Part shown: piece by piece, positions 1 to 64,000 of the stretch | How positions within the stretch are numbered: the stretch's first letter is position 1 | Layout of the letters: every line of letters begins with the position of its first letter | DNA from: Micromonospora sp. WMMD882 | GTDB taxonomy: Bacteria; Actinomycetota; Actinomycetes; Mycobacteriales; Micromonosporaceae | Length of the DNA: 64,000 nucleotides | Assembly: GCF_027497255.1 (NCBI RefSeq) | Contig: NZ_CP114903.1 | Location: 1,736,001-1,800,000 of the forward strand | Direction: 5' to 3' | Position numbers and translations under genes: made by a program | The notes under the pieces: generated by a model | The model's database searches: none | Told to the model about the DNA's origin: nothing | The model's input: only the letters and a program-made list of their open reading frames with translations

Positions 1-1
1 G

Positions 2-679
2 TCCGGCTGGCGGGCGATGAAGATGAAGGTCGGCGGGCCGCCCGCCGACGACCTGCGCCGGGCCCGGATCATCCGCGCCGAGATCGGCCCGGACGCGCTG
101 CTGATGATGGACGCCAACCAGGTGTGGGACGTCGACGAGGCGATCACCAACATGGCGGCGCTGGCCGAGGTGGACCCGTACTGGATCGAGGAGCCGACGC
201 ACGCCGACGACATCCTCGGCCACGCCCGGATCGCCCGCGCGGTGACCGAGGCGACCGGCGGCCGGTGCCGGGTCGCCACCGGCGAGGTGGCCGCCAACCG
301 GGTGATCTTCAAGCAGCTCCTCCAGGCCGAGGCGATCGGCGTCATGCAGATCGACTCCTGCCGGGTCGGCGGGGTCAACGAGGTGCTGGCGGAGATCCTG
401 CTGGCCGCGAAGTTCGGGGTGCCGATCTGCCCGCACGCCGGCGGCGTGGGCCTCTGCGAGTACGTCCAGCACCTGGCGATCTTCGACTACCTGCGGGTCG
501 GCGTCAGCCTGGACGGCCGGATGGTCGAGTACGTCGACCACCTGCACGAGCACTTCGTCGACCCGGTCCGCACCCGCGACGGCCGCTACCTGCTGCCCAC
601 CGAGCCCGGCTACAGCGCGACGATGAAACCGGCGTCGATCGCCGAGTTCCGCTTCCCGGACGGCCCGGCATGGCGGTGA
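2..679 (+). CDS. L-fuconate dehydratase-like enolase-superfamily enzyme (5' partial)
   Basis: C-terminal part of an enolase-superfamily sugar-acid dehydratase; the N-terminal capping domain lies upstream of the window. The barrel shows a KMKVG motif with the catalytic lysines, MDAN, EEP and TGE acidic residues that bind magnesium, and a CPHAGG segment carrying the general acid/base histidine. Wording around MDANQVWDVDEA matches the L-fuconate dehydratase branch (dehydration of L-fuconate to 2-keto-3-deoxy-L-fuconate), though related acid sugars are possible. Its stop overlaps the next gene by 10 bp, so the two are translationally coupled. The family is known; the exact substrate is inferred. 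Confidence 0.85.
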   Translation, partial: SGWRAMKMKVGGPPADDLRRARIIRAEIGPDALLMMDANQVWDVDEAITNMAALAEVDPYWIEEPTHADDILGHARIARAVTEATGGRCRVATGEVAANRVIFKQLLQAEAIGVMQIDSCRVGGVNEVLAEILLAAKFGVPICPHAGGVGLCEYVQHLAIFDYLRVGVSLDGRMVEYVDHLHEHFVDPVRTRDGRYLLPTEPGYSATMKPASIAEFRFPDGPAWR

Positions 680-2160
680 CCGTGGGCGCGTCCGCGCTCG
701 GGCTGGACGCGCTGCGCCGGGTGCCCGAGGCGAGCCGGCCGCTGCTGCGTCCCGGCACGGTGCCCGCCGGCATCGTCCACCTGGGTCTGGGCGCGTTCCA
801 CCGGGCCCACCAGGCGGTCTTCACCGAGGCGGCGGTGGCCCGCGCCGGCGGCGACTGGGGCATCGTCGGGGTCGCCCCGCGCAGCGCCACGCTGGTGGAG
901 ACCCTCACCGCGCAGGACGGGCTGTTCAGCGTGACCACCACCTCGGCGGCGGGCAGCCACACCCGGGTGGTGGGCGCGCTCGCCGGGGTCCGGCACGCGG
1001 CCGGCGACCCGGCGGCCGTGGTGGCGCTGCTCGCCGACCCGGCGATCCGGGTGGTGACGCTCACCGTGACCGAGAAGGCGTACCAACTGGATCCGGCCAG
1101 CGGGCGGCTGCGGCCGGACCCGGAGCTGGTCGCCGACCTGACCACCGACCGGCCGCCGCGTACCGTGCCCGGTCTGCTGGCGCGCGGCCTGCTCGCCCGG
1201 GCCGCCGCCGACGCCGGGCCGCTGGCGCTGGTGAGCTGCGACAACCTGCCGGCCAACGGCCGCCGGCTGCGCGGGCTGGTGGAGCAGTCGCTGGCGTACG
1301 CGCGGGCGCCCGAGCGGGCGATCGACTGGGTGGCCGCCCGCGTCACCTTCCCGGGGACCATGGTGGACCGGATCGTTCCGGCCAGCACCGGGGAGACCCT
1401 GGCCGTCGCCCGGGAGGCGCTGGGCGTCACCGACCGGGCGGCGGTCGCGGCGGAGCCGTACTCGCAGTGGGTGATCGAGGACGACTTCCCCGGTGGCCGG
1501 CCGGCGTGGGAGTCGGCCGGCGCGGTGCTCACCGACGACGCCGGGGCCTGGGAACGGCTGAAGCTGCGCGCCCTCAACGGCGTGCACTCGGCCGCCGCGT
1601 ACCTGGGGGCGTTGGCCGGCCGGGAGACCATCGCCGACGCGCTCGACGTGCCGGGCCTGGAGACGGTGCTGCGTCGGCTGGTCGCCGAGGACGTGGCGGC
1701 CAGTTTCGTCCCGCCGCCCGGGGTGTCCGTCGTCGGGTACGGCGACCAGGTGCTGGCCCGGTTCGCCAACCCGGCGATCCGGCACCGTACCCTCCAGGTC
1801 GCCATGGACGGCAGTCAGAAGCTGCCGCAGCGGATCCTGCACACCGTCGCCGACCTGCGTGCCGCCGGCCGGGAGGCGCGCTGGGCGACGCTGGTGGTGG
1901 CCGCCTGGATGCGGTTCGCCCGGGGCCGCGCGGACGACGGCACGGTCCTGCCGTTGGACGATCCGCTGGCCGACCGGATCCGGGCCGCCCTGGCCGCCCA
2001 CCCGGACACCCCGACCGGGGTGGTCGACGCGCTGTTCGGCCTGACCGAGGTCTTCCCGCCCGAGCTGGGCGCCGACGAGCAGACGCGGGCGGCGGTCACC
2101 GGTTGGCTGACCGACCTGGACCGGCACGGCGTGGCCGCGACCCTGGCCGGCGCGGCATGA
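670..2160 (+). CDS. mannitol dehydrogenase-family oxidoreductase (fructuronate reductase-like)
   Basis: A 496-residue polyol/sugar-acid NAD(P)-dependent dehydrogenase of the long-chain mannitol dehydrogenase family, which includes mannitol 2-dehydrogenase and D-fructuronate (mannonate) reductase. The N-terminal Rossmann motif is HLGLGAFHRAH. The family signature K-x4-N-x2-H is present as K298, N303 and H306. The ATG lies inside the end of the upstream dehydratase gene and fits the family N-terminus; longer readings in this frame would be antisense-like, arginine-rich nonsense. Its place next to a sugar-acid dehydratase favours a hexuronate or deoxy-sugar acid substrate over free mannitol, but this is inference. 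Confidence 0.88.
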   Translation: MAVTVGASALGLDALRRVPEASRPLLRPGTVPAGIVHLGLGAFHRAHQAVFTEAAVARAGGDWGIVGVAPRSATLVETLTAQDGLFSVTTTSAAGSHTRVVGALAGVRHAAGDPAAVVALLADPAIRVVTLTVTEKAYQLDPASGRLRPDPELVADLTTDRPPRTVPGLLARGLLARAAADAGPLALVSCDNLPANGRRLRGLVEQSLAYARAPERAIDWVAARVTFPGTMVDRIVPASTGETLAVAREALGVTDRAAVAAEPYSQWVIEDDFPGGRPAWESAGAVLTDDAGAWERLKLRALNGVHSAAAYLGALAGRETIADALDVPGLETVLRRLVAEDVAASFVPPPGVSVVGYGDQVLARFANPAIRHRTLQVAMDGSQKLPQRILHTVADLRAAGREARWATLVVAAWMRFARGRADDGTVLPLDDPLADRIRAALAAHPDTPTGVVDALFGLTEVFPPELGADEQTRAAVTGWLTDLDRHGVAATLAGAA

Positions 2161-2176
2161 GCGCGGGGCGGGCCCG

Positions 2177-3400
2177 GTGAGCGGGGCGGCCGACGGCCGG
2201 GCCCCGGGCGGACCGGTCACGGGACCGGTGGGCGGGAGGCGGCCCCGGGTGGCGGTGGTCGGCGCGAACGGGCACGGCCGCTGGCACCGTCGGGTGATCG
2301 CGCCGCTGCACGCGTCGGGCCGGCTGGAGCTGGTCGCGCTGGTCGACGTACGTGCGGTGGAGCCGGACCCGGACGCGCCGGTGCCGGCGGGCACGGGCGT
2401 CTTCACCGACCACCGGGAGATGCTGCGGCGGGCCCGGCCGGACGTGGTGGTGGTCTGCACGCCACCGCACACCCACCTGCCGATAGCCCGGGACGTGCTG
2501 ACCTCCGGGGCCGACCTGCTGCTGGAGAAGCCGCCGGTGCTCTCCCGGGCCGAGCACGAGACGCTCACCGACGTGCTCGCCGAGACCGGGCGGGCCTGCC
2601 AGGTCGGGTTCCAGGCGCTCGGCTCGGCCGCGCTGACCCGGCTGGTCGCGGCGGTGACGCAGGGCCGGTTGGGCGCCGTGGTCGGCATCTCCACGGTGGC
2701 GGCCTGGCAGCGCGCCGACGGCTACTACGCCCGCGCGCCGTGGGCCGGGCGGCGGGTCGTGGCCGGCCGCCCGGTGCTGGACGGTGCGCTGGCCAACCCG
2801 CTCGCGCACGCCTGGATGCAGTGCCTGGCGGTCGCCGAGGCGATCGTCGGCCGACCGGTCACGCCGACCCTGGTGGAGTTGGAGCGGTACCGGGTCCGCC
2901 CGATCGAGGTGGACGACACGGCGACCATGCGGGTGACGTCCCGGTCGGGGCCGCCGATCGTGGCGGCGGTGACGCTGGCCGCGGAGGGCTTCGTCCGGGG
3001 CGAGGTGATCGTCGACGGCACCGCCGGCCAGGCGGTGCTGGAGTACCCGACCGACCGGCTGCGACTGCCCGGCGACCCCGGGGCGCAGGTCGTGCCCGGC
3101 CGGGTCGGGCTGCTGGAGAACCTGCTCGACCACCGGGCCGTCGGGGCGCCGCTGATCGCGCCGCTGGCCCGGACGGCGCCGTTCACCACCGTGCTGGAGG
3201 TGATCCAGCAGGCCCCGGAGCCGACGCTGCTCGGCGGCGACCTGGTCACCGTCTCCGGCTCGGGGGCCGACCGGGTGGTCTCCGTCCGTGGGGTGGACGC
3301 GGCGCTGCGGGCGGCGGCCGAGGCGGGCGCGCTGCTGTCGGAGCTGGCGGTGCCGTGGGCGGTCCCGCCGGCCCGGATCGAGGTGGTGGCGAAGGACTGA
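2177..3400 (+). CDS. Gfo/Idh/MocA-family oxidoreductase
   Basis: A 407-residue NAD(P)-dependent oxidoreductase. Residues about 24-140 form the Rossmann domain, starting with AVVGANGHGRWHRR and containing the family EKP motif that places the catalytic lysine; the rest is the alpha/beta substrate domain. GTG start 16 nt after the preceding stop. It is the third gene of the sugar-acid run, so it probably oxidises or epimerises a sugar, inositol or sugar acid made by the neighbours. The first 20 residues are Gly/Pro rich and poorly conserved in appearance, so the true start could be slightly further in. The substrate cannot be told from the sequence. Confidence 0.85.
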   Translation: MSGAADGRAPGGPVTGPVGGRRPRVAVVGANGHGRWHRRVIAPLHASGRLELVALVDVRAVEPDPDAPVPAGTGVFTDHREMLRRARPDVVVVCTPPHTHLPIARDVLTSGADLLLEKPPVLSRAEHETLTDVLAETGRACQVGFQALGSAALTRLVAAVTQGRLGAVVGISTVAAWQRADGYYARAPWAGRRVVAGRPVLDGALANPLAHAWMQCLAVAEAIVGRPVTPTLVELERYRVRPIEVDDTATMRVTSRSGPPIVAAVTLAAEGFVRGEVIVDGTAGQAVLEYPTDRLRLPGDPGAQVVPGRVGLLENLLDHRAVGAPLIAPLARTAPFTTVLEVIQQAPEPTLLGGDLVTVSGSGADRVVSVRGVDAALRAAAEAGALLSELAVPWAVPPARIEVVAKD

Positions 3401-3460
3401 CCACCGCCGCCACGGACGTTTCCACCCCACACCACCCCACCGAGCACCTCGGAGACTCCC

Positions 3461-4906
3461 ATGCGCATCCGCACGTCCGGGGCGGCCCTGGTCGCCCTGT
3501 CCCTGCTTCTCGTCCCGGGCACGGTGGCGTCGGCCGCCCCGCCGCCCGACGCCGCCACCGGCCCGAATGCCGCCGCCGGGCCGGACGCCACCGCTGCCGG
3601 CCCCGGCGCCGGCGCCGGCCCGGACGTCGCCGCGGTCGGCGGGACGGTGCCCCGGCCCGTCGAACGGTTCGCCCGGCAGACCCTGCCGGCCGGTGACGGC
3701 TGGGCCGCCGCCGGCCCCGGCACCACCGGCGGCGCGACCGCCACCGCCGACCAGGTGCACCTGGTCCGCAGCCGCGCCGACCTGGTCCGGGCGCTGGGCG
3801 GCGACAACGCCACCAACCGGGCCAACGCCACCCCGAAGATCATCGTGGTGGACGGGGTCGTCGACGGTTTCCAGGGCGACGACGGCGCCCTGCTCGACTG
3901 CGCCGACCTGGCCGACCCGGAGTACTCGCTGCCGGCCTACCTGGCCGCGTACGACCCGGCGGTGTGGGGCAGGACGCCGCCGACCGGGCCGCTGGAGACC
4001 GCTCGGGCGCGCTCGGTGGCCAACCAGACCCGGCACACCCAGATCAACGTCGGCCCGAACACCACGATCGTCGGACGGGGCGGGGCGACGCTCACCGGGC
4101 TGACCCTGATGATCGACACGGCCAGCAACGTCATCGTCCGCAACCTCACCTTCGACGACGCCCGGGACTGCTTCCCGGCCTGGTCGCCGACCGACGGGGA
4201 GACCGGCAACTGGAACTCCCAGTACGACCAGATCTCCGTCCGGCGCAGCGAGAACGTCTGGGTGGACCACAACACGTTCACCGACGGCGACAACCCGGAC
4301 AGCGCCCAGCCGGTGCACTTCGGTCGGCCGTACCAGGTGCACGACGGGTCGCTCGACGTCACGCACACCGCCAGCCTGGTCACCGTCACGTACAACAGGT
4401 TCGTCGGGCGGGACAAGCTGATGCTGATCGGCTCGTCCAACACCGTCGGCCCGGACGTCGGGCGGCTCAAGGTGACCCTGCACCACAACCTGTTCGACCG
4501 GGTGCTGCAACGGCTGCCCCGGGTCCGCTTCGGTCAGGTCGACCTCTACAACAACTGGTACCGGCTGGCCGGTGACGACTTCGAGTACGCCGTCGGCGTG
4601 GGCGTGCAGTCGGCCGTGTACGCGGAGAACAACCACTTCACGCTGGGCGCCGGGGTGACCGCCGCGGACCTGCTCCACGACTGGGGCGGCACGGCGGTCA
4701 CCACCCGGGGCAACTGGGTGCGCGCCGACGGCGACCGGCTCGCCCGCCCGGTGGACCTGGTGGCCGCGTACAACGCCGCCCACGACCCGGACCTGGGCGC
4801 GGACGCCGGCTGGACGCCGACCCTGCGCCCAGCCCCGCCGCTGCCGGCCCCGCTGGTGCCGCTCGTGGTGGGGACGCTCGCCGGCGCCGACCGGCTCCCG
4901 CTGTAG
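3461..4906 (+). CDS. secreted pectate lyase (polysaccharide lyase family 1)
   Basis: A 481-residue exported enzyme that cleaves polygalacturonate by beta-elimination. A Sec signal peptide (MRIRTSGAAL start, Ala-rich core, cut near ASAAP) is followed by an Ala/Gly/Pro linker and a right-handed beta-helix with PL1 motifs: NTTIVGRG, VWVDHNTFTDG (calcium-binding face), HHNLFDR and RLPRVRFGQVDLYNNWY, whose arginine is the usual catalytic base. The length is longer than minimal PL1 enzymes because of the linker. It follows the sugar-acid genes by 60 nt and may supply their substrates from pectin. A strong hairpin lies just after the stop. Confidence 0.93.
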   Translation: MRIRTSGAALVALSLLLVPGTVASAAPPPDAATGPNAAAGPDATAAGPGAGAGPDVAAVGGTVPRPVERFARQTLPAGDGWAAAGPGTTGGATATADQVHLVRSRADLVRALGGDNATNRANATPKIIVVDGVVDGFQGDDGALLDCADLADPEYSLPAYLAAYDPAVWGRTPPTGPLETARARSVANQTRHTQINVGPNTTIVGRGGATLTGLTLMIDTASNVIVRNLTFDDARDCFPAWSPTDGETGNWNSQYDQISVRRSENVWVDHNTFTDGDNPDSAQPVHFGRPYQVHDGSLDVTHTASLVTVTYNRFVGRDKLMLIGSSNTVGPDVGRLKVTLHHNLFDRVLQRLPRVRFGQVDLYNNWYRLAGDDFEYAVGVGVQSAVYAENNHFTLGAGVTAADLLHDWGGTAVTTRGNWVRADGDRLARPVDLVAAYNAAHDPDLGADAGWTPTLRPAPPLPAPLVPLVVGTLAGADRLPL

Positions 4907-4921
4907 CGGAGACGACGTGGG

Positions 4922-4949
4922 CCGGGGGCGGTCCCGGGACCGCCCCCGG
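4922..4949 (+). terminator. GC-rich hairpin after pectate lyase gene
   Basis: A 12-bp perfect stem (CCGGGGGCGGTC paired with its complement) around a 4-nt CCGG loop starts 16 nt after the pectate lyase stop. There is no U-tract, as is common in high-GC actinobacteria. A second GC palindrome follows at 4962-4981. Confidence 0.65.
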
Positions 4950-5061
4950 TCCGCCGATCTCCCCCGGGCCGCGGCCCGGGGAGGGTCACCCTGGACGGCC
5001 GGGACGCGGTGCCCGTCCCGCCGGACCGGCGAGCCCCGACCGGCGTGGGACCGGGCGTCGG

Positions 5062-5069
5062 TTATAAGT
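5062..5069 (+). promoter_or_regulatory. -10 element for a probably leaderless HD-hydrolase transcript
   Basis: TTATAAGT stands out in GC-rich surroundings. Its TATAAG core ends 6 nt before the ATG at 5075, so transcription would begin at or next to the start codon. No ribosome binding site precedes the ATG, as expected for a leaderless mRNA. Confidence 0.5.
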
Positions 5070-5074
5070 GACGG

Positions 5075-5812
5075 ATGGATTTTCCGCCGTACCTGGGCAC
5101 GATGCCGATGCACGCGATCACGGAGATCCACGGCGAGCCCGGCCTGCTGGAACGCTTCCGGCTGGAGACGCTGGCCTTCGACCCGGCGGCGCGCGGTCGG
5201 CTGACCGAGGCCCTCGACCTGGCCACCGAGCTGCACCGCGCCGACCGGCGGGTCCGCGAGCCGTACCTCAACCACCTGCTGCGGGTGGCGATCCGGATGA
5301 TGCACCACTACCAGGTACGTGACGTCGACGTGATCGTGGCGGGGCTGCTGCACGACGCGGTGGAGGACCACCCGGTGGAGCTGGCGGGCCGGATCCCGGC
5401 GGGCGCCGACCCGGTGCCGGTCGCCCTCGGCGTGCTCGCCGACCGGTTCGGCGTCCGGGTCGCCCGGCTCGTCGCGGCCGTGACCAACCCACCCTGGGAG
5501 CCGGGCCGTGACCGGCACGTCCAGTACCGGGAACACGTGGCGGCCAGCCTCGACCGGGAACCCTGGGCCCGGGTCGTCAAGATCTCCGACTTCACCGACA
5601 ACGGGGTCGGTGTGATCCACACCGTCGGCCCGAAGGTCGTCTCGTCGGCCCGCAAGTACCGGCCGCTGGTCCCGGTGCTGCGCGAGCTGATCGCCCGGCC
5701 GGACACCCCCCTCGCGCCCGCGGTGAAGGAGCACATCTACGACCAGCTCGATCTGGCCGAGGAACGCTTCCGCGCCATCCTCGACGACCCGCGGGACCGG
5801 ACCGCGTCCTGA
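5075..5812 (+). CDS. stand-alone HD-domain hydrolase of the RelA/SpoT (Mesh1-like) type
   Basis: A 245-residue soluble protein with the metal-dependent phosphohydrolase residues of the SpoT HD domain: NHLLRVA, LLHDAVEDH (the HD pair plus ED) and VKISDFTDN, which corresponds to the KLADRLDN-type motif of RSH proteins. No synthetase, TGS or ACT domain follows, so it looks like a small alarmone hydrolase (ppGpp or NADPH phosphatase activity is known for such proteins). It is a single gene, convergent with the ABC exporter; the two are separated by a strong inverted repeat. Hydrolase substrate not proven. Confidence 0.75.
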   Translation: MDFPPYLGTMPMHAITEIHGEPGLLERFRLETLAFDPAARGRLTEALDLATELHRADRRVREPYLNHLLRVAIRMMHHYQVRDVDVIVAGLLHDAVEDHPVELAGRIPAGADPVPVALGVLADRFGVRVARLVAAVTNPPWEPGRDRHVQYREHVAASLDREPWARVVKISDFTDNGVGVIHTVGPKVVSSARKYRPLVPVLRELIARPDTPLAPAVKEHIYDQLDLAEERFRAILDDPRDRTAS

Positions 5813-5856
5813 CCGCGCTGGTCGGCGCGGCCCGGGCCAAGGAGCTGGTCCTGACC

Positions 5857-5895
5857 GCGGCCGGCGGGCCCGGGACCCCCGCGCCCGCCGGCCGC
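5857..5895. terminator. bidirectional terminator-like inverted repeat
   Basis: Thirteen-bp perfect arms (GCGGCCGGCGGGC at 5857-5869 and its complement at 5883-5895) around a 13-nt loop lie between two convergent genes. Confidence 0.6.
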
Positions 5896-5926
5896 GCGGG
5901 CGCCGGGCGTCCCGGGCCCGGGCGGC

Positions 5927-7552
5927 TCAGGGGGTCAGGTCGCGGCGGCGGAACCCGACCAGACCGGCGGCCAGCAACAGCGCCGCCACGCCGGTCAGCG
6001 CCGCCAGCGGCAGCACGGCGAGGTCCGCCGACGGCAGCGCCGGCACGTGCGTGTACGGCGAGACGTCCAGCAGCGCCTGCGGCAGGTCCAGCACCGCGCC
6101 GAGCTGCCCGAGCAGCAGGAACACGATCAGCGTCGCCCAGGACGCCGACGTCGCCTGGCGGGGCGCCAGCCCGAACAGCGCCACCACCACCCCGGCCACC
6201 ACCAGCAGGGCCGGGAACCGGACCAGCGCCGCCCCGACCAGCTCTCCGGCGCGGCCGGCCGGGTCCCCGGCGACCGTGGCGTACCCGAGCCCGGTGGCCG
6301 CCCCGGCCAGCGTCATCAGGGCGAACGCGCCGAGCCCGGCGGTGAGCAGGTGGCCGGCCAGCCAGCGGGGGCGGCTCACCGCCGTGGCGAGCACCGCCTC
6401 CAGGGCGCCGTCGGTCTCCTCGACCCGGGTGCGCGCCATCGCCTGCACGACGTACGCGCCGATGGTCAGCGCGAAGATCCCGAGCATCGCGGTCAGGTAG
6501 GCGTCGACCAGGTTCGCCCCGCCGCCGAGCTGGCTGATCACCTCCGCCGCCGCGGCGTTCTCCCCCACCATGTTCTCGACCTCGTCGGCGGCGAGCCCCA
6601 TGCCGAACCCGAGCACCGCCACCCCGAACGCCCAGCCGAGCAGGGCGGCACGTTGCAGCCGCCAGGCCAGCCCGACCGGGCTGAGCAGCCACCGGGACGC
6701 CCGGGCCGGGCCACGCCGGGTGGCGAGCAGGCCGGCGCCGAGGTCCCGCCGGCCGGTCAGCCCGTACGCCGCCGCCACGGTCACCGCCAGCAGGGCGGCG
6801 GGCAGCAGGAGCACCCACCAGCGTTCCCCGTCGTACGGGCGGATCAGGGTGGCCCAGCCGAGCGGGGAGAGCCAGGACGGCCATGCGCTGTCCACCCGCA
6901 GGCCGTCCGGGGTGGTCGCACCGAACACGTCCCCGGCGGCCCGGAGCGTGAAGCAGACCCCGACGGTCGCCGCGGCGAGGGCGTTCGCGCCCCGGGACGT
7001 GCCGGAGAGCTGCGCGGTGACCGCGGCGAGCCCGGCGAAGGAGACCCCGACGGTGGCTACCGCGCCGGCGGTGGCGACCGAGCCGGCGAGCGGGAGCCCG
7101 CCGCCGACCAGGGTCAGGGCGATCAACGCCGCGGCGAGCAGGTTGGCCCCGACGGTCACCGCGAGCGCGGCGGTGAGCAGCGCGTACCGGCCGACCGCGG
7201 AGGCGCCGAGGAGCTCGGCCCGGCCGGTCTCCTCGTTCTGCCGGGTGTGCCGCACCACGGCGAACGTGCTCAGCAGCGCGGTAAGGACGGCCAGGGTGAG
7301 GTACGACTCGGCGAACACCACCGAGCCCAGGCTCGGCCCGGCGACCGGTCCGTTGAACGCCCGGGCGACCAGGCTGGCGGCGGCGGTGCTCGCGTAGGTG
7401 AGGCGGTCCTGCTCGCCCGCGTAGAGGCCGGTGACGCTGGCCGCGAGGCCGGCGGCCAGCGCCGGCGCGCCGAGCGCCCAGACCGCCAACCGGACCCGGT
7501 CCCGGCGGACCGCGAGGCGGGCCAGTCGGCCCGCGCCGGTGAGGGCGCTCAC
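5927..7552 (-). CDS. ABC exporter permease, multidrug/polyketide-antibiotic type
   Basis: A 541-residue membrane protein with about 12 hydrophobic segments, the size and style of actinobacterial ABC-2-type permeases annotated as exporters of polyketide antibiotics. Motifs such as RHTRQNEETGRAELLGA near residue 110 and the repeated RVEETDGALEAVLATAVSR near 320 mark the two internally duplicated halves. It overlaps the upstream ATPase gene by 4 bp (ATGA), so both are made together. The substrate is unknown; the TetR-type gene divergent from this pair suggests drug- or metabolite-inducible export. Confidence 0.88.
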   Translation of the reverse strand: MSALTGAGRLARLAVRRDRVRLAVWALGAPALAAGLAASVTGLYAGEQDRLTYASTAAASLVARAFNGPVAGPSLGSVVFAESYLTLAVLTALLSTFAVVRHTRQNEETGRAELLGASAVGRYALLTAALAVTVGANLLAAALIALTLVGGGLPLAGSVATAGAVATVGVSFAGLAAVTAQLSGTSRGANALAAATVGVCFTLRAAGDVFGATTPDGLRVDSAWPSWLSPLGWATLIRPYDGERWWVLLLPAALLAVTVAAAYGLTGRRDLGAGLLATRRGPARASRWLLSPVGLAWRLQRAALLGWAFGVAVLGFGMGLAADEVENMVGENAAAAEVISQLGGGANLVDAYLTAMLGIFALTIGAYVVQAMARTRVEETDGALEAVLATAVSRPRWLAGHLLTAGLGAFALMTLAGAATGLGYATVAGDPAGRAGELVGAALVRFPALLVVAGVVVALFGLAPRQATSASWATLIVFLLLGQLGAVLDLPQALLDVSPYTHVPALPSADLAVLPLAALTGVAALLLAAGLVGFRRRDLTP

Positions 7553-8466
7553 CGCTGCCCCGCCGACAGCGGCGCGGCGGCGGAGCGGTCACCGTAGTGC
7601 CGCAGGAACAGCTCTTCGAGGGTGGGCGGCGCGCTGGTCAGCGCCCGTACGCCGAACCGCACCAGGTGCCCGAGCACGTCGTCCAGGTGGGCGGGCTCGA
7701 CCTCCAGGTGGATCCGGCCGTCGACCTCCCGGACGGCGTGCGTGCCGGGCAGGGCGGCCAGCCCGGTCACCGGGCGGTCGGTCTGCGCGGTGATCGAGGT
7801 ACGGGTGAGGTGGCGCAGCTCGGCGAGGGTGCCGGACTCGACGGTGCGGCCCTCGCGGATGATGCTGACCCGGTCGCAGAGGGCCTCGACCTCGGCGAGC
7901 ACGTGGCTGGAGAGCAGCACGGTGCCGCCGTCGTTCCTGATCCGCCGGACCTCGTCCTGGAACACCGCCTCCATCAGCGGGTCGAGGCCGGAGGTCGGCT
8001 CGTCGAGCACGTACAGGTCCACGGTGGTGGCGAACGCCGCGACGATCGCCACCTTCTGCCGGTTGCCCTTGGAGTAGGTGCGGCACTTCTTGGTCGGGTC
8101 GAGGTCGAACCGGTCGAGCAGCGCGTCGCGGCGGCGGTGGTCCAGCCCACCGCGCAGGCTGCCGAGCAGGTCGATGGCTTCGCCGCCGGAGAGGTTGGGC
8201 CAGAGGTTGACGTCGCCGGGCACGTACGCGAGGCGGCGGTGCAGCGCGACCGCGTCCCGCCACGGGTCGGCGTCGAGCAGCCGGACCTCGCCGGAGTCCC
8301 GGCGCAGCAGGCCGAGCAGGACGCGGATGGTGGTGGACTTGCCGGAGCCGTTGGGGCCGAGGAAACCGTGCACCTCCCCGGCCGCCACGTGCAGGTCGAG
8401 CCCGTCCAGGGCCCGGGTGCTGCTGCCGAAGGTCTTGACCAGGTCGTGGACCGAGATGACGGTCAT
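7549..8466 (-). CDS. ABC exporter ATP-binding protein
   Basis: A 305-residue ATPase partner of the adjacent permease. Walker A is GPNGSGKST; the signature is the variant YSKGNRQKV typical of NatA/DrrA-like drug exporters; Walker B is followed by DEPTSGLDPLM; the C-terminal ~80 residues form the extra domain seen in this group. ATG at 8466 is chosen because an AGGAGG ribosome site sits 5 nt upstream; upstream in-frame codons lack one. Divergent from the TetR-type regulator across a short promoter region. Confidence 0.92.
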   Translation of the reverse strand: MTVISVHDLVKTFGSSTRALDGLDLHVAAGEVHGFLGPNGSGKSTTIRVLLGLLRRDSGEVRLLDADPWRDAVALHRRLAYVPGDVNLWPNLSGGEAIDLLGSLRGGLDHRRRDALLDRFDLDPTKKCRTYSKGNRQKVAIVAAFATTVDLYVLDEPTSGLDPLMEAVFQDEVRRIRNDGGTVLLSSHVLAEVEALCDRVSIIREGRTVESGTLAELRHLTRTSITAQTDRPVTGLAALPGTHAVREVDGRIHLEVEPAHLDDVLGHLVRFGVRALTSAPPTLEELFLRHYGDRSAAAPLSAGQR

Positions 8467-8509
8467 GACGCCTCCTGTCGATACGGATGCCGACGCCTCC
8501 ACTGTACTG

Positions 8510-8518
8510 ACCGATGGT
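8510..8518. promoter_or_regulatory. possible operator between ABC exporter and TetR-type gene
   Basis: ACCGATGGT is a small inverted repeat inside the 108-nt divergent region. On the minus strand it lies just upstream of TACAGT, a plausible -10 for the ATPase gene. This fits an autoregulated TetR arrangement but is a weak sequence signal. Confidence 0.3.
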
Positions 8519-8574
8519 AAGGAGACGACGCCAGCCCCACCCACCTCCGGTCAGGGGGCGGCTAACCTCGACCG

Positions 8575-9315
8575 GTGGACGAGTCACCTCCCGGCGACAC
8601 CCGGGCCAGGATCCTGCGCACCGCGCTGGACCTCTTCTCCGCGCACGGCTACCAGCGCACCACGTTGCAGGAGATCGCCGACCGGCTGCGGTTGACCAAG
8701 GCGGCCATCCTCTACCACTTCCCGAGCAAGCAGCACATCCTCGACGACCTGATCGAGCCGCTGCTGGCCGGCCTGGAGCGCACGGTGGACACCGCCGGGC
8801 GGCTCCCGCCGGAGCGGGCCCGGTGGGCAATCCTGGAGGGCTGGGTGGACGTGCTGCTCACCCACCGCCGGCCCCTCGGCATGCTCTTCCACGACATCGC
8901 GATGATCGCCCGGGGGCCGACGTACCAACGGCTCATCCGGATCTCGCTGCATGCCAACGAGGTGGTCGCCGGCCCGGACGCCGACCGGCGCGGGCAGGTG
9001 CGGGCCGGGCAGGCCATCGCCATGTGCTCCGACCCGGTGCTGTTCTTCCAGCACGTGCCACCGGAGACGCTGCGGGCCGACATCCTCGACGGGGTGCGCC
9101 GGCTGTTCGACGGACCGGCCGACCCGGCCGACCCGGCCGACCCGGAGGCGGCGACGACCCGGGCGCCCCGCCGGGCCGGCCGCCCCCGCGCCCTGAGCAG
9201 CGGCCAGGTGGCCGCCGCCCGCCGGATGCACGCGGCCGGATCGCACTCGGTCGAGGAGATCGCGGCCTCGCTCGGCGTCTCCCGGGCCACCGTCTACCGG
9301 CACCTGAGCCGTTGA
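8575..9315 (+). CDS. TetR-type regulator with an added C-terminal resolvase-like HTH
   Basis: A 246-residue regulator. Residues about 10-57 are a TetR DNA-binding domain (ARILRTALDLFSAHGYQRTT, then a helix-turn-helix ending in ILYHFPSK). A ligand-binding-like helical part follows. After a DPADPADPE linker (9-bp DNA repeats near 9118-9145), residues about 198-245 form a second helix-turn-helix (RPRALSSGQVAAARRM to SLGVSRATVYRHL) that matches the DNA-binding tail of Hin-type resolvases. TetR proteins normally have one HTH. It probably controls the divergent ABC exporter. GTG start. Confidence 0.85.
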   Translation: MDESPPGDTRARILRTALDLFSAHGYQRTTLQEIADRLRLTKAAILYHFPSKQHILDDLIEPLLAGLERTVDTAGRLPPERARWAILEGWVDVLLTHRRPLGMLFHDIAMIARGPTYQRLIRISLHANEVVAGPDADRRGQVRAGQAIAMCSDPVLFFQHVPPETLRADILDGVRRLFDGPADPADPADPEAATTRAPRRAGRPRALSSGQVAAARRMHAAGSHSVEEIAASLGVSRATVYRHLSR

Positions 9316-9356
9316 TTACGAGACGCATTTAGAGACGATTGCGAGACTATTCTGCG

Positions 9357-9397
9357 ACCGGCCACCACCCCGGTCCGGCCGCCGCCGGCCGGCCGGT
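9357..9397. terminator. weak terminator-like repeat between convergent genes
   Basis: ACCGGCC at 9357-9363 can pair with GGCCGGT at 9391-9397, with further CCGGC/GCCGG pairing inside. It lies between the TetR-type gene and the convergent GT87 gene; three GAGAC pentamers spaced 11-12 nt precede it at 9320-9347. Confidence 0.35.
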
Positions 9398-10983
9398 CAC
9401 CCCGACCGGAACTCCGTGTACGTGGCGATCGGAGCGCCGCCGGCGTCGTAGGCGACCAGCCGCCCGTACGACAGGGTGGCGCTGCGGAACGAGAAGAGCC
9501 GCTGCCCCGGGTACGCCTCCACCAGCGGGACGGCCCGGGGCGGACCGCCCGGGGCGGAGCGGTACTCCAGCCGGGCCACCGACCCGTCGACCACCCCGTT
9601 CACCCGCACCTTCGTCCGCTCGGTGGCCAGGCCGAAGACGATCGGCCGGGCCGCCGCGCCGAGCGCGCCGCACTGCGGCTCACTGCGGCAGACGAAGAAG
9701 TAGCGTGGGTTGTCGAGATCCGCTCCGGTGTACGCCTTGAACGTCGGGTCGGCGCCGGCCGGCAACGGCTGCACGGCGACGACGGTCAACGCCGCCACGA
9801 CAGCCACCACGGCCCGCGCCGACCCCCGCCGTCGGCTGGCCGGGAGCGCGCCGGCCGCCGCGACCGCGACCCCCCCGAAGCCGACCAGGCAGAGGGCGAC
9901 GGTGCCCACCGTGCGGGCGTTCTCGAAGACGAACTGCGCGCCCGGCGTCGGCGAGACCCGGCTCAGCAGCACCCCCAACGACAGCACCAGGACGGCGAGC
10001 AGCCCACCGCCCGCGACCCGCTGCGCCACGCCCCGCGCCCCGACCAGCAACATCGCCGCCAGCACCGGCCAGATCTGGTGATGGGTCCAGGACACCGGCG
10101 ACGCCGCCACCGAGGCGCAACCGACCAGCACCACCGCGTGCGTCGACCGCCCGTCGTGGCACAACTGCCGGGCCCGCAGCAGGGCCACCCCGCAGACGAC
10201 CGCCACCAGCGTCGCCCACAGCAGCGGCAGCGTGTCGGCCGGCACCCCGAGCCGCAGCAGCATGCCGTGCACGGAATGGTTGCCCAGTGAGGCGAGGTTG
10301 CCGATACGGGACGTGTCGAACATGGCGGCGGTCCAGAACGTCCGACTCTCGGCGGGCAGCGCCACGGCGGCGGCGAGCGCGCAGCCGACGAAGACCGCCA
10401 CCGAGCGGGCCGCGTCCCGCCACCGACCGGCGACCAGCAGGTAGACCACGAAGATCAGGGGGGTCAGCTTGACGGCGGCGGCGAGCCCGATCAGGGCGCC
10501 CCGGACCCGGGCGGGGGTGAGCGCCAGCCCGTCGACGAACGCGAGCGCCACGAGGAAGATGCTCACCTGGCCGAAACGCAGGTTGCTCTGCACCGGGGCG
10601 GACAACAGCAGGACGCAGGCGGTGGCCGCCACCGCCACCTGCCGCCGGTGGGCGGGGAAGACCCCCGTGCGGCCCAGGGCCACCGCGATGACCACGACCG
10701 CCGCGCCGGTGGCCGTCAACCAGCCGAACTGGACGGTGGTCTCGGAGAGCAGGCCGACCGGCCCCAGCAGGATCGCCGCGAACGGCGGGTACGTGAAGGG
10801 GCCGCCGTTTTCCGCGACGTACGAGTAGAGGCCACCGCCGGCCTGGAGCTGACGTACCGCGCCGTAGTAGATGTGCAGGTCGGAGAGGCGTTCGGCGGCG
10901 GGACGGCGCAGCACGAGCGCCGCCGACACGAGCGCCGTGACGCCGAAGACCGACCACAGCGCCACCGCCGCGCGACTCCGCAT
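9397..10983 (-). CDS. GT87-family polyprenyl-phosphate-mannose mannosyltransferase-like membrane protein with extra C-terminal domain
   Basis: A 528-residue polytopic protein. Residues 1 to about 400 carry around ten membrane spans with the DUF2029/GT87 pattern (SDLHIYYGAVRQLQAGGGLY after the first span, FTYPPFAAILLGP, and WTHHQIWPVLAAML), as in actinobacterial alpha-1,2-mannosyltransferases acting on lipid-linked mannose at the outer membrane face. The last ~115 residues, after one more hydrophobic stretch, are soluble and predicted exported, with two cysteines (FVCRSEPQC) and beta-rich content; this is not a normal part of the family. Start at ATG 10983 is where the family N-terminal anchor begins. 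Confidence 0.8.
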   Translation of the reverse strand: MRSRAAVALWSVFGVTALVSAALVLRRPAAERLSDLHIYYGAVRQLQAGGGLYSYVAENGGPFTYPPFAAILLGPVGLLSETTVQFGWLTATGAAVVVIAVALGRTGVFPAHRRQVAVAATACVLLLSAPVQSNLRFGQVSIFLVALAFVDGLALTPARVRGALIGLAAAVKLTPLIFVVYLLVAGRWRDAARSVAVFVGCALAAAVALPAESRTFWTAAMFDTSRIGNLASLGNHSVHGMLLRLGVPADTLPLLWATLVAVVCGVALLRARQLCHDGRSTHAVVLVGCASVAASPVSWTHHQIWPVLAAMLLVGARGVAQRVAGGGLLAVLVLSLGVLLSRVSPTPGAQFVFENARTVGTVALCLVGFGGVAVAAAGALPASRRRGSARAVVAVVAALTVVAVQPLPAGADPTFKAYTGADLDNPRYFFVCRSEPQCGALGAAARPIVFGLATERTKVRVNGVVDGSVARLEYRSAPGGPPRAVPLVEAYPGQRLFSFRSATLSYGRLVAYDAGGAPIATYTEFRSG

Positions 10984-11115
10984 CGGGTCAGTGTAGGAAC
11001 ACACGCGGTGAACGGGGCGCCCGGCGCGCTGACGCGTCAGGGTCGGTGGGGACGACGACGTCGTCACGGCGGCGGGGGGCCGAGAGCGTCCCCGCCGCCG
11101 CGACTCCGCCCGGGG

Positions 11116-11679
11116 TCAGGCGGTGGCGCGCAGCGGGGCGAGCGCCTGGCTCCAGGCGATCACCTCGTCGAGGAGGATGTCCACGGCCGGCACGTTGTAC
11201 TCGCCCGGCTTGAACACGCTGTAGTTCTCGAACTCGGTGGCCAGGGAGAGCACCACCTGCTGGCGGACGTCGGCCATCTTCAGCTCACCGGCGACCAGGC
11301 GCAGGTGCTCGACGGCGCGCGCGCCACCGGCGGAGCCGTACGAGACGAAGCCGACGGCCTTGTTGTTCCACTCGGCGAAGAGGTAGTCGATGGCGTTCTT
11401 CAGCACGCCGGACGTGCTGTGGTTGTACTCCGGGGTGACGATGACGAAACCGTCGAACGAGGCGATCTTGGCGGCCCACTGCTTGGTGTGCTCGTTCTGG
11501 TACTGCCCCAGCGACGCCGGCACCGGCTCGTCGAGGTGCGGCAGCGGGTAGTCGAGCAGGTCGACCAGCTCGAACTCGGCGTCGTCGCGGCGCGAGGCCA
11601 GGTCGAACACCCACTTGGCGACCTGCTCGCCGTTACGGCCGGGGCGGGTGCTGCCGATGATGATCCCGATACGGGTCAT
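11116..11679 (-). CDS. NAD(P)H-dependent FMN reductase
   Basis: A 187-residue flavodoxin-fold reductase. The FMN phosphate loop GSTRPGRNGEQVA and the second FMN contact PEYNHSTSGVLKNAIDYL are both intact, as is a GSAGGARA loop; length is usual for the family (quinone, azo or chromate reductase activities are known). It is divergent from a MarR regulator, and the shared promoter region contains a perfect 24-nt operator-like palindrome covering a TTGACA -35 sequence on this strand, so MarR repression is likely. Confidence 0.92.
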   Translation of the reverse strand: MTRIGIIIGSTRPGRNGEQVAKWVFDLASRRDDAEFELVDLLDYPLPHLDEPVPASLGQYQNEHTKQWAAKIASFDGFVIVTPEYNHSTSGVLKNAIDYLFAEWNNKAVGFVSYGSAGGARAVEHLRLVAGELKMADVRQQVVLSLATEFENYSVFKPGEYNVPAVDILLDEVIAWSQALAPLRATA

Positions 11680-11747
11680 GACGAAGTCTCCTGCACGGTC
11701 GGGGTCGGCCGGGTTCGGCCGGTACTTGCGGCGTCAAGCAAACAACC

Positions 11748-11783
11748 TTGTAGTTGCTTTGTCAAGCAACTACTGTGGGCGCG
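11748..11783. promoter_or_regulatory. divergent MarR operator and leaderless promoter
   Basis: A perfect inverted repeat at 11750-11773 has 10-bp arms (GTAGTTGCTT and AAGCAACTAC) and a 4-nt TGTC centre. Rightward, TTGTAG (11748-11753), a 17-nt spacer and TACTGT (11771-11776) form a promoter whose start point would fall on the GTG at 11783. Leftward, the palindrome contains TTGACA as -35 for the FMN reductase. A bound dimer would block both. A further GTCAAGCAA copy lies at 11733-11741. Confidence 0.75.
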
Positions 11784-12304
11784 TGACGAGTGAGGAGCCG
11801 CTCCGGCAGGGCCCGTTGACGCCCGACGAGGAGGCGTTCCTGCGCGCCTTCGCCCGGACGATCATCACCGTCCCCCGGGCGCTCGACGCCGACCTGCTGC
11901 GCGAGCAGTCCATGTCGATGAGCGAGTACACCGTCCTGCGGCTGCTCTCCGAAGCGCCCGACCGGCGGTTGCGGATGAACGACCTGGCCGCCGGCGCCGC
12001 CCTGTCGCTGAGCGGGACGAGCCGGATCGTCGACCGGTTGGCGGCCCAGCGGCTGGTCCGTCGGGAGCGCTGCCCGAGCGACCGCCGGGGCTACCACGCC
12101 GTGCTCACCGACGCCGGCCTGGACCGGTTGCGCCGGGCCTGGCCGACCCACCTGGAGAGCGTACGGCGGCACGTCTTCGACCACCTCCGGGCCGCCGACC
12201 TGGCCGCGTTCACCACCGCGCTGACCCGTTTCGCCCCGGGCGTCCCGGGCCCCGGCTCAGCCGACCAGTCGGCGGACGTCCGGGGGCAGCTCGGACCACG
12301 GTAG
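11783..12304 (+). CDS. MarR-family transcriptional regulator
   Basis: A 173-residue winged-helix repressor: SMSEYTVLRLLSEAP, RMNDLAAGAALSLSGTSRIVDRL (recognition helix region), and the wing with RRERCPSDRRGYHAVLTDAG, the DxRG signature of MarR proteins. GTG 11783 is chosen since it lies right at the predicted transcription start and the protein start then matches family length. It probably senses an oxidant, phenolic or quinone-like compound and controls itself and the divergent FMN reductase. The 3' end overlaps a convergent gene by 48 bp. Confidence 0.9.
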   Translation: MTSEEPLRQGPLTPDEEAFLRAFARTIITVPRALDADLLREQSMSMSEYTVLRLLSEAPDRRLRMNDLAAGAALSLSGTSRIVDRLAAQRLVRRERCPSDRRGYHAVLTDAGLDRLRRAWPTHLESVRRHVFDHLRAADLAAFTTALTRFAPGVPGPGSADQSADVRGQLGPR

Positions 12305-12559
12305 CCGGGTGACCCGGCGGCGGATGATCCACCGTGCCACGGCCTCCACCAGCCACGGCCCGCTCACCCCGTCCCGTTCGTAGCCGAGCAGCCGGCCCCA
12401 CGGCCCCCGGGTGACCAGGACGCCGGTCAACCGCAGCCGGCCCTGCCGGTCCGCCTCGGCCACCACGTCGACGACCCGGCCGAGCCGCCGGCCGTCCGGG
12501 CCGGCCACCGGGACGCCGATCAGGTCGCTGACCCGGGGCGGGCGTCGGTCAGTCGTCAC
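12257..12559 (-). CDS. PRC-barrel domain protein (second of a pair)
   Basis: A 100-residue protein with a PRC-barrel start: VSDLIGVPVAGPDGRRLGRVVDVVAE, then LTGVLVTRGPWGRLLGYER. PRC barrels are small protein- or membrane-surface-binding beta folds. It overlaps the preceding PRC-barrel gene by 11 bp and lies downstream of the Nramp-like transporter, so the three form one unit. This Nramp plus paired PRC-barrel layout suggests the barrels are accessory subunits or sensors for the transporter; this is inferred from context only. Confidence 0.75.
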   Translation of the reverse strand: MTTDRRPPRVSDLIGVPVAGPDGRRLGRVVDVVAEADRQGRLRLTGVLVTRGPWGRLLGYERDGVSGPWLVEAVARWIIRRRVTRLPWSELPPDVRRLVG

Positions 12560-12923
12560 GCCCCGCCCCCGGAATCCGGCCGATCAGGTGGGTGTCCAGC
12601 CACGCCTCCAGGGCCGGCTCGGGCAGCCGGTCCCGGGCGACCGTGAGGCGCACCGCCGCGTCCACCCGCCCCACCAGCTCGTACGGGATGCGCCGCAGGT
12701 GGTCGCCGTCGTCGTCCCAGCGCTCGGCGACCGCGGTGATCCAGCGGCCGACCAGCCCGCCGAACCGCTCCCCGAGCGCCCGCTGCCCGGTCAGCAGCGC
12801 GCTGACCCGCACCCCGTCCCGGGTCCGCCGCAGCTCGACGTCGTCCACCTTGCCGAGCGGGATGCCGGCCCGGTCCAGGATCTGCCGGTCGAGCAGGTTG
12901 GCGGCGAGCAGCACCTCCCTCAC
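12549..12923 (-). CDS. PRC-barrel domain protein (first of a pair)
   Basis: A 124-residue protein whose N-terminal half, LLAANLLDRQILDRAG then GKVDDVELRRTRDGVRVSAL, reads as a PRC barrel; the C-terminal half (RWDDDGDHLRRIPYELVGRV and later) looks like a second, degenerate barrel half. It starts 4 nt after the Nramp-like gene ends and overlaps the next PRC gene. No enzymatic motif is visible. Confidence 0.72.
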   Translation of the reverse strand: MREVLLAANLLDRQILDRAGIPLGKVDDVELRRTRDGVRVSALLTGQRALGERFGGLVGRWITAVAERWDDDGDHLRRIPYELVGRVDAAVRLTVARDRLPEPALEAWLDTHLIGRIPGAGRDD

Positions 12924-12927
12924 CGGG

Positions 12928-14172
12928 TCACCGCCCCGCGCCGCTGACGACCAGCAGCGGGATCGCGGCGACCGCGGCCACCACCACGACCACCAGGTAG
13001 ACCAGCCCCATCGTGTTGGCCAGTCGGCCGTTGACCCGGTCGCCGAGATAGCCCCGGTCGTTGGCGACGACCAGCACCGGCAGGTACGTCAGCGGCAGGA
13101 TCACCGCGTTGAGGATCAGCATGTACTCGGTGAGCCGCACCGGGTCGACGGTGGTGCACAGGGTCGCCACCGCGACGAGGATGCCGACCAGCAGCACGGT
13201 GTGGAACCGCGCCGCCTGCCGGGGCCGCAGGTACTTCCCCCAGGACCAGCCGAAGTACTGGGCCACCGTGTAGCCGGCGGAGAGGCTGGTCTCCATCGCC
13301 GCGCCGAAGGTGGCCGCGAACACCCCGATGATCGCCAGCGCCAGGCCGACGACGCCGAACGCCAGGCCGGCGGGGAGCACCGCCTGGCCGACGGTGTCCA
13401 CCGCGACCCCCGCCGGCGCGAACACCACCGCCGCGCTGGCGAGCAGCCCGAACGCCAGCACCCCGCCGAGCGGAAACCCGACGAGCGCGTTGGCCCGGCT
13501 GACGGCCAGTTCCCGGGCCGTCCACCGTTCCTCCACACCGCCGGAGGAGAAGAAGAACATCTCGTACGGGGTCATCGCGGAGGCGAAGATCGCCACCGCG
13601 AAGTACCAGTAGGTCGGCCAGTCCTCGGTCGGCGGCAGGGTGGTGGCGACGACCTGCCGGGACAGCTCGTGGACCGGTGGCCCGAGCGGGACCGCCGCCA
13701 CCAGCAGGACGATCAGGGCGAGACCGGCGAAGCCGAAGATCCGTTCGAGCAGCGCGAACCGGACCCGCCACAACGCCAACCAGAGCAGCAGGGCCACCAA
13801 CGGCGCCCACAGCAGGTAGGGGGCGCCGCTGAGCAGTTGCAGGGCCAGCGTGACCCCGCCGATCTCGGCCGCCAGGGTGAGCAGCGTGACCAGGTACGAG
13901 CTGACCAGGCTGAGCATCGCCACCCGGGGGCCGAGCCGTTCCCGTACCAGGTCGAAGACCGGTCGGTTGCTGATCGCGGTGACCCGGCCGGCCATCTCCG
14001 CGTAGACGCAGATGCCGACCACGCCGACCAGCAGCACCCAGGTATGGGCGAGCCCGAAGCGGCTGCCCGCCTGGGACGCCGAGACGATGTCGCCGACGTC
14101 GACGAAGCCACCGACCGCGGAGAGCACGCCCAGGGTGACGGCGAACGGCCTGCGCACCGGCCACCACGTCAC
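12928..14172 (-). CDS. divergent Nramp-family divalent metal transporter
   Basis: A 414-residue, about 11-span membrane protein of the Nramp fold. Canonical Nramps carry DPGN in helix 1 and MPH in helix 6 for Mn/Fe binding. Here helix 1 reads VDVGD (D25, D28) and helix 6 reads AMTPYE (residues 198-203), so the metal-binding Met/His pair is replaced and acidic residues are gained. That pattern points away from classical Mn/Fe uptake and toward an Nramp-related subgroup, perhaps magnesium-like or another ion. Co-transcribed with two PRC-barrel genes and a small secreted or anchored protein upstream. Confidence 0.8.
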   Translation of the reverse strand: MTWWPVRRPFAVTLGVLSAVGGFVDVGDIVSASQAGSRFGLAHTWVLLVGVVGICVYAEMAGRVTAISNRPVFDLVRERLGPRVAMLSLVSSYLVTLLTLAAEIGGVTLALQLLSGAPYLLWAPLVALLLWLALWRVRFALLERIFGFAGLALIVLLVAAVPLGPPVHELSRQVVATTLPPTEDWPTYWYFAVAIFASAMTPYEMFFFSSGGVEERWTARELAVSRANALVGFPLGGVLAFGLLASAAVVFAPAGVAVDTVGQAVLPAGLAFGVVGLALAIIGVFAATFGAAMETSLSAGYTVAQYFGWSWGKYLRPRQAARFHTVLLVGILVAVATLCTTVDPVRLTEYMLILNAVILPLTYLPVLVVANDRGYLGDRVNGRLANTMGLVYLVVVVVAAVAAIPLLVVSGAGR

Positions 14173-14178
14173 CCGGGG

Positions 14179-14637
14179 TCACCCGTACTCCTGGAGGAGG
14201 CCGGCCAGCGCGGCGGTGACCGGGGCGAGCGCGTCGACCGACCGCCGCAGCGCGGAGGGGTCGGGGGCGCGCGCCGCCCGCCGTACGTCGGTCAGCCGGT
14301 CGGTGGCCGCGAGCAGCAGCGGGCCCAACCGGTCCCGGAGCCGGGCGGTGGGCGCGTCGACCGGGGTGGCGGCGGCGAACCGCCGGGCCGCGCCGGACAC
14401 CGCGGCCCGGCCGTCGTCGAGGACGTTGCCGGTGTACGGGGACGGCAGCCGACCGGCCAGCCGGGCCCGGCCGACCAGGTCGGCGGTGACCAGGGCGTGG
14501 TAGGCCGACCGGGCGGCCCCGGCGGCGGCCCGGCGGTAGTCGTCCGCGGTGGGCGTCCGGGTGCTCGCGTACCCGACGCCGCCCCAGCACAGCGGCAGCA
14601 GGACGAGCAGGGCCACCGCCCAGCGCCGCACCGACAC
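14179..14637 (-). CDS. small membrane-anchored or secreted helical protein of unknown function
   Basis: A 152-residue protein with an N-terminal hydrophobic segment (RRWAVALLVLLPLCWGG) that may be a signal peptide or anchor, followed by a mostly helical Ala/Arg/Leu-rich domain. I do not recognise the family. It ends 6 nt before the Nramp-like gene begins, suggesting it is the first gene of that operon. GTG 14637 is chosen since a G-rich ribosome site precedes it and the hydrophobic segment is then N-terminal; an ATG 39 nt upstream is possible. Confidence 0.6.
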   Translation of the reverse strand: MSVRRWAVALLVLLPLCWGGVGYASTRTPTADDYRRAAAGAARSAYHALVTADLVGRARLAGRLPSPYTGNVLDDGRAAVSGAARRFAAATPVDAPTARLRDRLGPLLLAATDRLTDVRRAARAPDPSALRRSVDALAPVTAALAGLLQEYG

Positions 14638-14763
14638 CCCACACCCCCGCTCGGGCGAATTGCACCTTGTGCGCAATTTACCGGAGCGGCTGTCCCGTGG
14701 CGGACGGACCGGCGGACGGGCGCCGGAGCCCGGCCGACGCGGCCCGGCGCCCCGCCCCTCCGG

Positions 14764-15585
14764 TCACATCACGTGCCGCAGCACCCCCAGCGACCGGATC
14801 ACCGGCTCCGGCGCGGTCAACGCCCGCAGCAGATCCGGCTCGCGACCGGTGAGGCTGTCCAGCACCTCGGCCGTGTCGCCGTGCCCGTCCGGCTCGGCGT
14901 CGACGCCCGCCGCCACGAACACGTCGTCGTCGACCACGCCGATCTCGTACCGGGACACGGCGGCGTCCCGCAGCGCGAGCACCGTGGCCGGCGGCTGACC
15001 ACCGATCACGCCGACACCACCGGCCAGCAGCAGCCCGTACATGGTGACCAGGGGGAAGTCCTCGACCCGGGACTCCGGCTCCAGGCCGAGCGCCAACGCC
15101 ACGTCCCGCTCGTGGATCCAGGCGTCCCACATCATGTGCAGGGTCCGCGTCGACCAGTGCAGGAGCCGCCCGCTCGGCGCGGGCATCAGCGGGCCGTCCG
15201 GCCCGGCCATCCGGGCCGAGAACAGCTCCTGCTCCCGGTCCACCAGGTCCGCCAGGGTCTGCACGGTGGCCTCCGGGCTCTGCCGGGGCGAGTCCGCCAA
15301 CCACAGCGCCGGGGTGGTGGCCGGTGAGAACGGGCCGTGCCGCAGGAAACGCTCCATGTCCTGGCCGCCCCCGAGCAGACCGACGTGCAGCTCGGCGACG
15401 TTGATCACGTGACCGACCACGTCGTGCACCGACCAGGCCGAACACCGGGACGGGGCGGCCCAGGCGTCGGCGTCGAGCTTCGCCAGCAGCCGGAGGAAGT
15501 TGGACCGCTGACGGGTCAGCGTCGCGGCGATCATCTCGGGTCCGGCTGTCAGACCACGCTTCTCGGTGAGTACAAGATCAGACAA
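14764..15585 (-). CDS. mycothiol-dependent maleylpyruvate isomerase-fold (DinB-like) protein
   Basis: A 273-residue protein with the MDMPI N-terminal four-helix metal-binding fold: LTRQRSNFLRLLAKLDADAW, then CSAWSVHDVVGHVINVAE, whose His residues would bind the metal, and a later HMMWDAWIHERDVAL with a third His. The C-terminal ~80 residues match the MDMPI C-terminal domain. Members transfer or use mycothiol, an actinobacterial thiol. The TTG at 15585 is chosen as start since GAGGAG precedes it by 8 nt; the next ATG lies 51 nt in. Monocistronic; reaction unknown. Confidence 0.78.
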   Translation of the reverse strand: MSDLVLTEKRGLTAGPEMIAATLTRQRSNFLRLLAKLDADAWAAPSRCSAWSVHDVVGHVINVAELHVGLLGGGQDMERFLRHGPFSPATTPALWLADSPRQSPEATVQTLADLVDREQELFSARMAGPDGPLMPAPSGRLLHWSTRTLHMMWDAWIHERDVALALGLEPESRVEDFPLVTMYGLLLAGGVGVIGGQPPATVLALRDAAVSRYEIGVVDDDVFVAAGVDAEPDGHGDTAEVLDSLTGREPDLLRALTAPEPVIRSLGVLRHVM

Positions 15586-15736
15586 AGGGAACGCTCCTCG
15601 ACGAGAGGGGATGGAAAGAGGGCAACCTGCGCCGCGGCCCGGGTCGCCCGGGCATCGGGCGCATCCACGCAGGTGGTCAGTCCTGAAAGGATACCGGCAG
15701 GCCACAACCACTGTGGAGCACGCTCCCCACCCCGGC

Positions 15737-16645
15737 TCAGACCCCGTAGAACCCCCGGTACCGGCGGATCAGCCGCCACTGCGCCACCACCGCCGCCCCG
15801 GTCAGCAGGACCATCACCAGGGTCGCCGCCGCCGCGTAGCCGTACCGCAGGTACTCGAAGGCGGTCCGGTAGACGAACAACGACAGGTACGTGGTCGCGT
15901 ACGGGGGCGGGCCGCCGTCGGTCACCACGAACGCGGGGACGAACGAGAACTGGAGACTACCGATGGCGTCCCGCGCCACCAGCAGGCCCAGCACCGGAGC
16001 CATCAGCGGCAGGGTGATCCGGCGGAACACGTCCCAGCCGGTGGCGTCCTCGATCGCCGCCATCTCGTACACGTCGGCGGGCAGCGCCCGGCGGGCGGCC
16101 AGCAGCACCAGGAACGTCTCCCCGATGGTGAACACGCTCATCGCCACGATCGCCGCCCGCGCGTCGGTCGGGTCGGTCAGCCACTGCGGCGGGGTCCGCC
16201 CCAGCACGGTCAGCCCGTTCTCCCCGCCCAGCCGCAACACCTGGTTCACCGGGCCGTACAGCGGGTTCAGCAGCCACAACCAGAGCAGCCCGTAAGCGAT
16301 CTCCGGCACCGCCGTGGGCAGCGCGGCGGCGGTACGCGCGGCGCCCACCGCCGGGGCCCGCCGGTGCAGCAGCAACGCCAGCCCGAGCGCCAACAGCAGC
16401 CGCAACGGCACCGCCACCAGGGCGAACACCAACGAGTTGGTCAACGCCACCCGGAAGACCGGGTCGCTGGCCAGCTCCCGGACGTTGTCCCAGCCGACGA
16501 ACGTCGGCGGACGCAGCAGGTCGTACTCGGTGAACGCCAGCCCCAGGGTGACCGCCGCCGGCAGCAGCACCAACCCGACCAGCCCGACCAGGTACGGCGT
16601 CAGCATCCACCCGAGCTGCCGCCGGGAACGGGTGTCCGGCCTCAT
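15737..16645 (-). CDS. carbohydrate ABC transporter permease (MalF/UgpA type)
   Basis: A 302-residue inner-membrane permease with six spans and the EAA loop that docks the ATPase (YEMAAIEDATGWDVFRRITLPLMAP). It is the last gene of the carbohydrate uptake operon and overlaps the ATPase gene by 4 bp. The first ~10 residues are cytosolic and basic. With the other permease of the operon it would form the heterodimeric channel. Substrate unknown; a plant-derived oligosaccharide is suggested by the BNR-repeat protein at the head of the operon. Confidence 0.9.
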   Translation of the reverse strand: MRPDTRSRRQLGWMLTPYLVGLVGLVLLPAAVTLGLAFTEYDLLRPPTFVGWDNVRELASDPVFRVALTNSLVFALVAVPLRLLLALGLALLLHRRAPAVGAARTAAALPTAVPEIAYGLLWLWLLNPLYGPVNQVLRLGGENGLTVLGRTPPQWLTDPTDARAAIVAMSVFTIGETFLVLLAARRALPADVYEMAAIEDATGWDVFRRITLPLMAPVLGLLVARDAIGSLQFSFVPAFVVTDGGPPPYATTYLSLFVYRTAFEYLRYGYAAAATLVMVLLTGAAVVAQWRLIRRYRGFYGV

Positions 16646-17727
16646 CCCGGCCCGCGCCGCAGGCCGGTCTCCGGGTCGAAGACGTGCACGTCGGGCCAGC
16701 GGACGGTGACCCGCACGGCCGCCCCGACGGCGGGTCGACGCGCGGCCGGGACCCGGGCCACCACCGGATGCCCGCCGGCCAGCGTCAGATAGGCGTACGC
16801 GTCCTCGCCGACCACCTCGACCCGGTCCACCACCGCCGGCCCGCCGTCGCCGGCGCCCCCGGCGACCCGACCGTCCCCGGCTGCCGCGTCGCCGGCCGGG
16901 GTGGGAGCGGCCAGCCGGACCACCTCGGCCCGGAAGCCGAGCTGCCCGTCCGCCCCCGGCGGCGGGTCACCGGTCGGGGTCAACGCGCCCGCCGGGAGCA
17001 GGTTCATCGCCGGTGACCCGACGAACCGGGCCACGAACACGCTGGCCGGGGCCCGCCAGATCTGCTCCGGCGTGCCGACCTGCTCGACCCGGCCGGCGCG
17101 CAGCACCGCGATCCGGTCGGCCAGCACCAGCGCCTCGGTCTGGTCGTGGGTGACGTGCACCATCGTCGCGCCGAGCCGGTCGTGCAGGGCGCGCAGCTCG
17201 GCACGCATCTGCACCCGCAACGCCTGGTCCAGGTTGGACAGCGGCTCGTCGAGCAGGAACACGGCCGGCTCGCGGACCAGGGCCCGGGCCAGCGCCACCC
17301 GCTGCCGCTCCCCGCCGGAGAGCTGCCCGGGACGGCGACCGAGCAGGTCCGCGCAGCCCACCGTCTCGGCCGCGGCGCGGGCCCGCTGCCGGGCCGCCGC
17401 ACGGGGCACGTCGCGCACCTGGAGGCCGAAGGCGATGTTCTCGGCGACGCTCAGGTGCGGGAACAGCGCGTACGACTGGAAGACCATGGAGACGTCGCGC
17501 AGGCCCGGACGCAGGCCGGTGACGTCCCGCCCGGCGACGGCGACCCGGCCGGCGGTGACCGGCTCCAGCCCGGCCGTCACCCGCAGCACCGTCGACTTGC
17601 CCGCCCCGGACGGGCCGAGCACCACCAGCAGCTCCCCACGCGCCACCGTGAGGTCGACGTCGTGCAGCACCCGCGTGCCCCGGTACGCGGCGCACACACC
17701 GGTCAGGGCCAGTCCCGGCGCGCTCAA
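16642..17727 (-). CDS. carbohydrate ABC transporter ATPase (MalK/UgpC type)
   Basis: A 361-residue ATPase: Walker A GPSGAGKST, Q-loop VFQSYALFPHL, signature LSGGERQRV, Walker B FLLDEPLSNLD, H-loop VTHDQTEA, and a C-terminal OB/TOBE regulatory region containing an Ala/Gly-rich insert. The start is TTG 17727, overlapping the binding-protein stop in TTGA; translation further upstream in this frame is antisense-like nonsense. A self-encoded ATPase is worth noting because many actinobacterial sugar transporters rely on a shared MsiK encoded elsewhere. Confidence 0.9.
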   Translation of the reverse strand: MSAPGLALTGVCAAYRGTRVLHDVDLTVARGELLVVLGPSGAGKSTVLRVTAGLEPVTAGRVAVAGRDVTGLRPGLRDVSMVFQSYALFPHLSVAENIAFGLQVRDVPRAAARQRARAAAETVGCADLLGRRPGQLSGGERQRVALARALVREPAVFLLDEPLSNLDQALRVQMRAELRALHDRLGATMVHVTHDQTEALVLADRIAVLRAGRVEQVGTPEQIWRAPASVFVARFVGSPAMNLLPAGALTPTGDPPPGADGQLGFRAEVVRLAAPTPAGDAAAGDGRVAGGAGDGGPAVVDRVEVVGEDAYAYLTLAGGHPVVARVPAARRPAVGAAVRVTVRWPDVHVFDPETGLRRGPG

Positions 17728-19049
17728 CCCCGCTCGCCCCGGGCGAAGACCGGTCGGGTCTCCGTGTCGAGCTGACGGATCACGTCGTCCAGCCGGTCCC
17801 CCCGGTACATCGCGTTCTCCAGGATGCCGTAGCTGACGTCCTCGATCTCCGGCCAGGTCGACACGGTCGGCAGCGCCCGGACCGTCGGGACGGCGTCCAG
17901 GAACACCTTCGCGTTGCGCGGCGGCCGGGTCGGGTCGAGGAAGGCCGGCGAGTTCGCCACCTTCGTGTGCGAGGGCACGGTCCGGCCGGTCGCGGCGATG
18001 ATCCGCTGCCCCTCCTCGGCGATCGCGAACTCCAGGAACTCCCACGCCGCGGACTTGTTCCGGGCGCCCTTCGGCATGCAGTACGCGTCGGAGTGCAGCA
18101 CCCCTACCGGCTGCCGGTAGACCGGCAGCGGGGCCACGTCCCACTCGAAACCGGTGACCGTGCGGAAGGTGGTGGTGGCCCGGCGGGACGTCATCAGCAT
18201 GGCGAGCCGACCGTTGGTGAAGCGGGACTCGTCGTCCTCGGCCTCCACCTCCTCGTCGGTCGGCGTCACCCCGTACGCCTGGCGCAGGTCGATCAGGTTC
18301 TTCAACGCCTCCCGGGCGGCCGGGCTGTCCAGGGTCAGCCGGGTCGGCTTCGCCGGGTCGTCGACGATCTCGCCACCGTTGGACCAGACGAACGGGGCCA
18401 GCCGGATGACGGACGGCTCGACGCCCAGCCCGTGCACCGCCGGCCGCGCCGCCGCCCCCTCGCTCTCGGTGCCCCTCACGATCGCCCCGTTGCCGGCGCG
18501 GGTCATCAGGGTGGCCGTCCGCACCAGGTCGTTCCAGGTCCAGCCGGCCTTCGGCTCGGGCACCCCGTACCGCGCGAACAGGGTGCGGTTGTAGTAGACG
18601 GCCAGACTGGAGACGTTCTGCGGCAGGCAGAGCTGCCGGCCGTCCCACGTGAAGGCGTCCATCGCCACCGGGTAGTAGTCGGCCGGGTCGAGCACGTCCG
18701 AGCCGGCGATCCGGTCGTCCAGCGGCTCGATCACGCCCTTGGCGGCGAACTGGCCGTAGAAGCGGTAGTTCATCAGGAACAGGTCCGGCGGGGCGCCCCC
18801 GGCGACCGAGGTGGACAACCGGGCCAGCAGGTCCTTGCGGTCACTGGCCTCGACGAGCTGCACCCGCGAGTCCGGGCGTCGCTGCTGGTAGGCGTCGATC
18901 AGGGTGCGGTAGGCGGCGAGCTCCTCGGGCGCGCCGAACACCAGCAGCCGCACCGGGTCGTCCGCCGACGGCCGGTCGTCGGCTCCACAGCCGGTGGCGA
19001 GCAGCACGGTGGACAGCAGCAGCGCGAGCAGCGCCTTGGGTCGCATCAT
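17724..19049 (-). CDS. carbohydrate ABC transporter substrate-binding lipoprotein
   Basis: A 441-residue extracellular binding protein of the family 1 type. The lipoprotein signal ends in LLATGCGAD, so the Cys is lipidated and the protein stays on the outer membrane face. Conserved blocks include PDLFLMNYRFYGQFAAKGVIEPLDD-like hinge text and WEFLEFAIAEEGQR near the C-terminus. It overlaps genes on both sides by 4 bp, so the four transporter genes are tightly coupled. Confidence 0.92.
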   Translation of the reverse strand: MMRPKALLALLLSTVLLATGCGADDRPSADDPVRLLVFGAPEELAAYRTLIDAYQQRRPDSRVQLVEASDRKDLLARLSTSVAGGAPPDLFLMNYRFYGQFAAKGVIEPLDDRIAGSDVLDPADYYPVAMDAFTWDGRQLCLPQNVSSLAVYYNRTLFARYGVPEPKAGWTWNDLVRTATLMTRAGNGAIVRGTESEGAAARPAVHGLGVEPSVIRLAPFVWSNGGEIVDDPAKPTRLTLDSPAAREALKNLIDLRQAYGVTPTDEEVEAEDDESRFTNGRLAMLMTSRRATTTFRTVTGFEWDVAPLPVYRQPVGVLHSDAYCMPKGARNKSAAWEFLEFAIAEEGQRIIAATGRTVPSHTKVANSPAFLDPTRPPRNAKVFLDAVPTVRALPTVSTWPEIEDVSYGILENAMYRGDRLDDVIRQLDTETRPVFARGERG

Positions 19050-19903
19050 CGTCCGTTCCGGTCGGGGTCGTAGGGGCGCAGGAAACGCCGCTGGGCGAGC
19101 ACGAACACCAGCAGCGCCGGCGCCGTGGCGAAGACGGCGCCGGCCAGGAACACCGGGAAGTTCGTCGGATCCAGCACCGACAGCGAACGCAACGCCAGCG
19201 GCAGGGTGAACAGGTCACGGTCGTAGACGTAGACCAGCGGGTCGAGGAAGTTCGACCAGGTCAGCACGAACGTCAACGCGGTCAGGCCGGCGGTCACCGG
19301 GCGGACCAGCGGCAACGCCATCCGCCACCAGATCCGCACCGGGCTCAGGTCCTCCACCAGGCAGGCGTCGTACAGCTCCGCCGGCAGCGCCCGGAACGCC
19401 AGGTAGTACACCAGGACGTACAGGGGTGAGGTGCCGATCAGCGCCGGGGCGACCAACGGCGCCAGGGTATCGGTCAGGCCGAACATCCGGAAGATCGTGA
19501 ACCGGGGCACCAGCAGCGCGGTGGCCGGCACCATCAACGCCACCAGGGACGCCGCGACGACGGCGGCGGCGGCACGCGGGGCGAGCCGGGCCGTGGCGAA
19601 CCCGGCCAGCGAGGCGACCAGCACGCTCAGCGGCACGGCGACCACCGCGACCAGCACCGAGTTGAGCGAGGCGCGCAGCAGACCGCCCAGCTCCACGGCC
19701 TGCCGGTAGCCGGTGGCGCTGACCGGGTCCGGCGCCAGCCGGGGGGTCGGCGGCGGTGGCAGGCCGGGCTCGGTGAGCGAGCCGGAGACCAGCAGCAGCA
19801 ACGGCGGCACGAAGACCAGCAGGACGAAGACCGCGCCGAGCGTCCGCCACGTCCGCGACCAGCCTCCGGGCAGCGGTGGGGGGCCGCTCGCGCGGCCCCC
19901 CAC
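19046..19903 (-). CDS. carbohydrate ABC transporter permease (MalG/UgpE type)
   Basis: A 285-residue, six-span permease with the EAA docking loop YDACLVEDLSPVRIWWRMALP. GTG start 28 nt downstream of the BNR-repeat gene. The gene order permease-binding protein-ATPase-permease is unusual; binding protein first is the common order. Short Pro-rich N-terminus precedes the first span. Confidence 0.9.
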   Translation of the reverse strand: MGGRASGPPPLPGGWSRTWRTLGAVFVLLVFVPPLLLLVSGSLTEPGLPPPPTPRLAPDPVSATGYRQAVELGGLLRASLNSVLVAVVAVPLSVLVASLAGFATARLAPRAAAAVVAASLVALMVPATALLVPRFTIFRMFGLTDTLAPLVAPALIGTSPLYVLVYYLAFRALPAELYDACLVEDLSPVRIWWRMALPLVRPVTAGLTALTFVLTWSNFLDPLVYVYDRDLFTLPLALRSLSVLDPTNFPVFLAGAVFATAPALLVFVLAQRRFLRPYDPDRNGR

Positions 19904-19931
19904 CCGGTCGACTCCGATGATCGTCTACCGC

Positions 19932-22742
19932 CTAGCCGAGGCTGAGCTGCCAGGCGGACAGCCCGTGCGAGGCGGCGTAGAGGATCCGCTCGCCCGGCAC
20001 GACGGTGAGCCCGGCGACCTCCACGTTCGGCATGCCCGGGGCGGCCTTCACCCAGCTCCTGCCGCCCTTGCGGAGCTTCAGCACGCCGAAGTCGGTGGCC
20101 GCGTAGAGGGTGCCGGTCACGTCGTCCCGGACCAGGTCGGTGACCGGCTGGTCGCCGAAGTCGTACGACCGGTCGACCCAGGTCGCCCCGGCGCCCGCCG
20201 CCGTCACCTCGAACACGTGCCCCACCGTGGTCGGGGTGTTCGAGTTGAACCCGCTGTACGAGACCCACGTCCGGTTCGGGTTCGCCGGGTCGACGTGGAC
20301 GCTGGTGACGAAGCGGTTCGGGGTGGTCGGGGTGTCGATCCGGGTCCAGGTGACCGCCGAGGCCGGCTCGGCGTCCACGTTGTGGCTGACGAAGACGCGC
20401 CCGGTGCTGGTGGCCGCGTACGCGGTCGACGAGTCGGTGCCGACCCGCTCGACCACCGACACCGCGCCGCCGGCCCGGTCACCCCACGCGGCGTCGGTGA
20501 GCCGGGTGCCGCCCAGCTCCTCCCAGTCGCCGCAGACGTCCTCGTAGGTGCCGTTCCAGGAGTTGCAGATCCGGTTCGCCTCCTCGACCGACCGGTCCCC
20601 CAGCCCGAACGTCTTGGTGCGGTAGACGGTGCGGCCGGTGCCGGCGAACATGGTGCCGCTGACCTTCGGGTCACTGATGTGCGGGGCGTAGAACAGCGTG
20701 TTCGCGTGGCCGAAGATCGGGTCGGAGACGGTGATCCAGTCGGCGACGTCCCCGTTGTCGAAGTTCACCTCGGGGGTGGCGTCGAAGAACGTGTGGAAGC
20801 GGAACTCCGGCCGGGCCACGTCGAATCCGGACGCGCCGCCGTCACCGATCATCGTGTTGACCCAGCGCCTGCGCTGGCCCTTGTTCTCCCAGGTGCCGTT
20901 GTCCTGGGTGCCGCCCTGGAGCAGCGTGTGGTCGTGCGGGCTCACCGAGAGGCTGACGTACTGCAACGTCGACATGCCGTTGTTGATCCCGTCGAGCTTC
21001 TCCGGGATCCGGGACAGCATCTGCCGGCAGCGGGTCTTCTGCGCCTCGGTGGTGAGGCCCCGGTCCGGGTTGTCGCACCACGCCGACCGGTCCACGAACC
21101 GGCCGTTGGAGCGCATCACGCCACCGTCGCTGGCCTCGAAGAACTGGTACGGGTTGCCCGGCCGGGTGACCAGCGCGTGCTGGTCCGGGTGCAGGCCGTT
21201 GGGGTGCAGCTCGTCGGTGCCGTCGTAGGTCATGTCGGTGCCGCTGACCCCGGCGTCGGTGGAGAGCACCACCGCCCGCTTGTGCGCGACGGTCTCGCCG
21301 TACACGTAGGACCCGCCGGTGTAGACGATGTCCGGGTGGCCCTTCGGGGTGTGCACGAACAGGTCGTACCAGCACTGGCCGGTGCACTGGTTGTAGGTGG
21401 CGTAGCCCGGGTCCGCCGGGTTCGAGCTGGACAGGTCGGTGAAGGTGGGCGCGCCGGTGGCCACGTCGTCGCTGCGGAACAGCCGCGAGTACGGGTTGCC
21501 GGTGTTGCCCTCGTAGACGTACATCCGGGTCCTGCCGTCGGGCAGCTTCGTGACGTCGATCGCCGGGCGGGTCTGGAACACCGCCCGGTTCAGCGAGTCC
21601 TTGATCTGGGTCCAGGTCGCGCCGCCGTCCGGCGAGCGCCAGACCCCCCGGGCGTACGAGGCGGCGTACACGATCTCGGGGTTGCCCGGGTCGAGCTTGA
21701 CGTAGCGGACGCCGCGCGGCGAGCAGGCCGCGGTGTTGTTCCACTCGGCGGCGCTGCCGGTGCACTCGCCGGCGTTCGCCGAGCCGTTGTGCACGAACGC
21801 CCACTTCTTCCCACCGTCGGTGGACTTGTACAGCCCCCACTTGGCGGCGTCCGGCACCGGCCGGGTCACGCCGGTGCAGCAGGAGCTGGACATGCCGCGC
21901 AGCGCGGTGGTGGTGGCCACGTAGAGGGTCTTCGGGTCCCCCGGCTTGATGGTGATCTCACCAATGCCCTTGCCGGCGAGAGCGTCCTTGCCGAGCGGGC
22001 CCTGCCAGGTCAGGCCACCGTTGGTGGACTTGTAGAGGCCGACGCCGGCGACGCAACCGGAGGCGCAGGTGTTCGCCTCGCCGGTGCCGACGTACACGGT
22101 CAGGCCGGTCTGGTCGTTGCGGTCGATGACCACCGAGCCAGCGGCGTTGATGCCGAGCGGCCCGCCGAGGTAGATCCAGTTGGGTTGCGGGGCGAGCACG
22201 TTCAGGGTGCCCCACACCCCGCCGCCGGCCGGGGTCACGTACGCCCGGCAGAGCAGCGGCCTGCAGTCCGGGGCGATGTCGATCGAGGTGACCCGGCCAC
22301 CGGCGACGTACTCGTTGGGGACGTAGTTGTAGGCGTTGCGCAGCTCGGTGAACGGGTAGAGGGCCTCGCTCGGCCCGACGTTCGTCCATTTCGCGGTCGC
22401 CGCGCCCCGGGCGGCGGCGTCGACGCGCCGCTCGGCCTTCACGTACGCGTCCTTCGAGCGGTCCAACTGGGCGATGCTTATCGAGTCCGCCGGGTACGCC
22501 CGTTCGAGAAGTTCCTGCTGGGCGGCGTTGCCCGGGCCGTCCGGCGACATCCCGTCGTTGCCCGGCGCCGCCTGGCGCAGCCGTTCCAGGTGGCCGGCGA
22601 GTCGGCCGGGAAGCTCGCCGTCCCCGGTGGCGGTGACCGGCGCGACCTCGATGCCGGAGTAGTGGAGGCCGGCGAGTCCGGTGGTGGCCACCAGGGCCCC
22701 GACCGCGAGTCCGACGAGTAGGTGACGACGTCTGCGCTTCAC
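19932..22742 (-). CDS. large secreted BNR/sortilin-type beta-propeller protein, glycosyl hydrolase GH74-like
   Basis: A 936-residue exported protein: basic N-terminus and hydrophobic core (LLVGLAVGALVATTGL) form a signal peptide or anchor; the body is a beta-propeller with Asp-box repeats of the S-x-D-G-G-x-T-W type (STNGGLTWQG, STDGGKKWAF, SPDGGATWTQI and others). Such propellers occur in xyloglucanases, sialidases and VPS10-like proteins; without the catalytic Asp pair confirmed, enzymatic activity is a guess. GTG 22742 is preceded by AGGAGG. It heads the carbohydrate ABC operon with only 28 nt to the permease gene, so it may bind or cut the sugar polymer imported by that system. Confidence 0.75.
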   Translation of the reverse strand: MKRRRRHLLVGLAVGALVATTGLAGLHYSGIEVAPVTATGDGELPGRLAGHLERLRQAAPGNDGMSPDGPGNAAQQELLERAYPADSISIAQLDRSKDAYVKAERRVDAAARGAATAKWTNVGPSEALYPFTELRNAYNYVPNEYVAGGRVTSIDIAPDCRPLLCRAYVTPAGGGVWGTLNVLAPQPNWIYLGGPLGINAAGSVVIDRNDQTGLTVYVGTGEANTCASGCVAGVGLYKSTNGGLTWQGPLGKDALAGKGIGEITIKPGDPKTLYVATTTALRGMSSSCCTGVTRPVPDAAKWGLYKSTDGGKKWAFVHNGSANAGECTGSAAEWNNTAACSPRGVRYVKLDPGNPEIVYAASYARGVWRSPDGGATWTQIKDSLNRAVFQTRPAIDVTKLPDGRTRMYVYEGNTGNPYSRLFRSDDVATGAPTFTDLSSSNPADPGYATYNQCTGQCWYDLFVHTPKGHPDIVYTGGSYVYGETVAHKRAVVLSTDAGVSGTDMTYDGTDELHPNGLHPDQHALVTRPGNPYQFFEASDGGVMRSNGRFVDRSAWCDNPDRGLTTEAQKTRCRQMLSRIPEKLDGINNGMSTLQYVSLSVSPHDHTLLQGGTQDNGTWENKGQRRRWVNTMIGDGGASGFDVARPEFRFHTFFDATPEVNFDNGDVADWITVSDPIFGHANTLFYAPHISDPKVSGTMFAGTGRTVYRTKTFGLGDRSVEEANRICNSWNGTYEDVCGDWEELGGTRLTDAAWGDRAGGAVSVVERVGTDSSTAYAATSTGRVFVSHNVDAEPASAVTWTRIDTPTTPNRFVTSVHVDPANPNRTWVSYSGFNSNTPTTVGHVFEVTAAGAGATWVDRSYDFGDQPVTDLVRDDVTGTLYAATDFGVLKLRKGGRSWVKAAPGMPNVEVAGLTVVPGERILYAASHGLSAWQLSLG

Positions 22743-23044
22743 GAGGGTCCCTCCTGCCGCCACGACCGACGCCGGATTGGCAACCGTCACTGGCAGCGTC
22801 CCAGGTGGAGGATCGCAGAGGTGATCTCGGCGGGCAATCCCCCCCACGGGCTGTCACGGCCTCGCCCCTTTCTCGACGATCGAGGCGTTCGCACAGGTGG
22901 GAGCGGTTGTCACGGCAGCGGGCAGGGAGAGGCAACGCCAAACCGTTATGAAAACGGTCCCCGGATCGCCGTGGTCACCGGCGGGTACCGTCCTCCCGGG
23001 GGACCCGACGATGCGGACGCTCGCAGCGGGCCACCCGGCGCCGG
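22743..23044. other. intergenic region upstream of the BNR/ABC operon
   Basis: A 302-nt stretch without a convincing gene. It holds the AGGAGG site of the BNR gene and a palindrome at 22942-22958 (ACCGTT, 5 nt, AACGGT) in a short A-rich patch that could be an operator or promoter element for the operon. Confidence 0.5.
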
Positions 23045-24004
23045 TCAGCCCCGGGTGGCGGCGCGGGGCTCGTCGGTGGGCGCCGGGTCGTCACGGGTGG
23101 CGGCGAGGCTCCAGCCGATGGACACCACGAGGGTGGCGACGATGACGCCCAGGGTCAGCGGAATGGGAAGTTTTCCGACCGGGGTCTCGGAGAGCACCAG
23201 TTTCACGCCGGCGAAGGCGAGCAGGAAGGCCAGGCCGTAGTGCAGCTTCGTGAAGCGGCGTAGCAGGCCGGCGAGGCAGAAGTAGAGACTGCGCAGGCCC
23301 AGCACGGCGAAGGCGTTGGCGGCCCAGACGATGAACGTGCTGGTGGTGATGGCCAGGATCGCGGCGACGGAGTCCACAGCGAAGATCAGGTCGGTGGCTT
23401 CGACCGCGACGAGGACGACCAGGAGCAACGTCGCGACGCGCCTGCCGTCGGCGCGGATGAAGAACCGGTCACCGTGGTAGCGGGCGTCGGTCGGGATGAT
23501 CCGGCGGACGAGGCGGACGACCAGGTTACGGTCGGGGTTCATCTCCGCGTCGTGCCGGAAGGCCATCTTCCAGCCGGTGTAGACGAGGAACAGGCCGAGG
23601 ACGTACGCGGTCCAGAAGAACGTCTCCAGCAGTTGCGCGCCGACGAAGATGAACACCAGGCGGAAGGCCAACGCGCCGACGACACCCCAGAAGAGCACCT
23701 TGTGCTGGTATGCGGCCGGGACCGCGAAGGAGGTGAAGATCAGCGCGAAGACGAAGACGTTGTCGACCGACAGGGCCTTCTCGATCAGGTAGCCGGCGTA
23801 GTAGGCGCCGGCCGCCTCGTCGCCCTGCCACACCCACAGCAGAGCGCCGAAGGCCAGGCCGGCGGCGATCCAGACGCCGGACCAGACGGCGGCCTCCCGG
23901 AAGCCGACGACGTGGTTGTCGCGGTGCAGGAACAGGTCGACCGCGAGCATCACGGCGATCGCCGCGGTCAGGGCCGCCCAGGCCCACCAGGGTACGGACA
24001 TCAC
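23045..24004 (-). CDS. TerC-family integral membrane metal exporter
   Basis: A 319-residue protein with about nine spans and the TerC/Alx core: acidic residues in EKALSVDNVFVFALI and EATDLIFAVDSVAAI, the two intramembrane motifs thought to carry metal. Members protect against manganese overload, in part by metallating or exporting in the secretion zone. The upstream leader contains a recognisable yybP-ykoY riboswitch, which supports a manganese role directly. The start is either GTG 24004 or the adjacent ATG 24001; a GGAGGG site precedes both. Single-gene transcription unit. Confidence 0.92.
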   Translation of the reverse strand: MMSVPWWAWAALTAAIAVMLAVDLFLHRDNHVVGFREAAVWSGVWIAAGLAFGALLWVWQGDEAAGAYYAGYLIEKALSVDNVFVFALIFTSFAVPAAYQHKVLFWGVVGALAFRLVFIFVGAQLLETFFWTAYVLGLFLVYTGWKMAFRHDAEMNPDRNLVVRLVRRIIPTDARYHGDRFFIRADGRRVATLLLVVLVAVEATDLIFAVDSVAAILAITTSTFIVWAANAFAVLGLRSLYFCLAGLLRRFTKLHYGLAFLLAFAGVKLVLSETPVGKLPIPLTLGVIVATLVVSIGWSLAATRDDPAPTDEPRAATRG

Positions 24005-24044
24005 GGGAAGCTCCCTCCGACCGGGCCGACGTCACCGCGTCGAC

Positions 24045-24160
24045 GGACTGGTCGAAGGTCTCCCCGAAGCCGCCTGCCCTGGCGGCCCGCGCGGCCGGGG
24101 CCCGGGTGGGCCCGTACTGACGACCGACGCGTCCGATGGCGGGTACTCCCCCTCGAACTG
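24045..24160 (-). promoter_or_regulatory. yybP-ykoY manganese riboswitch in the TerC leader
   Basis: On the minus strand the leader reads a GGGGGAGTAC box (24143-24152 area), then CGTCAGTACGGGCCC in the middle, then GGGGAGACCTTCGACC (near 24049-24064) about 45 nt before the TerC start. The paired GGGGAGTA and GAGACCTTCGA elements, with a GC-rich variable arm between them, are the conserved parts of this aptamer class, and TerC is its best-known target gene. By known behaviour, Mn2+ binding should raise TerC expression. Confidence 0.8.
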
Positions 24161-24190
24161 CGATCCATTATTCATGAAGCATGGATCGCA
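24159..24190. repeat. 10-bp inverted repeat at the 5' edge of the TerC leader
   Basis: TGCGATCCAT (24159-24168) and ATGGATCGCA (24181-24190) are perfect complements around a 12-nt AT-rich loop. The loop contains an AATAAT -10-like sequence for TerC on the minus strand, so this may be an operator; it is also placed to end the oligopeptide operon transcript. Confidence 0.5.
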
Positions 24191-24226
24191 TGTCTAGGGT
24201 CGGTCGCGCCGACGTCGGGACGCCTC

Positions 24227-25267
24227 CTACGGCGCTCCGGTCTCGGGGTGGTGGCAGGCGGTGGCCTGACTGCCGCCCGCCCTCGGCACCAGCGCGGGAA
24301 CCTCGACGGCACACAGGTCGGTGGCCTTCCCACAACGGGTCCGGAACCGGCACCCCGACGGCGGATCCAACGGCGTCGGCACGTCCCCGACCAACCGGAT
24401 CCGCCCCGCCGCCCCCACCCCGGACACGTCCGGCACCGCCGACAACAACGCCCGCGTGTACGGATGCTGCGGACGCCGGTAGATATCCGCCCGATCACCG
24501 ATCTCCACGATCCGCCCCAGATACATCACCGCCACCCGCTGCGACACATGCCGCACCACCGCCAGATCATGCGCGATGAACACGAACGCCAACCCCAGAT
24601 CCCGCTGCAACCCCCGCAACAGATTGATCACCTGCGCCTGGATCGACACATCCAACGCCGACACCGGCTCATCCGCCACGATCAACCTCGGCGACAACGC
24701 CAGAGCACGGGCGATCCCCACCCGCTGCCGCTGACCACCCGAAAACTCGTGCGGATACCGGTTGTAGTGCTCCGGGCTCAACCCCACCAGCTCCAACAAC
24801 TCCCGCACCCGGTTACGCACCCCACCCGGCGGAACGATCCCGTTGACCTCCAACGGCATCCCCACGATCCGCCCCACCGTGTGCCGGGGATTCAACGACG
24901 CGTACGGATCCTGAAAAACGATCTGCACGTCCTGCCGCAACCGACGCAACTCCCGCCCCCGGGCCCGACCGATGTCCCGCCCCGCGAACGTCACCGTCCC
25001 CGCCGTCGGATCCATCAACCGCACCAGCATCCGCCCGGTGGTGCTCTTACCGCAGCCGGACTCCCCCACCAGACCCAACGTCTGCCCCGCCGACACGGTG
25101 AAGTCCACCCCGTCGACCGCCCGCACCACACCCGACCGCCGCCACCCCTCCCGCACCGGAAAATGCTTCGTCAACCCGGCGACGGACAACAACGGCTCGA
25201 CCCCGGCAGCCACCGCGCCCGACCCGGCCCCGGCAGCTCCCGCGCCCGACCCGGCCCCGGCGGTCAC
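24227..25267 (-). CDS. oligopeptide/dipeptide ABC transporter ATPase (OppF/DppF type)
   Basis: A 346-residue ATPase: Walker [10 protein letters not shown], signature FSGGQRQRV, Walker [12 protein letters not shown], and the oligopeptide C-terminal extension with SGCRFRTRC and further Cys residues. GTG 25267 overlaps the OppD stop (GTGA). The first ~30 residues are an Ala/Gly linker made of a duplicated nine-residue unit encoded by a 27-bp tandem repeat. Its coding strand is far richer in TTG, GGG and GTG codons than the binding-protein and permease genes of the same operon. Confidence 0.9.
25208..25261. repeat. 27-bp tandem duplication in the OppF N-terminal linker
   Basis: Two consecutive 27-bp units (25208-25234 and 25235-25261) differ at only a few bases and encode AGAGSGAGA and AGAGSGAVA. 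Confidence 0.85.
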
Positions 25268-26316
25268 CGGGCCGCCCCGACGCCGATGGCCTCCTCGGAC
25301 CGGATCCGGGCCCGGTCCCCGGCCGGCAGGTGACACGCCACCCGATGCCCCGGCTCCCCGGCCACCGGCAACAACTCCGGCACCACACTGCGGGACCGGC
25401 CGTCGGTGCGGTCGGCCCACCGGCAGCGCGGGTGGAACGCGCACCCCGACGGCAAATCGATCAGGCTCGGCGGGTTGCCCGCGATCGGCGTCAGATCCGC
25501 CTCCGCGTCACCCCGCAACGACGGCACACTCCCCAACAACCCCCAGGTGTACGGGTGCTCCGGCGACCGCAGCACCTCACCCACCGGGCCGTGCTCCACC
25601 ACCCGACCGGCGTACATCACCAGCACCTCGTCGGCCACCTGCGCCACCACCCCCAGATCATGGGTGATCAGCACGATCGCCGACCCGAACTCCCCCTGCA
25701 GATCCGCCAGCAGGTCCAGAATCTGCGCCTGCACCGTCACGTCCAACGCCGTCGTCGGCTCATCCGCGATCAACAACCGCGGGTCGTTCACCAACGCCAT
25801 CGCGATCATCACCCGCTGCCGCATCCCACCGGAGAACTCATGCGGAAACTGCGCAAACCGCCGCCCCGGCTGCGGGATCCCCACCCGACCCAGCATCTCC
25901 ACCGCACGAGCCCGCGCCTGACGCCGCGACACCCCCGGATGATGCACCCGATACGCCTCCGCGACCTGCCGCCCCACCGAAAAGTACGGATGCAACGCCG
26001 ACAACGGATCCTGGAAGATCATCGCCACCTCCCGACCCCGCAACCGCCGCACCCGCTCCTCCGGCAACCCCACCACCTGCCGACCACCCACCCAGATCTC
26101 CCCCGACACCACCGCCCGCCGCGGGTCATGCAACCCCAACACCGCCAACGAGGTCACGCTCTTACCCGACCCCGACTCCCCCACGATCCCCAACGTCCGA
26201 CCCCGCCCGACAGCGAACGACACCCCGTCCACCGCCCGCACCACCCCATCCTCCGTACCGAACCGCACCCGCAGCTCCGACACCCGCAGATACGGCCCGT
26301 TGTCGTCGTTCGTCAT
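25264..26316 (-). CDS. oligopeptide/dipeptide ABC transporter ATPase (OppD/DppD type)
   Basis: A 350-residue ATPase with Walker A GESGSGKS, signature [10 protein letters not shown], Walker [13 protein letters not shown] and the oligopeptide-specific C-terminus [12 protein letters not shown]. Pairs with OppF as the ATPase heterodimer. ATG 26316 is favoured over an adjacent GTG since GAGGAG lies about 7 nt upstream. Shares the C-rich top-strand composition of OppF, which begins and ends sharply at these two genes. Confidence 0.92.
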
Positions 26317-26329
26317 CACGTCTCTCCTC

Positions 26330-27319
26330 TCAGCTCAGTCGGACCCGAGGGTCGATCACCGCGTAGAGCAGGTCGACCACGATGTTGGCGGCCACGATGA
26401 ACACCGCCGCGAGCAGCACGGTGGCCATCACGACCGGCAGGTTGAGGAACTGCACCGCCTCGACGGTGGCCTTGCCGAGCCCCTGGAGACCGAAGATCGT
26501 CTCGGTGATGAAGGTGCCGCCGAGCGCCACGCCGATGTCCAGGCCGGCGATGGTCACGAGCGGGGTGACGGCGGCCCGCAGCGCGTGCCGCAGGTGCACC
26601 TGCCGCCGGGACAGCCCCTTGGCCCGGGCGGTACGGACGAAGTCCTCAGAGAGGGTCTCCAACATCTGCGCCCGGGCGAGCCGGGCGTACAGGGCGGAGT
26701 TGAGGAAGCCGAGGGTCATCCAGGGCAGCAGCAGCCCGTGCGCCCAGCGCAACGGGTTCTCTGTCAACGGGGTGTAGCTGGGGAAGGGCAGCAGGCCGGT
26801 GGCGTAGACCAGCAGGTAGAGCAGGACCAGCCCGAAGAAGTAGACCTGCATGGAGGCCCCGGTGAGGGTGATGCCGATGGCGATCCGGTCGAAGGCGGTG
26901 CCCCGACGCAGCGCCGAGACCATGCCCAGCGAGACGCCGAGCACCAGCCAGACCACGGCGGCCCCGAGGACGATGCTGAACGTGACCGGGGCCCGCTGGG
27001 TGATGATCTCGGTGACCGGCTGGTTGTTCCGGAACGAGAAGCCCAGGCAGGGCGCCGGGCATTCGCGCCGGAAGTCGCCGCTGCCGTAGGTGCGGCCGGC
27101 GAAGACGCCCCGGACGAAGTCCGCGTACTGCCGGGGCAGCGGGTCGCGCAGGCCGAGCCGGTCCTCGACCTGGGCGATGTCGGCGGCGGTGCAGTTCCGG
27201 CCGCACATCACCTTGGCCGGACTGCTGGGCACGGCGAAGAAGAGCCCGAAGGTGAGCAGGCTGATGACGGTGAGGGTGACGACCGCGACGAGCAGCCGCC
27301 GGACGACGAAACGGAGCAT
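26330..27319 (-). CDS. oligopeptide ABC transporter permease (OppB/DppB type)
   Basis: A 329-residue permease with six spans. The first span (LRFVVRRLLVAVVTLTVISL) and the periplasmic N-terminal domain with a CGRNC pair fit the OppB group; the EAA-like loop is DFVRTARAKGLSRRQVHLRH. ATG 27319 follows GGGAGG by 5 nt. Two extracytoplasmic Cys pairs (CGRNC and ECPAPC) could form disulfides, which is not usual for the family. Confidence 0.92.
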   Translation of the reverse strand: MLRFVVRRLLVAVVTLTVISLLTFGLFFAVPSSPAKVMCGRNCTAADIAQVEDRLGLRDPLPRQYADFVRGVFAGRTYGSGDFRRECPAPCLGFSFRNNQPVTEIITQRAPVTFSIVLGAAVVWLVLGVSLGMVSALRRGTAFDRIAIGITLTGASMQVYFFGLVLLYLLVYATGLLPFPSYTPLTENPLRWAHGLLLPWMTLGFLNSALYARLARAQMLETLSEDFVRTARAKGLSRRQVHLRHALRAAVTPLVTIAGLDIGVALGGTFITETIFGLQGLGKATVEAVQFLNLPVVMATVLLAAVFIVAANIVVDLLYAVIDPRVRLS

Positions 27320-27378
27320 GGGCACCTCCCGGCGCGGCCGGTGGGGAGTGACCAGCCGGCCGCTCCCCACCGGCTGGG

Positions 27379-29124
27379 TCACGGCTTGACGAAGATGTTG
27401 TTCACCTGGATCGCACCGAACGCGTCACTGAGGTAGGCGTTGCCGACCTTGGAGCCGCGCAGCTCGTACGCGGCGTCGTAGTAGCAGGGGACGACCGGCG
27501 CCAGGTCCCGCATGATCTTCTCGTCCAGGGCCATCCAGGCGGCGTCCTGTTCGAGGGCGGGCAGTTGGCGGATCCGGTCGATCTCGGCGCTGACCCCGGG
27601 GTCGTTCAGGTAGGAGAGGTTGTTGCTGCCCTCGTCGACGATCTCCCGACCGTCGTAGAGCGGCGGAATGGTCGTCGACCCGGTCGGCCAGTCCATGCCC
27701 CAGCCGCTCAGATACAGGTCGTACGGGTTGTTCCGGCGACCGATCTCGTCGTAGTAGCTGCTGGAGTCGATCGCGGTGGCGGTGACGGTGAAGCCCCGCT
27801 CGGAGAGGGTCTTCCGGAGCGCCTCGGCCTGCCGGGTCCGGGTCTCCGTGTTCGCGTACGCCAACACCAGGGTCGGCTTCTTCCCGGCCAGCAGCTCCGC
27901 GACCTTGTCCGGGTCGCCGGTCACCGGGGCCTGGTACGCGTCGTACTGCTGCCAGCCGGCGGTGGTGGGTGAGGTCAGCGTGGTGGCCGGGGTGCCTGCC
28001 GCCTGCCCGCCGATCGCCTTGAGCAGCGCGTCCTTGTCGACGGCGTAGTTCAGCGCACGACGGACGTCCACGTCGGTGATCCGCTGGGTGTTGACGTTGA
28101 GCACCCAGGTGTACTGGGTCGGGCCTTTGACGACCCGTTCGGCGACCGGGCCGGTGGTGGTCCGGGGCAGCACGGCGGGCGGCACGTCCTCCCAGGTGAA
28201 CGCGGCCTGGTCGGCGGGCGCGTCGGCGACCAGCCGCTCGGCGATCTGGGCGGCCTCCAGCCCGAAGGTGAACCGGAACGCGTCCGGGTAGGCGGTGCGG
28301 ATCGGGTCGGTGGCCGGATCCCAGTGCGGGTTGCGCTCCAGCTCCAACGCCACGTCCCGCTGGTACGACCGGACCTTGTACGGCCCGGAGGAGAACGGCC
28401 GCAGGTCGTAGCTGTCCCGGGTGTCCTTGGCCGCGGGCACCGGCGCGGTGGTCGGCAGGGCCGCCGCGTACGGCATGTCGCAGTGCGGCTCGGCGAACGT
28501 GAACCGGATGGTCCGGTCGTCCGGGGTCGCCACGCCGTCGGGCGTCGGTCTGCCCCCGTCGTACGGGCCCCGGTAGGTGGCGTTGTAGACGCCACCCGGG
28601 TAGAGCCAGCGCTGGATGTACTTCGGCCCTTCGTTGAGGTTGGGGGCGAACGAGCGGGCGACGCCGTAGGCGACGTCCTTGCTGGTCACCGGCGAGCCGT
28701 CCTCGTACCGGAGGCCGTCGCGCAGGGTGTACTGCCAGACCTTGCAGTCACCGTTCACGTCCTTGCCGGGGTCGGTGGCCAGGTCGCCGACGACCATCAT
28801 GGTGCCGCTGCCGTCCTCCTTGTAGCCGGTCAGCGACCGCTGGATCAGGCCGCCGGTGAGCTGCGCCCGGTTGACGTAGGTGCGGGCCGGGTCGAGGTGC
28901 TCGAAGTCCGCGACCTGCATGACGGTGAGGGTGCCGCCGCGGGTGGCGCCCTCGACGGCCGGTGCGGGGGCCCGGTTGTCGGCCGGGTCGTACGACACCG
29001 AGCCGGTCTGGGTGCGGGTCCCCTGGTCGCCGCCGCCGTCGTCGTCGGTGGTGGGTGTGCATCCCGCGGCGACGAGCGTCACGCCGAGGGCGCCGATGGT
29101 CAACGTCCGCCATGATGCGCGCAC
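27379..29124 (-). CDS. oligopeptide ABC transporter substrate-binding lipoprotein
   Basis: A 581-residue family 5 extracellular solute-binding protein. The signal peptide ends in a VAAGCTP lipobox, followed by an Asp/Gly/Thr-rich linker. The family 5 block is visible as DGLRYEDGSPVTSKDVAYGVARSF-type text (quoted in part: YEDGSPVTSKDV). GTG start with a GGGAGACC site upstream. Lies between the two permease genes; together with them and OppDF it makes a complete peptide uptake system. Confidence 0.93.
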   Translation of the reverse strand: MRASWRTLTIGALGVTLVAAGCTPTTDDDGGGDQGTRTQTGSVSYDPADNRAPAPAVEGATRGGTLTVMQVADFEHLDPARTYVNRAQLTGGLIQRSLTGYKEDGSGTMMVVGDLATDPGKDVNGDCKVWQYTLRDGLRYEDGSPVTSKDVAYGVARSFAPNLNEGPKYIQRWLYPGGVYNATYRGPYDGGRPTPDGVATPDDRTIRFTFAEPHCDMPYAAALPTTAPVPAAKDTRDSYDLRPFSSGPYKVRSYQRDVALELERNPHWDPATDPIRTAYPDAFRFTFGLEAAQIAERLVADAPADQAAFTWEDVPPAVLPRTTTGPVAERVVKGPTQYTWVLNVNTQRITDVDVRRALNYAVDKDALLKAIGGQAAGTPATTLTSPTTAGWQQYDAYQAPVTGDPDKVAELLAGKKPTLVLAYANTETRTRQAEALRKTLSERGFTVTATAIDSSSYYDEIGRRNNPYDLYLSGWGMDWPTGSTTIPPLYDGREIVDEGSNNLSYLNDPGVSAEIDRIRQLPALEQDAAWMALDEKIMRDLAPVVPCYYDAAYELRGSKVGNAYLSDAFGAIQVNNIFVKP

Positions 29125-29182
29125 GGTGGTCTCCCTTCTCGCCGGCCGTCCGCTGCGGCCGGGGCTGTGGTGGGTTCGGGGT

Positions 29183-30214
29183 CTAGCGGCTCGACCGGGG
29201 GTCCAGCGCGTCGCGCAGGGCGTCGCCGAAGAGGTTGAACGCGAGCACCAGCAGGAAGATCGCCAAGCCGGGGAAAAGCGTGTACCAGGGATCGGTGGCG
29301 ACGTATCCGATGCTGCTGTAGATCATTCGGCCGAGATCCGGGGTGGGTTCGGTGACGCCGATGTTGACGAATGCCAGGGCGGCCTCCACCGCGATGAACT
29401 GCGGCACGTTGAGGGACACCGTGACCAGAATCGGCGCCCAGATGTTGGGGAGGAGTTGACGCAGCAGAATGTGCGCGGTGCCCGCCCCGGCGGCCCGGGC
29501 GGCCTCGACGAACTCCCGTTCCCGCAGGGAGATCACCTGACCCCGGACCAGTCGGGCGGTGTAGGTCCAACTGAACAGCCCGAACGTGGCGATGATCAAT
29601 GCGATCCGGAAGGCCGGCGGCGGGGCCTCGCGGGCGGTGTAGAAGCGGTCCTCCAGGATCGGGATGACCGCCAACGCGAAGATCAGGAACGGAAACGCCA
29701 GGGTCACGTCGACGAACCAGTTGATCAGGCTGTCCAGCCAGCCCCGGGCGTAGCCGGCGACGATGCCGACGGCGACGCCCACCGCGCAGGCGAGCAACGC
29801 CGAGGCGAACGCGATGAACAGGGAGGTGCGCAGCCCGTACACCAGTTGCAGGAGGATGTCCCGACCGGTGCCCGGCTCCAGGCCGAGCCAGTGCGCCGGG
29901 CTGACTCCCCCGGCGTACCCGACCGGCATGCCGAAGCTGTTGAGCCGGTCCACGAACTTGTCGGTGGGATCGATTCCGGTCAGCTTCTGCACGAGGGGCG
30001 CGGCGAGGGCGAGCAGCATCGCCGCGACGAGGGTGGCTCCGCTGGTCATCGCCGTCCGGTCCCGGCGCAGGCGCCGCCAGGCGAGCTGGCCGGGGGACCG
30101 GCCGACGACCGGGCGGCGACTCTCCCCCGGCGGCGGGGCGTCCGCCGGGAGCACCTGCACCGGTTCCGGCTCACCGACCGGGGATCGTGCGGGCGGGCGG
30201 GACAGGTCGCTCAT
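29183..30214 (-). CDS. oligopeptide ABC transporter permease (OppC/DppC type)
   Basis: A 343-residue permease, first gene of the peptide-uptake operon. A ~60-residue Pro/Arg-rich cytosolic N-terminus precedes the first span (TAMTSGATLVAAMLLALAAP); the docking loop is REFVEAARAAGAGTAHILLR; the C-terminus ends LRDALDPRSSR as is typical. ATG 30214 follows GAAGGGA by about 6 nt and is preferred to an upstream GTG/ATG pair. Confidence 0.92.
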   Translation of the reverse strand: MSDLSRPPARSPVGEPEPVQVLPADAPPPGESRRPVVGRSPGQLAWRRLRRDRTAMTSGATLVAAMLLALAAPLVQKLTGIDPTDKFVDRLNSFGMPVGYAGGVSPAHWLGLEPGTGRDILLQLVYGLRTSLFIAFASALLACAVGVAVGIVAGYARGWLDSLINWFVDVTLAFPFLIFALAVIPILEDRFYTAREAPPPAFRIALIIATFGLFSWTYTARLVRGQVISLREREFVEAARAAGAGTAHILLRQLLPNIWAPILVTVSLNVPQFIAVEAALAFVNIGVTEPTPDLGRMIYSSIGYVATDPWYTLFPGLAIFLLVLAFNLFGDALRDALDPRSSR

Positions 30215-30533
30215 GACGGTCCCTTCGTCGATCACGGAATGACTTCCGCCCTCGACGCTAAAACAGTTACAGCGACCCGATTGAATCGTTACGGTAACAC
30301 TGGAATTGGTTGTCGCGCATCGCTAACGATTCGGCATCGCGACCGACGCCTTGCAATAACGGGTCGACAAGGTTGTCATCCGTTCGGTCGATAATCTGTA
30401 CGGTGCCGGACACCGCGCCGGGGCGTCGGCGGCCGCGCTTTCCGGGGCGCGCCTGCCAGCGCCGGGGGCGAGGACGACCCCGGCCACGACCGGCCGACGT
30501 TTGCGGCCCGCCGTCGCGGGCACCTGTGCGGGT
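30215..30533. other. AT-richer intergenic promoter region of the peptide operon
   Basis: A 319-nt stretch with no convincing gene, visibly richer in A/T than its surroundings around 30250-30410. It holds the palindrome GTTACGGTAAC (30288-30298), about 75 nt upstream of the permease start, and CGCT/AGCG arms around AAAACAGTTAC just beside it; these are candidate promoter-operator elements for the leftward peptide operon. Confidence 0.5.
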
Positions 30534-30761
30534 ATGAGCACCGACAGGCACCCGGACCACGCCGCCACCGACGAGCCGGACGGCAGCACCGCGTACGAGG
30601 CGTCGCTGCGGCCGCCGGGCGAGTCCCTGCACAGCACCGGGGACACCGGTGACGACCTCGGTGGACCGGCCCCCGACGAGGGTCAGCCGGCCACCACGAC
30701 CAGCCGCGCCGGGTACGACGTGGACGCCGTCTCGGGCAGCGCCGACCCGTTCGAGGAGTGA
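30534..30761 (+). CDS. small acidic protein of unknown function
   Basis: A 75-residue hydrophilic, Asp/Gly/Pro-rich protein with no Cys and no hydrophobic segment, probably disordered. Codon third positions are nearly all G or C until the stop, which supports coding. ATG start. It precedes the SEC-C protein gene by about 60 nt. I do not recognise it. Confidence 0.55.
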   Translation: MSTDRHPDHAATDEPDGSTAYEASLRPPGESLHSTGDTGDDLGGPAPDEGQPATTTSRAGYDVDAVSGSADPFEE

Positions 30762-30822
30762 GGTCCGCGCCGCCACGGTGACCGGCTCGAGCGTCCGACG
30801 TGCGGTCGGCCAGAATGACCGG

Positions 30823-31263
30823 GTGGGAAAGCGGGGGACGCGCCGGCCGCCGGCAGACGAAGCAGCCTGTCCGTGCGGCACGGGTGACCCGTACTCGCGG
30901 TGCTGCGGCCGGCTGCACCGGGGCGAGGCCGACGCCGGTACCGCCGAGGCGCTGATGCGCTCGCGGTTCGCCGCCTTCGCGGTCGGTGATGCCGCGTACC
31001 TGATGCGGAGCTGGCACCCCACGACCCGCCCGACCGCCCTCGACCTGGACCCGCGAACGCGGTGGACCCGGCTGGAGGTGCTGGCGACCGACCGGGGCGG
31101 TGTCTTCGACACCGTCGGCGAGGTCGAGTTCCGGGCCCACTACCGGGAACGGGGCCGGCCGGGCACGCTGCACGAGCGCAGCCGGTTCCGCCGGGAGGAC
31201 GGCCGCTGGGTCTACCTCGACGGTCGGGCCGGCCCGGACCGGGGTGGTCCCGAGCCGGCCTGA
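30823..31263 (+). CDS. YchJ-like protein with SEC-C zinc-binding motif
   Basis: A 146-residue protein. The SEC-C motif CPCGTGDPYSRCCGRLH (residues about 17-33) should bind zinc; the remainder, ALMRSRFAAFAVGDAAYL then HPTTRP and ERSRFRREDGRWVYLDG, is the NTF2-like YchJ (UPF0225) domain. The family is widespread; its role is unknown. GTG start chosen from family length. Confidence 0.85.
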   Translation: MGKRGTRRPPADEAACPCGTGDPYSRCCGRLHRGEADAGTAEALMRSRFAAFAVGDAAYLMRSWHPTTRPTALDLDPRTRWTRLEVLATDRGGVFDTVGEVEFRAHYRERGRPGTLHERSRFRREDGRWVYLDGRAGPDRGGPEPA

Positions 31264-31288
31264 CCTTCCTCGACGTCGGCCCCTCCGC

Positions 31289-32368
31289 TCAGCGGGTGGG
31301 GCCCTCGTCGGTGGCCGGGCGGATCACCATGGTCGCCTCCGGGTCCTGGCGGGGCTGGGGCGGAGTCGCCCCGCGCTGCGGGATCCGTACCGTCGCGTCG
31401 GCATCCTGGCGGGCAAGGGCGACGGTCGCGTCGGCGCGCGGGAGCGGCGCGGTGGCGTCGGCGTCCCGGAGCGGCGCGGCGGTGTCGGCGCGCGGGATGG
31501 GCGCGGTCGTGTCGGCGTCCCCGGTCGGGAAGGTGACCGTCTGGTCCGCGTCCCACGTCCCGGCGGGCCCGCCGGCCGGCGTCGGGGCGGTCGCCGACGC
31601 GTCCGTGGGATCCGTCGCCGGCACGTCGGCCGGGGCAGCCGGCCGGGACATCTGCTGCTCGACGTCGAGGCGGGCGGCCCGGTAGGCCCGGGTGTGCGCG
31701 GCGATCGTCCGGGACTCCTGCTCGGCCCGGCTCAGCCAGGACTCCCACCGGCTCTGCATCGGCCGTACCAGGCCACCGCCGACCCCGACGACGAGGATGC
31801 CGCCGATGGTCGCCAGGACCGCGACCAGCACCGGCGTGGTGACCGTGGTGGCGATGCCGACCTGGTTGAGGGCGGCGATCACGCCCAGACCGAGGATGAA
31901 CGCGGACGCGACGTTGGCCAGCAGCCGACCGTAGGAGAGCCCGCCGAGCGCGCTGCCGATGATGTCCTTGACCGCGCGGGCGATGGCCGCCGCGACGACC
32001 ACGATGACGATGGCCACGAACGCGCGGGGCAGCCACGCGATGATCCCGGCGATCAGGTCCGAGATCGGGTTCGGGCCCCAGATCCCGAAGGCCAGGTGCA
32101 GGGTGACCAGCAGCACCCCGAAGTAGGCGAGCTTGGCGACGATGTCGCTGGCGTCGTACCTGGACCGGGCCAGGGCGGTCCGGACGCCGCCGCGTTCGAC
32201 GATCCGGTCGAAGCCCACCCGTTCCAGCACCCGGTCGACGAGCCGACGGGCCGCCTTGGCGACCAGCCAACCCGCGACCAGGATCGCCACGAAGGCCAGC
32301 GCCTTCGGCAGGAACAGCAGCACGGCACGCAGGGTGTCGCCGGCCGCGTCTGTGAAGTTGTCGGTCAT
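31289..32368 (-). CDS. MscS-related (CmpX-like) membrane protein with Thr-repeat cytosolic tail
   Basis: A 359-residue protein. Residues 1 to about 205 hold five hydrophobic segments with conserved-TM-helix repeats seen in CmpX-type relatives of small mechanosensitive channels (LPKALAFVAILVAGWLVAKA, then IIAWLPRAFVAIVIVVVAAA). Residues 273-359 are a run of about seven imperfect 10-12-residue units with an acidic residue before a Thr and a hydrophobic residue three places after it (DADATVRIP, DPEATMVIRP and similar). That pattern resembles phosphothreonine sites read by FHA domains. No canonical MscS beta domain is visible. Confidence 0.78.
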   Translation of the reverse strand: MTDNFTDAAGDTLRAVLLFLPKALAFVAILVAGWLVAKAARRLVDRVLERVGFDRIVERGGVRTALARSRYDASDIVAKLAYFGVLLVTLHLAFGIWGPNPISDLIAGIIAWLPRAFVAIVIVVVAAAIARAVKDIIGSALGGLSYGRLLANVASAFILGLGVIAALNQVGIATTVTTPVLVAVLATIGGILVVGVGGGLVRPMQSRWESWLSRAEQESRTIAAHTRAYRAARLDVEQQMSRPAAPADVPATDPTDASATAPTPAGGPAGTWDADQTVTFPTGDADTTAPIPRADTAAPLRDADATAPLPRADATVALARQDADATVRIPQRGATPPQPRQDPEATMVIRPATDEGPTR

Positions 32369-32446
32369 CTGGGTCGTTCCTCACCTCGACTGGGCACAAC
32401 GCTGGTTCCGCCCCTACCCGCTCGCCCGTCGGGCCACACCTACCTC

Positions 32447-33364
32447 CTACCGGTACCCGTCCCGGCGCGACGAGCCGGTCACCGGCGTGCCGGACCGGGG
32501 GTCCGACGACGGACCGGCGGCCGGACCTTCCCGCTCCCACCGTGGAGGGTCCCGGCGGTCGTGGCGCCCGTCGCCCCCGTCCCCCGCCGCCGGGCCGGCC
32601 CCCGCCGGTTCCCGGTCGAGGAGCTGCCACAGCTCCGCCGGCACCGGCAGGACCAGGGTGCTGTTCGTCCGGGCGACCACCTCGACCATGGCCTCCAACA
32701 GCCGCAACCGGTACGTCCCGGGCGTCGCCGCCATCACCCGGGACGCCTCGGCCAGCCGGCGGGCCGCCTGCGCCTCCCCGTCCGCGACGGTCACCCGGGC
32801 CCGGCGTTCCCGCTCGGCCTCGGCCTGCCGGCCCATCGACCGTCGCATCGGCTCGGGCAGCGTCACGTCCCTGATCTCCAGCCGCTCGACCAGCACCCCC
32901 CAGGGTCGGGCGGTCACCGCGTCGACCGACGCGGTGAGCTCGGCGTTGAGCCGTTCCCGGTCGCCGAGCACGCGGTCGAGGTCGGTCCGGCCGATCACCG
33001 TACGCAGCGCGGTCTGCGCCACCTGACGTACGGCCCAGGGGTAGTCCCGCACGTCGACCAGGGCCCTGACCGGGTCCACCACCCGGTGGCGGATCACCGC
33101 GTCCACGGTGAGCGTCACCTGGTCCCGGGTGACCGCCTGCTGGGCGGGCACGTCCAGCACGACCGTCTGCACGTTGACCCGGACCATCCGTTCGGCGATC
33201 GGCACGATCAGCCGCAGACCGGGCCGCCGGACCCGGTCGAGCGCCCGGCCGAAGCGGAACACGACGCCGCGCTGGTGCTGCTGGACCAGCCGGACGCCCA
33301 GCACCGCCAGCATCGTCACCAGCACCGCGACGACGATCAGACCGACGACGACGGCTGCTCCCAT
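32447..33364 (-). CDS. slipin/stomatin-like SPFH (band 7) membrane protein
   Basis: A 305-residue protein: one N-terminal membrane span (VVVGLIVVAVLVTMLAVLGV), then the SPFH domain with QQHQRGVVFRFGR and RDQVTLTVDAVIRHRV, then a charged helical segment (EAERERRARVTVADGEAQAA) and LLEAMVEVVARTNSTLVLPVP, all standard for slipins. Slipins form membrane-microdomain oligomers. No NfeD-type partner gene is next to it. Its start overlaps the MFS gene end by 28 bp. Confidence 0.92.
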   Translation of the reverse strand: MGAAVVVGLIVVAVLVTMLAVLGVRLVQQHQRGVVFRFGRALDRVRRPGLRLIVPIAERMVRVNVQTVVLDVPAQQAVTRDQVTLTVDAVIRHRVVDPVRALVDVRDYPWAVRQVAQTALRTVIGRTDLDRVLGDRERLNAELTASVDAVTARPWGVLVERLEIRDVTLPEPMRRSMGRQAEAERERRARVTVADGEAQAARRLAEASRVMAATPGTYRLRLLEAMVEVVARTNSTLVLPVPAELWQLLDREPAGAGPAAGDGGDGRHDRRDPPRWEREGPAAGPSSDPRSGTPVTGSSRRDGYR

Positions 33365-34749
33365 GTCCCCTCCGGTCCCGGCAGGCGTCCACCTGTCGGG
33401 GCGCGGTTACCCGCTGCGACAGCGCCCACTCCCGCCGTCACCGGCGGCCCGGCGGCGCGCCGGCGGCGGCCCCACCGGGACCGCAGCGTCAGGAGCGCCG
33501 CCAGCGCCAGGTACGGGACGGCCGCCAGCACGAACGCGTTCCGGTGTCCGCCCGCGGTGGCGGCCAGGGCGTAGCCGGCGTAGACGGCGAGCAGGCTCAG
33601 GTCGGTGGCCATCCCGGCCAGCGAGGTGACCGTCGCCCGGCTCGGGCCGGTGATCCGGGTCTGCAAGCGCGCCTCGGTCAACACGGTGGCCGCCTGGAAC
33701 CCGCAGAACGCGACCGCGACCAGCCCGAAGCCGACCGTACCGCCGAGCGCGGCGCCGCCGGCCAGGGCCAGCGCGGCCACGGTGAGCAGCACCGGCTGGG
33801 CCCGGTCGCCCAGCCGCTCCGCCGTCGGGGCGAGCAGCCCGCCGATCGTGCCACCGCCCCAGACCAGCAGGAGCAGCAGCGGCACGCTGGTCTCGGCCGC
33901 CCCCGTCTCGACCGCCAACAGTGGGGCGTACTCGTCGAGGGCGCTCCACAGCGCGACGACGGCGGGCACCGCCAGGACGGCCCCCCGTACCCGGGGATCG
34001 GCGCGGACCTCGGTCAGCCCGGCGCGCAGGTTGCCGAGCCAGCCCAGGTCCGGGCCGTCCGCCCCGCCCACCGGGGCGGTGGGCGGGGCGGCCGCCCGGG
34101 TCGCCCGGCTGTCCTGGCTGTCCGGGCCGGGCGGGCCGGGCGGGCCGGGCCGGGCGGGTGGTTCGGCGGGGTGACGCTCGGGCAGCCGGGTGGCCACCAG
34201 CGCGGCGAGCAGGCAGGCGCACACGCTCGCGGCCCCGACGGCGCGGTGTCCTCCGGCCGCGAGCACCGGGCCGGCCACCCCCATCGCGGCCATGAACCCG
34301 AGCATCTCGGCGCTGCGGGCCCGTCCGGTCAGCCGGGCGTACCGGTCGGTGGCGTCGAGCCGCTCCAGCTCCGTCCAGACCAGCGCCTCCGTGGTGCCCG
34401 AGGCCAACGCGCCTCCGACGCCCCAGAGCAGGAAACCGGCGGCGAAGGCCGGGTACGACGGCAGGAACGTCCAGAGCGCGAAGCCGGCGGCGGCGAACAG
34501 CGGCGCGATCACGAGCAACAGCCGACGGGAGACGGTGTCGGCGAGCGCGCCGGAGGGCACCTCCAGCACCACCCCGGCGACCGTCCAGAGCACGAAGAGA
34601 CTGGAGATCTGCGCGATGCTCAGCCCGGTGGCCTGGAACAGCAACGCGAAGACCGGATAGAAAAGAACAAATTCCCCGAGGAACGCGTACCCGTAGAGGG
34701 CGACAGCCAGCCGACGGGCGGCGGGGACGGGGGTGACAGAGGGCAGCAT
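33337..34749 (-). CDS. MFS transporter
   Basis: A 470-residue, 12-span major facilitator protein. The loop 2-3 motif reads EVPSGALADTVSRR, close to the MFS G-x-L-a-D-r-x-G-r-r signature. A Pro/Ala/Gly-rich central loop (PARPGPPGPPGPDSQ) separates the two halves. Probably a drug or metabolite exporter; no substrate clue is visible. ATG at 34749. Confidence 0.88.
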   Translation of the reverse strand: MLPSVTPVPAARRLAVALYGYAFLGEFVLFYPVFALLFQATGLSIAQISSLFVLWTVAGVVLEVPSGALADTVSRRLLLVIAPLFAAAGFALWTFLPSYPAFAAGFLLWGVGGALASGTTEALVWTELERLDATDRYARLTGRARSAEMLGFMAAMGVAGPVLAAGGHRAVGAASVCACLLAALVATRLPERHPAEPPARPGPPGPPGPDSQDSRATRAAAPPTAPVGGADGPDLGWLGNLRAGLTEVRADPRVRGAVLAVPAVVALWSALDEYAPLLAVETGAAETSVPLLLLLVWGGGTIGGLLAPTAERLGDRAQPVLLTVAALALAGGAALGGTVGFGLVAVAFCGFQAATVLTEARLQTRITGPSRATVTSLAGMATDLSLLAVYAGYALAATAGGHRNAFVLAAVPYLALAALLTLRSRWGRRRRAAGPPVTAGVGAVAAGNRAPTGGRLPGPEGTWEQPSSSV

Positions 34750-34966
34750 GGGACCTTCCCGCAGGAGACGACACGGACGCCGGAGTACGGCGGGCGTGGC
34801 GGCCCACGGCAGCGGTGGTCACCGGTGCGGCATCAACATCGCCAGGTCATGCCGCGATCGTACCGCTCCCGACAGTGGGATTGTCACCGAGCACACGTGC
34901 GTGGGCGGTTTAGCGTTGGTCCGTGCGGTGAAGGTTGAACCCAACGTGTCCAGGAAAGGGGTAGTC

Positions 34967-35296
34967 GTGTCCAGCGCCTCCCGTAACCACCCCAGCCGGC
35001 AGGTCGCCCTGCCCGACGACGTCACCGACCCGCTGCTGTGGCGGCTGGCCTTCGACGTGGCCCGGGCCCACCAGCCCGACGAGTCGGGCCGGTGCGGGAA
35101 CCTGAACTGCCCGGACGAGCACGGGCCCTGCCCCGCGCTGCACCACGCCGAACGGGCGATGTTCCTGGCCCGCGGCGGCGTCGACGACGCCGACCTGCGG
35201 CACGACCACGCCGGCGACGTGCCGTCGGCCGGCGGGGAGCGGGCCGACGCCCAGCCGCCCCGGCGACTGCCCGGCTCGGGGCTGCGCGCCGCCTGA
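34967..35296 (+). CDS. small conserved-looking hypothetical protein
   Basis: A 109-residue protein: LPDDVTDPLLWRLAFDVARAHQPDE, then a Cys cluster (GRCGNLNCPDEHGPCPALHHAE, in part CGNLNCPDEHGPC) that could bind a metal, then a disordered Arg/Pro-rich tail. GTG 34967 follows AGGAAAGGGG and matches where compositional coding bias begins. The family is not one I can name. Confidence 0.65.
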   Translation: MSSASRNHPSRQVALPDDVTDPLLWRLAFDVARAHQPDESGRCGNLNCPDEHGPCPALHHAERAMFLARGGVDDADLRHDHAGDVPSAGGERADAQPPRRLPGSGLRAA

Positions 35297-35491
35297 CGCC
35301 CACGCCGGCCCCGGCCGACGCCGCAGGCCGCCCGACGGCACGATCCGGCCCGGCCGTCCGCTTCGATCGATTCTCGTCCCCGTCTCCCCCTAGCGCTGCC
35401 GTCCAGCCGGCAATATTCTCCATTTCGTGCGCGGCATCTGGAGTTCCTTTACATGCCCCGCGCCGTCGTCGGCTGGCCTAGGGAGACGCTC

Positions 35492-36625
35492 ATGATCTTC
35501 GACAATCCGGAGCTGGACCGTCGGACCCTGCTACGCGCCGGCCTCGGCGCGGCGGCGGTCGCGGTGGTCGGCAGCGAACTGGCCCGGCCGACGGCCGCGC
35601 AGGCGGCCACCGGTGACGACCTGGACTGGATCCTGAGCTGCGCCGACTGGGGCGCCCGCCCACCGAAGGACCCGCTGGCGGTCAGCACCATCCCGACCAA
35701 CAAGATCATCGTCCACCACATGGCCTTCCCCAACACCCCCGACCTCTCCCGGGAGCAGGCGGTCCGGCTCGCGAAAAGCTGTCAGGACCTGCACATGGAC
35801 GGCAACGGCTGGTCCGACACCGGGCAGCACTTCACCATCAGCCGCGGCGGGTACGTCCTGGAGGGACGGACCGGCAGCCTGGACACCCTCCGGGCGGGCG
35901 AGCGGCAGATGGTCTCCGCGCACTGCCCCGGCGAGAACGGCCGGGCCATCGGCATCGAGAACGAGGGCACCTACGTCACCGAGCTGCCGCCGCAGGCGCT
36001 GCTGGACTCCCTCGTCAAGCTCTGCGTGACGATCTGCCGCCAGTACGGCCTGTACGCCCACGACATCTTCGGACACTGGGACTTCCGGGCCACCCAGTGC
36101 CCCGGCGCGCTGTTCTACCGGGAGTTCCCCACCCTGCGCCACCGGGTCTTCCGGGCCCTCGGCACCGACCTGGCCGACGTGCCGGCCCGGCGCTGGCCGG
36201 ACATCTGGCGCTTCGTCGGCGGTCCGGTGGTCCGGGTCGCCCAGCACCTGCTCGTGCACCGGGGCTACCCGGTCGTCGTCAGCGGCACCTTCGACACCGC
36301 GACCGTGGCCGCCGTCCAGGACTGGCAGGCCCGCAACGGCATCCCGGTCGACGTCGACGCCACCCTGACCGGCCCCACCTGGGAGACCCTCGCGCCGGAG
36401 CTGGACCGGCACGCCGCCGGCCCGCCGGTCAGCGCGGTGCAGGAGATCCTGAACACCAAGGGGTACGCCGAGGTCACCGCGACCGGCGAGTTCGACGAGG
36501 CCACCCGCCGGGCGGTGCGGGACCTCCAGCGCCTGCACCACCTCCCCCCACACGGCAAGGTCGACACCACCACCTGGTGCGCCGTCGTCGGCGGCACGGT
36601 CCGCCAGTCCCTCCGCCGACGCTGA
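35492..36625 (+). CDS. Tat-exported N-acetylmuramoyl-L-alanine amidase/PGRP with peptidoglycan-binding domains
   Basis: A 377-residue wall enzyme. The N-terminus carries a twin-arginine motif (DRRTLLRAGLGAAAVAVV) and an AQA cleavage site. Residues about 45-225 are the amidase_2/PGRP zinc hydrolase: IIVHHMAF (first His), GRAIGIENEGTY and HWDFRATQCPG (last His and Cys). The rest holds two peptidoglycan-binding-like units (VVSGTFDTATVAAVQDWQ and VTATGEFDEATRRAVRDLQ). It cleaves the MurNAc-L-Ala bond. ATG 35492 follows GGGAGA by 5 nt. Confidence 0.92.
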   Translation: MIFDNPELDRRTLLRAGLGAAAVAVVGSELARPTAAQAATGDDLDWILSCADWGARPPKDPLAVSTIPTNKIIVHHMAFPNTPDLSREQAVRLAKSCQDLHMDGNGWSDTGQHFTISRGGYVLEGRTGSLDTLRAGERQMVSAHCPGENGRAIGIENEGTYVTELPPQALLDSLVKLCVTICRQYGLYAHDIFGHWDFRATQCPGALFYREFPTLRHRVFRALGTDLADVPARRWPDIWRFVGGPVVRVAQHLLVHRGYPVVVSGTFDTATVAAVQDWQARNGIPVDVDATLTGPTWETLAPELDRHAAGPPVSAVQEILNTKGYAEVTATGEFDEATRRAVRDLQRLHHLPPHGKVDTTTWCAVVGGTVRQSLRRR

Positions 36626-36793
36626 CCCCCCACCCACTCCCGCCGCGCCCGCTCTCCACCCGGCTGATCAAGAGGTTTTCGCGCCCGCGGACCGGATCCC
36701 CCTACCAGAACGTCTTGGTGAACCAGGCGGAGGGCGGGAACGGGTGGGTGGGGTGGTACGGGGCGCGGTCGGGTGTGGACGTATCGTCACCGC

Positions 36794-38071
36794 ATGACGT
36801 ACGGGGTCGGCGGTCCATGGTGGACGGCGCTGGCCGCGTACCGGGTCTGTCACCTGGCCGGGGCCGGCCGGGAGCTGCTCGATCTCGCCCTGGATCCGCT
36901 GCCCGCCGACGCGCCCGCGGTGCTGTGGTACGAACCGGCCGTCGGCCTCGACGCGGCCGGCCAGGTGAGCCGGCTGATCGAGGCGGCGGACCGGGCCGCC
37001 GTCACGCTCTTCCCCCGCTGGCTGCCCGGGGCGGACCGGCTCGACGGTCCGGGCGTGCTCAGCGTCGAGGCGGCCCGCGTGCTGGCCGCCCGGGCCGCCA
37101 GCCGGTCGGCCCGGTTCGGGCCGTTCCTGGTCGAGCTGGCCGAGCGGGCCTGCCGGGCCGCGGCAGGACCGGACCGTGGTCGTCGCCCGGCGCAGGCGCG
37201 CTTCCCGGCGGAGGTGCGCGCCGCCGGGCTGGTCCGGGTCCTCGCCGACGCCTGTGACCGCCCGTCGGTCGCCCTGGTGGTCGAGGTGCCCGACGGTCTC
37301 GCCCCGGCCGACGAGCAGGCGCTCGCCGCCGCCGTCGAGTGGTTCGCCCAACATGGAAGCTGCGCGGTCTGGCTGGCCGGCCCGGAGCTTCGCGCCGTGG
37401 ACCGGATCCGCAGCGTGCGGATCACGCTGCCCGACGCGGTCACCCGCCTCGCCGCCCCCGGACAGGCGGCCTCCCACCGCACCGCACAGGACCGGGCTAC
37501 CCGACCCGCCGCGCCTGCCGCGCCCCCGCCGGTCGGCCCGCGGCGGAGCCCGGCGGACCCGGACCACCGGCCGCCGGGCCGGACCCGTCGACCGGCAGGC
37601 CCGGAGCATCAGCCGGCGGCCCAGGAGCGTCGGCCGGCGGGCCCGGGGGACGGTCCGGGCGGTCCCGTGCTGCGGGTGCCGCCCCGGGCCGGGCTGCCGC
37701 GCGCCGACAGCGCCGCCGAACAGGCGTTGGAACGGGCGCTCGCCCGGCACGACTGGGCCACCGGCCGCCGGTGGAACCACACCCTGACCCGGCACACCCT
37801 GGCCCGGCCGTACCGGCTCGACCTGTTCTGGCCCGCCGAGGGCCTGGTGGTGGAGGTGGACGGTCCGGAGCACCGGGAACGGCTGCGGTACGCCGACGAC
37901 CGGCGCCGCGACGCCCAGCTTCAACTGCTCGGGCACGACGTGCTCCGGTTCACCAACGACCAGGTGCTCAGCGACGTGGACGCGGTGCTGGGCATCATCC
38001 GGGACCTGCTGGCCGGACGACGCGCGGCCGGCGTGCGAGACGAGGGGACGAGGCACCATGTCGACCGTTGA
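36794..38071 (+). CDS. DUF559 (PD-(D/E)XK-like) endonuclease-domain protein, first gene of a three-gene cassette
   Basis: A 425-residue protein. The C-terminal ~110 residues are a DUF559/Vsr-like nuclease: an EQALERAL helix, YRLDLFW with D343, VVEVDG with E354 and D356, then HRERLRYADDRRRDAQLQLLGHDVLRF. Residues 1 to about 220 are a helical/Rossmann-like domain (ALVVEVPDGLAPADEQALAAA resembles the Walker B and following helix of an AAA or STAND ATPase) but no Walker A is present. A Pro/Arg-rich linker joins them. The end overlaps the next gene by 14 bp. Context suggests the nuclease works with the ATPase of the cassette. Confidence 0.8.
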   Translation: MTYGVGGPWWTALAAYRVCHLAGAGRELLDLALDPLPADAPAVLWYEPAVGLDAAGQVSRLIEAADRAAVTLFPRWLPGADRLDGPGVLSVEAARVLAARAASRSARFGPFLVELAERACRAAAGPDRGRRPAQARFPAEVRAAGLVRVLADACDRPSVALVVEVPDGLAPADEQALAAAVEWFAQHGSCAVWLAGPELRAVDRIRSVRITLPDAVTRLAAPGQAASHRTAQDRATRPAAPAAPPPVGPRRSPADPDHRPPGRTRRPAGPEHQPAAQERRPAGPGDGPGGPVLRVPPRAGLPRADSAAEQALERALARHDWATGRRWNHTLTRHTLARPYRLDLFWPAEGLVVEVDGPEHRERLRYADDRRRDAQLQLLGHDVLRFTNDQVLSDVDAVLGIIRDLLAGRRAAGVRDEGTRHHVDR

Positions 38072-38747
38072 GGCTCTGCCGAACCTGACGCCCAACCAGA
38101 TCAACGCGCTGGTCGTGCTGATGGTCGAGGCGCGCAAGCTGACCAACACCGAGCTGCGGGAGCTGGCCGGTTTCACGCTCACCGGAGCGGACAACGCCAA
38201 GCTGGTGAAGCTCGGGCTGGTCGTCACCGACCGGTCACACCGGCCCTTCTCGCACGAGCTGACCGACCACGGCTGGCACGTCGCGCGACGACTGCACACC
38301 GTCCGGCCGCCGCAGCAGGCCGGCTCGGCGACCCGGTCGCTGCTGACCGCGTTGCGCAACATGGACCGGGCGTTGGCCCGACTGCGGATCAGCCAGGCCG
38401 ACTTCTTCCGCCAGGAGCCGGCCCCGGCCACGGTCGACGCGCCGCAGGCCCCGGCCCCGGCCCCGGCCCCGGCCCCGGAAACCGTCGCCCCGGAGGCGTT
38501 GGTCCGGGCCGCGTACCGGGAGCTGGCGGTCACTCCCGGCGCCTGGGTCGGCCTGGCCGACCTGCGGGAACTCCTCGACGATCTCGACCGGGACGCGGTG
38601 GACGGCGCGCTGCGTGCCCTGGTCCGGCAGCCCGACGTACGGATCATCCCGGTCGCCAACAGCAAGGCGTTGAGCACCCGGGACCGGGCCGCGGCGGTAC
38701 GGATCGGAGACGAGGAGAACCACGCGCTGTCGATCGGGCCGGCATGA
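38058..38747 (+). CDS. two-domain winged-helix protein of the nuclease/ATPase cassette
   Basis: A 229-residue protein. Residues about 8-80 look like a MarR-type winged helix (NQINALVVLMVEARKLTNTE, then LVKLGLVVTD and a wing). A Pro-Ala linker (PAPAPAPAPE) follows, then a second winged-helix-like domain ending with RIIPVANSKALSTRDRAAA. Start ATG inside the nuclease gene; stop overlaps the ATPase start (ATGA). It may be an adaptor or DNA-contact subunit bridging the nuclease and the ATPase; this is inferred. Confidence 0.7.
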   Translation: MSTVEALPNLTPNQINALVVLMVEARKLTNTELRELAGFTLTGADNAKLVKLGLVVTDRSHRPFSHELTDHGWHVARRLHTVRPPQQAGSATRSLLTALRNMDRALARLRISQADFFRQEPAPATVDAPQAPAPAPAPAPETVAPEALVRAAYRELAVTPGAWVGLADLRELLDDLDRDAVDGALRALVRQPDVRIIPVANSKALSTRDRAAAVRIGDEENHALSIGPA

Positions 38748-41700
38748 TCGGCCCGGCGGAACGGGACGCCCTGGAGGCGCTCACCTTCAACCCGGCGGCC
38801 ACCCCCGACGACGTCTGGCGGCCGTCCCCGTACGACGTGCCGGAGCTGCACGAGCAGGTGGTCGGGGAGATCCTGCGTGGGGTCGGCCGGGCCCGCCGGG
38901 CCGACGCCGGTCAACCCCTCGGGGTGGCCGTGCAGGGGCGGGCCGGAGCGGGCAAGACCCACCTGCTCGGCGCGGTACGCGACCAGATCCAGCGCAGGGG
39001 CGGCTACTTCTTCCTGGTCAACCTGATCAACGGCAGGACGTTCTGGGAGAGCGTCGCGTTGGCCCTGGTCGAGGGGATGGGCCGGGACGCGATCGGGTGG
39101 GGCAGCCAGCTCACCACGCTGCTGCGTCGGCTCGGCGCGCAGCTCGGCGTCCCGGCGCAGGTGCGCGACGCGGTCGCCGGCCGTACCACGGTCACCCGCG
39201 CCGACCTGGACGTCTTCGTCCGGGCCCTGCGCGACTACGACCGGGAGGTCGGCCGGGACGCGCAGGACACCGCGCGGGCGCTGGTGCTGCACGGCTCCCG
39301 GGAGTACGAGGCGCAGGACGTCGGGTACGCCCACCTGATCTCGGAGCCGGGCGACCCGGCGGCCCGCGCCTTCTGGGGCCTGAACGGCCCGGTCCGCTCC
39401 GCGCAGCAGATCGTGCAGGACGTCTCCCGGCTCGTCGCGCTGACCCTGGAGCCGACCATCATCGCGGTGGACCAGCTCGACACGCTCTTCGCGCAGACCA
39501 GCACGGCGATGTTCGACCGGCACGACGACCTGGAGGAGGCGGCGGCCCGGACGGTCGCGCCGGTCGCGGACGGGCTGCTCGCCCTGCGTGACATCACCCG
39601 ACGCGCCCTGACCGTGGTGTCCTGCCTGCCCGACACCTGGGTGCTGCTCACCCGTAGCGCGCCCACCCCGGTCGCCGACCGGTTCCGCACCGCCGTCCTG
39701 CCGGACCGGATCCCCCGCCCGGAGATCGGGCGGGCGATCATCGAGAAGCGGTTCACCCAGGCGTACCAGGAGGTGGGGTTCACCCCGCCGTACCCGACCT
39801 GGCCGGTCGCGCCCGAGGCGTTCGCCGACGCCCCGAACCTCACCCCGCGCGCCCTGCTGCGCCGGGTCGACCGGCACGTCACCGCCTGCCGGGAGCGCGA
39901 CGAGATCGTCGAGCTGACCCGGCTGCTCGACGTCGACCCGACCGCCCCGACGCCGGTACGCCCGAGGACCCCGGCGGACGCGCTGGCCCGGCTCGACGCC
40001 CGCTACGACGAGTTGGTCGCGGCGGCCCGGGTCGCCGACGCGTTGGATCCGGCCACCGAGGACACCCGGATGCCGGAGCTGCTCGGGGCGGGACTGGCCG
40101 CCTGGATCGGCGAACGGTCGTCGACCGGGGCGACGTACCGGCACGACCCGCCGCCGGGACGCCGGCCGGCCCTGCACGGGCGGCTGGTCGAGGTGCTCGA
40201 CGAGGGCACCGAGAACGAGGCCCACTGGTGTTTCCGGGCGATCGCCAGCGGTAACGCGATCGCCGTGCTGAGCCGGATCCGGGCCGCCTGCACCATGGCC
40301 GGACTGGACCGGGAGATCCCGCAGCGGCGGCTGGCGCTGCTCCGTAACACGCCGTGGCCGAGCGGCCGGCGTACCGCCGAGGTGCTGGCGGCGTTCCACG
40401 CGGCCGGCGGGACGACACACGTCGTCTCCGACGCCGACCTGCGGGCGTTCGCCGCGCTCGCGACGATGGCCGCCGAGGCGGACCCGGCGTACCCGGACTG
40501 GTTGGTCAGCCGACGGCCGGCCAGTCGCGCCGCGCTGTTCCGGATGGCGCTCGGCGGCCCGGGCGACACCACCGACGACCCGGCGGCCGACGCCGGCACG
40601 CCGACCCACCCCGACGGCGGACCGACCGGCCAGGCCGGGGGCGGCCCGACCGGCGGGACGATCGACCGGGCCGGCGGCGACCTGACCGGCCGCGACGGTG
40701 GCGCGGCGCTGGCCGGCGCAGGGTCGGGCGGTCCGGGGGCCGGCGACGGGCCGGGCGGATGGGGCGCGGCGGCGGACGTCCACGACGTCGCCACGCCGGT
40801 GGTACGGCTCGGGCACGCCGTCGCCGACGGTCGGCCCTTCGAGGTGGCCCTCGCCTCGCTGCGCCGGCACAGCGTCGTCTTCGCCGGTTCCGGCTCCGGC
40901 AAGACGGTGCTGATCCGGCGGCTGGTGGAGGAGTGCGCCCGGCAGGGCGTCTCGTCGATCGTGCTGGACCCGAACAACGACCTGGCCCGGCTCGGCGATC
41001 CGTGGCCGCGTCCGCCGGCCGGCTGGCTGCCCGGCGACGAGGACCGCGCCCGCGACTACCTCGCCCACACCGAGGTGGTGGTCTGGACGCCCCGGGTGAC
41101 GGCGGGGCGGCCGGTGAGCTTCCAACCGCTGCCCGACTTCACGCCGGTGCGGGACTCGCCCGACGAGTTCGACCAGGCGATCCGCTCGGCGGTCGAGGCC
41201 CTCGCGCCCCGGGCCGGGGTCGCCGGGACGACCAGGCTGGCCCAGCAGGGCAAGGCGGTGCTCACCGAGGCGTTGCAGGCGTACGCGCGCAGCGACATGC
41301 TCGGCCTGCCCGGGTTCACCGACTTCCTCGCCGAGCTGCCCGACGGGGTGAGCCGGATGGCACGCGCCGACAAGCTGGCCCACGAGGCGGCCGAGACCCT
41401 GAAGGCGGCGATGGTCACCGATCCGCTCTTCGGCGGCGTCGGCACGCCCGCCGACCCGGGCACGCTGCTCACCCCGACGCCGGGCCGACGGGCCCGGGTG
41501 TCGGTGGTGAGTTTCGTGGGGTTGACCTCCGACCAGCAGCGACAGAGCTTCGTCAACCAGCTCCAGATGGCGCTGTTCGCCTGGATCCGGCGGCACCCGG
41601 CCGGCGACCGGCCGCTGGGCGGGCTGTTCGTGATGGACGAGGCGCAGACGCTGGCCCCGTCGACCGGGCACACGCCGTGCACGGCCAGCTCGATCGCGCT

Positions 41701-42016
41701 CGCCGCGCAGGCCCGCAAGTACGGGCTCGGGCTGGTCTTCGCCACCCAGGCGCCGAAGGGGCTGCACAACCAGATCGCCGGCAACGCCACCACCCAGTTC
41801 TTCGGGTTGTTGAACGCGCCGGCGCAGATCGAGGCGGCCCGGGGTCTGGCGCAGGCCAAGGGCGGCCGGCTGGCGGACATCGGCCTGCTCGCCAGCGGGG
41901 AGTTCTACGCGGCCGGCGAGGGCGGTCCACTGGTCAGGATCCGCACGCCGATGTGTCTCAGTCACCATCCGCCCACGCCGCTCTCCCCGGAGGAGGTGGT
42001 GACGCGCGCACGGTGA
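38744..42016 (+). CDS. 1090-residue double ATPase: AAA module plus HerA/FtsK-like helicase module
   Basis: The N-terminal module has Walker A GRAGAGKT (65-72) and Walker B IIAVDQLD (D243), followed by arginine-finger-like and lid regions. A Gly/Asp-rich linker spans about 605-690. The C-terminal module has Walker A GSGSGKT (715-721), VLDPNNDLARL, Walker B FVMDEAQTLAP (D965, E966) and a sensor region FATQAPKGLHNQIAGN, a pattern of HerA/VirB4/DUF87 motor ATPases that pump or unwind DNA as hexamers. Fusion of the two ATPases in one chain is unusual. Coupled by 4-bp overlap to the winged-helix gene. Confidence 0.85.
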   Translation: MIGPAERDALEALTFNPAATPDDVWRPSPYDVPELHEQVVGEILRGVGRARRADAGQPLGVAVQGRAGAGKTHLLGAVRDQIQRRGGYFFLVNLINGRTFWESVALALVEGMGRDAIGWGSQLTTLLRRLGAQLGVPAQVRDAVAGRTTVTRADLDVFVRALRDYDREVGRDAQDTARALVLHGSREYEAQDVGYAHLISEPGDPAARAFWGLNGPVRSAQQIVQDVSRLVALTLEPTIIAVDQLDTLFAQTSTAMFDRHDDLEEAAARTVAPVADGLLALRDITRRALTVVSCLPDTWVLLTRSAPTPVADRFRTAVLPDRIPRPEIGRAIIEKRFTQAYQEVGFTPPYPTWPVAPEAFADAPNLTPRALLRRVDRHVTACRERDEIVELTRLLDVDPTAPTPVRPRTPADALARLDARYDELVAAARVADALDPATEDTRMPELLGAGLAAWIGERSSTGATYRHDPPPGRRPALHGRLVEVLDEGTENEAHWCFRAIASGNAIAVLSRIRAACTMAGLDREIPQRRLALLRNTPWPSGRRTAEVLAAFHAAGGTTHVVSDADLRAFAALATMAAEADPAYPDWLVSRRPASRAALFRMALGGPGDTTDDPAADAGTPTHPDGGPTGQAGGGPTGGTIDRAGGDLTGRDGGAALAGAGSGGPGAGDGPGGWGAAADVHDVATPVVRLGHAVADGRPFEVALASLRRHSVVFAGSGSGKTVLIRRLVEECARQGVSSIVLDPNNDLARLGDPWPRPPAGWLPGDEDRARDYLAHTEVVVWTPRVTAGRPVSFQPLPDFTPVRDSPDEFDQAIRSAVEALAPRAGVAGTTRLAQQGKAVLTEALQAYARSDMLGLPGFTDFLAELPDGVSRMARADKLAHEAAETLKAAMVTDPLFGGVGTPADPGTLLTPTPGRRARVSVVSFVGLTSDQQRQSFVNQLQMALFAWIRRHPAGDRPLGGLFVMDEAQTLAPSTGHTPCTASSIALAAQARKYGLGLVFATQAPKGLHNQIAGNATTQFFGLLNAPAQIEAARGLAQAKGGRLADIGLLASGEFYAAGEGGPLVRIRTPMCLSHHPPTPLSPEEVVTRAR

Positions 42017-42066
42017 CCCATGGTCGCATCAGGACGACACTCCGTCGCATGAGACGGCCACGCGTC

Positions 42067-42093
42067 TTGACTTCCTTTTCCGGAACCTATACA
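42067..42093 (+). promoter_or_regulatory. promoter of the XRE regulator
   Basis: TTGACT (42067-42072) and TATACA (42088-42093) lie upstream of the XRE gene. The spacing of 15 nt is short; TACACG two bases on gives 17. The segment 42024-42060 just before it holds two GTCGCAT repeats spaced like operator half sites. Confidence 0.45.
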
Positions 42094-42145
42094 CGTTGCA
42101 GGGCACATCACTCAGCGTTGCCACTCGACATCAAGGAGTGCCCGG

Positions 42146-43036
42146 ATGCCGGAAGACATCGGCTCGACGGTGCCACGTCGCCAACTCGGTCGACTGCTGC
42201 GGCAGTTCCGCACCGAGGCGGGCGTCACCCTGGACGCCGCCGCCGAGGCGCTGGAGTACAGCCGGCAGAAGATCTGGCGGATCGAGTCCGGCACGGGCGC
42301 CGTCCGGGTGCTCGACGTCAAGGCGATGTGCGAACTGTACGGGGTGGCGGCGGAGACGACCGACTCGATGCGCGCGCTGGCCCTCCAGACCCGGGCCAAG
42401 GGCTGGTGGCACGGGTACGGCGACGTGCTGCCGGCCTGGTTCGAGCTGTACGTGGGGCTGGAGTCCGCCGCCGCCGACCTGCGCCGGCACGACGAGTCCG
42501 TGATTCCCGACCTGTTCCAGACCCGCGAGTACGCGCAGTGGCTGATCCGGCTGGACCAGCCCCGGGCCGGCGAGCCGGACCGGGACCGGGCGGTCGCGTT
42601 CCGGCTGCGTCGGCAGGCGGTGCTGACCCGCCGTACGCCGGCCGCGCCCCGGGTGCGGCAGATCGTCTCCGAGGCGGCGCTACGTCGGACGGTCGGCGGG
42701 CCGTCCCTGATGATCGCGCAGTTGCAGCGGCTCACCGACACCGACGACCTGCCGAACGTCTCGGTGCGGGTGATCCCGCTGGCCGCCGGCCCGCCCCCGG
42801 GCGCGGCGGCCGGCTCCTTCGTGATCCTCGACTTTCCCGGCGGACGGGACGGACGCGCCGCGCCGGAGCCGTCGATGGTCTACCGCGAGTGCCTCACCGG
42901 GGCGCTCTACCTCGACAAACCCGAGGAGGTGACGGCCTACGAGGACGCCTGGCGCGGCCTGGACCGGCTGGCGCTCGACGAGGGCGACTCGGTCGACCTG
43001 ATCAAACAGGTCATCGGGGAGCTCCGGCACGACTGA
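42146..43036 (+). CDS. XRE-family regulator with DUF5753 domain
   Basis: A 296-residue actinomycete-type regulator: helix-turn-helix in residues about 12-65 (LGRLLRQFRTEAGVTLDAAA, then YSRQKIWRIESG), followed by the DUF5753 domain (WFELYVGLESAAADLRRHD, VIPDLFQTREYAQWLI, ending in VMVY-like and DLIKQVIGEL text). Such genes usually sit beside a small DUF397 gene. Here the partner is a small secreted protein instead. ATG 42146 after AAGGAG. Confidence 0.92.
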   Translation: MPEDIGSTVPRRQLGRLLRQFRTEAGVTLDAAAEALEYSRQKIWRIESGTGAVRVLDVKAMCELYGVAAETTDSMRALALQTRAKGWWHGYGDVLPAWFELYVGLESAAADLRRHDESVIPDLFQTREYAQWLIRLDQPRAGEPDRDRAVAFRLRRQAVLTRRTPAAPRVRQIVSEAALRRTVGGPSLMIAQLQRLTDTDDLPNVSVRVIPLAAGPPPGAAAGSFVILDFPGGRDGRAAPEPSMVYRECLTGALYLDKPEEVTAYEDAWRGLDRLALDEGDSVDLIKQVIGELRHD

Positions 43037-43069
43037 CCCGCACCCACCCCTGATCGAATGGAGACCGGA

Positions 43070-43411
43070 GTGAATCCGCTCGTGAAAGTCGCCGTCGGCG
43101 TGGCCGCCGCCGTGCTCGGCAGCACGATGATCGCCTCCCCGGCGACCGCCGCCACCCTGACCGTCGACGGCTCGTGCGACGCCTGGTTCGGCGTCGGCCA
43201 GTGGCGGGACTTCTACTGCGCCGCGTCCGCCTCCGGCGGCACCGGCGACTACCACTACGCCTGGTGGGCGGCGCCGTTCACGATCCTTGAGGTCGACGAG
43301 GGCCCGTCGGTCAACGGGTACTGCTCCGCGTACGCCGACACCCGCGCGGTGGTGACGGTCACCAGCGGCACGGAGACCGCCAGCGCCTCCTTCCCGTTCA
43401 CCTGCTCCTGA
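43070..43411 (+). CDS. small secreted protein of unknown function
   Basis: A 113-residue exported protein. The signal peptide (VKVAVGVAAAVLGSTMIASP, cut near ATAA) leaves a mature part of about 85 residues with four Cys (SCDAW, FYCAAS, GYCSAY, FTCS) that could form two disulfides, and a GGTGDYHYAWWAAP loop typical of small Ig-like/PKD folds. GTG 43070 is preferred over an ATG 12 nt upstream because GGAG precedes it by 6 nt. It follows the XRE gene by 33 nt and is probably co-transcribed. Confidence 0.75.
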   Translation: MNPLVKVAVGVAAAVLGSTMIASPATAATLTVDGSCDAWFGVGQWRDFYCAASASGGTGDYHYAWWAAPFTILEVDEGPSVNGYCSAYADTRAVVTVTSGTETASASFPFTCS

Positions 43412-43941
43412 CCGGCCGTCCCTCGGCGCTGCGGAGGATCGCCCGTACGCCGAGGGACGCCGCCACCACGACGGCCGCCGTGCCCACCGTCCAGAACGGA
43501 CAGGCCACCGGCCGGGTGTCCAGCGCCGTGCCGGCGAACGAGTCGCCCGGCGCGATGCTCAGGCCATGCAGTCGGGCGACCAGGTGCGGCGCGACCGCGA
43601 CGAGCAGGCTGCCCCCGAAGGCGATCGTCGCCGACCGGGGCGACCGGGGCGACCCGGCCGCCCTGCCGGCCCTGGTGGGACCAACCGACGAGGGCGGTCG
43701 CCGCGACGAGGGCCGCGAGCAGCCACACCCGGTCGGCCACCGCCGACACGGCCAGGCCCGGCGGCAGCAGAGCATCGACGATCTCGTACGCCATCCAGGC
43801 AGGTCCCACGTCGGGCTGGCCGTGGGTCACCACGAGGATCCGGTCCTCGTACCGCCCGACGGCGAGGGTGGTGCGGAGCAGGTCGGCGGCGGCCCAGTCG
43901 ACCAACCCGGACGTTAGGGGCGGATCACGACAATTGCCCAC
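43398..43941 (-). pseudogene. frameshifted small membrane protein gene
   Basis: Two reading frames each encode half of a sensible membrane protein. From 43941 to about 43660 the frame gives RTTLAVGRYEDRILVVTHGQ, then a span (VWLLAALVAATALVGW). From about 43640 to 43398 another frame gives ATIAFGGSLLVAVAPHLVA and FWTVGTAAVVVAASLGVRA. The switch lies in 9-bp tandem repeats (GACCGGGGC units at 43633-43650, third copy imperfect), a likely slippage or sequencing-error site. The start overlaps the end of the condensation-fold gene, the end overlaps the secreted protein gene. Confidence 0.6.
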
Positions 43942-45376
43942 TTTTTGTGAGCTTGTTCACCGGGCCGGCGTCCGCCCGACACCCGTCGAAGACGGCCTGG
44001 AAGTCGGCGAGCGTGACCTCTCCGACAGCCAACGCCATGGTGACCCGCTCGAAGGCGAACAGGAACGCCCGGATGTCGTCGGGCGGCAGCAGCGCGGTGT
44101 CGGCCATCAGCGACAACTGGAGCCGCTGCGGGGTGCCCCGGGTGTCCAGGAAGACCGCCATCCCCTCGGCGTCGGCCTTCTGCGGCCAGTCGAAGGTGGT
44201 CGCCGCGGCGAGCCGGTCGAGCTGCGCCGCATCGGTGACCGGTCGGCCCGCCGGCCGGGGCAGCGTGGACCACATGTCGTTGAACTGGCAGCCCGACTCG
44301 AAGTCCGTACCCCGGGTCCGGGCCACCGCCGTGACCACCTGCCCGGCGGCACGGCCGTCGTAGCGGGCGTGGGCCCGGGCCTGCGCCATCACCCGGGTCG
44401 CGCGGTCGACCAGGTCGGCGACGGACCCGGCGGACAGCTCCACCGCCGTCCGGACGGCCTGGTTCAGACTCGACACGGTGTGGAACAGCTCCGGGGCGAA
44501 CCGGTTGCTCTGCATGATGTCCAGCGGCAGCACCGGCCCGGGGCAGAACCGCCGCAGCAACCCCAGGCCGACCGACAGCAGCAGCACCGACGTGGTGGTC
44601 CGGTGCCGGCGGGCCGCCGCCCGCAGGGCCACCGGCATGGCGTCGGACTCCAGCTCACCGCGGAAGAACCGGGGCGTCGCCGGGGCGGCCCGGGCGGGCA
44701 GCAGGCCGGGAGTGAGCCGTTGCACCTGCTGCCGTAGGTGGCGGACGGCCTCGACGTTGAGCAGTTGCCCCTGCGGGGACCGTTCGAAGGTGGCCAGGTC
44801 CACCGGCTGCCAGGCCGGACGGGCCGGCGGGGCGGGCGTCCCGTCCACCCGGGCCTGCAACAGGGCGGTGAGCTCCGCCGCGAGCAGATCGGCGCTGAGG
44901 TAGTCCGCCGACAGGTGCGACACGGCGAAGGCGACGAGCACCGGGATGCCCTCGTGCAGGGCGACGGCGAACCGGATCGGCACCTCACGCTCGTGGTCGA
45001 AGCCGCCGGTGGCCCGTTGGAGGTACCCGGTGACGATGTCGGCGAAGCTCACCGGGTCGTCGGCCGGGCGGTCGTGCAGCTCCACGGTGACCACGCCCCG
45101 GGGCAGCACCTCCTGGACGACCTCGCCGCGTTCGCTGGCGTGGTAGAGGGTGCGCAGCGACTCGTGCCGCCGCATCAGCTCGGCAAGCTGCTCCACCACG
45201 TCACCGGGGCTGAGCAGCAGCGGGACGGGCACCCACCGGGTGAGCACGAAGAACGGCTTGGTCTGCGGGTACCAGTGCCGGATGACGTCCCAGGTGCCCT
45301 GCTGCCCCCAGGACAACGGGGCCCGGCGGGCCCGTCCGCCGTGGAACTCGCACTCGACGCTACTCTCGGTGATCAT
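43925..45376 (-). CDS. condensation-domain (PapA-like) acyltransferase with altered active site
   Basis: A 483-residue stand-alone protein of the CoA-dependent acyltransferase/NRPS condensation fold. APLSWGQQGTWDV near residue 20 is the typical first core motif; the active-site motif HHxxxDG is here SHLSADY (residues 153-159), keeping the catalytic His154 and Asp158 but losing the first His and the Gly. It lies at the end of the polyketide operon and overlaps the MATE gene by 4 bp. The likely role is transfer of the acyl chain from the ACP to an alcohol or amine acceptor; acceptor unknown. Confidence 0.82.
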   Translation of the reverse strand: MITESSVECEFHGGRARRAPLSWGQQGTWDVIRHWYPQTKPFFVLTRWVPVPLLLSPGDVVEQLAELMRRHESLRTLYHASERGEVVQEVLPRGVVTVELHDRPADDPVSFADIVTGYLQRATGGFDHEREVPIRFAVALHEGIPVLVAFAVSHLSADYLSADLLAAELTALLQARVDGTPAPPARPAWQPVDLATFERSPQGQLLNVEAVRHLRQQVQRLTPGLLPARAAPATPRFFRGELESDAMPVALRAAARRHRTTTSVLLLSVGLGLLRRFCPGPVLPLDIMQSNRFAPELFHTVSSLNQAVRTAVELSAGSVADLVDRATRVMAQARAHARYDGRAAGQVVTAVARTRGTDFESGCQFNDMWSTLPRPAGRPVTDAAQLDRLAAATTFDWPQKADAEGMAVFLDTRGTPQRLQLSLMADTALLPPDDIRAFLFAFERVTMALAVGEVTLADFQAVFDGCRADAGPVNKLTKSGQLS

Positions 45377-46740
45377 GCGCGGTCGCCTCTCCGGATCACG
45401 GTCGTCTCCGCCGGGGTCAGGGCCGCCGCCGGACGGGCGAACAGCACCTCCCGCAGGCAGAACAGGGTGTACGTCAGGCCGGCCGACCAGCCCGCCACCT
45501 GGGCCCACATCACGGCGTCGATGCCGAACGGGCCGTTGAGCAGGTACGCGACCGGGATCTGCACGAGCACGAAGGCGATGACCGTGCAGATCAGCGGGGC
45601 GGTGGTGCGGCGGGCCCCGTTCAGGTACCCGTGCGCCACCACCATCACCGTGTACAGCGGCAGGAACGGGTAGATGATCGTGATGTACCGCTCGGTCAGC
45701 GTCCGGGCGGCCGGGTCGTCGGTGAACAGCCCGGCGATCGGTGACCGGGCCAGGATCACCACCGCCGCGACCAGGACGGACAGGCCCACGGTCAGCCCGA
45801 TCGTGCGGACCAGGCCGTGCCGGGCCCGGAGCCGGTCGCCGAGCCCGAGGTTCTGCGCCACGAAAGCGGTCGTCGCGCCGGAGAGGTCCAGGAAGAGCAT
45901 GCCGGTGAACAGCTCGACCCGGGACACCACGGTGAACGCGGCCAGCACCGTGTCGCCGTACCGCTGGATGACCCAGACCAGCACCATGATGCCCACCGCG
46001 AGGATGACGTGCTGACTGGCCAGCGGCAGTCCGAGCCGTACGGCGTCACGCAGCTCACTTCGTACCGCCGGGGTGGACCGGCCGCCGGTGACCGGGTGGG
46101 CGCGGGCCGCGTGGGCGAGCCCGACGACCAGCGCGAGGGTGCTCGCCGCCGCCGTGGCCAGAGCGGCCCCGGACACCCCGGCGTCGAGCACCGCCACCAG
46201 GAACCAGACCAGGACGACGTTCACCACGCTGCCGAAGCCCTGCACCCACATGGCGGCCCGGGAGTCGCCCAGCCCCCGGAAGTAGGCGCTGACCGCGGCG
46301 GTGCCGAAGATGCCCGGGAAGCCGAGGGAGAGCATCCGGAAGAACCCCTGCGCGTCGGCGGCGAGCGTGCCGTCGATGCCCATCAGCGCCAGCGCCGGGC
46401 CGGCCAGCACGGTCGCCAGGGCGACACAGCCGACCGACCAGGCGACGGTGGTGAGCGTCAGGGCCCGCACGACGGCCCGCCGGTCCTCGTGCTGACCGGC
46501 GCCGCGCAGGTGCGCCAGCCGGATGGTGAATGCGGTGCCCAGCCCGATGAACATGGCGTTCAGCAGGTAGAACAGCGGACCCGTCGCCCCCACCACGGCC
46601 AGCCCGGTCACCCCGACGTACCGTCCGACGATGATGCTGTCGACCAGCAGGTAGCCCTGCTGGAGCAGGTTGGCCGCGGTGAGCGGCAGGGCGAAGCCGA
46701 CGATCCGTCGCAGCGCCGGCCCGGTGGTCATGTCCGTCAT
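45373..46740 (-). CDS. MATE-family efflux transporter
   Basis: A 455-residue, 12-span exporter with the two MATE halves (VGFALPLTAANLLQQGYLLV at the start and a matching LGLPLASQHVILAVGIMVLV in the middle). It sits 7 nt after the polyketide synthase gene and overlaps the acyltransferase gene, so it most likely exports the operon product. Confidence 0.92.
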   Translation of the reverse strand: MTDMTTGPALRRIVGFALPLTAANLLQQGYLLVDSIIVGRYVGVTGLAVVGATGPLFYLLNAMFIGLGTAFTIRLAHLRGAGQHEDRRAVVRALTLTTVAWSVGCVALATVLAGPALALMGIDGTLAADAQGFFRMLSLGFPGIFGTAAVSAYFRGLGDSRAAMWVQGFGSVVNVVLVWFLVAVLDAGVSGAALATAAASTLALVVGLAHAARAHPVTGGRSTPAVRSELRDAVRLGLPLASQHVILAVGIMVLVWVIQRYGDTVLAAFTVVSRVELFTGMLFLDLSGATTAFVAQNLGLGDRLRARHGLVRTIGLTVGLSVLVAAVVILARSPIAGLFTDDPAARTLTERYITIIYPFLPLYTVMVVAHGYLNGARRTTAPLICTVIAFVLVQIPVAYLLNGPFGIDAVMWAQVAGWSAGLTYTLFCLREVLFARPAAALTPAETTVIRRGDRA

Positions 46741-46747
46741 GCGGGGC

Positions 46748-49700
46748 TCACGACTCGCGGTCGGCGAACTCGACGAGATCCTCGATGTGGTACGCGATCT
46801 CGGCGATCGTCCGGTCGGCGAGCAGGTCCGCGACGTCGTACTGCACGTCGTGGCAGACGGCGATACTGCTCGCCACCGACGTCGCCATGATCGAGTCTCC
46901 GCCGAGGTCGAAGAAGTCCGCCTCGACGTCCAGCTCGGGAAAGCCGAAGGCGAGGGCCAGGCAGCGTCCCACCGACTGCTCGACCTCGGTGTAACCGCCG
47001 TCCGCGCGGCCCACCAGCGTGACCTCCACCGCGGCCACGTTGGCCCGGATCCGGTCCGAGGCCCGCCGCAGCCGCTCGTCCAGCGCCCGCATCTCCTGCT
47101 CCACCTTGGCCTCGATCTCGGCCGACAGCGGCACGTCGTACGAGCGCAGCAGGTGGATCAGCTCGCCCCGGTAGTGCAGCTCACCGCCGAACAGCCGGGA
47201 CCGCCGGGACCGCAGCGCCGCGTCCATCACCTCCAGGCCGGTCCGGGTCGGCAGGGCCTTGAACATGGTGTCGCCGTTGGTGCCGTGGTCGACGGCCATG
47301 CCGATCTCCTTCCAGGCGACCCAGTCCAGGGCGACCACGTGGCCTCCGCCGCCGGCCTGGGCCCGGGCGACGGCGTCCAGGTAGTAGTTGCCGGCCGCGT
47401 AGTCGGCCTGGCCCGGGGCGGGGAAGACCGAGGCCACCGAGGAGAAGTGCACGACGAAGTCGGGGCGGTCCGCCCGGGTGAGCTGGTCCAGCAGGAACGC
47501 CGCGTGCAGCTTCGCCCGGACCACCGCCTCGAAGTCGGCGAGCTGACGGAACATCAGGGTGCTGCCACCGGGCAGCCCGGCGGCGTGCACGATCCCGTCG
47601 ACGCGCCCGTACTCGCGCTGAATGCCGGTGACCGCGGCGGTCAGCGCCGCCGGGTCGCCGGCGTCGGCCGGGGTGACCTGCACGGTCGCGCCCAGTTCCT
47701 CGATCTGGCGGACGGCCCGGATCCGGCCGGCGACGGCCGACCCGGCCCCGGTCGCCAGCAGGTCGTCCCACCGGTCCCGGGACGGCAGGCCGGACCGGCT
47801 GAGCAGCACCAGGTTGATCTTCGGTTCCCGCTCGGCGAAGAACCGGGCCACGGCCAGGCCGAGCGCGCCGGTGCCGCCGGTGACCAGGTACGTGCCGCCC
47901 GGCTTCAGGTAGGTCTGCGGTCCGTCGGCGGCGATTTCCGGGACCTCCACGAAGACCTCACGCAGCCGCTGGTCGCCCCGGAGCAGGAACAGGCCGTGCT
48001 CGGCGGAGAGGATCTCGGCGCGCACCGCCGCCGGAGGCGCCGCCGCGTCCACGTCCAGGTGCCGGACCCGGATGTACGGGTACTCGCGGCCGATCACCTT
48101 GCCGAAGCCGACCAGGGCGGCGTTCTCGGTCACCGCCGTGTGGTCGCCCTCGGCGGCGGGCACCGCGGCGCGGGTCAACACCGTCAGGTCGACCTTGACG
48201 CCGGCGGCCATCAACGCCTGGGAGAGCAGGAACAGACCGTTGAGGTTCTTGCCGGTCCGGCGCTCGACCTCGACGATGTCGGTGGCCGGCTCCGCCTCGA
48301 AGGCCAGCGCGTACACCAGGTGGGTGACCGGGCCGTCAGCGACCAGCCGGGCGATCCGTTCGTATCCGGTCGGGTCGGCGGCGGTGAACACCGGGCCGTC
48401 CGGCCCGATCGGCGCGCCGAGCCGCAGCACCCGCAGCTCCCCCGGTCCGGCGGCGGTCAGCAGCGCCTCCGCGTCGGTGTCCGGGTCCACCAGGGCCAGC
48501 ACCGTCGCGCCGGCGGTCACCTCGGCGGCGGGCGCCGGGGCGGGGCGGAACTCCACGTCGTGGGTCACCGGGTGGCGGTCCTCGGCGGCGCCGAGCGAAA
48601 GCTGGTCCCGCCAGGTGTCCGGGAACTCCACCCAGGCCAGGGACTCGTCGAACAGGTAGCCGGGCAGGCGGACCACCCGGGGCGGGACCGGTCCGGCCAG
48701 GCTGCGCCAGTCGACCGGGGCGCCCCGCAGGTACTCCCGGGCGGCGGCGGCCAGCGGGGTGTCCGGCAGCGCCGGCAACCGGTCGGCCAGCGCGTCGACG
48801 AGTTGGCGACGCAGGTCGTCCCGGTCGGTGACGACCAGCGCGAGGCGGTGCCGGTGGGCGCTGCGGGAGATCCGGCTGGTGTGGCAGATGTCGGCGATGG
48901 GCAACTCCCGGCCGGCGGGCTCGTCGAGGAACCGGACGTACCGTTCGGCCAGCGCGGTCAGCGACCGGATCGTGGCGGCGCTCAACGTGAACAGGTCCCC
49001 GGCGACGGGTCCGGCGGGCCGGTCCAACGGCGGCTCGACGTACTCCTCCACGACCACGTGGGCGTTCGTGCCGCCCAGCCCGAAGGCGCTCACCCCGGCC
49101 CGGCGCGGGTGGCCGTCCGGCGACTCCCAGGGCCGCAGGCCGGTCGAGACGTACAGCGGGCCGGCGGCGAAGTCGAGACTGGGATTGGGGGTGTGGAAGT
49201 TCGCCTGCGGCGGGATCATCCGGTGCCGGAGCACGGCGATCGCCTTGATCAGCCCGAGCACGCCGGAGCCTTCGAAGAGGTGGCCGACGTTCGCCTTGAC
49301 CGTGCCGACCGCGCAGAACCCTCGGTCGGCGGTGTACGTGGCGAAGGCGCGTCTCATGCCCTCGTGCTCGATCGGGTCACCCACCCGGGTCGCGGTGCCG
49401 TGCGCCTCCAGGTAGCCGATGCTGCGGGCGTCCACCCCCGCGTTGCGCCACGCGGTCCGCAGCAGCTCGGCCTGCGAGTCGGAGTCCGGGTTGGTGATGC
49501 CCTCGGTGTTGCCGTCGTGGTTGACCGCGCTGCCCTTGATGACGGCGTAGATCTGGTCGCCGTCGGCCTGCGCCCGGCTCAGCCGTTTCAACACGACCGC
49601 CCCGGAGCCCTCGCCGAACCCGGTGCCGTCGGCGGCCTCGTCGAAGGTGCGGGTGACCCCGTCGGAGGACTCGATGCCGATGTTGCTGTGCGGGTGTTTC

Positions 49701-50350
49701 ACCGGCGCGAAGACGATCCGGGCGCCGCCCACCACCGCCATGTCGCAGTCCCCGGCCAGCAGCGCGTTCTTCGCCTGGTGCACCGCGACCAGGGTCGCCG
49801 AGCAGGCGGTGTCGACGACCAGGCTGGGGCCCCGCAGGTCCAGGAAGTGGGAGAGCCGGTTCGCCAGCATGGCCGGGATGTTGCCGGTCAGCGCCTGCTG
49901 GCCGACGCTCGGGTCGATCCGGGAGATGTAGTCGAGATAGGTGGAGCCGGGGTTGACCGCGAACCCCACGAACACGCCGGTACGGCTGCCGCGCAGCCGG
50001 TCCCGGGAGTACCCGGCGTCCTCGAAGGCCAGGAACATGGCCCGCAGCACCATCCGGTGGTGCGGGTCGGTGAGCGTCGCCTGACGCGGGTTCATGCCGA
50101 ACGCGGCGTAGTCGAAGGTGTCCACGGTGTCCAGGAAGGACCCGTTGTGGTACTCCAGGTCGGTGTCCTCCACCGGGTCGACGCTGACCGCGCGCAGGTA
50201 CCGGATGTACTCGGCGAGCTTCTGCCGGCGGTCCTCGGGGAACGGCCGGGTGAGGCTGGTCCCCGACGCGACGACCTGCCAGAAGGCGTCCAGGTCCCGG
50301 ACGCCGGGCACCTCCACCGAGAGCCCGACGACGGCGATGTCCGTGTTCAT
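46748..50350 (-). CDS. AT-less modular polyketide synthase: KS-KR-ACP
   Basis: A 1200-residue single module. Ketosynthase in 1-440 with all catalytic residues (Cys183 in DTACSA, His317 in EAHGTA, His357 in KANVGH). A long linker/structural KR half spans about 590-800. Ketoreductase follows with TGGTGALG (824-831), Lys947, Ser970/971, Tyr984 and Asn988, so it should be active. The carrier protein has DLGGDSI with Ser1153. No AT, DH, ER or TE domain is present; acyl units must come from separate acyltransferases, two of which are encoded just upstream. ATG 50350 with an MAT gene end 7 nt before. Confidence 0.93.
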   Translation of the reverse strand: MNTDIAVVGLSVEVPGVRDLDAFWQVVASGTSLTRPFPEDRRQKLAEYIRYLRAVSVDPVEDTDLEYHNGSFLDTVDTFDYAAFGMNPRQATLTDPHHRMVLRAMFLAFEDAGYSRDRLRGSRTGVFVGFAVNPGSTYLDYISRIDPSVGQQALTGNIPAMLANRLSHFLDLRGPSLVVDTACSATLVAVHQAKNALLAGDCDMAVVGGARIVFAPVKHPHSNIGIESSDGVTRTFDEAADGTGFGEGSGAVVLKRLSRAQADGDQIYAVIKGSAVNHDGNTEGITNPDSDSQAELLRTAWRNAGVDARSIGYLEAHGTATRVGDPIEHEGMRRAFATYTADRGFCAVGTVKANVGHLFEGSGVLGLIKAIAVLRHRMIPPQANFHTPNPSLDFAAGPLYVSTGLRPWESPDGHPRRAGVSAFGLGGTNAHVVVEEYVEPPLDRPAGPVAGDLFTLSAATIRSLTALAERYVRFLDEPAGRELPIADICHTSRISRSAHRHRLALVVTDRDDLRRQLVDALADRLPALPDTPLAAAAREYLRGAPVDWRSLAGPVPPRVVRLPGYLFDESLAWVEFPDTWRDQLSLGAAEDRHPVTHDVEFRPAPAPAAEVTAGATVLALVDPDTDAEALLTAAGPGELRVLRLGAPIGPDGPVFTAADPTGYERIARLVADGPVTHLVYALAFEAEPATDIVEVERRTGKNLNGLFLLSQALMAAGVKVDLTVLTRAAVPAAEGDHTAVTENAALVGFGKVIGREYPYIRVRHLDVDAAAPPAAVRAEILSAEHGLFLLRGDQRLREVFVEVPEIAADGPQTYLKPGGTYLVTGGTGALGLAVARFFAEREPKINLVLLSRSGLPSRDRWDDLLATGAGSAVAGRIRAVRQIEELGATVQVTPADAGDPAALTAAVTGIQREYGRVDGIVHAAGLPGGSTLMFRQLADFEAVVRAKLHAAFLLDQLTRADRPDFVVHFSSVASVFPAPGQADYAAGNYYLDAVARAQAGGGGHVVALDWVAWKEIGMAVDHGTNGDTMFKALPTRTGLEVMDAALRSRRSRLFGGELHYRGELIHLLRSYDVPLSAEIEAKVEQEMRALDERLRRASDRIRANVAAVEVTLVGRADGGYTEVEQSVGRCLALAFGFPELDVEADFFDLGGDSIMATSVASSIAVCHDVQYDVADLLADRTIAEIAYHIEDLVEFADRES

Positions 50351-50357
50351 GGGTTCC

Positions 50358-51200
50358 TCACCTCTGTGCGATCCGGCTCACGAGTGAGCTCAGGGTCTGA
50401 CCGTTGACCTCGTCGAAATCCGTCACTCCGGCGGCCCGGAGGGTGTTCACCGCGCGCACCCACTCGACAGGCGTGGACAGTTGTCGGGCCAGCAGGTCCG
50501 CCGCCCGACCGACGTCGAACACGTCACCGGTGACGCTGGACACCACCGGCGTCCGGGCCGGGGCGAACGTCTGCTCCGCGAGCACGGCGCGGAACGCCTC
50601 CTCGGCGGGGGCCATCAGGGGCGTGTGGAAGGGGCCGCTCACGTTGATCGGCACCACCCGGGCCCCGGGCAGGGCCGCGATGGCCTTGCCGGCCACGGCG
50701 ACCTCGGTCCGGTCCCCGGCGATGGTGGTCTGGGTGTCGGCGTTGAGGTTCGCGACGTACACCCGGCCCAGGCCGGTCTCGGTGAGCGCCCGCCGGACGA
50801 ACGCCTCGGGCACGCCCTGCACGGCGGACATGCCGCCGCCGGTGACCTCGGCCATCAGCTCCGCCCGGCGGGCGACCAGCCGCAGCGCGGTGGCCAGGTC
50901 CAGCACGCCGGCGGCGTGCAGGGCGTTGTACTCGCCCAGACTATGTCCGGCCAGGTACCGGTGGCGCGTCGGGTCCTCCGCCAGCCGGGTCGCCCCGAGC
51001 AGCGCGTTGACGAAGAACACCGCCGGTTGGGCGTACCGGGTGTCCCGGAGGCGGCGTTGCGGGTCGCGGACGCACAGCTCCTCGATCGGGTAGCCGAGGA
51101 TCTCGTCGGCGAGGGCGGTCTGCTCCGGGAACCGGGCGAACAGGTCGGCGCCCATGCCGCGCCGCTGCACCCCCTGACCGGGGAAGAGTAGGCAGTGCAT
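50358..51200 (-). CDS. discrete malonyl-CoA:ACP acyltransferase (trans-AT)
   Basis: A 280-residue FabD-like acyltransferase: FPGQGVQRRGMG start, nucleophile Ser87 in GHSLGE, Arg111/112 region (ARRAELM) and His192 in FHTPLM. These are the residues expected for malonyl transfer. It is placed between the SAT-like gene and the AT-less synthase, so it probably loads extender units in trans. Spacing is 7 nt to the synthase and 13 nt from the SAT-like gene. Confidence 0.92.
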   Translation of the reverse strand: MHCLLFPGQGVQRRGMGADLFARFPEQTALADEILGYPIEELCVRDPQRRLRDTRYAQPAVFFVNALLGATRLAEDPTRHRYLAGHSLGEYNALHAAGVLDLATALRLVARRAELMAEVTGGGMSAVQGVPEAFVRRALTETGLGRVYVANLNADTQTTIAGDRTEVAVAGKAIAALPGARVVPINVSGPFHTPLMAPAEEAFRAVLAEQTFAPARTPVVSSVTGDVFDVGRAADLLARQLSTPVEWVRAVNTLRAAGVTDFDEVNGQTLSSLVSRIAQR

Positions 51201-51213
51201 CAGGGGTCTCCTC

Positions 51214-52320
51214 TCAACGTCGCGCCGACCGCTGGATCGGTTCGAAGCGCAGGTCGCGTGCGCCCGTCGTCAGGCACTCGCGGACGTACCGGCGGGCGCC
51301 CGGCCCCGGACCGCAGTCCACGACCCGCTGGACCCGGGCGTCCCGGATCGCGTGACCGGTGGCCAGCTCCCACTCGACCGGGCGGACCAGGACCTGGTGC
51401 AGGAACTCGTCGGCCAGGTCGGTGGCGTGTTGCAGGTTGCGGGGCGCGTCGGTGGCGTACACCGGCAGGGCGAGCTGGTCCGGTCCGGGCATCGGGCCGA
51501 CGAACCCGAGGTCCTGCCGTACCTGCCGGACGGCCGGCAGCAGGTGGACGCTGTGGAAGGGGATCGTGTTGGGCAGGAACGCCCACCCCACCCCGGGTCG
51601 GGTGAGCTCACCCTCGTGCGTGAAGTAGAAGTCGAGCAGCTCGGCGGGGCTGCCGCTGAGCACCTGGGCGGTGGGTGAGTTGACCAGCGACAGCGACAGC
51701 GACGGGCCGTCGGCCCGCTGGTGGCGACGCAGCAGCGCGGTCAGGTCGTCCCGGGCGAGGCCGGTGACCATGGCCATCGGCCCGGGTGGCGCCGCCCGGG
51801 CCTGCCCCGCCCGGTAGCGGTCGAGCTGCGCCGACTCGACCGGCCGGTCGGCGGCCCGCTGGTGGCCCCGGACGAGGCTGAGGGCGACCAGCCGCAGGGA
51901 GGTCGCCGCCAGGTCGAGGAACTGGTCCATCCGGCGCGGACGGAGGCCCGCGACGAGGGCCGCCTGGAGGCCGATGCTGTGGCCCAGGGCCGCCACCACC
52001 TGGTCGCCGACGACCTCCAGCGTGGGCTGGAGGTGGCAGACCTGGAGCACGTGTACGCACACCCCGGCGACGATGGAGTTCGCCAGGGTCTCCGGGGCTA
52101 CGGCGCCGGGGTTCTCCAGCCACCGCCGCAGGGGCAGCCCGGCGGGCAGCAGGGCGGCCCGGACCTCCTCGCCGACGTGGGCCACCACGTCGTCCAGCAC
52201 GGTGAAGACCTGGTGGAAGTAGAGCTGGTTGTCCGGCCGTCGATAAAGTTCGCCGAGCATGGGCAGCAGGGTGTCGACCCGCCCACCGAGCCCGTCGAAC
52301 AGCAACAGGGTACGCGTCAT
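51214..52320 (-). CDS. acyltransferase-fold protein resembling starter-unit (SAT) transacylases
   Basis: A 368-residue protein with acyltransferase catalytic residues: Ser115 in GHSIGLQAA and His256 in FHSVHL; CGPGPGARRYV near the C-terminus matches the end of AT domains. The N-terminus TLLLFDGLGGRVDTLLPMLG and the long helical insert before GHS look more like fungal SAT domains than FabD. A starter-loading role is therefore suggested. ATG 52320 is chosen over an ATG 15 nt upstream because of AGG 6 nt before it. First gene of the operon. Confidence 0.72.
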   Translation of the reverse strand: MTRTLLLFDGLGGRVDTLLPMLGELYRRPDNQLYFHQVFTVLDDVVAHVGEEVRAALLPAGLPLRRWLENPGAVAPETLANSIVAGVCVHVLQVCHLQPTLEVVGDQVVAALGHSIGLQAALVAGLRPRRMDQFLDLAATSLRLVALSLVRGHQRAADRPVESAQLDRYRAGQARAAPPGPMAMVTGLARDDLTALLRRHQRADGPSLSLSLVNSPTAQVLSGSPAELLDFYFTHEGELTRPGVGWAFLPNTIPFHSVHLLPAVRQVRQDLGFVGPMPGPDQLALPVYATDAPRNLQHATDLADEFLHQVLVRPVEWELATGHAIRDARVQRVVDCGPGPGARRYVRECLTTGARDLRFEPIQRSARR

Positions 52321-53035
52321 GGAATGCCTGTCCATAAAGCTCGGGGTATTCGCATAATTGCACCGGAGACCGCCCTTGAGCAGCCTGCCGAATCATTCCG
52401 CTCATCTGCGGGAAATGCGCCGGAAACTCGGGTCAGTGGGAAATCGCAGCCGACGGCATCGTCGACGGCTCACGCCGACGGCACGTCTGCCACGTGGCAG
52501 CGCGGCACATCAGCCTGACGGCAGCACGCGCCCGTCAGCCTGGCGACGGTATGTGGCGGCCGGAAGCGGCGGCCGGCAGGCGAACGCCGGCCGGGCGCCC
52601 CGGGCCACCGGTGGGCCGGCTCGACGACCTGTCGCGCTACCCCTCGGCACCGCCGGAACCGGCGACGAACGGAACGTGGAACGCAGGCGCACCAAGGAGA
52701 GGGGAATCACCGTACGTAAATGTGGTTGCGGACACGCAACGACCGTACATCGAACCATCCGTCGATGGGAATAGCTCGACGTAGGAAACCCGTGAAGTTC
52801 CGCCGGAGCGTCACCAATTCCGCTTCTGCCAGGAGTTTTGGACGCCAGATCCGCCTCCCATCCATCAGAAGATTGACAGATGGCAAAGTTGGCTCCATTT
52901 TCGGCCTTCTGCCACTTCACCACGGTTATGCCCGGATGTCCGTCCGGCCGGCGACGCCGCCCGCGGGAGCACGGGTTCACCGGGGCCCAAACCCGGACGG
53001 TCCGGCGCGGCCCCGGTGCTGGCGGCGCGGTGGCC
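52321..53035. other. 715-nt regulatory region upstream of the polyketide operon
   Basis: No confident gene. It includes a perfect 14-bp palindrome (52487-52500), a CTGACGG/CCGTCAG inverted repeat near 52513-52537, and a patch of visibly lower GC at 52700-52930 where a 63-codon frame on the minus strand (52707-52898) is open; its residues look protein-like but no homologue is recognised. The patch may be horizontally acquired or a promoter zone. Confidence 0.5.
52487..52500. promoter_or_regulatory. perfect 14-bp palindrome, candidate operator
   Basis: CTGCCACGTGGCAG is its own reverse complement and lies about 170 nt upstream of the first gene of the polyketide operon. It may be bound by a dimeric regulator encoded elsewhere. 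Two GCCGACGGCA direct repeats (52449-52458, 52474-52483) sit beside it. Confidence 0.45.
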
Positions 53036-53632
53036 TCAGACCTGGGGGGTGAGGCAGGTGAGGGCCTGGGAGCGGTGGTCGAAGACGAGGAACACCGCGT
53101 CCAGCCGCATCGTGTGCAGCACGGTCAGCACGAACCGCGAGGGCGCCACCAGACAGAACGACCGACCGCGCTGACGTGCGTCCCGATGGGCCCGGACCAG
53201 CAGCCCCAGACCGGTGGAGTCGATCATCCCCACCCGGGACAGGTCGGCCACCACGTCACGGTCCTCGGCCAGAGCCGTGGCCAGCGCCTCCCGCAGGACG
53301 TCGGCGACCAGCACGTCGATGTCCCCGCTGGGGGTGAGCACCCGGACCCCCGCCACCTCCTCGACGTCCACCCGCCAGGCCCCGCGGTCCCTTTCCGGCG
53401 CCGGCACGGCGTCGGCCGGCGGAACCGGTGGCGTCGCCAGGGCCGCGGCGGTGCAGCCGGGACAGCGGTGTGGCCCGACCGCGAACGGCGAGCCGTCCCA
53501 GCCGTGTTCACCGAGCACCGTCCAGACCACCTCGGGCTCGGGCAGCACTGCGGGAACCGCCTCGTCGGTCGTCCCGCAGTGGTCGCAGATCAGGTTGACC
53601 GTGTCGGCGCGCAGCCCGGGAACGACCGTCAT
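53036..53632 (-). CDS. STAS-domain protein with N-terminal zinc-ribbon-like segment
   Basis: A 198-residue cytosolic protein. Residues about 13-70 hold a Cys pair CDHCG and later HRCPGC, together a likely zinc ribbon. A linker leads to a STAS domain (residues ~95-195) with VLTPSGDIDVLVADVLREAL and DLSRVGMIDSTGLGLLVRAH; the Ser in MIDSTG is the usual phosphorylation site of anti-sigma antagonists. ATG 53632 after GGAAAGG. Reads with the next STAS gene as a pair in partner-switching control. Confidence 0.85.
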   Translation of the reverse strand: MTVVPGLRADTVNLICDHCGTTDEAVPAVLPEPEVVWTVLGEHGWDGSPFAVGPHRCPGCTAAALATPPVPPADAVPAPERDRGAWRVDVEEVAGVRVLTPSGDIDVLVADVLREALATALAEDRDVVADLSRVGMIDSTGLGLLVRAHRDARQRGRSFCLVAPSRFVLTVLHTMRLDAVFLVFDHRSQALTCLTPQV

Positions 53633-53780
53633 GCCGTACCTTTCCGGTGCGTCAGGGTGGCCCGGCGGGGCCGGTCGACAGGGCGGGCGGAGGCGACCCG
53701 GCGGGGTCGGTCGGCGCGGCGGGGCGGGTGGAAGTGGGGGGTCGGGCCGCGGTGCCGGCGGCCCGACGACGTGGGCGTCC

Positions 53781-54353
53781 TCATCGCGGGACGGCGGGGA
53801 CGCCGACCTGGGCCCGACCGCGCGCCACCGGGGCCGCCGGCCGGGATCGCCGCTGGTCGTCCGAGGCGCCGGCGTCGTCGGCGGGCACCACGCCGACAGC
53901 GCCGGATCCGTTCGCCCCGGCGGAGCCGGCCGGTGGGACGGCACCGGGCTGCCGGCCGGTAGGAGGCTGGACGGAGCCAACCGGCCGGGCCGGGGCGGAA
54001 CTCCGGGGCAGGTGCGAGGACGACGGCTCCTCGACGATCTGGAAGACCTGGTCGACCCGGGCGACCTGGAGCAGCCGCCAGATCCGCGGGGAGGGGGACC
54101 TCAGGGTGAGCCGGCCGCCGAGCCGCCACATCCGTCGGTGGGTGTCCAGCAGCAAGCCGATACCGGCGGCGTCCACGTGTGGGCACCCCGACAGGTCGAT
54201 CACCAGGCTGGGCGGCTCCAGCTTGAGCACGGCGTCGATGACCACGCCCAACTCACGCACACCGGCCAGGTCGAGTGGCTCGGTGACGACGATCTCGGCC
54301 AGCTCCGTGCCGTGGGCGCCGTGCGGGGCGTCGCCCTGTCCGGTTCCGCTCAC
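53781..54353 (-). CDS. STAS-domain anti-sigma factor antagonist-like protein with disordered tail
   Basis: A 190-residue protein. STAS domain in residues 15 to about 110: ELAEIVVTEPLDLAGVRELG and LVIDLSGCPHVDAAGIGLLL. The usual Ser before the TG/AG turn is Asp-Ala here (VDAAGIG), so phosphorylation-based control may be lost. The C-terminal ~80 residues are Pro/Ala/Ser/Arg rich and disordered. GTG start; lies 149 nt upstream of the zinc-ribbon STAS gene on the same strand. Confidence 0.82.
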   Translation of the reverse strand: MSGTGQGDAPHGAHGTELAEIVVTEPLDLAGVRELGVVIDAVLKLEPPSLVIDLSGCPHVDAAGIGLLLDTHRRMWRLGGRLTLRSPSPRIWRLLQVARVDQVFQIVEEPSSSHLPRSSAPARPVGSVQPPTGRQPGAVPPAGSAGANGSGAVGVVPADDAGASDDQRRSRPAAPVARGRAQVGVPAVPR

Positions 54354-54694
54354 GGTCGCTCCCGTCCGTCGTCGTGGTCGCGGACGTCCAGCCTCCCGCG
54401 TGGGTTTGGCGGTACTCCCCCGAACATGTGACGGATCGGTGACAAAGGGGCCGTCCCGGGTGCTCGACCCGGCCGGGCGACGCTACGTCGGCAGTGTCGC
54501 GGCCCGCACCGACCACCCGCGGCGGCTGAACCGGCACGTCGCCGGCATGGTCGACCGGGACGAACGACTGGTCCTGCCGACGGGAGACAGCCGGCAGCCG
54601 AGGATAACGGTCACGCCCGGTAGCCCACCCACACTGCGCCACCAGTTGCCACGCTCGGTGACCATGGGCCCGGCAAAGGTCGAGCCTTCCCGAC

Positions 54695-54821
54695 GCTTTG
54701 CTCTGCACCCATATCCGCGACACCAGACCCGAGCAGGGGTGATGTCCGTGGGTAAGCGCCGACTCCGGACATCCACCAACCACTGACGGTGACTGGCGCA
54801 TACCTGGGTGCAGAGCAAAGC
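54695..54821. repeat. nested inverted-repeat element, possible structured RNA or miniature mobile element
   Basis: Seventeen-bp perfect arms, GCTTTGCTCTGCACCCA at 54695-54711 and its complement at 54805-54821, enclose 93 nt. Inside, GATGTCCG (54741-54748) pairs with CGGACATC (54766-54773), extended by three more pairs past a bulge. GC content is lower than in neighbouring genes. It fits a small structured RNA or a MITE-like element; no transposase is nearby. Confidence 0.6.
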
Positions 54822-54972
54822 CTGCGGCGGGGTGTCGACGACCGGGCACGCCATGACTCACGGTAAGGGTGCGCAGGCCACGCGCGGACCACGTTCGTCC
54901 CCGGGCGCGTCCAGCCCGGCGTCTTCGTCGCCCGGGCGACTACCGGGCGGTTGTCACCGGTCAGGGTGGTCG

Positions 54973-54985
54973 CGCAATGATTGCG
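54973..54985. promoter_or_regulatory. palindrome next to the response regulator start
   Basis: CGCAATGATTGCG (6-bp arms, 1-nt centre) ends 2 nt before the ATG of the response regulator. No ribosome binding site is present, so the operon may have a leaderless start or be autorepressed here. Confidence 0.4.
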
Positions 54986-54987
54986 GC

Positions 54988-55671
54988 ATGACGGGAGTGC
55001 TGGTGATCGAGGACGACGACCGGATCCGGCTGTCCCTGGTGCTCGCGCTGGAGGACGAGGGATACCCGGCCCGGGGCGCGGCCACGGCCGAGGAGGGGCT
55101 GCGGATGCAGCGTGGCACGCCGGCCGACACCGTCCTGGTGGACCTGATGCTGCCCGGGGTGGACGGGTTCGAGTGCATCCGGGAGATCAGACGCTTCGAC
55201 GACGTCCCGATCGTCGTGGTCAGCGCCCGGGACGACACTCACGACATCGTCGCCGCGTTGGAGGCCGGCGCGGACGACTACCTGGTCAAACCGGTGGCGA
55301 TCAAGGAGCTCACGGCGCGGCTGCGGGCGCTGAAGCGCCGGGCCCGGACGCCGGTCGCGGACGTGCCGGAGGTGCCGACGCTGACCTTCGGGGAGTTGGA
55401 GATCCTGCCCGACGGCGGGGAGGTCCGCCTCGGTGGCGCGCCGATCGCGGTCACCCGGACCGAGTTCCGGTTGCTGTGCGAGCTGGGGCAGCATCCGGGG
55501 CGGGTGTTGTCCCGCCAGCAGTTGCTGGAACGGGTCTGGGGTTACACCGTCGGTGACGAGCGGCTGGTCGACGTGCACGTGGGCCGGTTGCGGCAGAAGA
55601 TCGAACGGGACACCACGGCCCCCCGGCACCTGGTCACGGTCCGCGGGCTCGGCTACAAGCTGCAACGATGA
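54988..55671 (+). CDS. OmpR-family response regulator
   Basis: A 227-residue two-component regulator: receiver domain in 1-115 with acidic pocket D9/D10, phosphorylation site D52 (VLVDLMLPGVDG), and K101 in DYLVKP; then a winged-helix DNA-binding domain (VTRTEFRLLCELGQHPGRVL, ERVWGYTVGDERLVDVHVG, ending RGLGYKL). ATG 54988 matches the family start. Overlaps the kinase gene by 4 bp. Confidence 0.95.
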   Translation: MTGVLVIEDDDRIRLSLVLALEDEGYPARGAATAEEGLRMQRGTPADTVLVDLMLPGVDGFECIREIRRFDDVPIVVVSARDDTHDIVAALEAGADDYLVKPVAIKELTARLRALKRRARTPVADVPEVPTLTFGELEILPDGGEVRLGGAPIAVTRTEFRLLCELGQHPGRVLSRQQLLERVWGYTVGDERLVDVHVGRLRQKIERDTTAPRHLVTVRGLGYKLQR

Positions 55672-57017
55672 GACGGGCTGGTCTGCGTACCCGGGTCAGC
55701 GCCGGCTTCGCCGCCGGCGCGTTGGCGCTGTCCACCTCGATCGCGCTCGCCTCGTACCAGTTGACCCGCAGCTCCCTGCTGGCCGAGCGGGAGCGTACGG
55801 CGGTGCGGGCGGCGTACTTCGACGCCGTCATCGTGCAGTCCGGGCTGGCCGGGGAGCGTCCGGACATCATCGAGGTGCTGCGGTCCCTGGACACCGGGGG
55901 CAACCGCCGGGCGGTGCTGCGCCGCGACGGGGTCTGGTACGCCCGCAACATCGACGCCGGGGTGACCACCGGGATCCCGGCGTCGATGCAGGAGCTGGTG
56001 GCCGCCGGCACTCCGGCGGTGCAGCGGATCCGGGTCGACGGGCAACCGGCGGTGGCGGTCGGGGTGCCGCTGTCCCCCACCACCGCGTTCTACGAGGTCG
56101 ACTCGCTCCAGGAGCTGGAGGAGACGCTGGGCACGGTGGCCCTGGTGCTCACCGCCGTCGCGGTCATCACCGCCGCCGGCGGCGCGGTGATCGGCTGGCA
56201 CGTCACCCGGTACGTGCTGCGGCCGCTACGGTCGGTCAGCGACGCCGCGGAGGAGATCACCGCCGGGGACCTGACCGCCCGGCTGGACCCGGCGACCGAG
56301 CCGGACCTGGCCCGGCTCACCACCTCGTTCAACCACATGGTGGACCAGTTGTCCCGCCGGCTGGAACGGGATCGGCGGTTCGCCGCCGACGTCAGCCACG
56401 AGCTGCGGTCCCCGTTGCAGACCCTGGCCGCGGCGGCGAGCGTGTTGGACCGGCGACGCGAGCACCTCGACGACCGCACCCGTACCGCGACGACGTTGAT
56501 CACCGACGAGATCGCCCGGTTCCAGGCCCTCGTCAACGACCTGCTGGAGCTGGCCCGCAGCGACCAGCCGGCCGACCGGGCGCCGGTGGCCGTCGCCGAG
56601 CTGGCCCGACAGGTGTGCCGGGGACGCGGGCTGCCGGAGGAACTGGTCCAGGCCACCGGCCCGGGCACCTGGCTGGTCGACCGGCGACGGGTCGAGCAGC
56701 TCCTGGGCAACCTGTTGGACAACGCCGTCCGGCACGGCGGCGGCCCGTGCGCCGTCCGGCTGGCCGCCGGCGACGACGGCTACCGGGTGGAGGTCGACGA
56801 CGAGGGGCCGGGCATCGACCCGCAGGACCGGGAAGTGATCTTCGACCGGTTCGTCCGGGGGCGTGGGGCCAACGCCCGGGGCGGCAGCGACGGCACCGGT
56901 CTGGGCCTGGCGCTGGTGGCGCAGCACGCCGCCGCGCACGGCGGACGGGTCGTCGTCGACGACCGGCCCGGCGGCGGCGCCCGGTTCCGGGTCGAGCTGC
57001 GGGGGCCCCGGTGTTGA
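55668..57017 (+). CDS. sensor histidine kinase
   Basis: A 449-residue membrane kinase: span at about 11-33, extracytoplasmic sensor to about 150, span at about 154-178, HAMP (VLRPLRSVSDAAEEI), phospho-acceptor H244 in DVSHELRSPL, then HATPase_c with N-box LLGNLLDNAVRHGG, and G-boxes DEGPGID and GTGLGLALV. The architecture is like MtrB/AfsQ2-type actinobacterial kinases. Overlaps both neighbouring genes. Confidence 0.95.
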   Translation: MRRAGLRTRVSAGFAAGALALSTSIALASYQLTRSSLLAERERTAVRAAYFDAVIVQSGLAGERPDIIEVLRSLDTGGNRRAVLRRDGVWYARNIDAGVTTGIPASMQELVAAGTPAVQRIRVDGQPAVAVGVPLSPTTAFYEVDSLQELEETLGTVALVLTAVAVITAAGGAVIGWHVTRYVLRPLRSVSDAAEEITAGDLTARLDPATEPDLARLTTSFNHMVDQLSRRLERDRRFAADVSHELRSPLQTLAAAASVLDRRREHLDDRTRTATTLITDEIARFQALVNDLLELARSDQPADRAPVAVAELARQVCRGRGLPEELVQATGPGTWLVDRRRVEQLLGNLLDNAVRHGGGPCAVRLAAGDDGYRVEVDDEGPGIDPQDREVIFDRFVRGRGANARGGSDGTGLGLALVAQHAAAHGGRVVVDDRPGGGARFRVELRGPRC

Positions 57018-57604
57018 CCGGTCGGCCGGGCCCGGTCCGGCGGCGGGTGACGCTGGTCGGGCTGGCCGCGCTGCTGACCCTGACCGGGTGCGGGGTCTCC
57101 GGGGAACCGGAGCCCCGGGAGGTGACCCCGCCGTTGGGACCGTTCCCCGGGTTGAGCTCCCCCGGGCCGGCGGTGACCGAGGCCGGCGCCCGGACCGAAC
57201 GGCTCTGCTACGTACGCGACGACAGGCTGGTGCTGGTCGACCGCCGGGTCCGTACGCCGCAGACGCCTCGCGAACAGATCGGGTTGCTCCTCGACGGGCC
57301 GGTCGGGCCCGAGCGGGACGCCGGCCTGACCAGCACCCTGACCGGGGTGAACGTGGTCACCAACGTCCGGGTGACCCGGGGTGAGGCGACCGTCGACGTG
57401 GGTGAGCGGCTGGCCGGCACCGGCCGCAACGACGAGGTGCTCGCCTTCGGGCAGATCGTCTGCACCCTGACCAGCCGGCCGGACGTGGACCGGGTGACCT
57501 TCCGGCAGAAGGGCGAGCGGCTCGGCGTGCCCCGGGCGGACGGGTCGCTGTCCACCGGGCCGCTCACCGTCGCCGACTACGCCGCCATGATCGCGCCGCG
57601 CTGA
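57011..57604 (+). CDS. GerMN-domain lipoprotein of the two-component operon
   Basis: A 197-residue lipoprotein. Signal peptide ends in LLTLTGCGVSG (lipobox). The mature part holds a GerMN domain (TPREQIGLLLDGPVGPERDAG, NVRVTRGEATVDVGERLAG and EVLAFGQIVCTLTSRPDVDRV in part), as in LpqB and CseA-like proteins that tune the partner kinase. GTG 57011 overlaps the kinase end by 7 bp; TTG 57014 is an alternative. Probably a modulator of the upstream kinase. Confidence 0.88.
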   Translation: MLTGRPGPVRRRVTLVGLAALLTLTGCGVSGEPEPREVTPPLGPFPGLSSPGPAVTEAGARTERLCYVRDDRLVLVDRRVRTPQTPREQIGLLLDGPVGPERDAGLTSTLTGVNVVTNVRVTRGEATVDVGERLAGTGRNDEVLAFGQIVCTLTSRPDVDRVTFRQKGERLGVPRADGSLSTGPLTVADYAAMIAPR

Positions 57605-57655
57605 CCCCTGGCTCAGGCGGGCAGGTCCACCAGCGGCGTCCGTCGACCGTGTGGA

Positions 57656-57687
57656 GCCGGGGGCGGGAACGCGGCCCCACCCCCGGC
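57656..57687. terminator. bidirectional terminator-like hairpin
   Basis: GCCGGGGGCGGG at 57656-57667 pairs with CCCCACCCCCGGC-type sequence ending at 57687, with one mismatch, around a ~7-nt loop; it separates the convergent GerMN and htpG genes. Confidence 0.5.
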
Positions 57688-57694
57688 CCGACGG

Positions 57695-59608
57695 TCACAG
57701 CGTACGGGCGAGCCGGTCGGCGAGGATCCGGGTGAACCGGGACGGGTCGGCCAGTTCGCCGCCCTCGGCGAGCAGCGCCATGCCGTGCAGCAGCTCGGCG
57801 GTCTCGGTCAGGCCCTCGGTGTCGACGCCCTGCTCGTGGGCCTTGCGCAGCCCGGTGACCAGCGGATGCGTCGGGTTGAGCTCGAGGATCCGCTTGACCG
57901 GCGGGACCTCCTGCCCCATCGCCCGGTACATCTTCTCCAGCGTGGGGGTCAGGTCGTGCGCGTCACCGACGATGCAGGCCGGGGAGGTGGTCAGGCGGGC
58001 GGAGAGCCGGACCTCCTTCACCTCCTCGGCGAGCTGCTCGCCCAGCCAGGTCAGCAGCGGGGCGAAGTCCTTGCGCTGCTGCTCACGCTCCGGCTCGGCG
58101 CTCTTGCGCTCCTCCTCGGAGTCCAGGTCGACCTGGCCCTTGGCGATCGAGCGCAGCGGTCGGCCGTCGAACTCACCGACCCGCTCGACCCACACCTCGT
58201 CCACCGGGTCGGTGAGGATCAGCACCTCGTAGCCCTTGGCGCGGAACGCCTCCATGTGCGGCGAATTCTCGATCATGGTGCGGGACTCGCCGGTCAGGTA
58301 GTAGATGTCGGACTGGCCGTCCTTCATCCGCTCGACGTAGCCGGCCAGGGTGGTCAGCTCGGTCTCGTGGTGCGTCGAGGCCACGGAGGTGACCTCCAGG
58401 AGGGTGTCCCGGTTCTCCGTGTCGTCGATCAGCCCTTCCTTGACCGCCCGGCCGAACTCGGTCCAGAACGTGCGGTAGCGCTCGGGCTGCTCGGTGAGCA
58501 TGGTCCGGACGGTGGCGAGGACCTTCTTGACCAGCCGGCGACGCACCACCCGGATCTGCCGGTCCTGCTGGAGGATCTCCCGGGAGATGTTCAGCGACAG
58601 ATCGTGGGCGTCCACCACGCCCTTGACGAAGCGCAGGTAGTCCGGCATCAGCGCTTCGCAGTCGTCCATGATGAAGACGCGCTTGACGTAGAGCTGGACG
58701 CCGCGCTTGCCCTCCCGCATGAACAGGTCGTACGGCGCGTGGGACGGGATGAACAGCAGCGCCTCGTACTCGAAGGCGCCCTCGCCCCGCATGTGGATGG
58801 TCTCCAGCGGGTCCACCCAGTCGTGGCTGAGGTGCTTGTAGAACTCGTGGTACTCGGCGTCGTCGACCTCGCTGCGCGGTCGGGCCCACAGCGCCTTCAT
58901 CGAGTTGAGGGTCTGGACGTCGACAGTCGTCTTCCCCTCCTCGTCGGTGCGCTCCGTCGTCATCCGGATGGGCCAGGCGATGAAGTCGGAGTACCGCTTG
59001 ACGATCTCCCGGAGCTTCCACTCGGCGGTGTAGTCGAAGAGGTTGTCCTCGCTGTCCTCCGGCTTGAGGTGCACGGTGACCGAGGTGCCCTGCGGGGTGT
59101 CCTCGACGTCCTCGACGGTGTAGGTGCCCTCGCCGGTGGACTCCCACCGGGTGCCGCCGGTCTGCCCGGCCCGGCGGGTCACCAGCTCCACCCGGTCGGC
59201 CACCATGAAGGTGGCGTAGAAACCAACGCCGAACTGCCCGATCAGCTCCTGGGAGGCGTTGGCGTCCTGGGACTCCTTCAGCTTGCGCAGCAGCTCGGCG
59301 GTGCCGGACTTGGCGATCGTGCCGATCAGGGCGACCACGTCGTCCCGGGACATGCCGATGCCGTTGTCGCGGACGGTCAGCGTCCGCTTCTCCTTGTCGA
59401 CCTCGATCTCGATGTGCAGGTCGGAGGTGTCGACGTCGAGATCCTTGTCGACCATCGACTCCAGCCGGAGCTTGTCCAGCGCGTCGGACGCGTTCGACAC
59501 GAGCTCGCGCAGGAAGACGTCCTTGTTCGAGTAGATCGAGTGGACCATCAACTGGAGCAGTTGACGCGCCTCCGCCTGGAACTCGCGCGTCTCGACCCCG
59601 TTGCTCAC
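57695..59608 (-). CDS. htpG: HSP90-family chaperone HtpG
   Basis: A 637-residue ATP-dependent chaperone. The GHKL ATPase N-domain has [42 protein letters not shown]; the middle domain has [23 protein letters not shown] text ([18 protein letters not shown]) and SREILQQDR; the C-terminal dimerisation domain ends at the usual length. GTG 59608 is chosen because AAGGAG precedes it and the family N-terminus ([17 protein letters not shown]) then follows directly. Single gene, divergent from the STM401x operon. Confidence 0.97.
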
Positions 59609-59808
59609 GCCGACTCCTTTCCGGAACAGTGCTGTCGCGGAAAGGATACGAGCTGTCGCGCGGACCGCCGAGCAGGGTCCGTGATCGGTGACGGCGCGTG
59701 GCGTCATCCCCACCGCCCCCGGCGCCGGCGTGGGCGGTCGGGCGGGCGGCGATGTCGGCGGCCGCTGCTACGGTGCCGTCGCCGTAGATCCCGAGGGCGG
59801 AGGCTCGC

Positions 59809-60744
59809 GTGACCATCAACTCCCATGTGACGACGTTCGACGGCCTGCCGGTCGTGCGGTTCGCGCCCGACCTGGCGCTGCCGGCCGACCCGTCGGCGGT
59901 GGCCTGGCGGGTCGAGGCCGCCGACTACGACTCGTCGCCGCAGGAGCTGACCGAGACGCTGGAGGCGCTGCTGGCGGCGGTGCCCGCCGGGTCGATCCGG
60001 GCGCTCGTCGTCGGCCAGTGGGGCAGCCCGTACGAGAACCCGGCCCCGGTCGACCTGCTGGTCTCGCTCGCGCCCCGGCTGACCGGCCTGCGCGCGCTCT
60101 TCCTCGGCGAGATGACCTTCGAGGAGTGCGAGATCTCCTGGATCCGGCACGGCGACGTCAGCGGGCTGCTGACGGCGTACCCGGCGTTGGAGGTGCTGCG
60201 GGTGCGCGGCGCGGACGGTCTGACGCTGCGCCCGACGCGGCACCCGGCGCTGCGGGAGCTGGCGTTCGAGTCCGGTGGCCTGCCCGCCGCCGTGGTCCGG
60301 GCGGTCGGTGAGTCGGACCTGCCCGCCCTGACCCACCTGGAGCTGTGGCTCGGCGTCGACGACTACGGCCGGGACGCCACCGTCGCCGACCTCGCGCCGG
60401 TGCTGGGCGGCGATCGGCTCCCCGCCCTGCGCACGCTCGGACTCTGCAACACCGACCTGGCCGACGAGGTGGCCGCCGCCGTCGCCACCGCCGGGGTCGT
60501 GCCGCGCCTGACGGCGCTCGACCTGTCCATGGGCACCCTCACCGACGTCGGCGGCGAGGCGCTGCTCGCCGGGCAGCCGCTGACCCACCTGCGCCGTCTC
60601 GACCTGCGCCACCACTTCCTCTCCGAGGAGCTGGCCGGTCGGCTGGTCGCGCGGCTCGCCGGGGTCGACGTGGACGTCGACGACGCGCGCAAGGCCGAGG
60701 AGTACGACGGCCGGGTCTACCGCTACACGATGGTCGGGGAGTAG
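59809..60744 (+). CDS. STM4015-family leucine-rich-repeat protein
   Basis: A 311-residue soluble protein with leucine-rich-repeat-like turns (LRALFLGEMTF, LEVLRVRGADGL, LRTLGLCNTDL, LTALDLSMGTL, LRRLDLRHHFL). The start TINSHVTTFDGLPV and the C-terminal EEYDGRVYRYTMVGE fit the STM4015 family, which occurs with four STM401x partners. Its role is unknown; LRR folds usually bind proteins, so it may tether the other products or a substrate. ATG follows GGAGG. First gene of the operon. Confidence 0.85.
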   Translation: MTINSHVTTFDGLPVVRFAPDLALPADPSAVAWRVEAADYDSSPQELTETLEALLAAVPAGSIRALVVGQWGSPYENPAPVDLLVSLAPRLTGLRALFLGEMTFEECEISWIRHGDVSGLLTAYPALEVLRVRGADGLTLRPTRHPALRELAFESGGLPAAVVRAVGESDLPALTHLELWLGVDDYGRDATVADLAPVLGGDRLPALRTLGLCNTDLADEVAAAVATAGVVPRLTALDLSMGTLTDVGGEALLAGQPLTHLRRLDLRHHFLSEELAGRLVARLAGVDVDVDDARKAEEYDGRVYRYTMVGE

Positions 60745-60779
60745 CCGGCGATGGGCGGTGGCGCGACAGTGGGGCGGGC

Positions 60780-61868
60780 GTGGTGGAGCTGACGGTGGTG
60801 GGCAACCCGGGCCACCGCCGGGTCCGCTTCTTCACCGCGGCGGCGGTCGCCGCCGGGCTGGCCACGCCGACCGTGCTGCCCTGGCGCGACGTGCTCACCG
60901 GGGCCGCCGCGCCGCCGGCCGGGACGCTGGTGCGGATCGACTCCCCCGGCGAGGACGCCGAGGTCGACCGGCTGCTGCGGGGCGCCCACGAGCCGGCGCG
61001 GCACGGCGAGATCGTCGGTCTGGCCGCCGGGCACGCCGGGCTGCGCCGGGCGCTGACGCGGCTCGCCTCCGGCGGGGCGACCCTGCTCAACCAGCCCGCC
61101 GACGTCGCCACCCTGTGCGACAAGCGCCGCTGCCACGCGCTGCTGGCGGCGGCCGGCGTGCCGGTGCCGGCGGCGCTGCCCGGCGTCACCGGGTACGCCG
61201 GGCTGCGGGCGGCGATGCGCCGGGCCGGGTGGACGCGGGTGTTCGTCAAACCGGCGCACGGCTCCTCTGCCTCCGGGGTGCTCGCCCTGGCGACGCACGG
61301 CTCCCGGGTCGTCGCCACCACCTCGGTGGAACGCGACGGCGGGCGGCTGTTCAACTCGCTGCGGGTCCGCCGGTACACCACCGAGACGGAGGTCGCCGCC
61401 ATCGTCGACCGGCTCGCCCCGGACGGGCTGCACGTGGAGCGGTGGCTGCCGAAGGCGGGCCTCGCCGACCGGGTGGTGGACGTACGGGTCGTGGTGGTGG
61501 CCGGGCGGCCGACCCACGCGGTGGTCCGGGCCGCCCGGGTGCCGATCACCAACCTGCACCTGGGTAACGCCCGGGGCGACCTGGCGGCGGCGCGCGCGGC
61601 GGTCGGCCCGACCGGCTGGGCGGCGGCCATGGCCACCTGCGAACGGGTGGCGGCCTGCTTCCCGGGCACCCTGCACGTGGCGGTGGACCTGATGTTCCTG
61701 CCCGGCTGGACGCGGCACGCGGTGGCCGAGGCCAACGCCTTCGGTGACCTGCTGCCCGGGGTGCTCGACGAGGACGGCCGGGACAGCTACGCCGCGCAGG
61801 CGCACGTGATCCTCGCCGGCTGGCGGCCGGCGGTCGGGGCGACCCGGGAGGCGGCATGCGTGACCTGA
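60780..61868 (+). CDS. STM4014-family ATP-grasp-like protein
   Basis: A 362-residue protein. ATP-grasp features are CHALLAAAGVPVPAAL, VFVKPAHGSSASGVLAL (nucleotide-binding Lys and Gly loop) and VAVDLMFLP followed by EANAFGDLLPG (metal-binding Glu/Asn). Such enzymes join a carboxylate to an amine or thiol with ATP. GTG 60780 gives the best family-like N-terminus (VELTVVGNPGHRR); 35 nt separate it from STM4015. The stop overlaps STM4013 by 13 bp. Confidence 0.85.
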   Translation: MVELTVVGNPGHRRVRFFTAAAVAAGLATPTVLPWRDVLTGAAAPPAGTLVRIDSPGEDAEVDRLLRGAHEPARHGEIVGLAAGHAGLRRALTRLASGGATLLNQPADVATLCDKRRCHALLAAAGVPVPAALPGVTGYAGLRAAMRRAGWTRVFVKPAHGSSASGVLALATHGSRVVATTSVERDGGRLFNSLRVRRYTTETEVAAIVDRLAPDGLHVERWLPKAGLADRVVDVRVVVVAGRPTHAVVRAARVPITNLHLGNARGDLAAARAAVGPTGWAAAMATCERVAACFPGTLHVAVDLMFLPGWTRHAVAEANAFGDLLPGVLDEDGRDSYAAQAHVILAGWRPAVGATREAACVT

Positions 61869-62659
61869 TCGGCTCGCACGACCTGCTGCTGGTCACCCTG
61901 GACACGCTCCGCTTCGACGTGGCCGACGAGCTGGCCAGCGCCGGGCGCACCCCGGCGCTGGCCCGGCTGCTGCCGGACGGCCGGTGGGAGCGGCGGCACA
62001 CCCCGGCCAGCTTCACCTACGCCGCCCACCACGCGTTCTTCGCCGGGTTCCTGCCCACCCCGACCGGTCCGGGGCCGCATCCGCGGCTGTTCGCCGCCCG
62101 GTTCCCGGGCAGCGAGTCCGCCGGGGCGGACACCTGGGTCTTCGACGCGCCGGACCTGCCCACCGCGCTGCGCGCCGAGGGCTACCACACGCTCTGTCTC
62201 GGTGGGGTGGGGTTCTTCAACCGGCGCAGCCCGCTCGGCGCGGTGCTGCCCGGCCTGTTCGCCGAGGCGCACTGGGAGCCCGCCTTCGGGGTCACCGCGC
62301 CGGGCTGCCTGGACGCCCAACTCGACCGGCTGGCCGAGGTCGTCGACCGGCTGCCGGCCGGCCGGCCGCTGTTCACCTTCCTCAACGTCGCCGCGCTGCA
62401 CCAACCGAACCACCACTACCTGCCGGGCGCCACCGAGGACACCCGGGCCAGTCACGCCGCTGCCCTGGAGCACGTCGACGCCCGGGTGGACCGGCTCGTC
62501 ACGCTGGTCACCGGCCGGTCCCGGCCGGTGTTCGTGATCGTGTGCGCGGACCACGGCACCGCCTACGGCGAGGACGGCCACACCGGCCACCGGTTCGCCC
62601 ACGAGGTGGTCTGGACGGTGCCGTACGCCCACTTCACCCTCGACCCGGGAGACTCGTGA
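61856..62659 (+). CDS. STM4013-family sulfatase-fold hydrolase
   Basis: A 267-residue protein of the alkaline-phosphatase/sulfatase superfamily. The metal site reads LLVTLDTLRFD (D16 with nucleophile-position T17), LHQPNHH (H182) and CADHGTAYG (D232, H233), then HTGHRFAHE. No Cys for formylglycine is at the nucleophile position, so a phosphatase, phosphonatase or phosphotransferase role is more likely than sulfatase. Overlaps genes on both sides. Confidence 0.85.
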   Translation: MRDLIGSHDLLLVTLDTLRFDVADELASAGRTPALARLLPDGRWERRHTPASFTYAAHHAFFAGFLPTPTGPGPHPRLFAARFPGSESAGADTWVFDAPDLPTALRAEGYHTLCLGGVGFFNRRSPLGAVLPGLFAEAHWEPAFGVTAPGCLDAQLDRLAEVVDRLPAGRPLFTFLNVAALHQPNHHYLPGATEDTRASHAAALEHVDARVDRLVTLVTGRSRPVFVIVCADHGTAYGEDGHTGHRFAHEVVWTVPYAHFTLDPGDS

Positions 62660-63966
62660 CCCTCGACGGCTCGCCCTACCAGGGCTACCTCTACGCGTAC
62701 CCGCACAAGACGGCGTACCGGCCGCTGCGGCCCCGACCGGCGCTGCGCGACGTCTGGGCCGGGCAGGCCCGCGACGCGCTCTTCCTCTACCTGCACGTGC
62801 CGTTCTGCGAGATGCGCTGCGGTTTCTGCAACCTGTTCACCCGGGCGAACCCGCCCGCCCAACAGGTCGGGGCGTACCTGCGACAACTGCGCCGGCAGGC
62901 CGAACGGGTCCGGGCGGCGCTCGGCGGGGACACCCGGTTCGTCCGGGCCGCGTTCGGCGGCGGCACCCCCACCTACCTGGAGGCCGGCGAGCTGGTCGAG
63001 CTGTTCGACATCGCCGAGGAGACCGCCGGCGGCCCGCTGGCCGGGCTGCCCGTCTCGGTGGAGACGTCGCCGGCAACCGCGACCCCGGACCGGCTGGCCG
63101 TGCTCGCCGAACGCGGCGTCACCCGGGTCAGCATCGGGGTGCAGAGCTTCCTGGACGCCGAGGCCCGCGCCGCCGGCCGCCCGCAGCGCCGCGACGAGGT
63201 CGAACGGGCGCTGGGAGCGATCCGGGCGGCCGGCGTCCCGGTGCTCAACGTCGACCTCATCTACGGCATCGACGGGCAGACCGCCGCGTCCTGGCTGGCC
63301 AGCCTGGAGGCCGCGCTGGCCTGGCGGCCGGAGGAGCTCTACCTCTACCCGCTGTACGTCCGGCCGCTGACCGGGCTGGGCCGGCGGGCGCGCACCCGCG
63401 CGGACTGGGACGCCGAGCGGCTGGCCCGCTACACCGAGGCGACGCAGGTGCTCGACGCGGCCGGCTACCGACAGGAGTCGATGCGGCAGTTCCGCCGCGC
63501 CGACGTGGCCACCCCCGCCGGCCCGGACTACTGCTGCCAGGACGACGGCATGGTGGGGTTGGGCTGCGGGGCCCGGTCGTACACCTCGGCGCTGCACTAC
63601 TCCTTCGACTACGCGGTCGGCGTCACCGAGGTCCGCGCGGTGCTCGACGACTATTCGGCCCGCCCGGCGGGCGACTTCGACCACGCCGAGGTGGGCATCG
63701 TCCTCGACGACGCCGAGCAGCGCCGCCGCTGGCTCATCCAGTCGCTGCTGCGGGTCGACGGCCTCGACCCGGCCGCATACCGGCAGCGGTTCGGCGCCGC
63801 GCACACCGACGACTTCCCCGAGCTGGCGGAGCTGACCCGGCGCGGCTGGGCCACCGCCGACGGCGCCCGGCTCACCGCCGCCGGGCTGGCCCGCTCCGAC
63901 CTGGTCGGGCCGTGGCTGGTCTCCGCGCCGGTGCGCCGGGCGATGGCGGAGCACACGCCGCGATGA
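62656..63966 (+). CDS. STM4012-family radical SAM protein (HemW-like)
   Basis: A 436-residue enzyme with radical SAM cluster cysteines C51, C55 and C58 in PFCEMRCGFCNLF. FGGGTPTYLEAGEL, VSIGVQSFLDAEA and LNVDLIYGIDGQT are the HemW/HemN-type SAM-binding motifs, and DYCCQDDGMVGLGCGARSY is a family-specific Cys-containing block that might bind an auxiliary cofactor. GTG overlaps the STM4013 stop (GTGA). Substrate unknown. Confidence 0.9.
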   Translation: MTLDGSPYQGYLYAYPHKTAYRPLRPRPALRDVWAGQARDALFLYLHVPFCEMRCGFCNLFTRANPPAQQVGAYLRQLRRQAERVRAALGGDTRFVRAAFGGGTPTYLEAGELVELFDIAEETAGGPLAGLPVSVETSPATATPDRLAVLAERGVTRVSIGVQSFLDAEARAAGRPQRRDEVERALGAIRAAGVPVLNVDLIYGIDGQTAASWLASLEAALAWRPEELYLYPLYVRPLTGLGRRARTRADWDAERLARYTEATQVLDAAGYRQESMRQFRRADVATPAGPDYCCQDDGMVGLGCGARSYTSALHYSFDYAVGVTEVRAVLDDYSARPAGDFDHAEVGIVLDDAEQRRRWLIQSLLRVDGLDPAAYRQRFGAAHTDDFPELAELTRRGWATADGARLTAAGLARSDLVGPWLVSAPVRRAMAEHTPR

Positions 63967-64000
63967 GCCTGTCGATCCTTTACCGGGGCCCGTTGGCGAG
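63963..64000 (+). CDS. STM4011-family radical SAM protein (start only)
   Basis: Only the first dozen residues (MSLSILYRGPLA) are inside the window. They match the start of STM4011 proteins, where the cluster-binding cysteines follow directly. The ATG overlaps the STM4012 stop (ATGA). Identification rests on this short string plus operon order. Confidence 0.75.
   Translation, partial: MSLSILYRGPLA

Follow-up and report, generated by a model that had tools for sequence, protein, structure and literature searches.

HerA/FtsK capture systems have been predicted as a class of systems directed against invaders (NAR 2024, PMC10853773). According to the sections of that paper on these systems, they join an Orc/CDC6 AAA+ module to a HerA/FtsK domain; between the AAA core and a C-terminal winged helix-turn-helix (wHTH) lies an inactive restriction endonuclease (REase), and an active REase and one or more wHTH proteins are also encoded. 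The active REases belong to two families, one of which is also found in AbiJ. The proposal made there is that the system localizes to the invader and pumps its DNA to the nuclease. DUF4297-HerA is described as a two-component system whose two enzymes both become active on assembly with HerA (PMC11291478).

Here, we analyzed a cassette of three plus-strand open reading frames at positions 36794-42016 of a window, that is, the whole 64,000-nucleotide stretch from Micromonospora sp. WMMD882, whose genome is one 6.37-Mb contig. Three overlapping genes had been reported in the sequence-only reading, and the ORF listing of the window confirmed their coordinates (Table 1), with overlaps of 14 bp between ORF1 and ORF2 and of 4 bp (ATGA) between ORF2 and ORF3. 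An in-frame GTG at 36773 is an alternative start of ORF1 and gives 432 aa. The same reading took the trio for a DNA-processing or defence system, and our results support this overall interpretation. The cassette is real, sharply bounded and modular; it probably serves defence, as a variant of HerA-motor defence. It is likely that it represents a mostly chromosomal, modular anti-invader system, most likely anti-phage or anti-plasmid, with defence as the predicted role.

Table 1. Coordinates of the three genes and of the two ATPase modules in the window.
Feature	Position	Strand	Description
ORF1	36794..38071	+	425 aa from ATG; N-domain about 2-211, linker about 230-290, nuclease 304-411
ORF2	38058..38747	+	229 aa; N-terminal wHTH, Pro-Ala-rich linker, conserved C-terminal half (alignment)
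ORF3	38744..42016	+	1090 aa; AAA, middle domain, disordered linker, HerA/FtsK translocase
ORF3 AAA module, strand before Walker A to Walker B	38924..39490	+	residues 61-249; Pfam AAA_16 51-254
ORF3 HerA/FtsK module	40790..41995	+	residues 683-1084; GSGSGKT 715-721, MDEAQ 964-968, R991 finger position, Q1002 sensor-1 position

The architecture of the trio is similar to that of the capture systems. AAA, a middle domain of REase topology and HerA are found in the single chain of ORF3, together with a nuclease gene and a wHTH gene; a predicted active REase (ORF1) and a wHTH protein (ORF2) are thus part of the operon. However, the DUF559 family of ORF1 is not named for capture systems in the sections concerned. 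The terms "DUF559", "AIPR" and "actinobacteri" have 0 occurrences in the main text of PMC10853773, and its capture-system sections contain no description of an exchange of effectors, a protease included. The trio shares several capture-system features, yet we do not count it among these systems, and HerA/FtsK capture is its closest conceptual precedent. If this reading is true, compact three-gene cassettes would make the predictions of that proposal directly testable.

The C-terminus of ORF1 matched DUF559 (Pfam, 2e-12, residues 314-411 in the 432-aa reading), in agreement with the nuclease that had been claimed for it, and the fold of this part is Vsr-like. The acidic catalytic set is present and the nuclease residues are invariant across relatives, so there is no sign of the catalytically dead nuclease in homologues that had been named as an argument against the system. 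By fold and acidic catalytic set, ORF1 is a member of the DUF559/Vsr-like nucleases with predicted activity. Its N-domain has a STAND/ORC-like NTPase fold without a P-loop, which bears out the degenerate ATPase-like domain suggested earlier, and the linker is Pro-rich and of low confidence. Our best reading is that ORF1 is the exchangeable effector of the cassette, a role that we propose here.

The N-terminal half of ORF2 is a wHTH by profile match to AspA (E 9.4e-5), and no Pfam match was found for ORF2 up to E 1. Two wHTHs had been claimed for this protein. The N-terminal one stands; the second is without a supporting match, and the remaining PDB matches mostly look like composition noise (calmodulins).

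ORF3 matched AAA_16/AAA_22 and then DUF87/HerA in Pfam (DUF87 4.5e-9, residues 688-938). The full AAA module extends over about 33-384, with Walker A at 65-72 and a DQxD Walker B at 243-246. This DQxD was found in 113/113 sequences, and Gln therefore occupies the usual place of the catalytic Glu. Of the two complete P-loop ATPases proposed for ORF3, both modules are present and the first has its Walker A, but its Walker B calls for this one qualification. The middle domain (about 411-603) has REase-like topology, with helix-strand-strand-strand-helix-strand-helix-strand in residues 439-559 of the model. No catalytic set was seen in it; in the alignment of homologues, a D...ExK set is absent from residues 476-499. 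Residues 606-681 form a disordered linker.

Marks of the HerA/FtsK clade are an Arg finger ahead of strand 4 and a sensor-1 Gln (PMC10853773). Walker A, Walker B, Arg finger and Gln sensor-1 are all present in the C-module of ORF3, and these HerA residues are invariant across relatives. As judged from these motifs, the module belongs to the HerA/FtsK clade of ATPases. The top fold match of ORF3 was HerA and HerA-NurA structures were also listed, so the assignment of the second ATPase to the HerA type was correct. Fold relatives include the defence motors DndH-C, SIR2-HerA and DUF4297-HerA, but also VirB4; this list is filled by the HerA part, and the AAA module and middle domain are without fold matches of their own in it. 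The comparison with HerA profiles that the sequence-only reading had proposed gave a divided answer: membership of the clade holds (DUF87), whereas ORF3 fell far below the cut-offs of the NCBIfam HerA equivalogs (HerA_Thermprot 25.9 bits vs 800; helicase_HerA 18.8 vs 970).

We also compared the trio with other systems that contain a HerA-type motor. The partner here is DUF559 and not NurA, SIR2 or DUF4297, and HerA is not stand-alone but lies in one chain with AAA. DUF4297-HerA and SIR2-HerA (Nezha), as far as their published descriptions were covered, differ in that the HerA part here follows AAA and REase-like domains within one protein and is accompanied by a wHTH gene in every locus. The DUF4297-HerA complex offers an experimental precedent for the proposed licensing by HerA assembly. 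HerA-NurA is similar in that a nuclease gene adjoins the gene of a HerA-type motor; it differs in the nuclease (Vsr/DUF559 here, not NurA), in the motor architecture and in the exchange of the partner between lineages. The best PADLOC hit of ORF3 was mad8 of MADS (residues 704-1067, 74 bits), with HerA models next, and mad8 (a profile of 314 positions) matches only the HerA part. MADS contains other mad genes beside mad8, but no other mad model in PADLOC matched any gene of the trio, or the gene that follows it, up to E 1. The trio differs from DndFGH, BREX and BRC in having no PglZ, BrxX, DndF or DndG match (Pfam, PADLOC). Among the open-licence papers on DUF559 with HerA or with phage, none dealt with the trio, as judged from titles and opening lines of abstracts, which is a weak absence.

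To describe the distribution of the trio, we used ORF3 as query. A match of at least 400 bits was found in 38/61 sampled genomes of the family, the window's own included, with weak matches only in 4 and none in 19; the occurrence inside the family is patchy. Among 198 genomes drawn from the phylum, 2 had a match at 1e-60, again counting the window's own. The nearest named ORF3 homologue, 81% identical, is from Micromonospora cathayae. At E ≤ 1e-3, homologues numbered 2570 for ORF3, 269 for ORF1 and 258 for ORF2, each among about 8000 scored candidates. These numbers, together with a gene order that distant relatives share, indicate that the trio is not a product of chance.

A pattern scan of GTDB contigs confirmed at least 550 of at least 597 stretches. 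The best 80 of the at least 550 came from Micromonospora, Dactylosporangium, Streptosporangium, Nonomuraea, Kribbella, Mycobacterium, Rhodococcus and others. These 80 loci were pooled with 40 more, and removal of 8 exact duplicates from the 120 left 112 loci (numbered with L below), all found through ORF3 and with three near-identical pairs (97-98%) retained. Genes of the relatives were called by a custom script, checked only by eye against the window ORFs and the annotated locus L173. The neighbourhood check that had been suggested for the three genes was positive: ORF2 adjoins ORF3 in 112/112 loci, a DUF559 gene lies within three genes upstream in 69/112, and distant relatives have the same order. 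The DUF559 share is biased upwards, because the 80 loci are the most similar among the at least 550. We then compared DUF559 loci whose ORF3s are less than 65% identical. Offsets -2 and -1 were common to 2182/2182 pairs (-2 partly by selection), and the other offsets (-5 to -3, +1 to +5) to only 0-4 of 1705-2182 pairs, which gives the trio sharp borders. The entire trio was also present in a Tsukamurella record, independently annotated as DUF559, hypothetical and DUF87, and on a MOBP mobilizable plasmid of the alphaproteobacterium Methylobacterium. Matches at 1e-40 were found in only 3/72,556 plasmid records, one of which is 11.85 Mb long; this rarity, like the lack of phage matches given below, counts against the defence reading.

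The constant core of the cassette is the pair of ORF2, the putative adaptor, and ORF3, the putative motor. DUF559 is missing from 43 loci; 30 of these have a different labelled gene, and 13 are unlabelled. These gene families are BLAST clusters, and domains were looked up in representatives only (protease, L032 and L108; Trypco1, L032; AIPR, L061 and L070; DUF4365 pair, L096; TPR type, L041 and L058; type I-G operon, L063). A divergently transcribed protease/WD40-type gene of 1291-1368 aa is found in 13/112 loci, with WD40 repeats in L032 and L108 (Pfam). In L032 it gave weak PADLOC matches (3e-5 and weaker) to protease-bearing defence models, which we take to be trypsin-like. In 10/13 of these loci there is an adjoining gene of 103-111 aa, which is Trypco1 in L032 (6.7e-17). 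Trypco1 has been coupled to trypsin-like peptidases (PMC7159879). We read the WD40 gene as a putative protease from the weak matches of L032 and the adjoining Trypco1.

An AIPR/AbiU gene is located downstream in 8/112 loci and directly beside ORF3 in 7 (AbiU 8e-112 in L061, PADLOC). Among pairs of AIPR loci, this directly-downstream position was common to 21/27 and the other non-core offsets to none. A 2012 paper (PMC3506569) assigns AIPR to abortive infection and gives the family a HEPN domain at its N-terminus. Four loci have DUF4365 (PDC-M02A 2.9e-66) and PDC-M02B (4.9e-98) directly upstream, with domains taken from L096; DUF4365 has been termed a nuclease domain (PMC10810196). An HTH-TPR-like protein, with Pfam matches below the cut-offs, occurs alone in 2 loci and together with DUF559 in 2 more. 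Among the unlabelled loci, a DUF559 fragment is present in L088 and L139, and four (L049, L088, L131 and L143) are at contig ends. No DUF559 gene was found and no effector label given in the mycobacterial L115, L118, L129, L134 and L135, nor in L047, L050 and L055, all of them uncut loci. PDC-M55A/B genes lie beside L042, L059 and L068. We rejected PDC-M55 as an effector, since a PDC-M55C match was also found in the flanks and points to an independent neighbouring system; it is still one of the six labels in the count below.

The six effector labels need 7 changes on the ORF3 tree, where the possible minimum is 5 and the shuffled mean is 29. This tree was built with FastTree only and without L045, whose ORF3 is split, and L055, whose ORF3 is short; the DUF559 label was given precedence. 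The protease and TPR types form one clade each, nested among DUF559 ones, AIPR takes 3 changes and lies towards the midpoint root, and DUF4365 takes 2. We fetched eight genomes with several copies, which are 45-54% identical, and in 5 of them clearly different effectors are found beside the copies. The parts of the cassette stay together in many soil bacteria, and the swapping of the cutting enzyme for other proteins in relatives points to a modular defence against viruses and foreign DNA.

The cassette might instead be a host machine for DNA repair or end processing, similar to HerA-NurA or very-short-patch repair, and maintain the genome. The HerA top fold match with the listed HerA-NurA structures, the Vsr-like fold of the ORF1 nuclease and the one chromosomal context shared by seven or eight Micromonospora loci (clusters C8-C14) would suit such a role; the shared context fits vertical inheritance equally well. 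However, the occurrence is patchy in both family and phylum, the flanks described below are rich in defence genes, and the replacement of the nuclease by AIPR, protease or TPR-like partners elsewhere is a poor fit to a repair path. We consider this role unlikely.

It could also be argued that the core pair alone is the system, and that the genes for DUF559, AIPR, DUF4365 and the protease lie beside it in defence islands without being related to it. This would account for the divergent orientation of the protease gene, for the eight uncut loci named above and for the PDC-M55 and CRISPR genes, which look like independent neighbours. But DUF559 adjoins ORF2 in 69 loci whose other neighbours hardly match, it accompanies the pair in Alphaproteobacteria too, and each effector type follows clades of the motor tree, all of which makes a system of the pair alone improbable.

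We return to the preferred reading, a modular defence cassette, which is favoured indirectly by the neighbouring genes of relatives, the patchy occurrence and the exchange of effectors. The trigger would be some feature of foreign DNA, incoming or replicating, that ORF2 and the AAA/REase-like part of ORF3 recognize. Binding of nucleotide by the AAA module, with Gln for the usual Glu, may set the assembly state, and the HerA module would form a hexamer and thread DNA. The STAND-like N-domain of ORF1 would dock on the AAA platform of this complex, and the nuclease on its long flexible linker would cut the threaded DNA; the outcome may be cutting of the invader or abortive infection. The core would also license an AIPR, DUF4365, protease or HTH-TPR-like partner in other lineages. 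A further, tentative idea, to which we give somewhat less than even chances, is that the wHTH and AAA/REase-like/HerA core senses foreign DNA in general and, through its threading state, licenses chemically unrelated effectors (Vsr-type nuclease, AIPR, DUF4365 + PDC-M02B, or trypsin-like protease/WD40/Trypco1). If true, one frequent and uncharacterized actinobacterial core (at least 550 stretches) supports several effector chemistries, which would show how HerA-type defence motors diversify and give a functional context for DUF559, DUF4365/PDC-M02, Trypco1 and AIPR proteins. In the protease branch, a motor that translocates DNA would then turn on proteolysis as a means of defence.

An enrichment of defence genes around the cassette had been suggested as a check. 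We scanned 130 of 149 eligible flanking genes of 100-1000 aa, leaving out the core and putative effectors, and 130 of 192 control genes from the same genomes. At E ≤ 1e-15, the flanks gave 74 PADLOC families and the control genes 8; control genes had hits of their own to PDC-S01, C3a206, mad2, mad3 and GlgB. With 25 of the 74 families listed and each family assumed to be a separate protein, hits were 22 vs 5 (Fisher p 0.0008). Under the same assumption, removal of the eight type I-G genes gave 14 vs 5 (p 0.05), and at 10 vs 5 the p-value would be 0.29. Related CRISPR loci carry much of this enrichment. The check was thus positive for the flanks of relatives, less so without type I-G, and negative for the window, where the 14 neighbours scanned with Pfam contained no defence genes; they are amidase, MFS, Band-7, regulator, transport, cell-wall and biosynthetic genes or have no known family. 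It is highly unlikely that the cassette belongs to a mobile or conjugative element, to which it would contribute a coupling-protein-like ATPase with a DNA-binding adaptor and a nuclease, or that it is left over from plasmid partition. Genes for a relaxase, an integrase or type IV secretion, which might have accompanied the conjugation ATPase that the first reading had considered, were not found by Pfam among the same 14 neighbours; almost no gene beyond the trio is common to distant DUF559 loci; and phage records gave 0 matches among 50,697 at 1e-20.

In 4 of the five members of one clade, ORF3 is followed on its own strand by a type I-G CRISPR-Cas operon, with a 68-aa opposite-strand call between the two in L039. 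The fifth member, L037, has a Cas10-bearing operon after ORF3. Downstream of the cassette in L042 is an Mrr-type gene and L050 has a PDC-S02/CBS gene, neither of which was given an effector label. L036 lies near LmuB, and L046 near a Csx1-type CARF-HEPN gene.

CRISPR-Cas operons lie downstream of the trio, on the same strand, at five loci (L039, L040, L044, L063 and L037) that form one clade of the motor (ORF3) tree. The operon is of type I-G at four of these loci and Cas10-bearing at the fifth, and the clade is possibly a CRISPR-linked branch.

No intact DUF559 gene was found beside the core pair (ORF2, wHTH, and ORF3) at the Mycobacterium/Mycolicibacterium loci L115, L118, L129, L134, L135 and L139, the last of which retains a C-terminal DUF559 fragment. 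DUF559 is present at L122, a comparison locus that has several neighbour families in common with L134. Among other relatives, an apparent fusion was seen in an AIPR protein (a putative alternative effector type), and the CBS-domain proteins of L050 and L053 are possible additional effectors.

The trio also occurs on a plasmid of a non-actinobacterial host and within a ribosomal-protein gene cluster. These loci are listed in the following table, together with two features of the Micromonospora window.

Coordinates of putative effector variants, further trio locations and window features
Stretch	Positions	Strand	Feature
L070	5111-7765		884-aa AIPR protein with apparent fusion to amidohydrolase (PF04909) domain
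L050	6216-7742		CBS domains with PDC-S02-like domain; downstream, adjoining core
L053	11597-12955		CBS domains with RAMA domain; downstream, adjoining core
L172	3230-8239		whole trio; mobilizable plasmid pMaq22A_1p, Methylobacterium aquaticum (Alphaproteobacteria)
L173	4281-9249		trio, PIN/VapB pair and helicase gene, placed between rpsQ and rplN of ribosomal-protein cluster; Tsukamurella
window	43925-51200		condensation-domain, PKS (KS-KR-ACP) and acyltransferase genes
window	40643-40728	minus	tRNA-Gly call (ARAGORN) within ORF3

The gene set near the trio suggests a biosynthetic gene cluster, and the tRNA-Gly call is probably spurious. Across the control stretches L152-L171 as a set, one or two control genes matched the PADLOC MADS models mad2 and mad3; these matches possibly mark a MADS-like locus, or else are generic.
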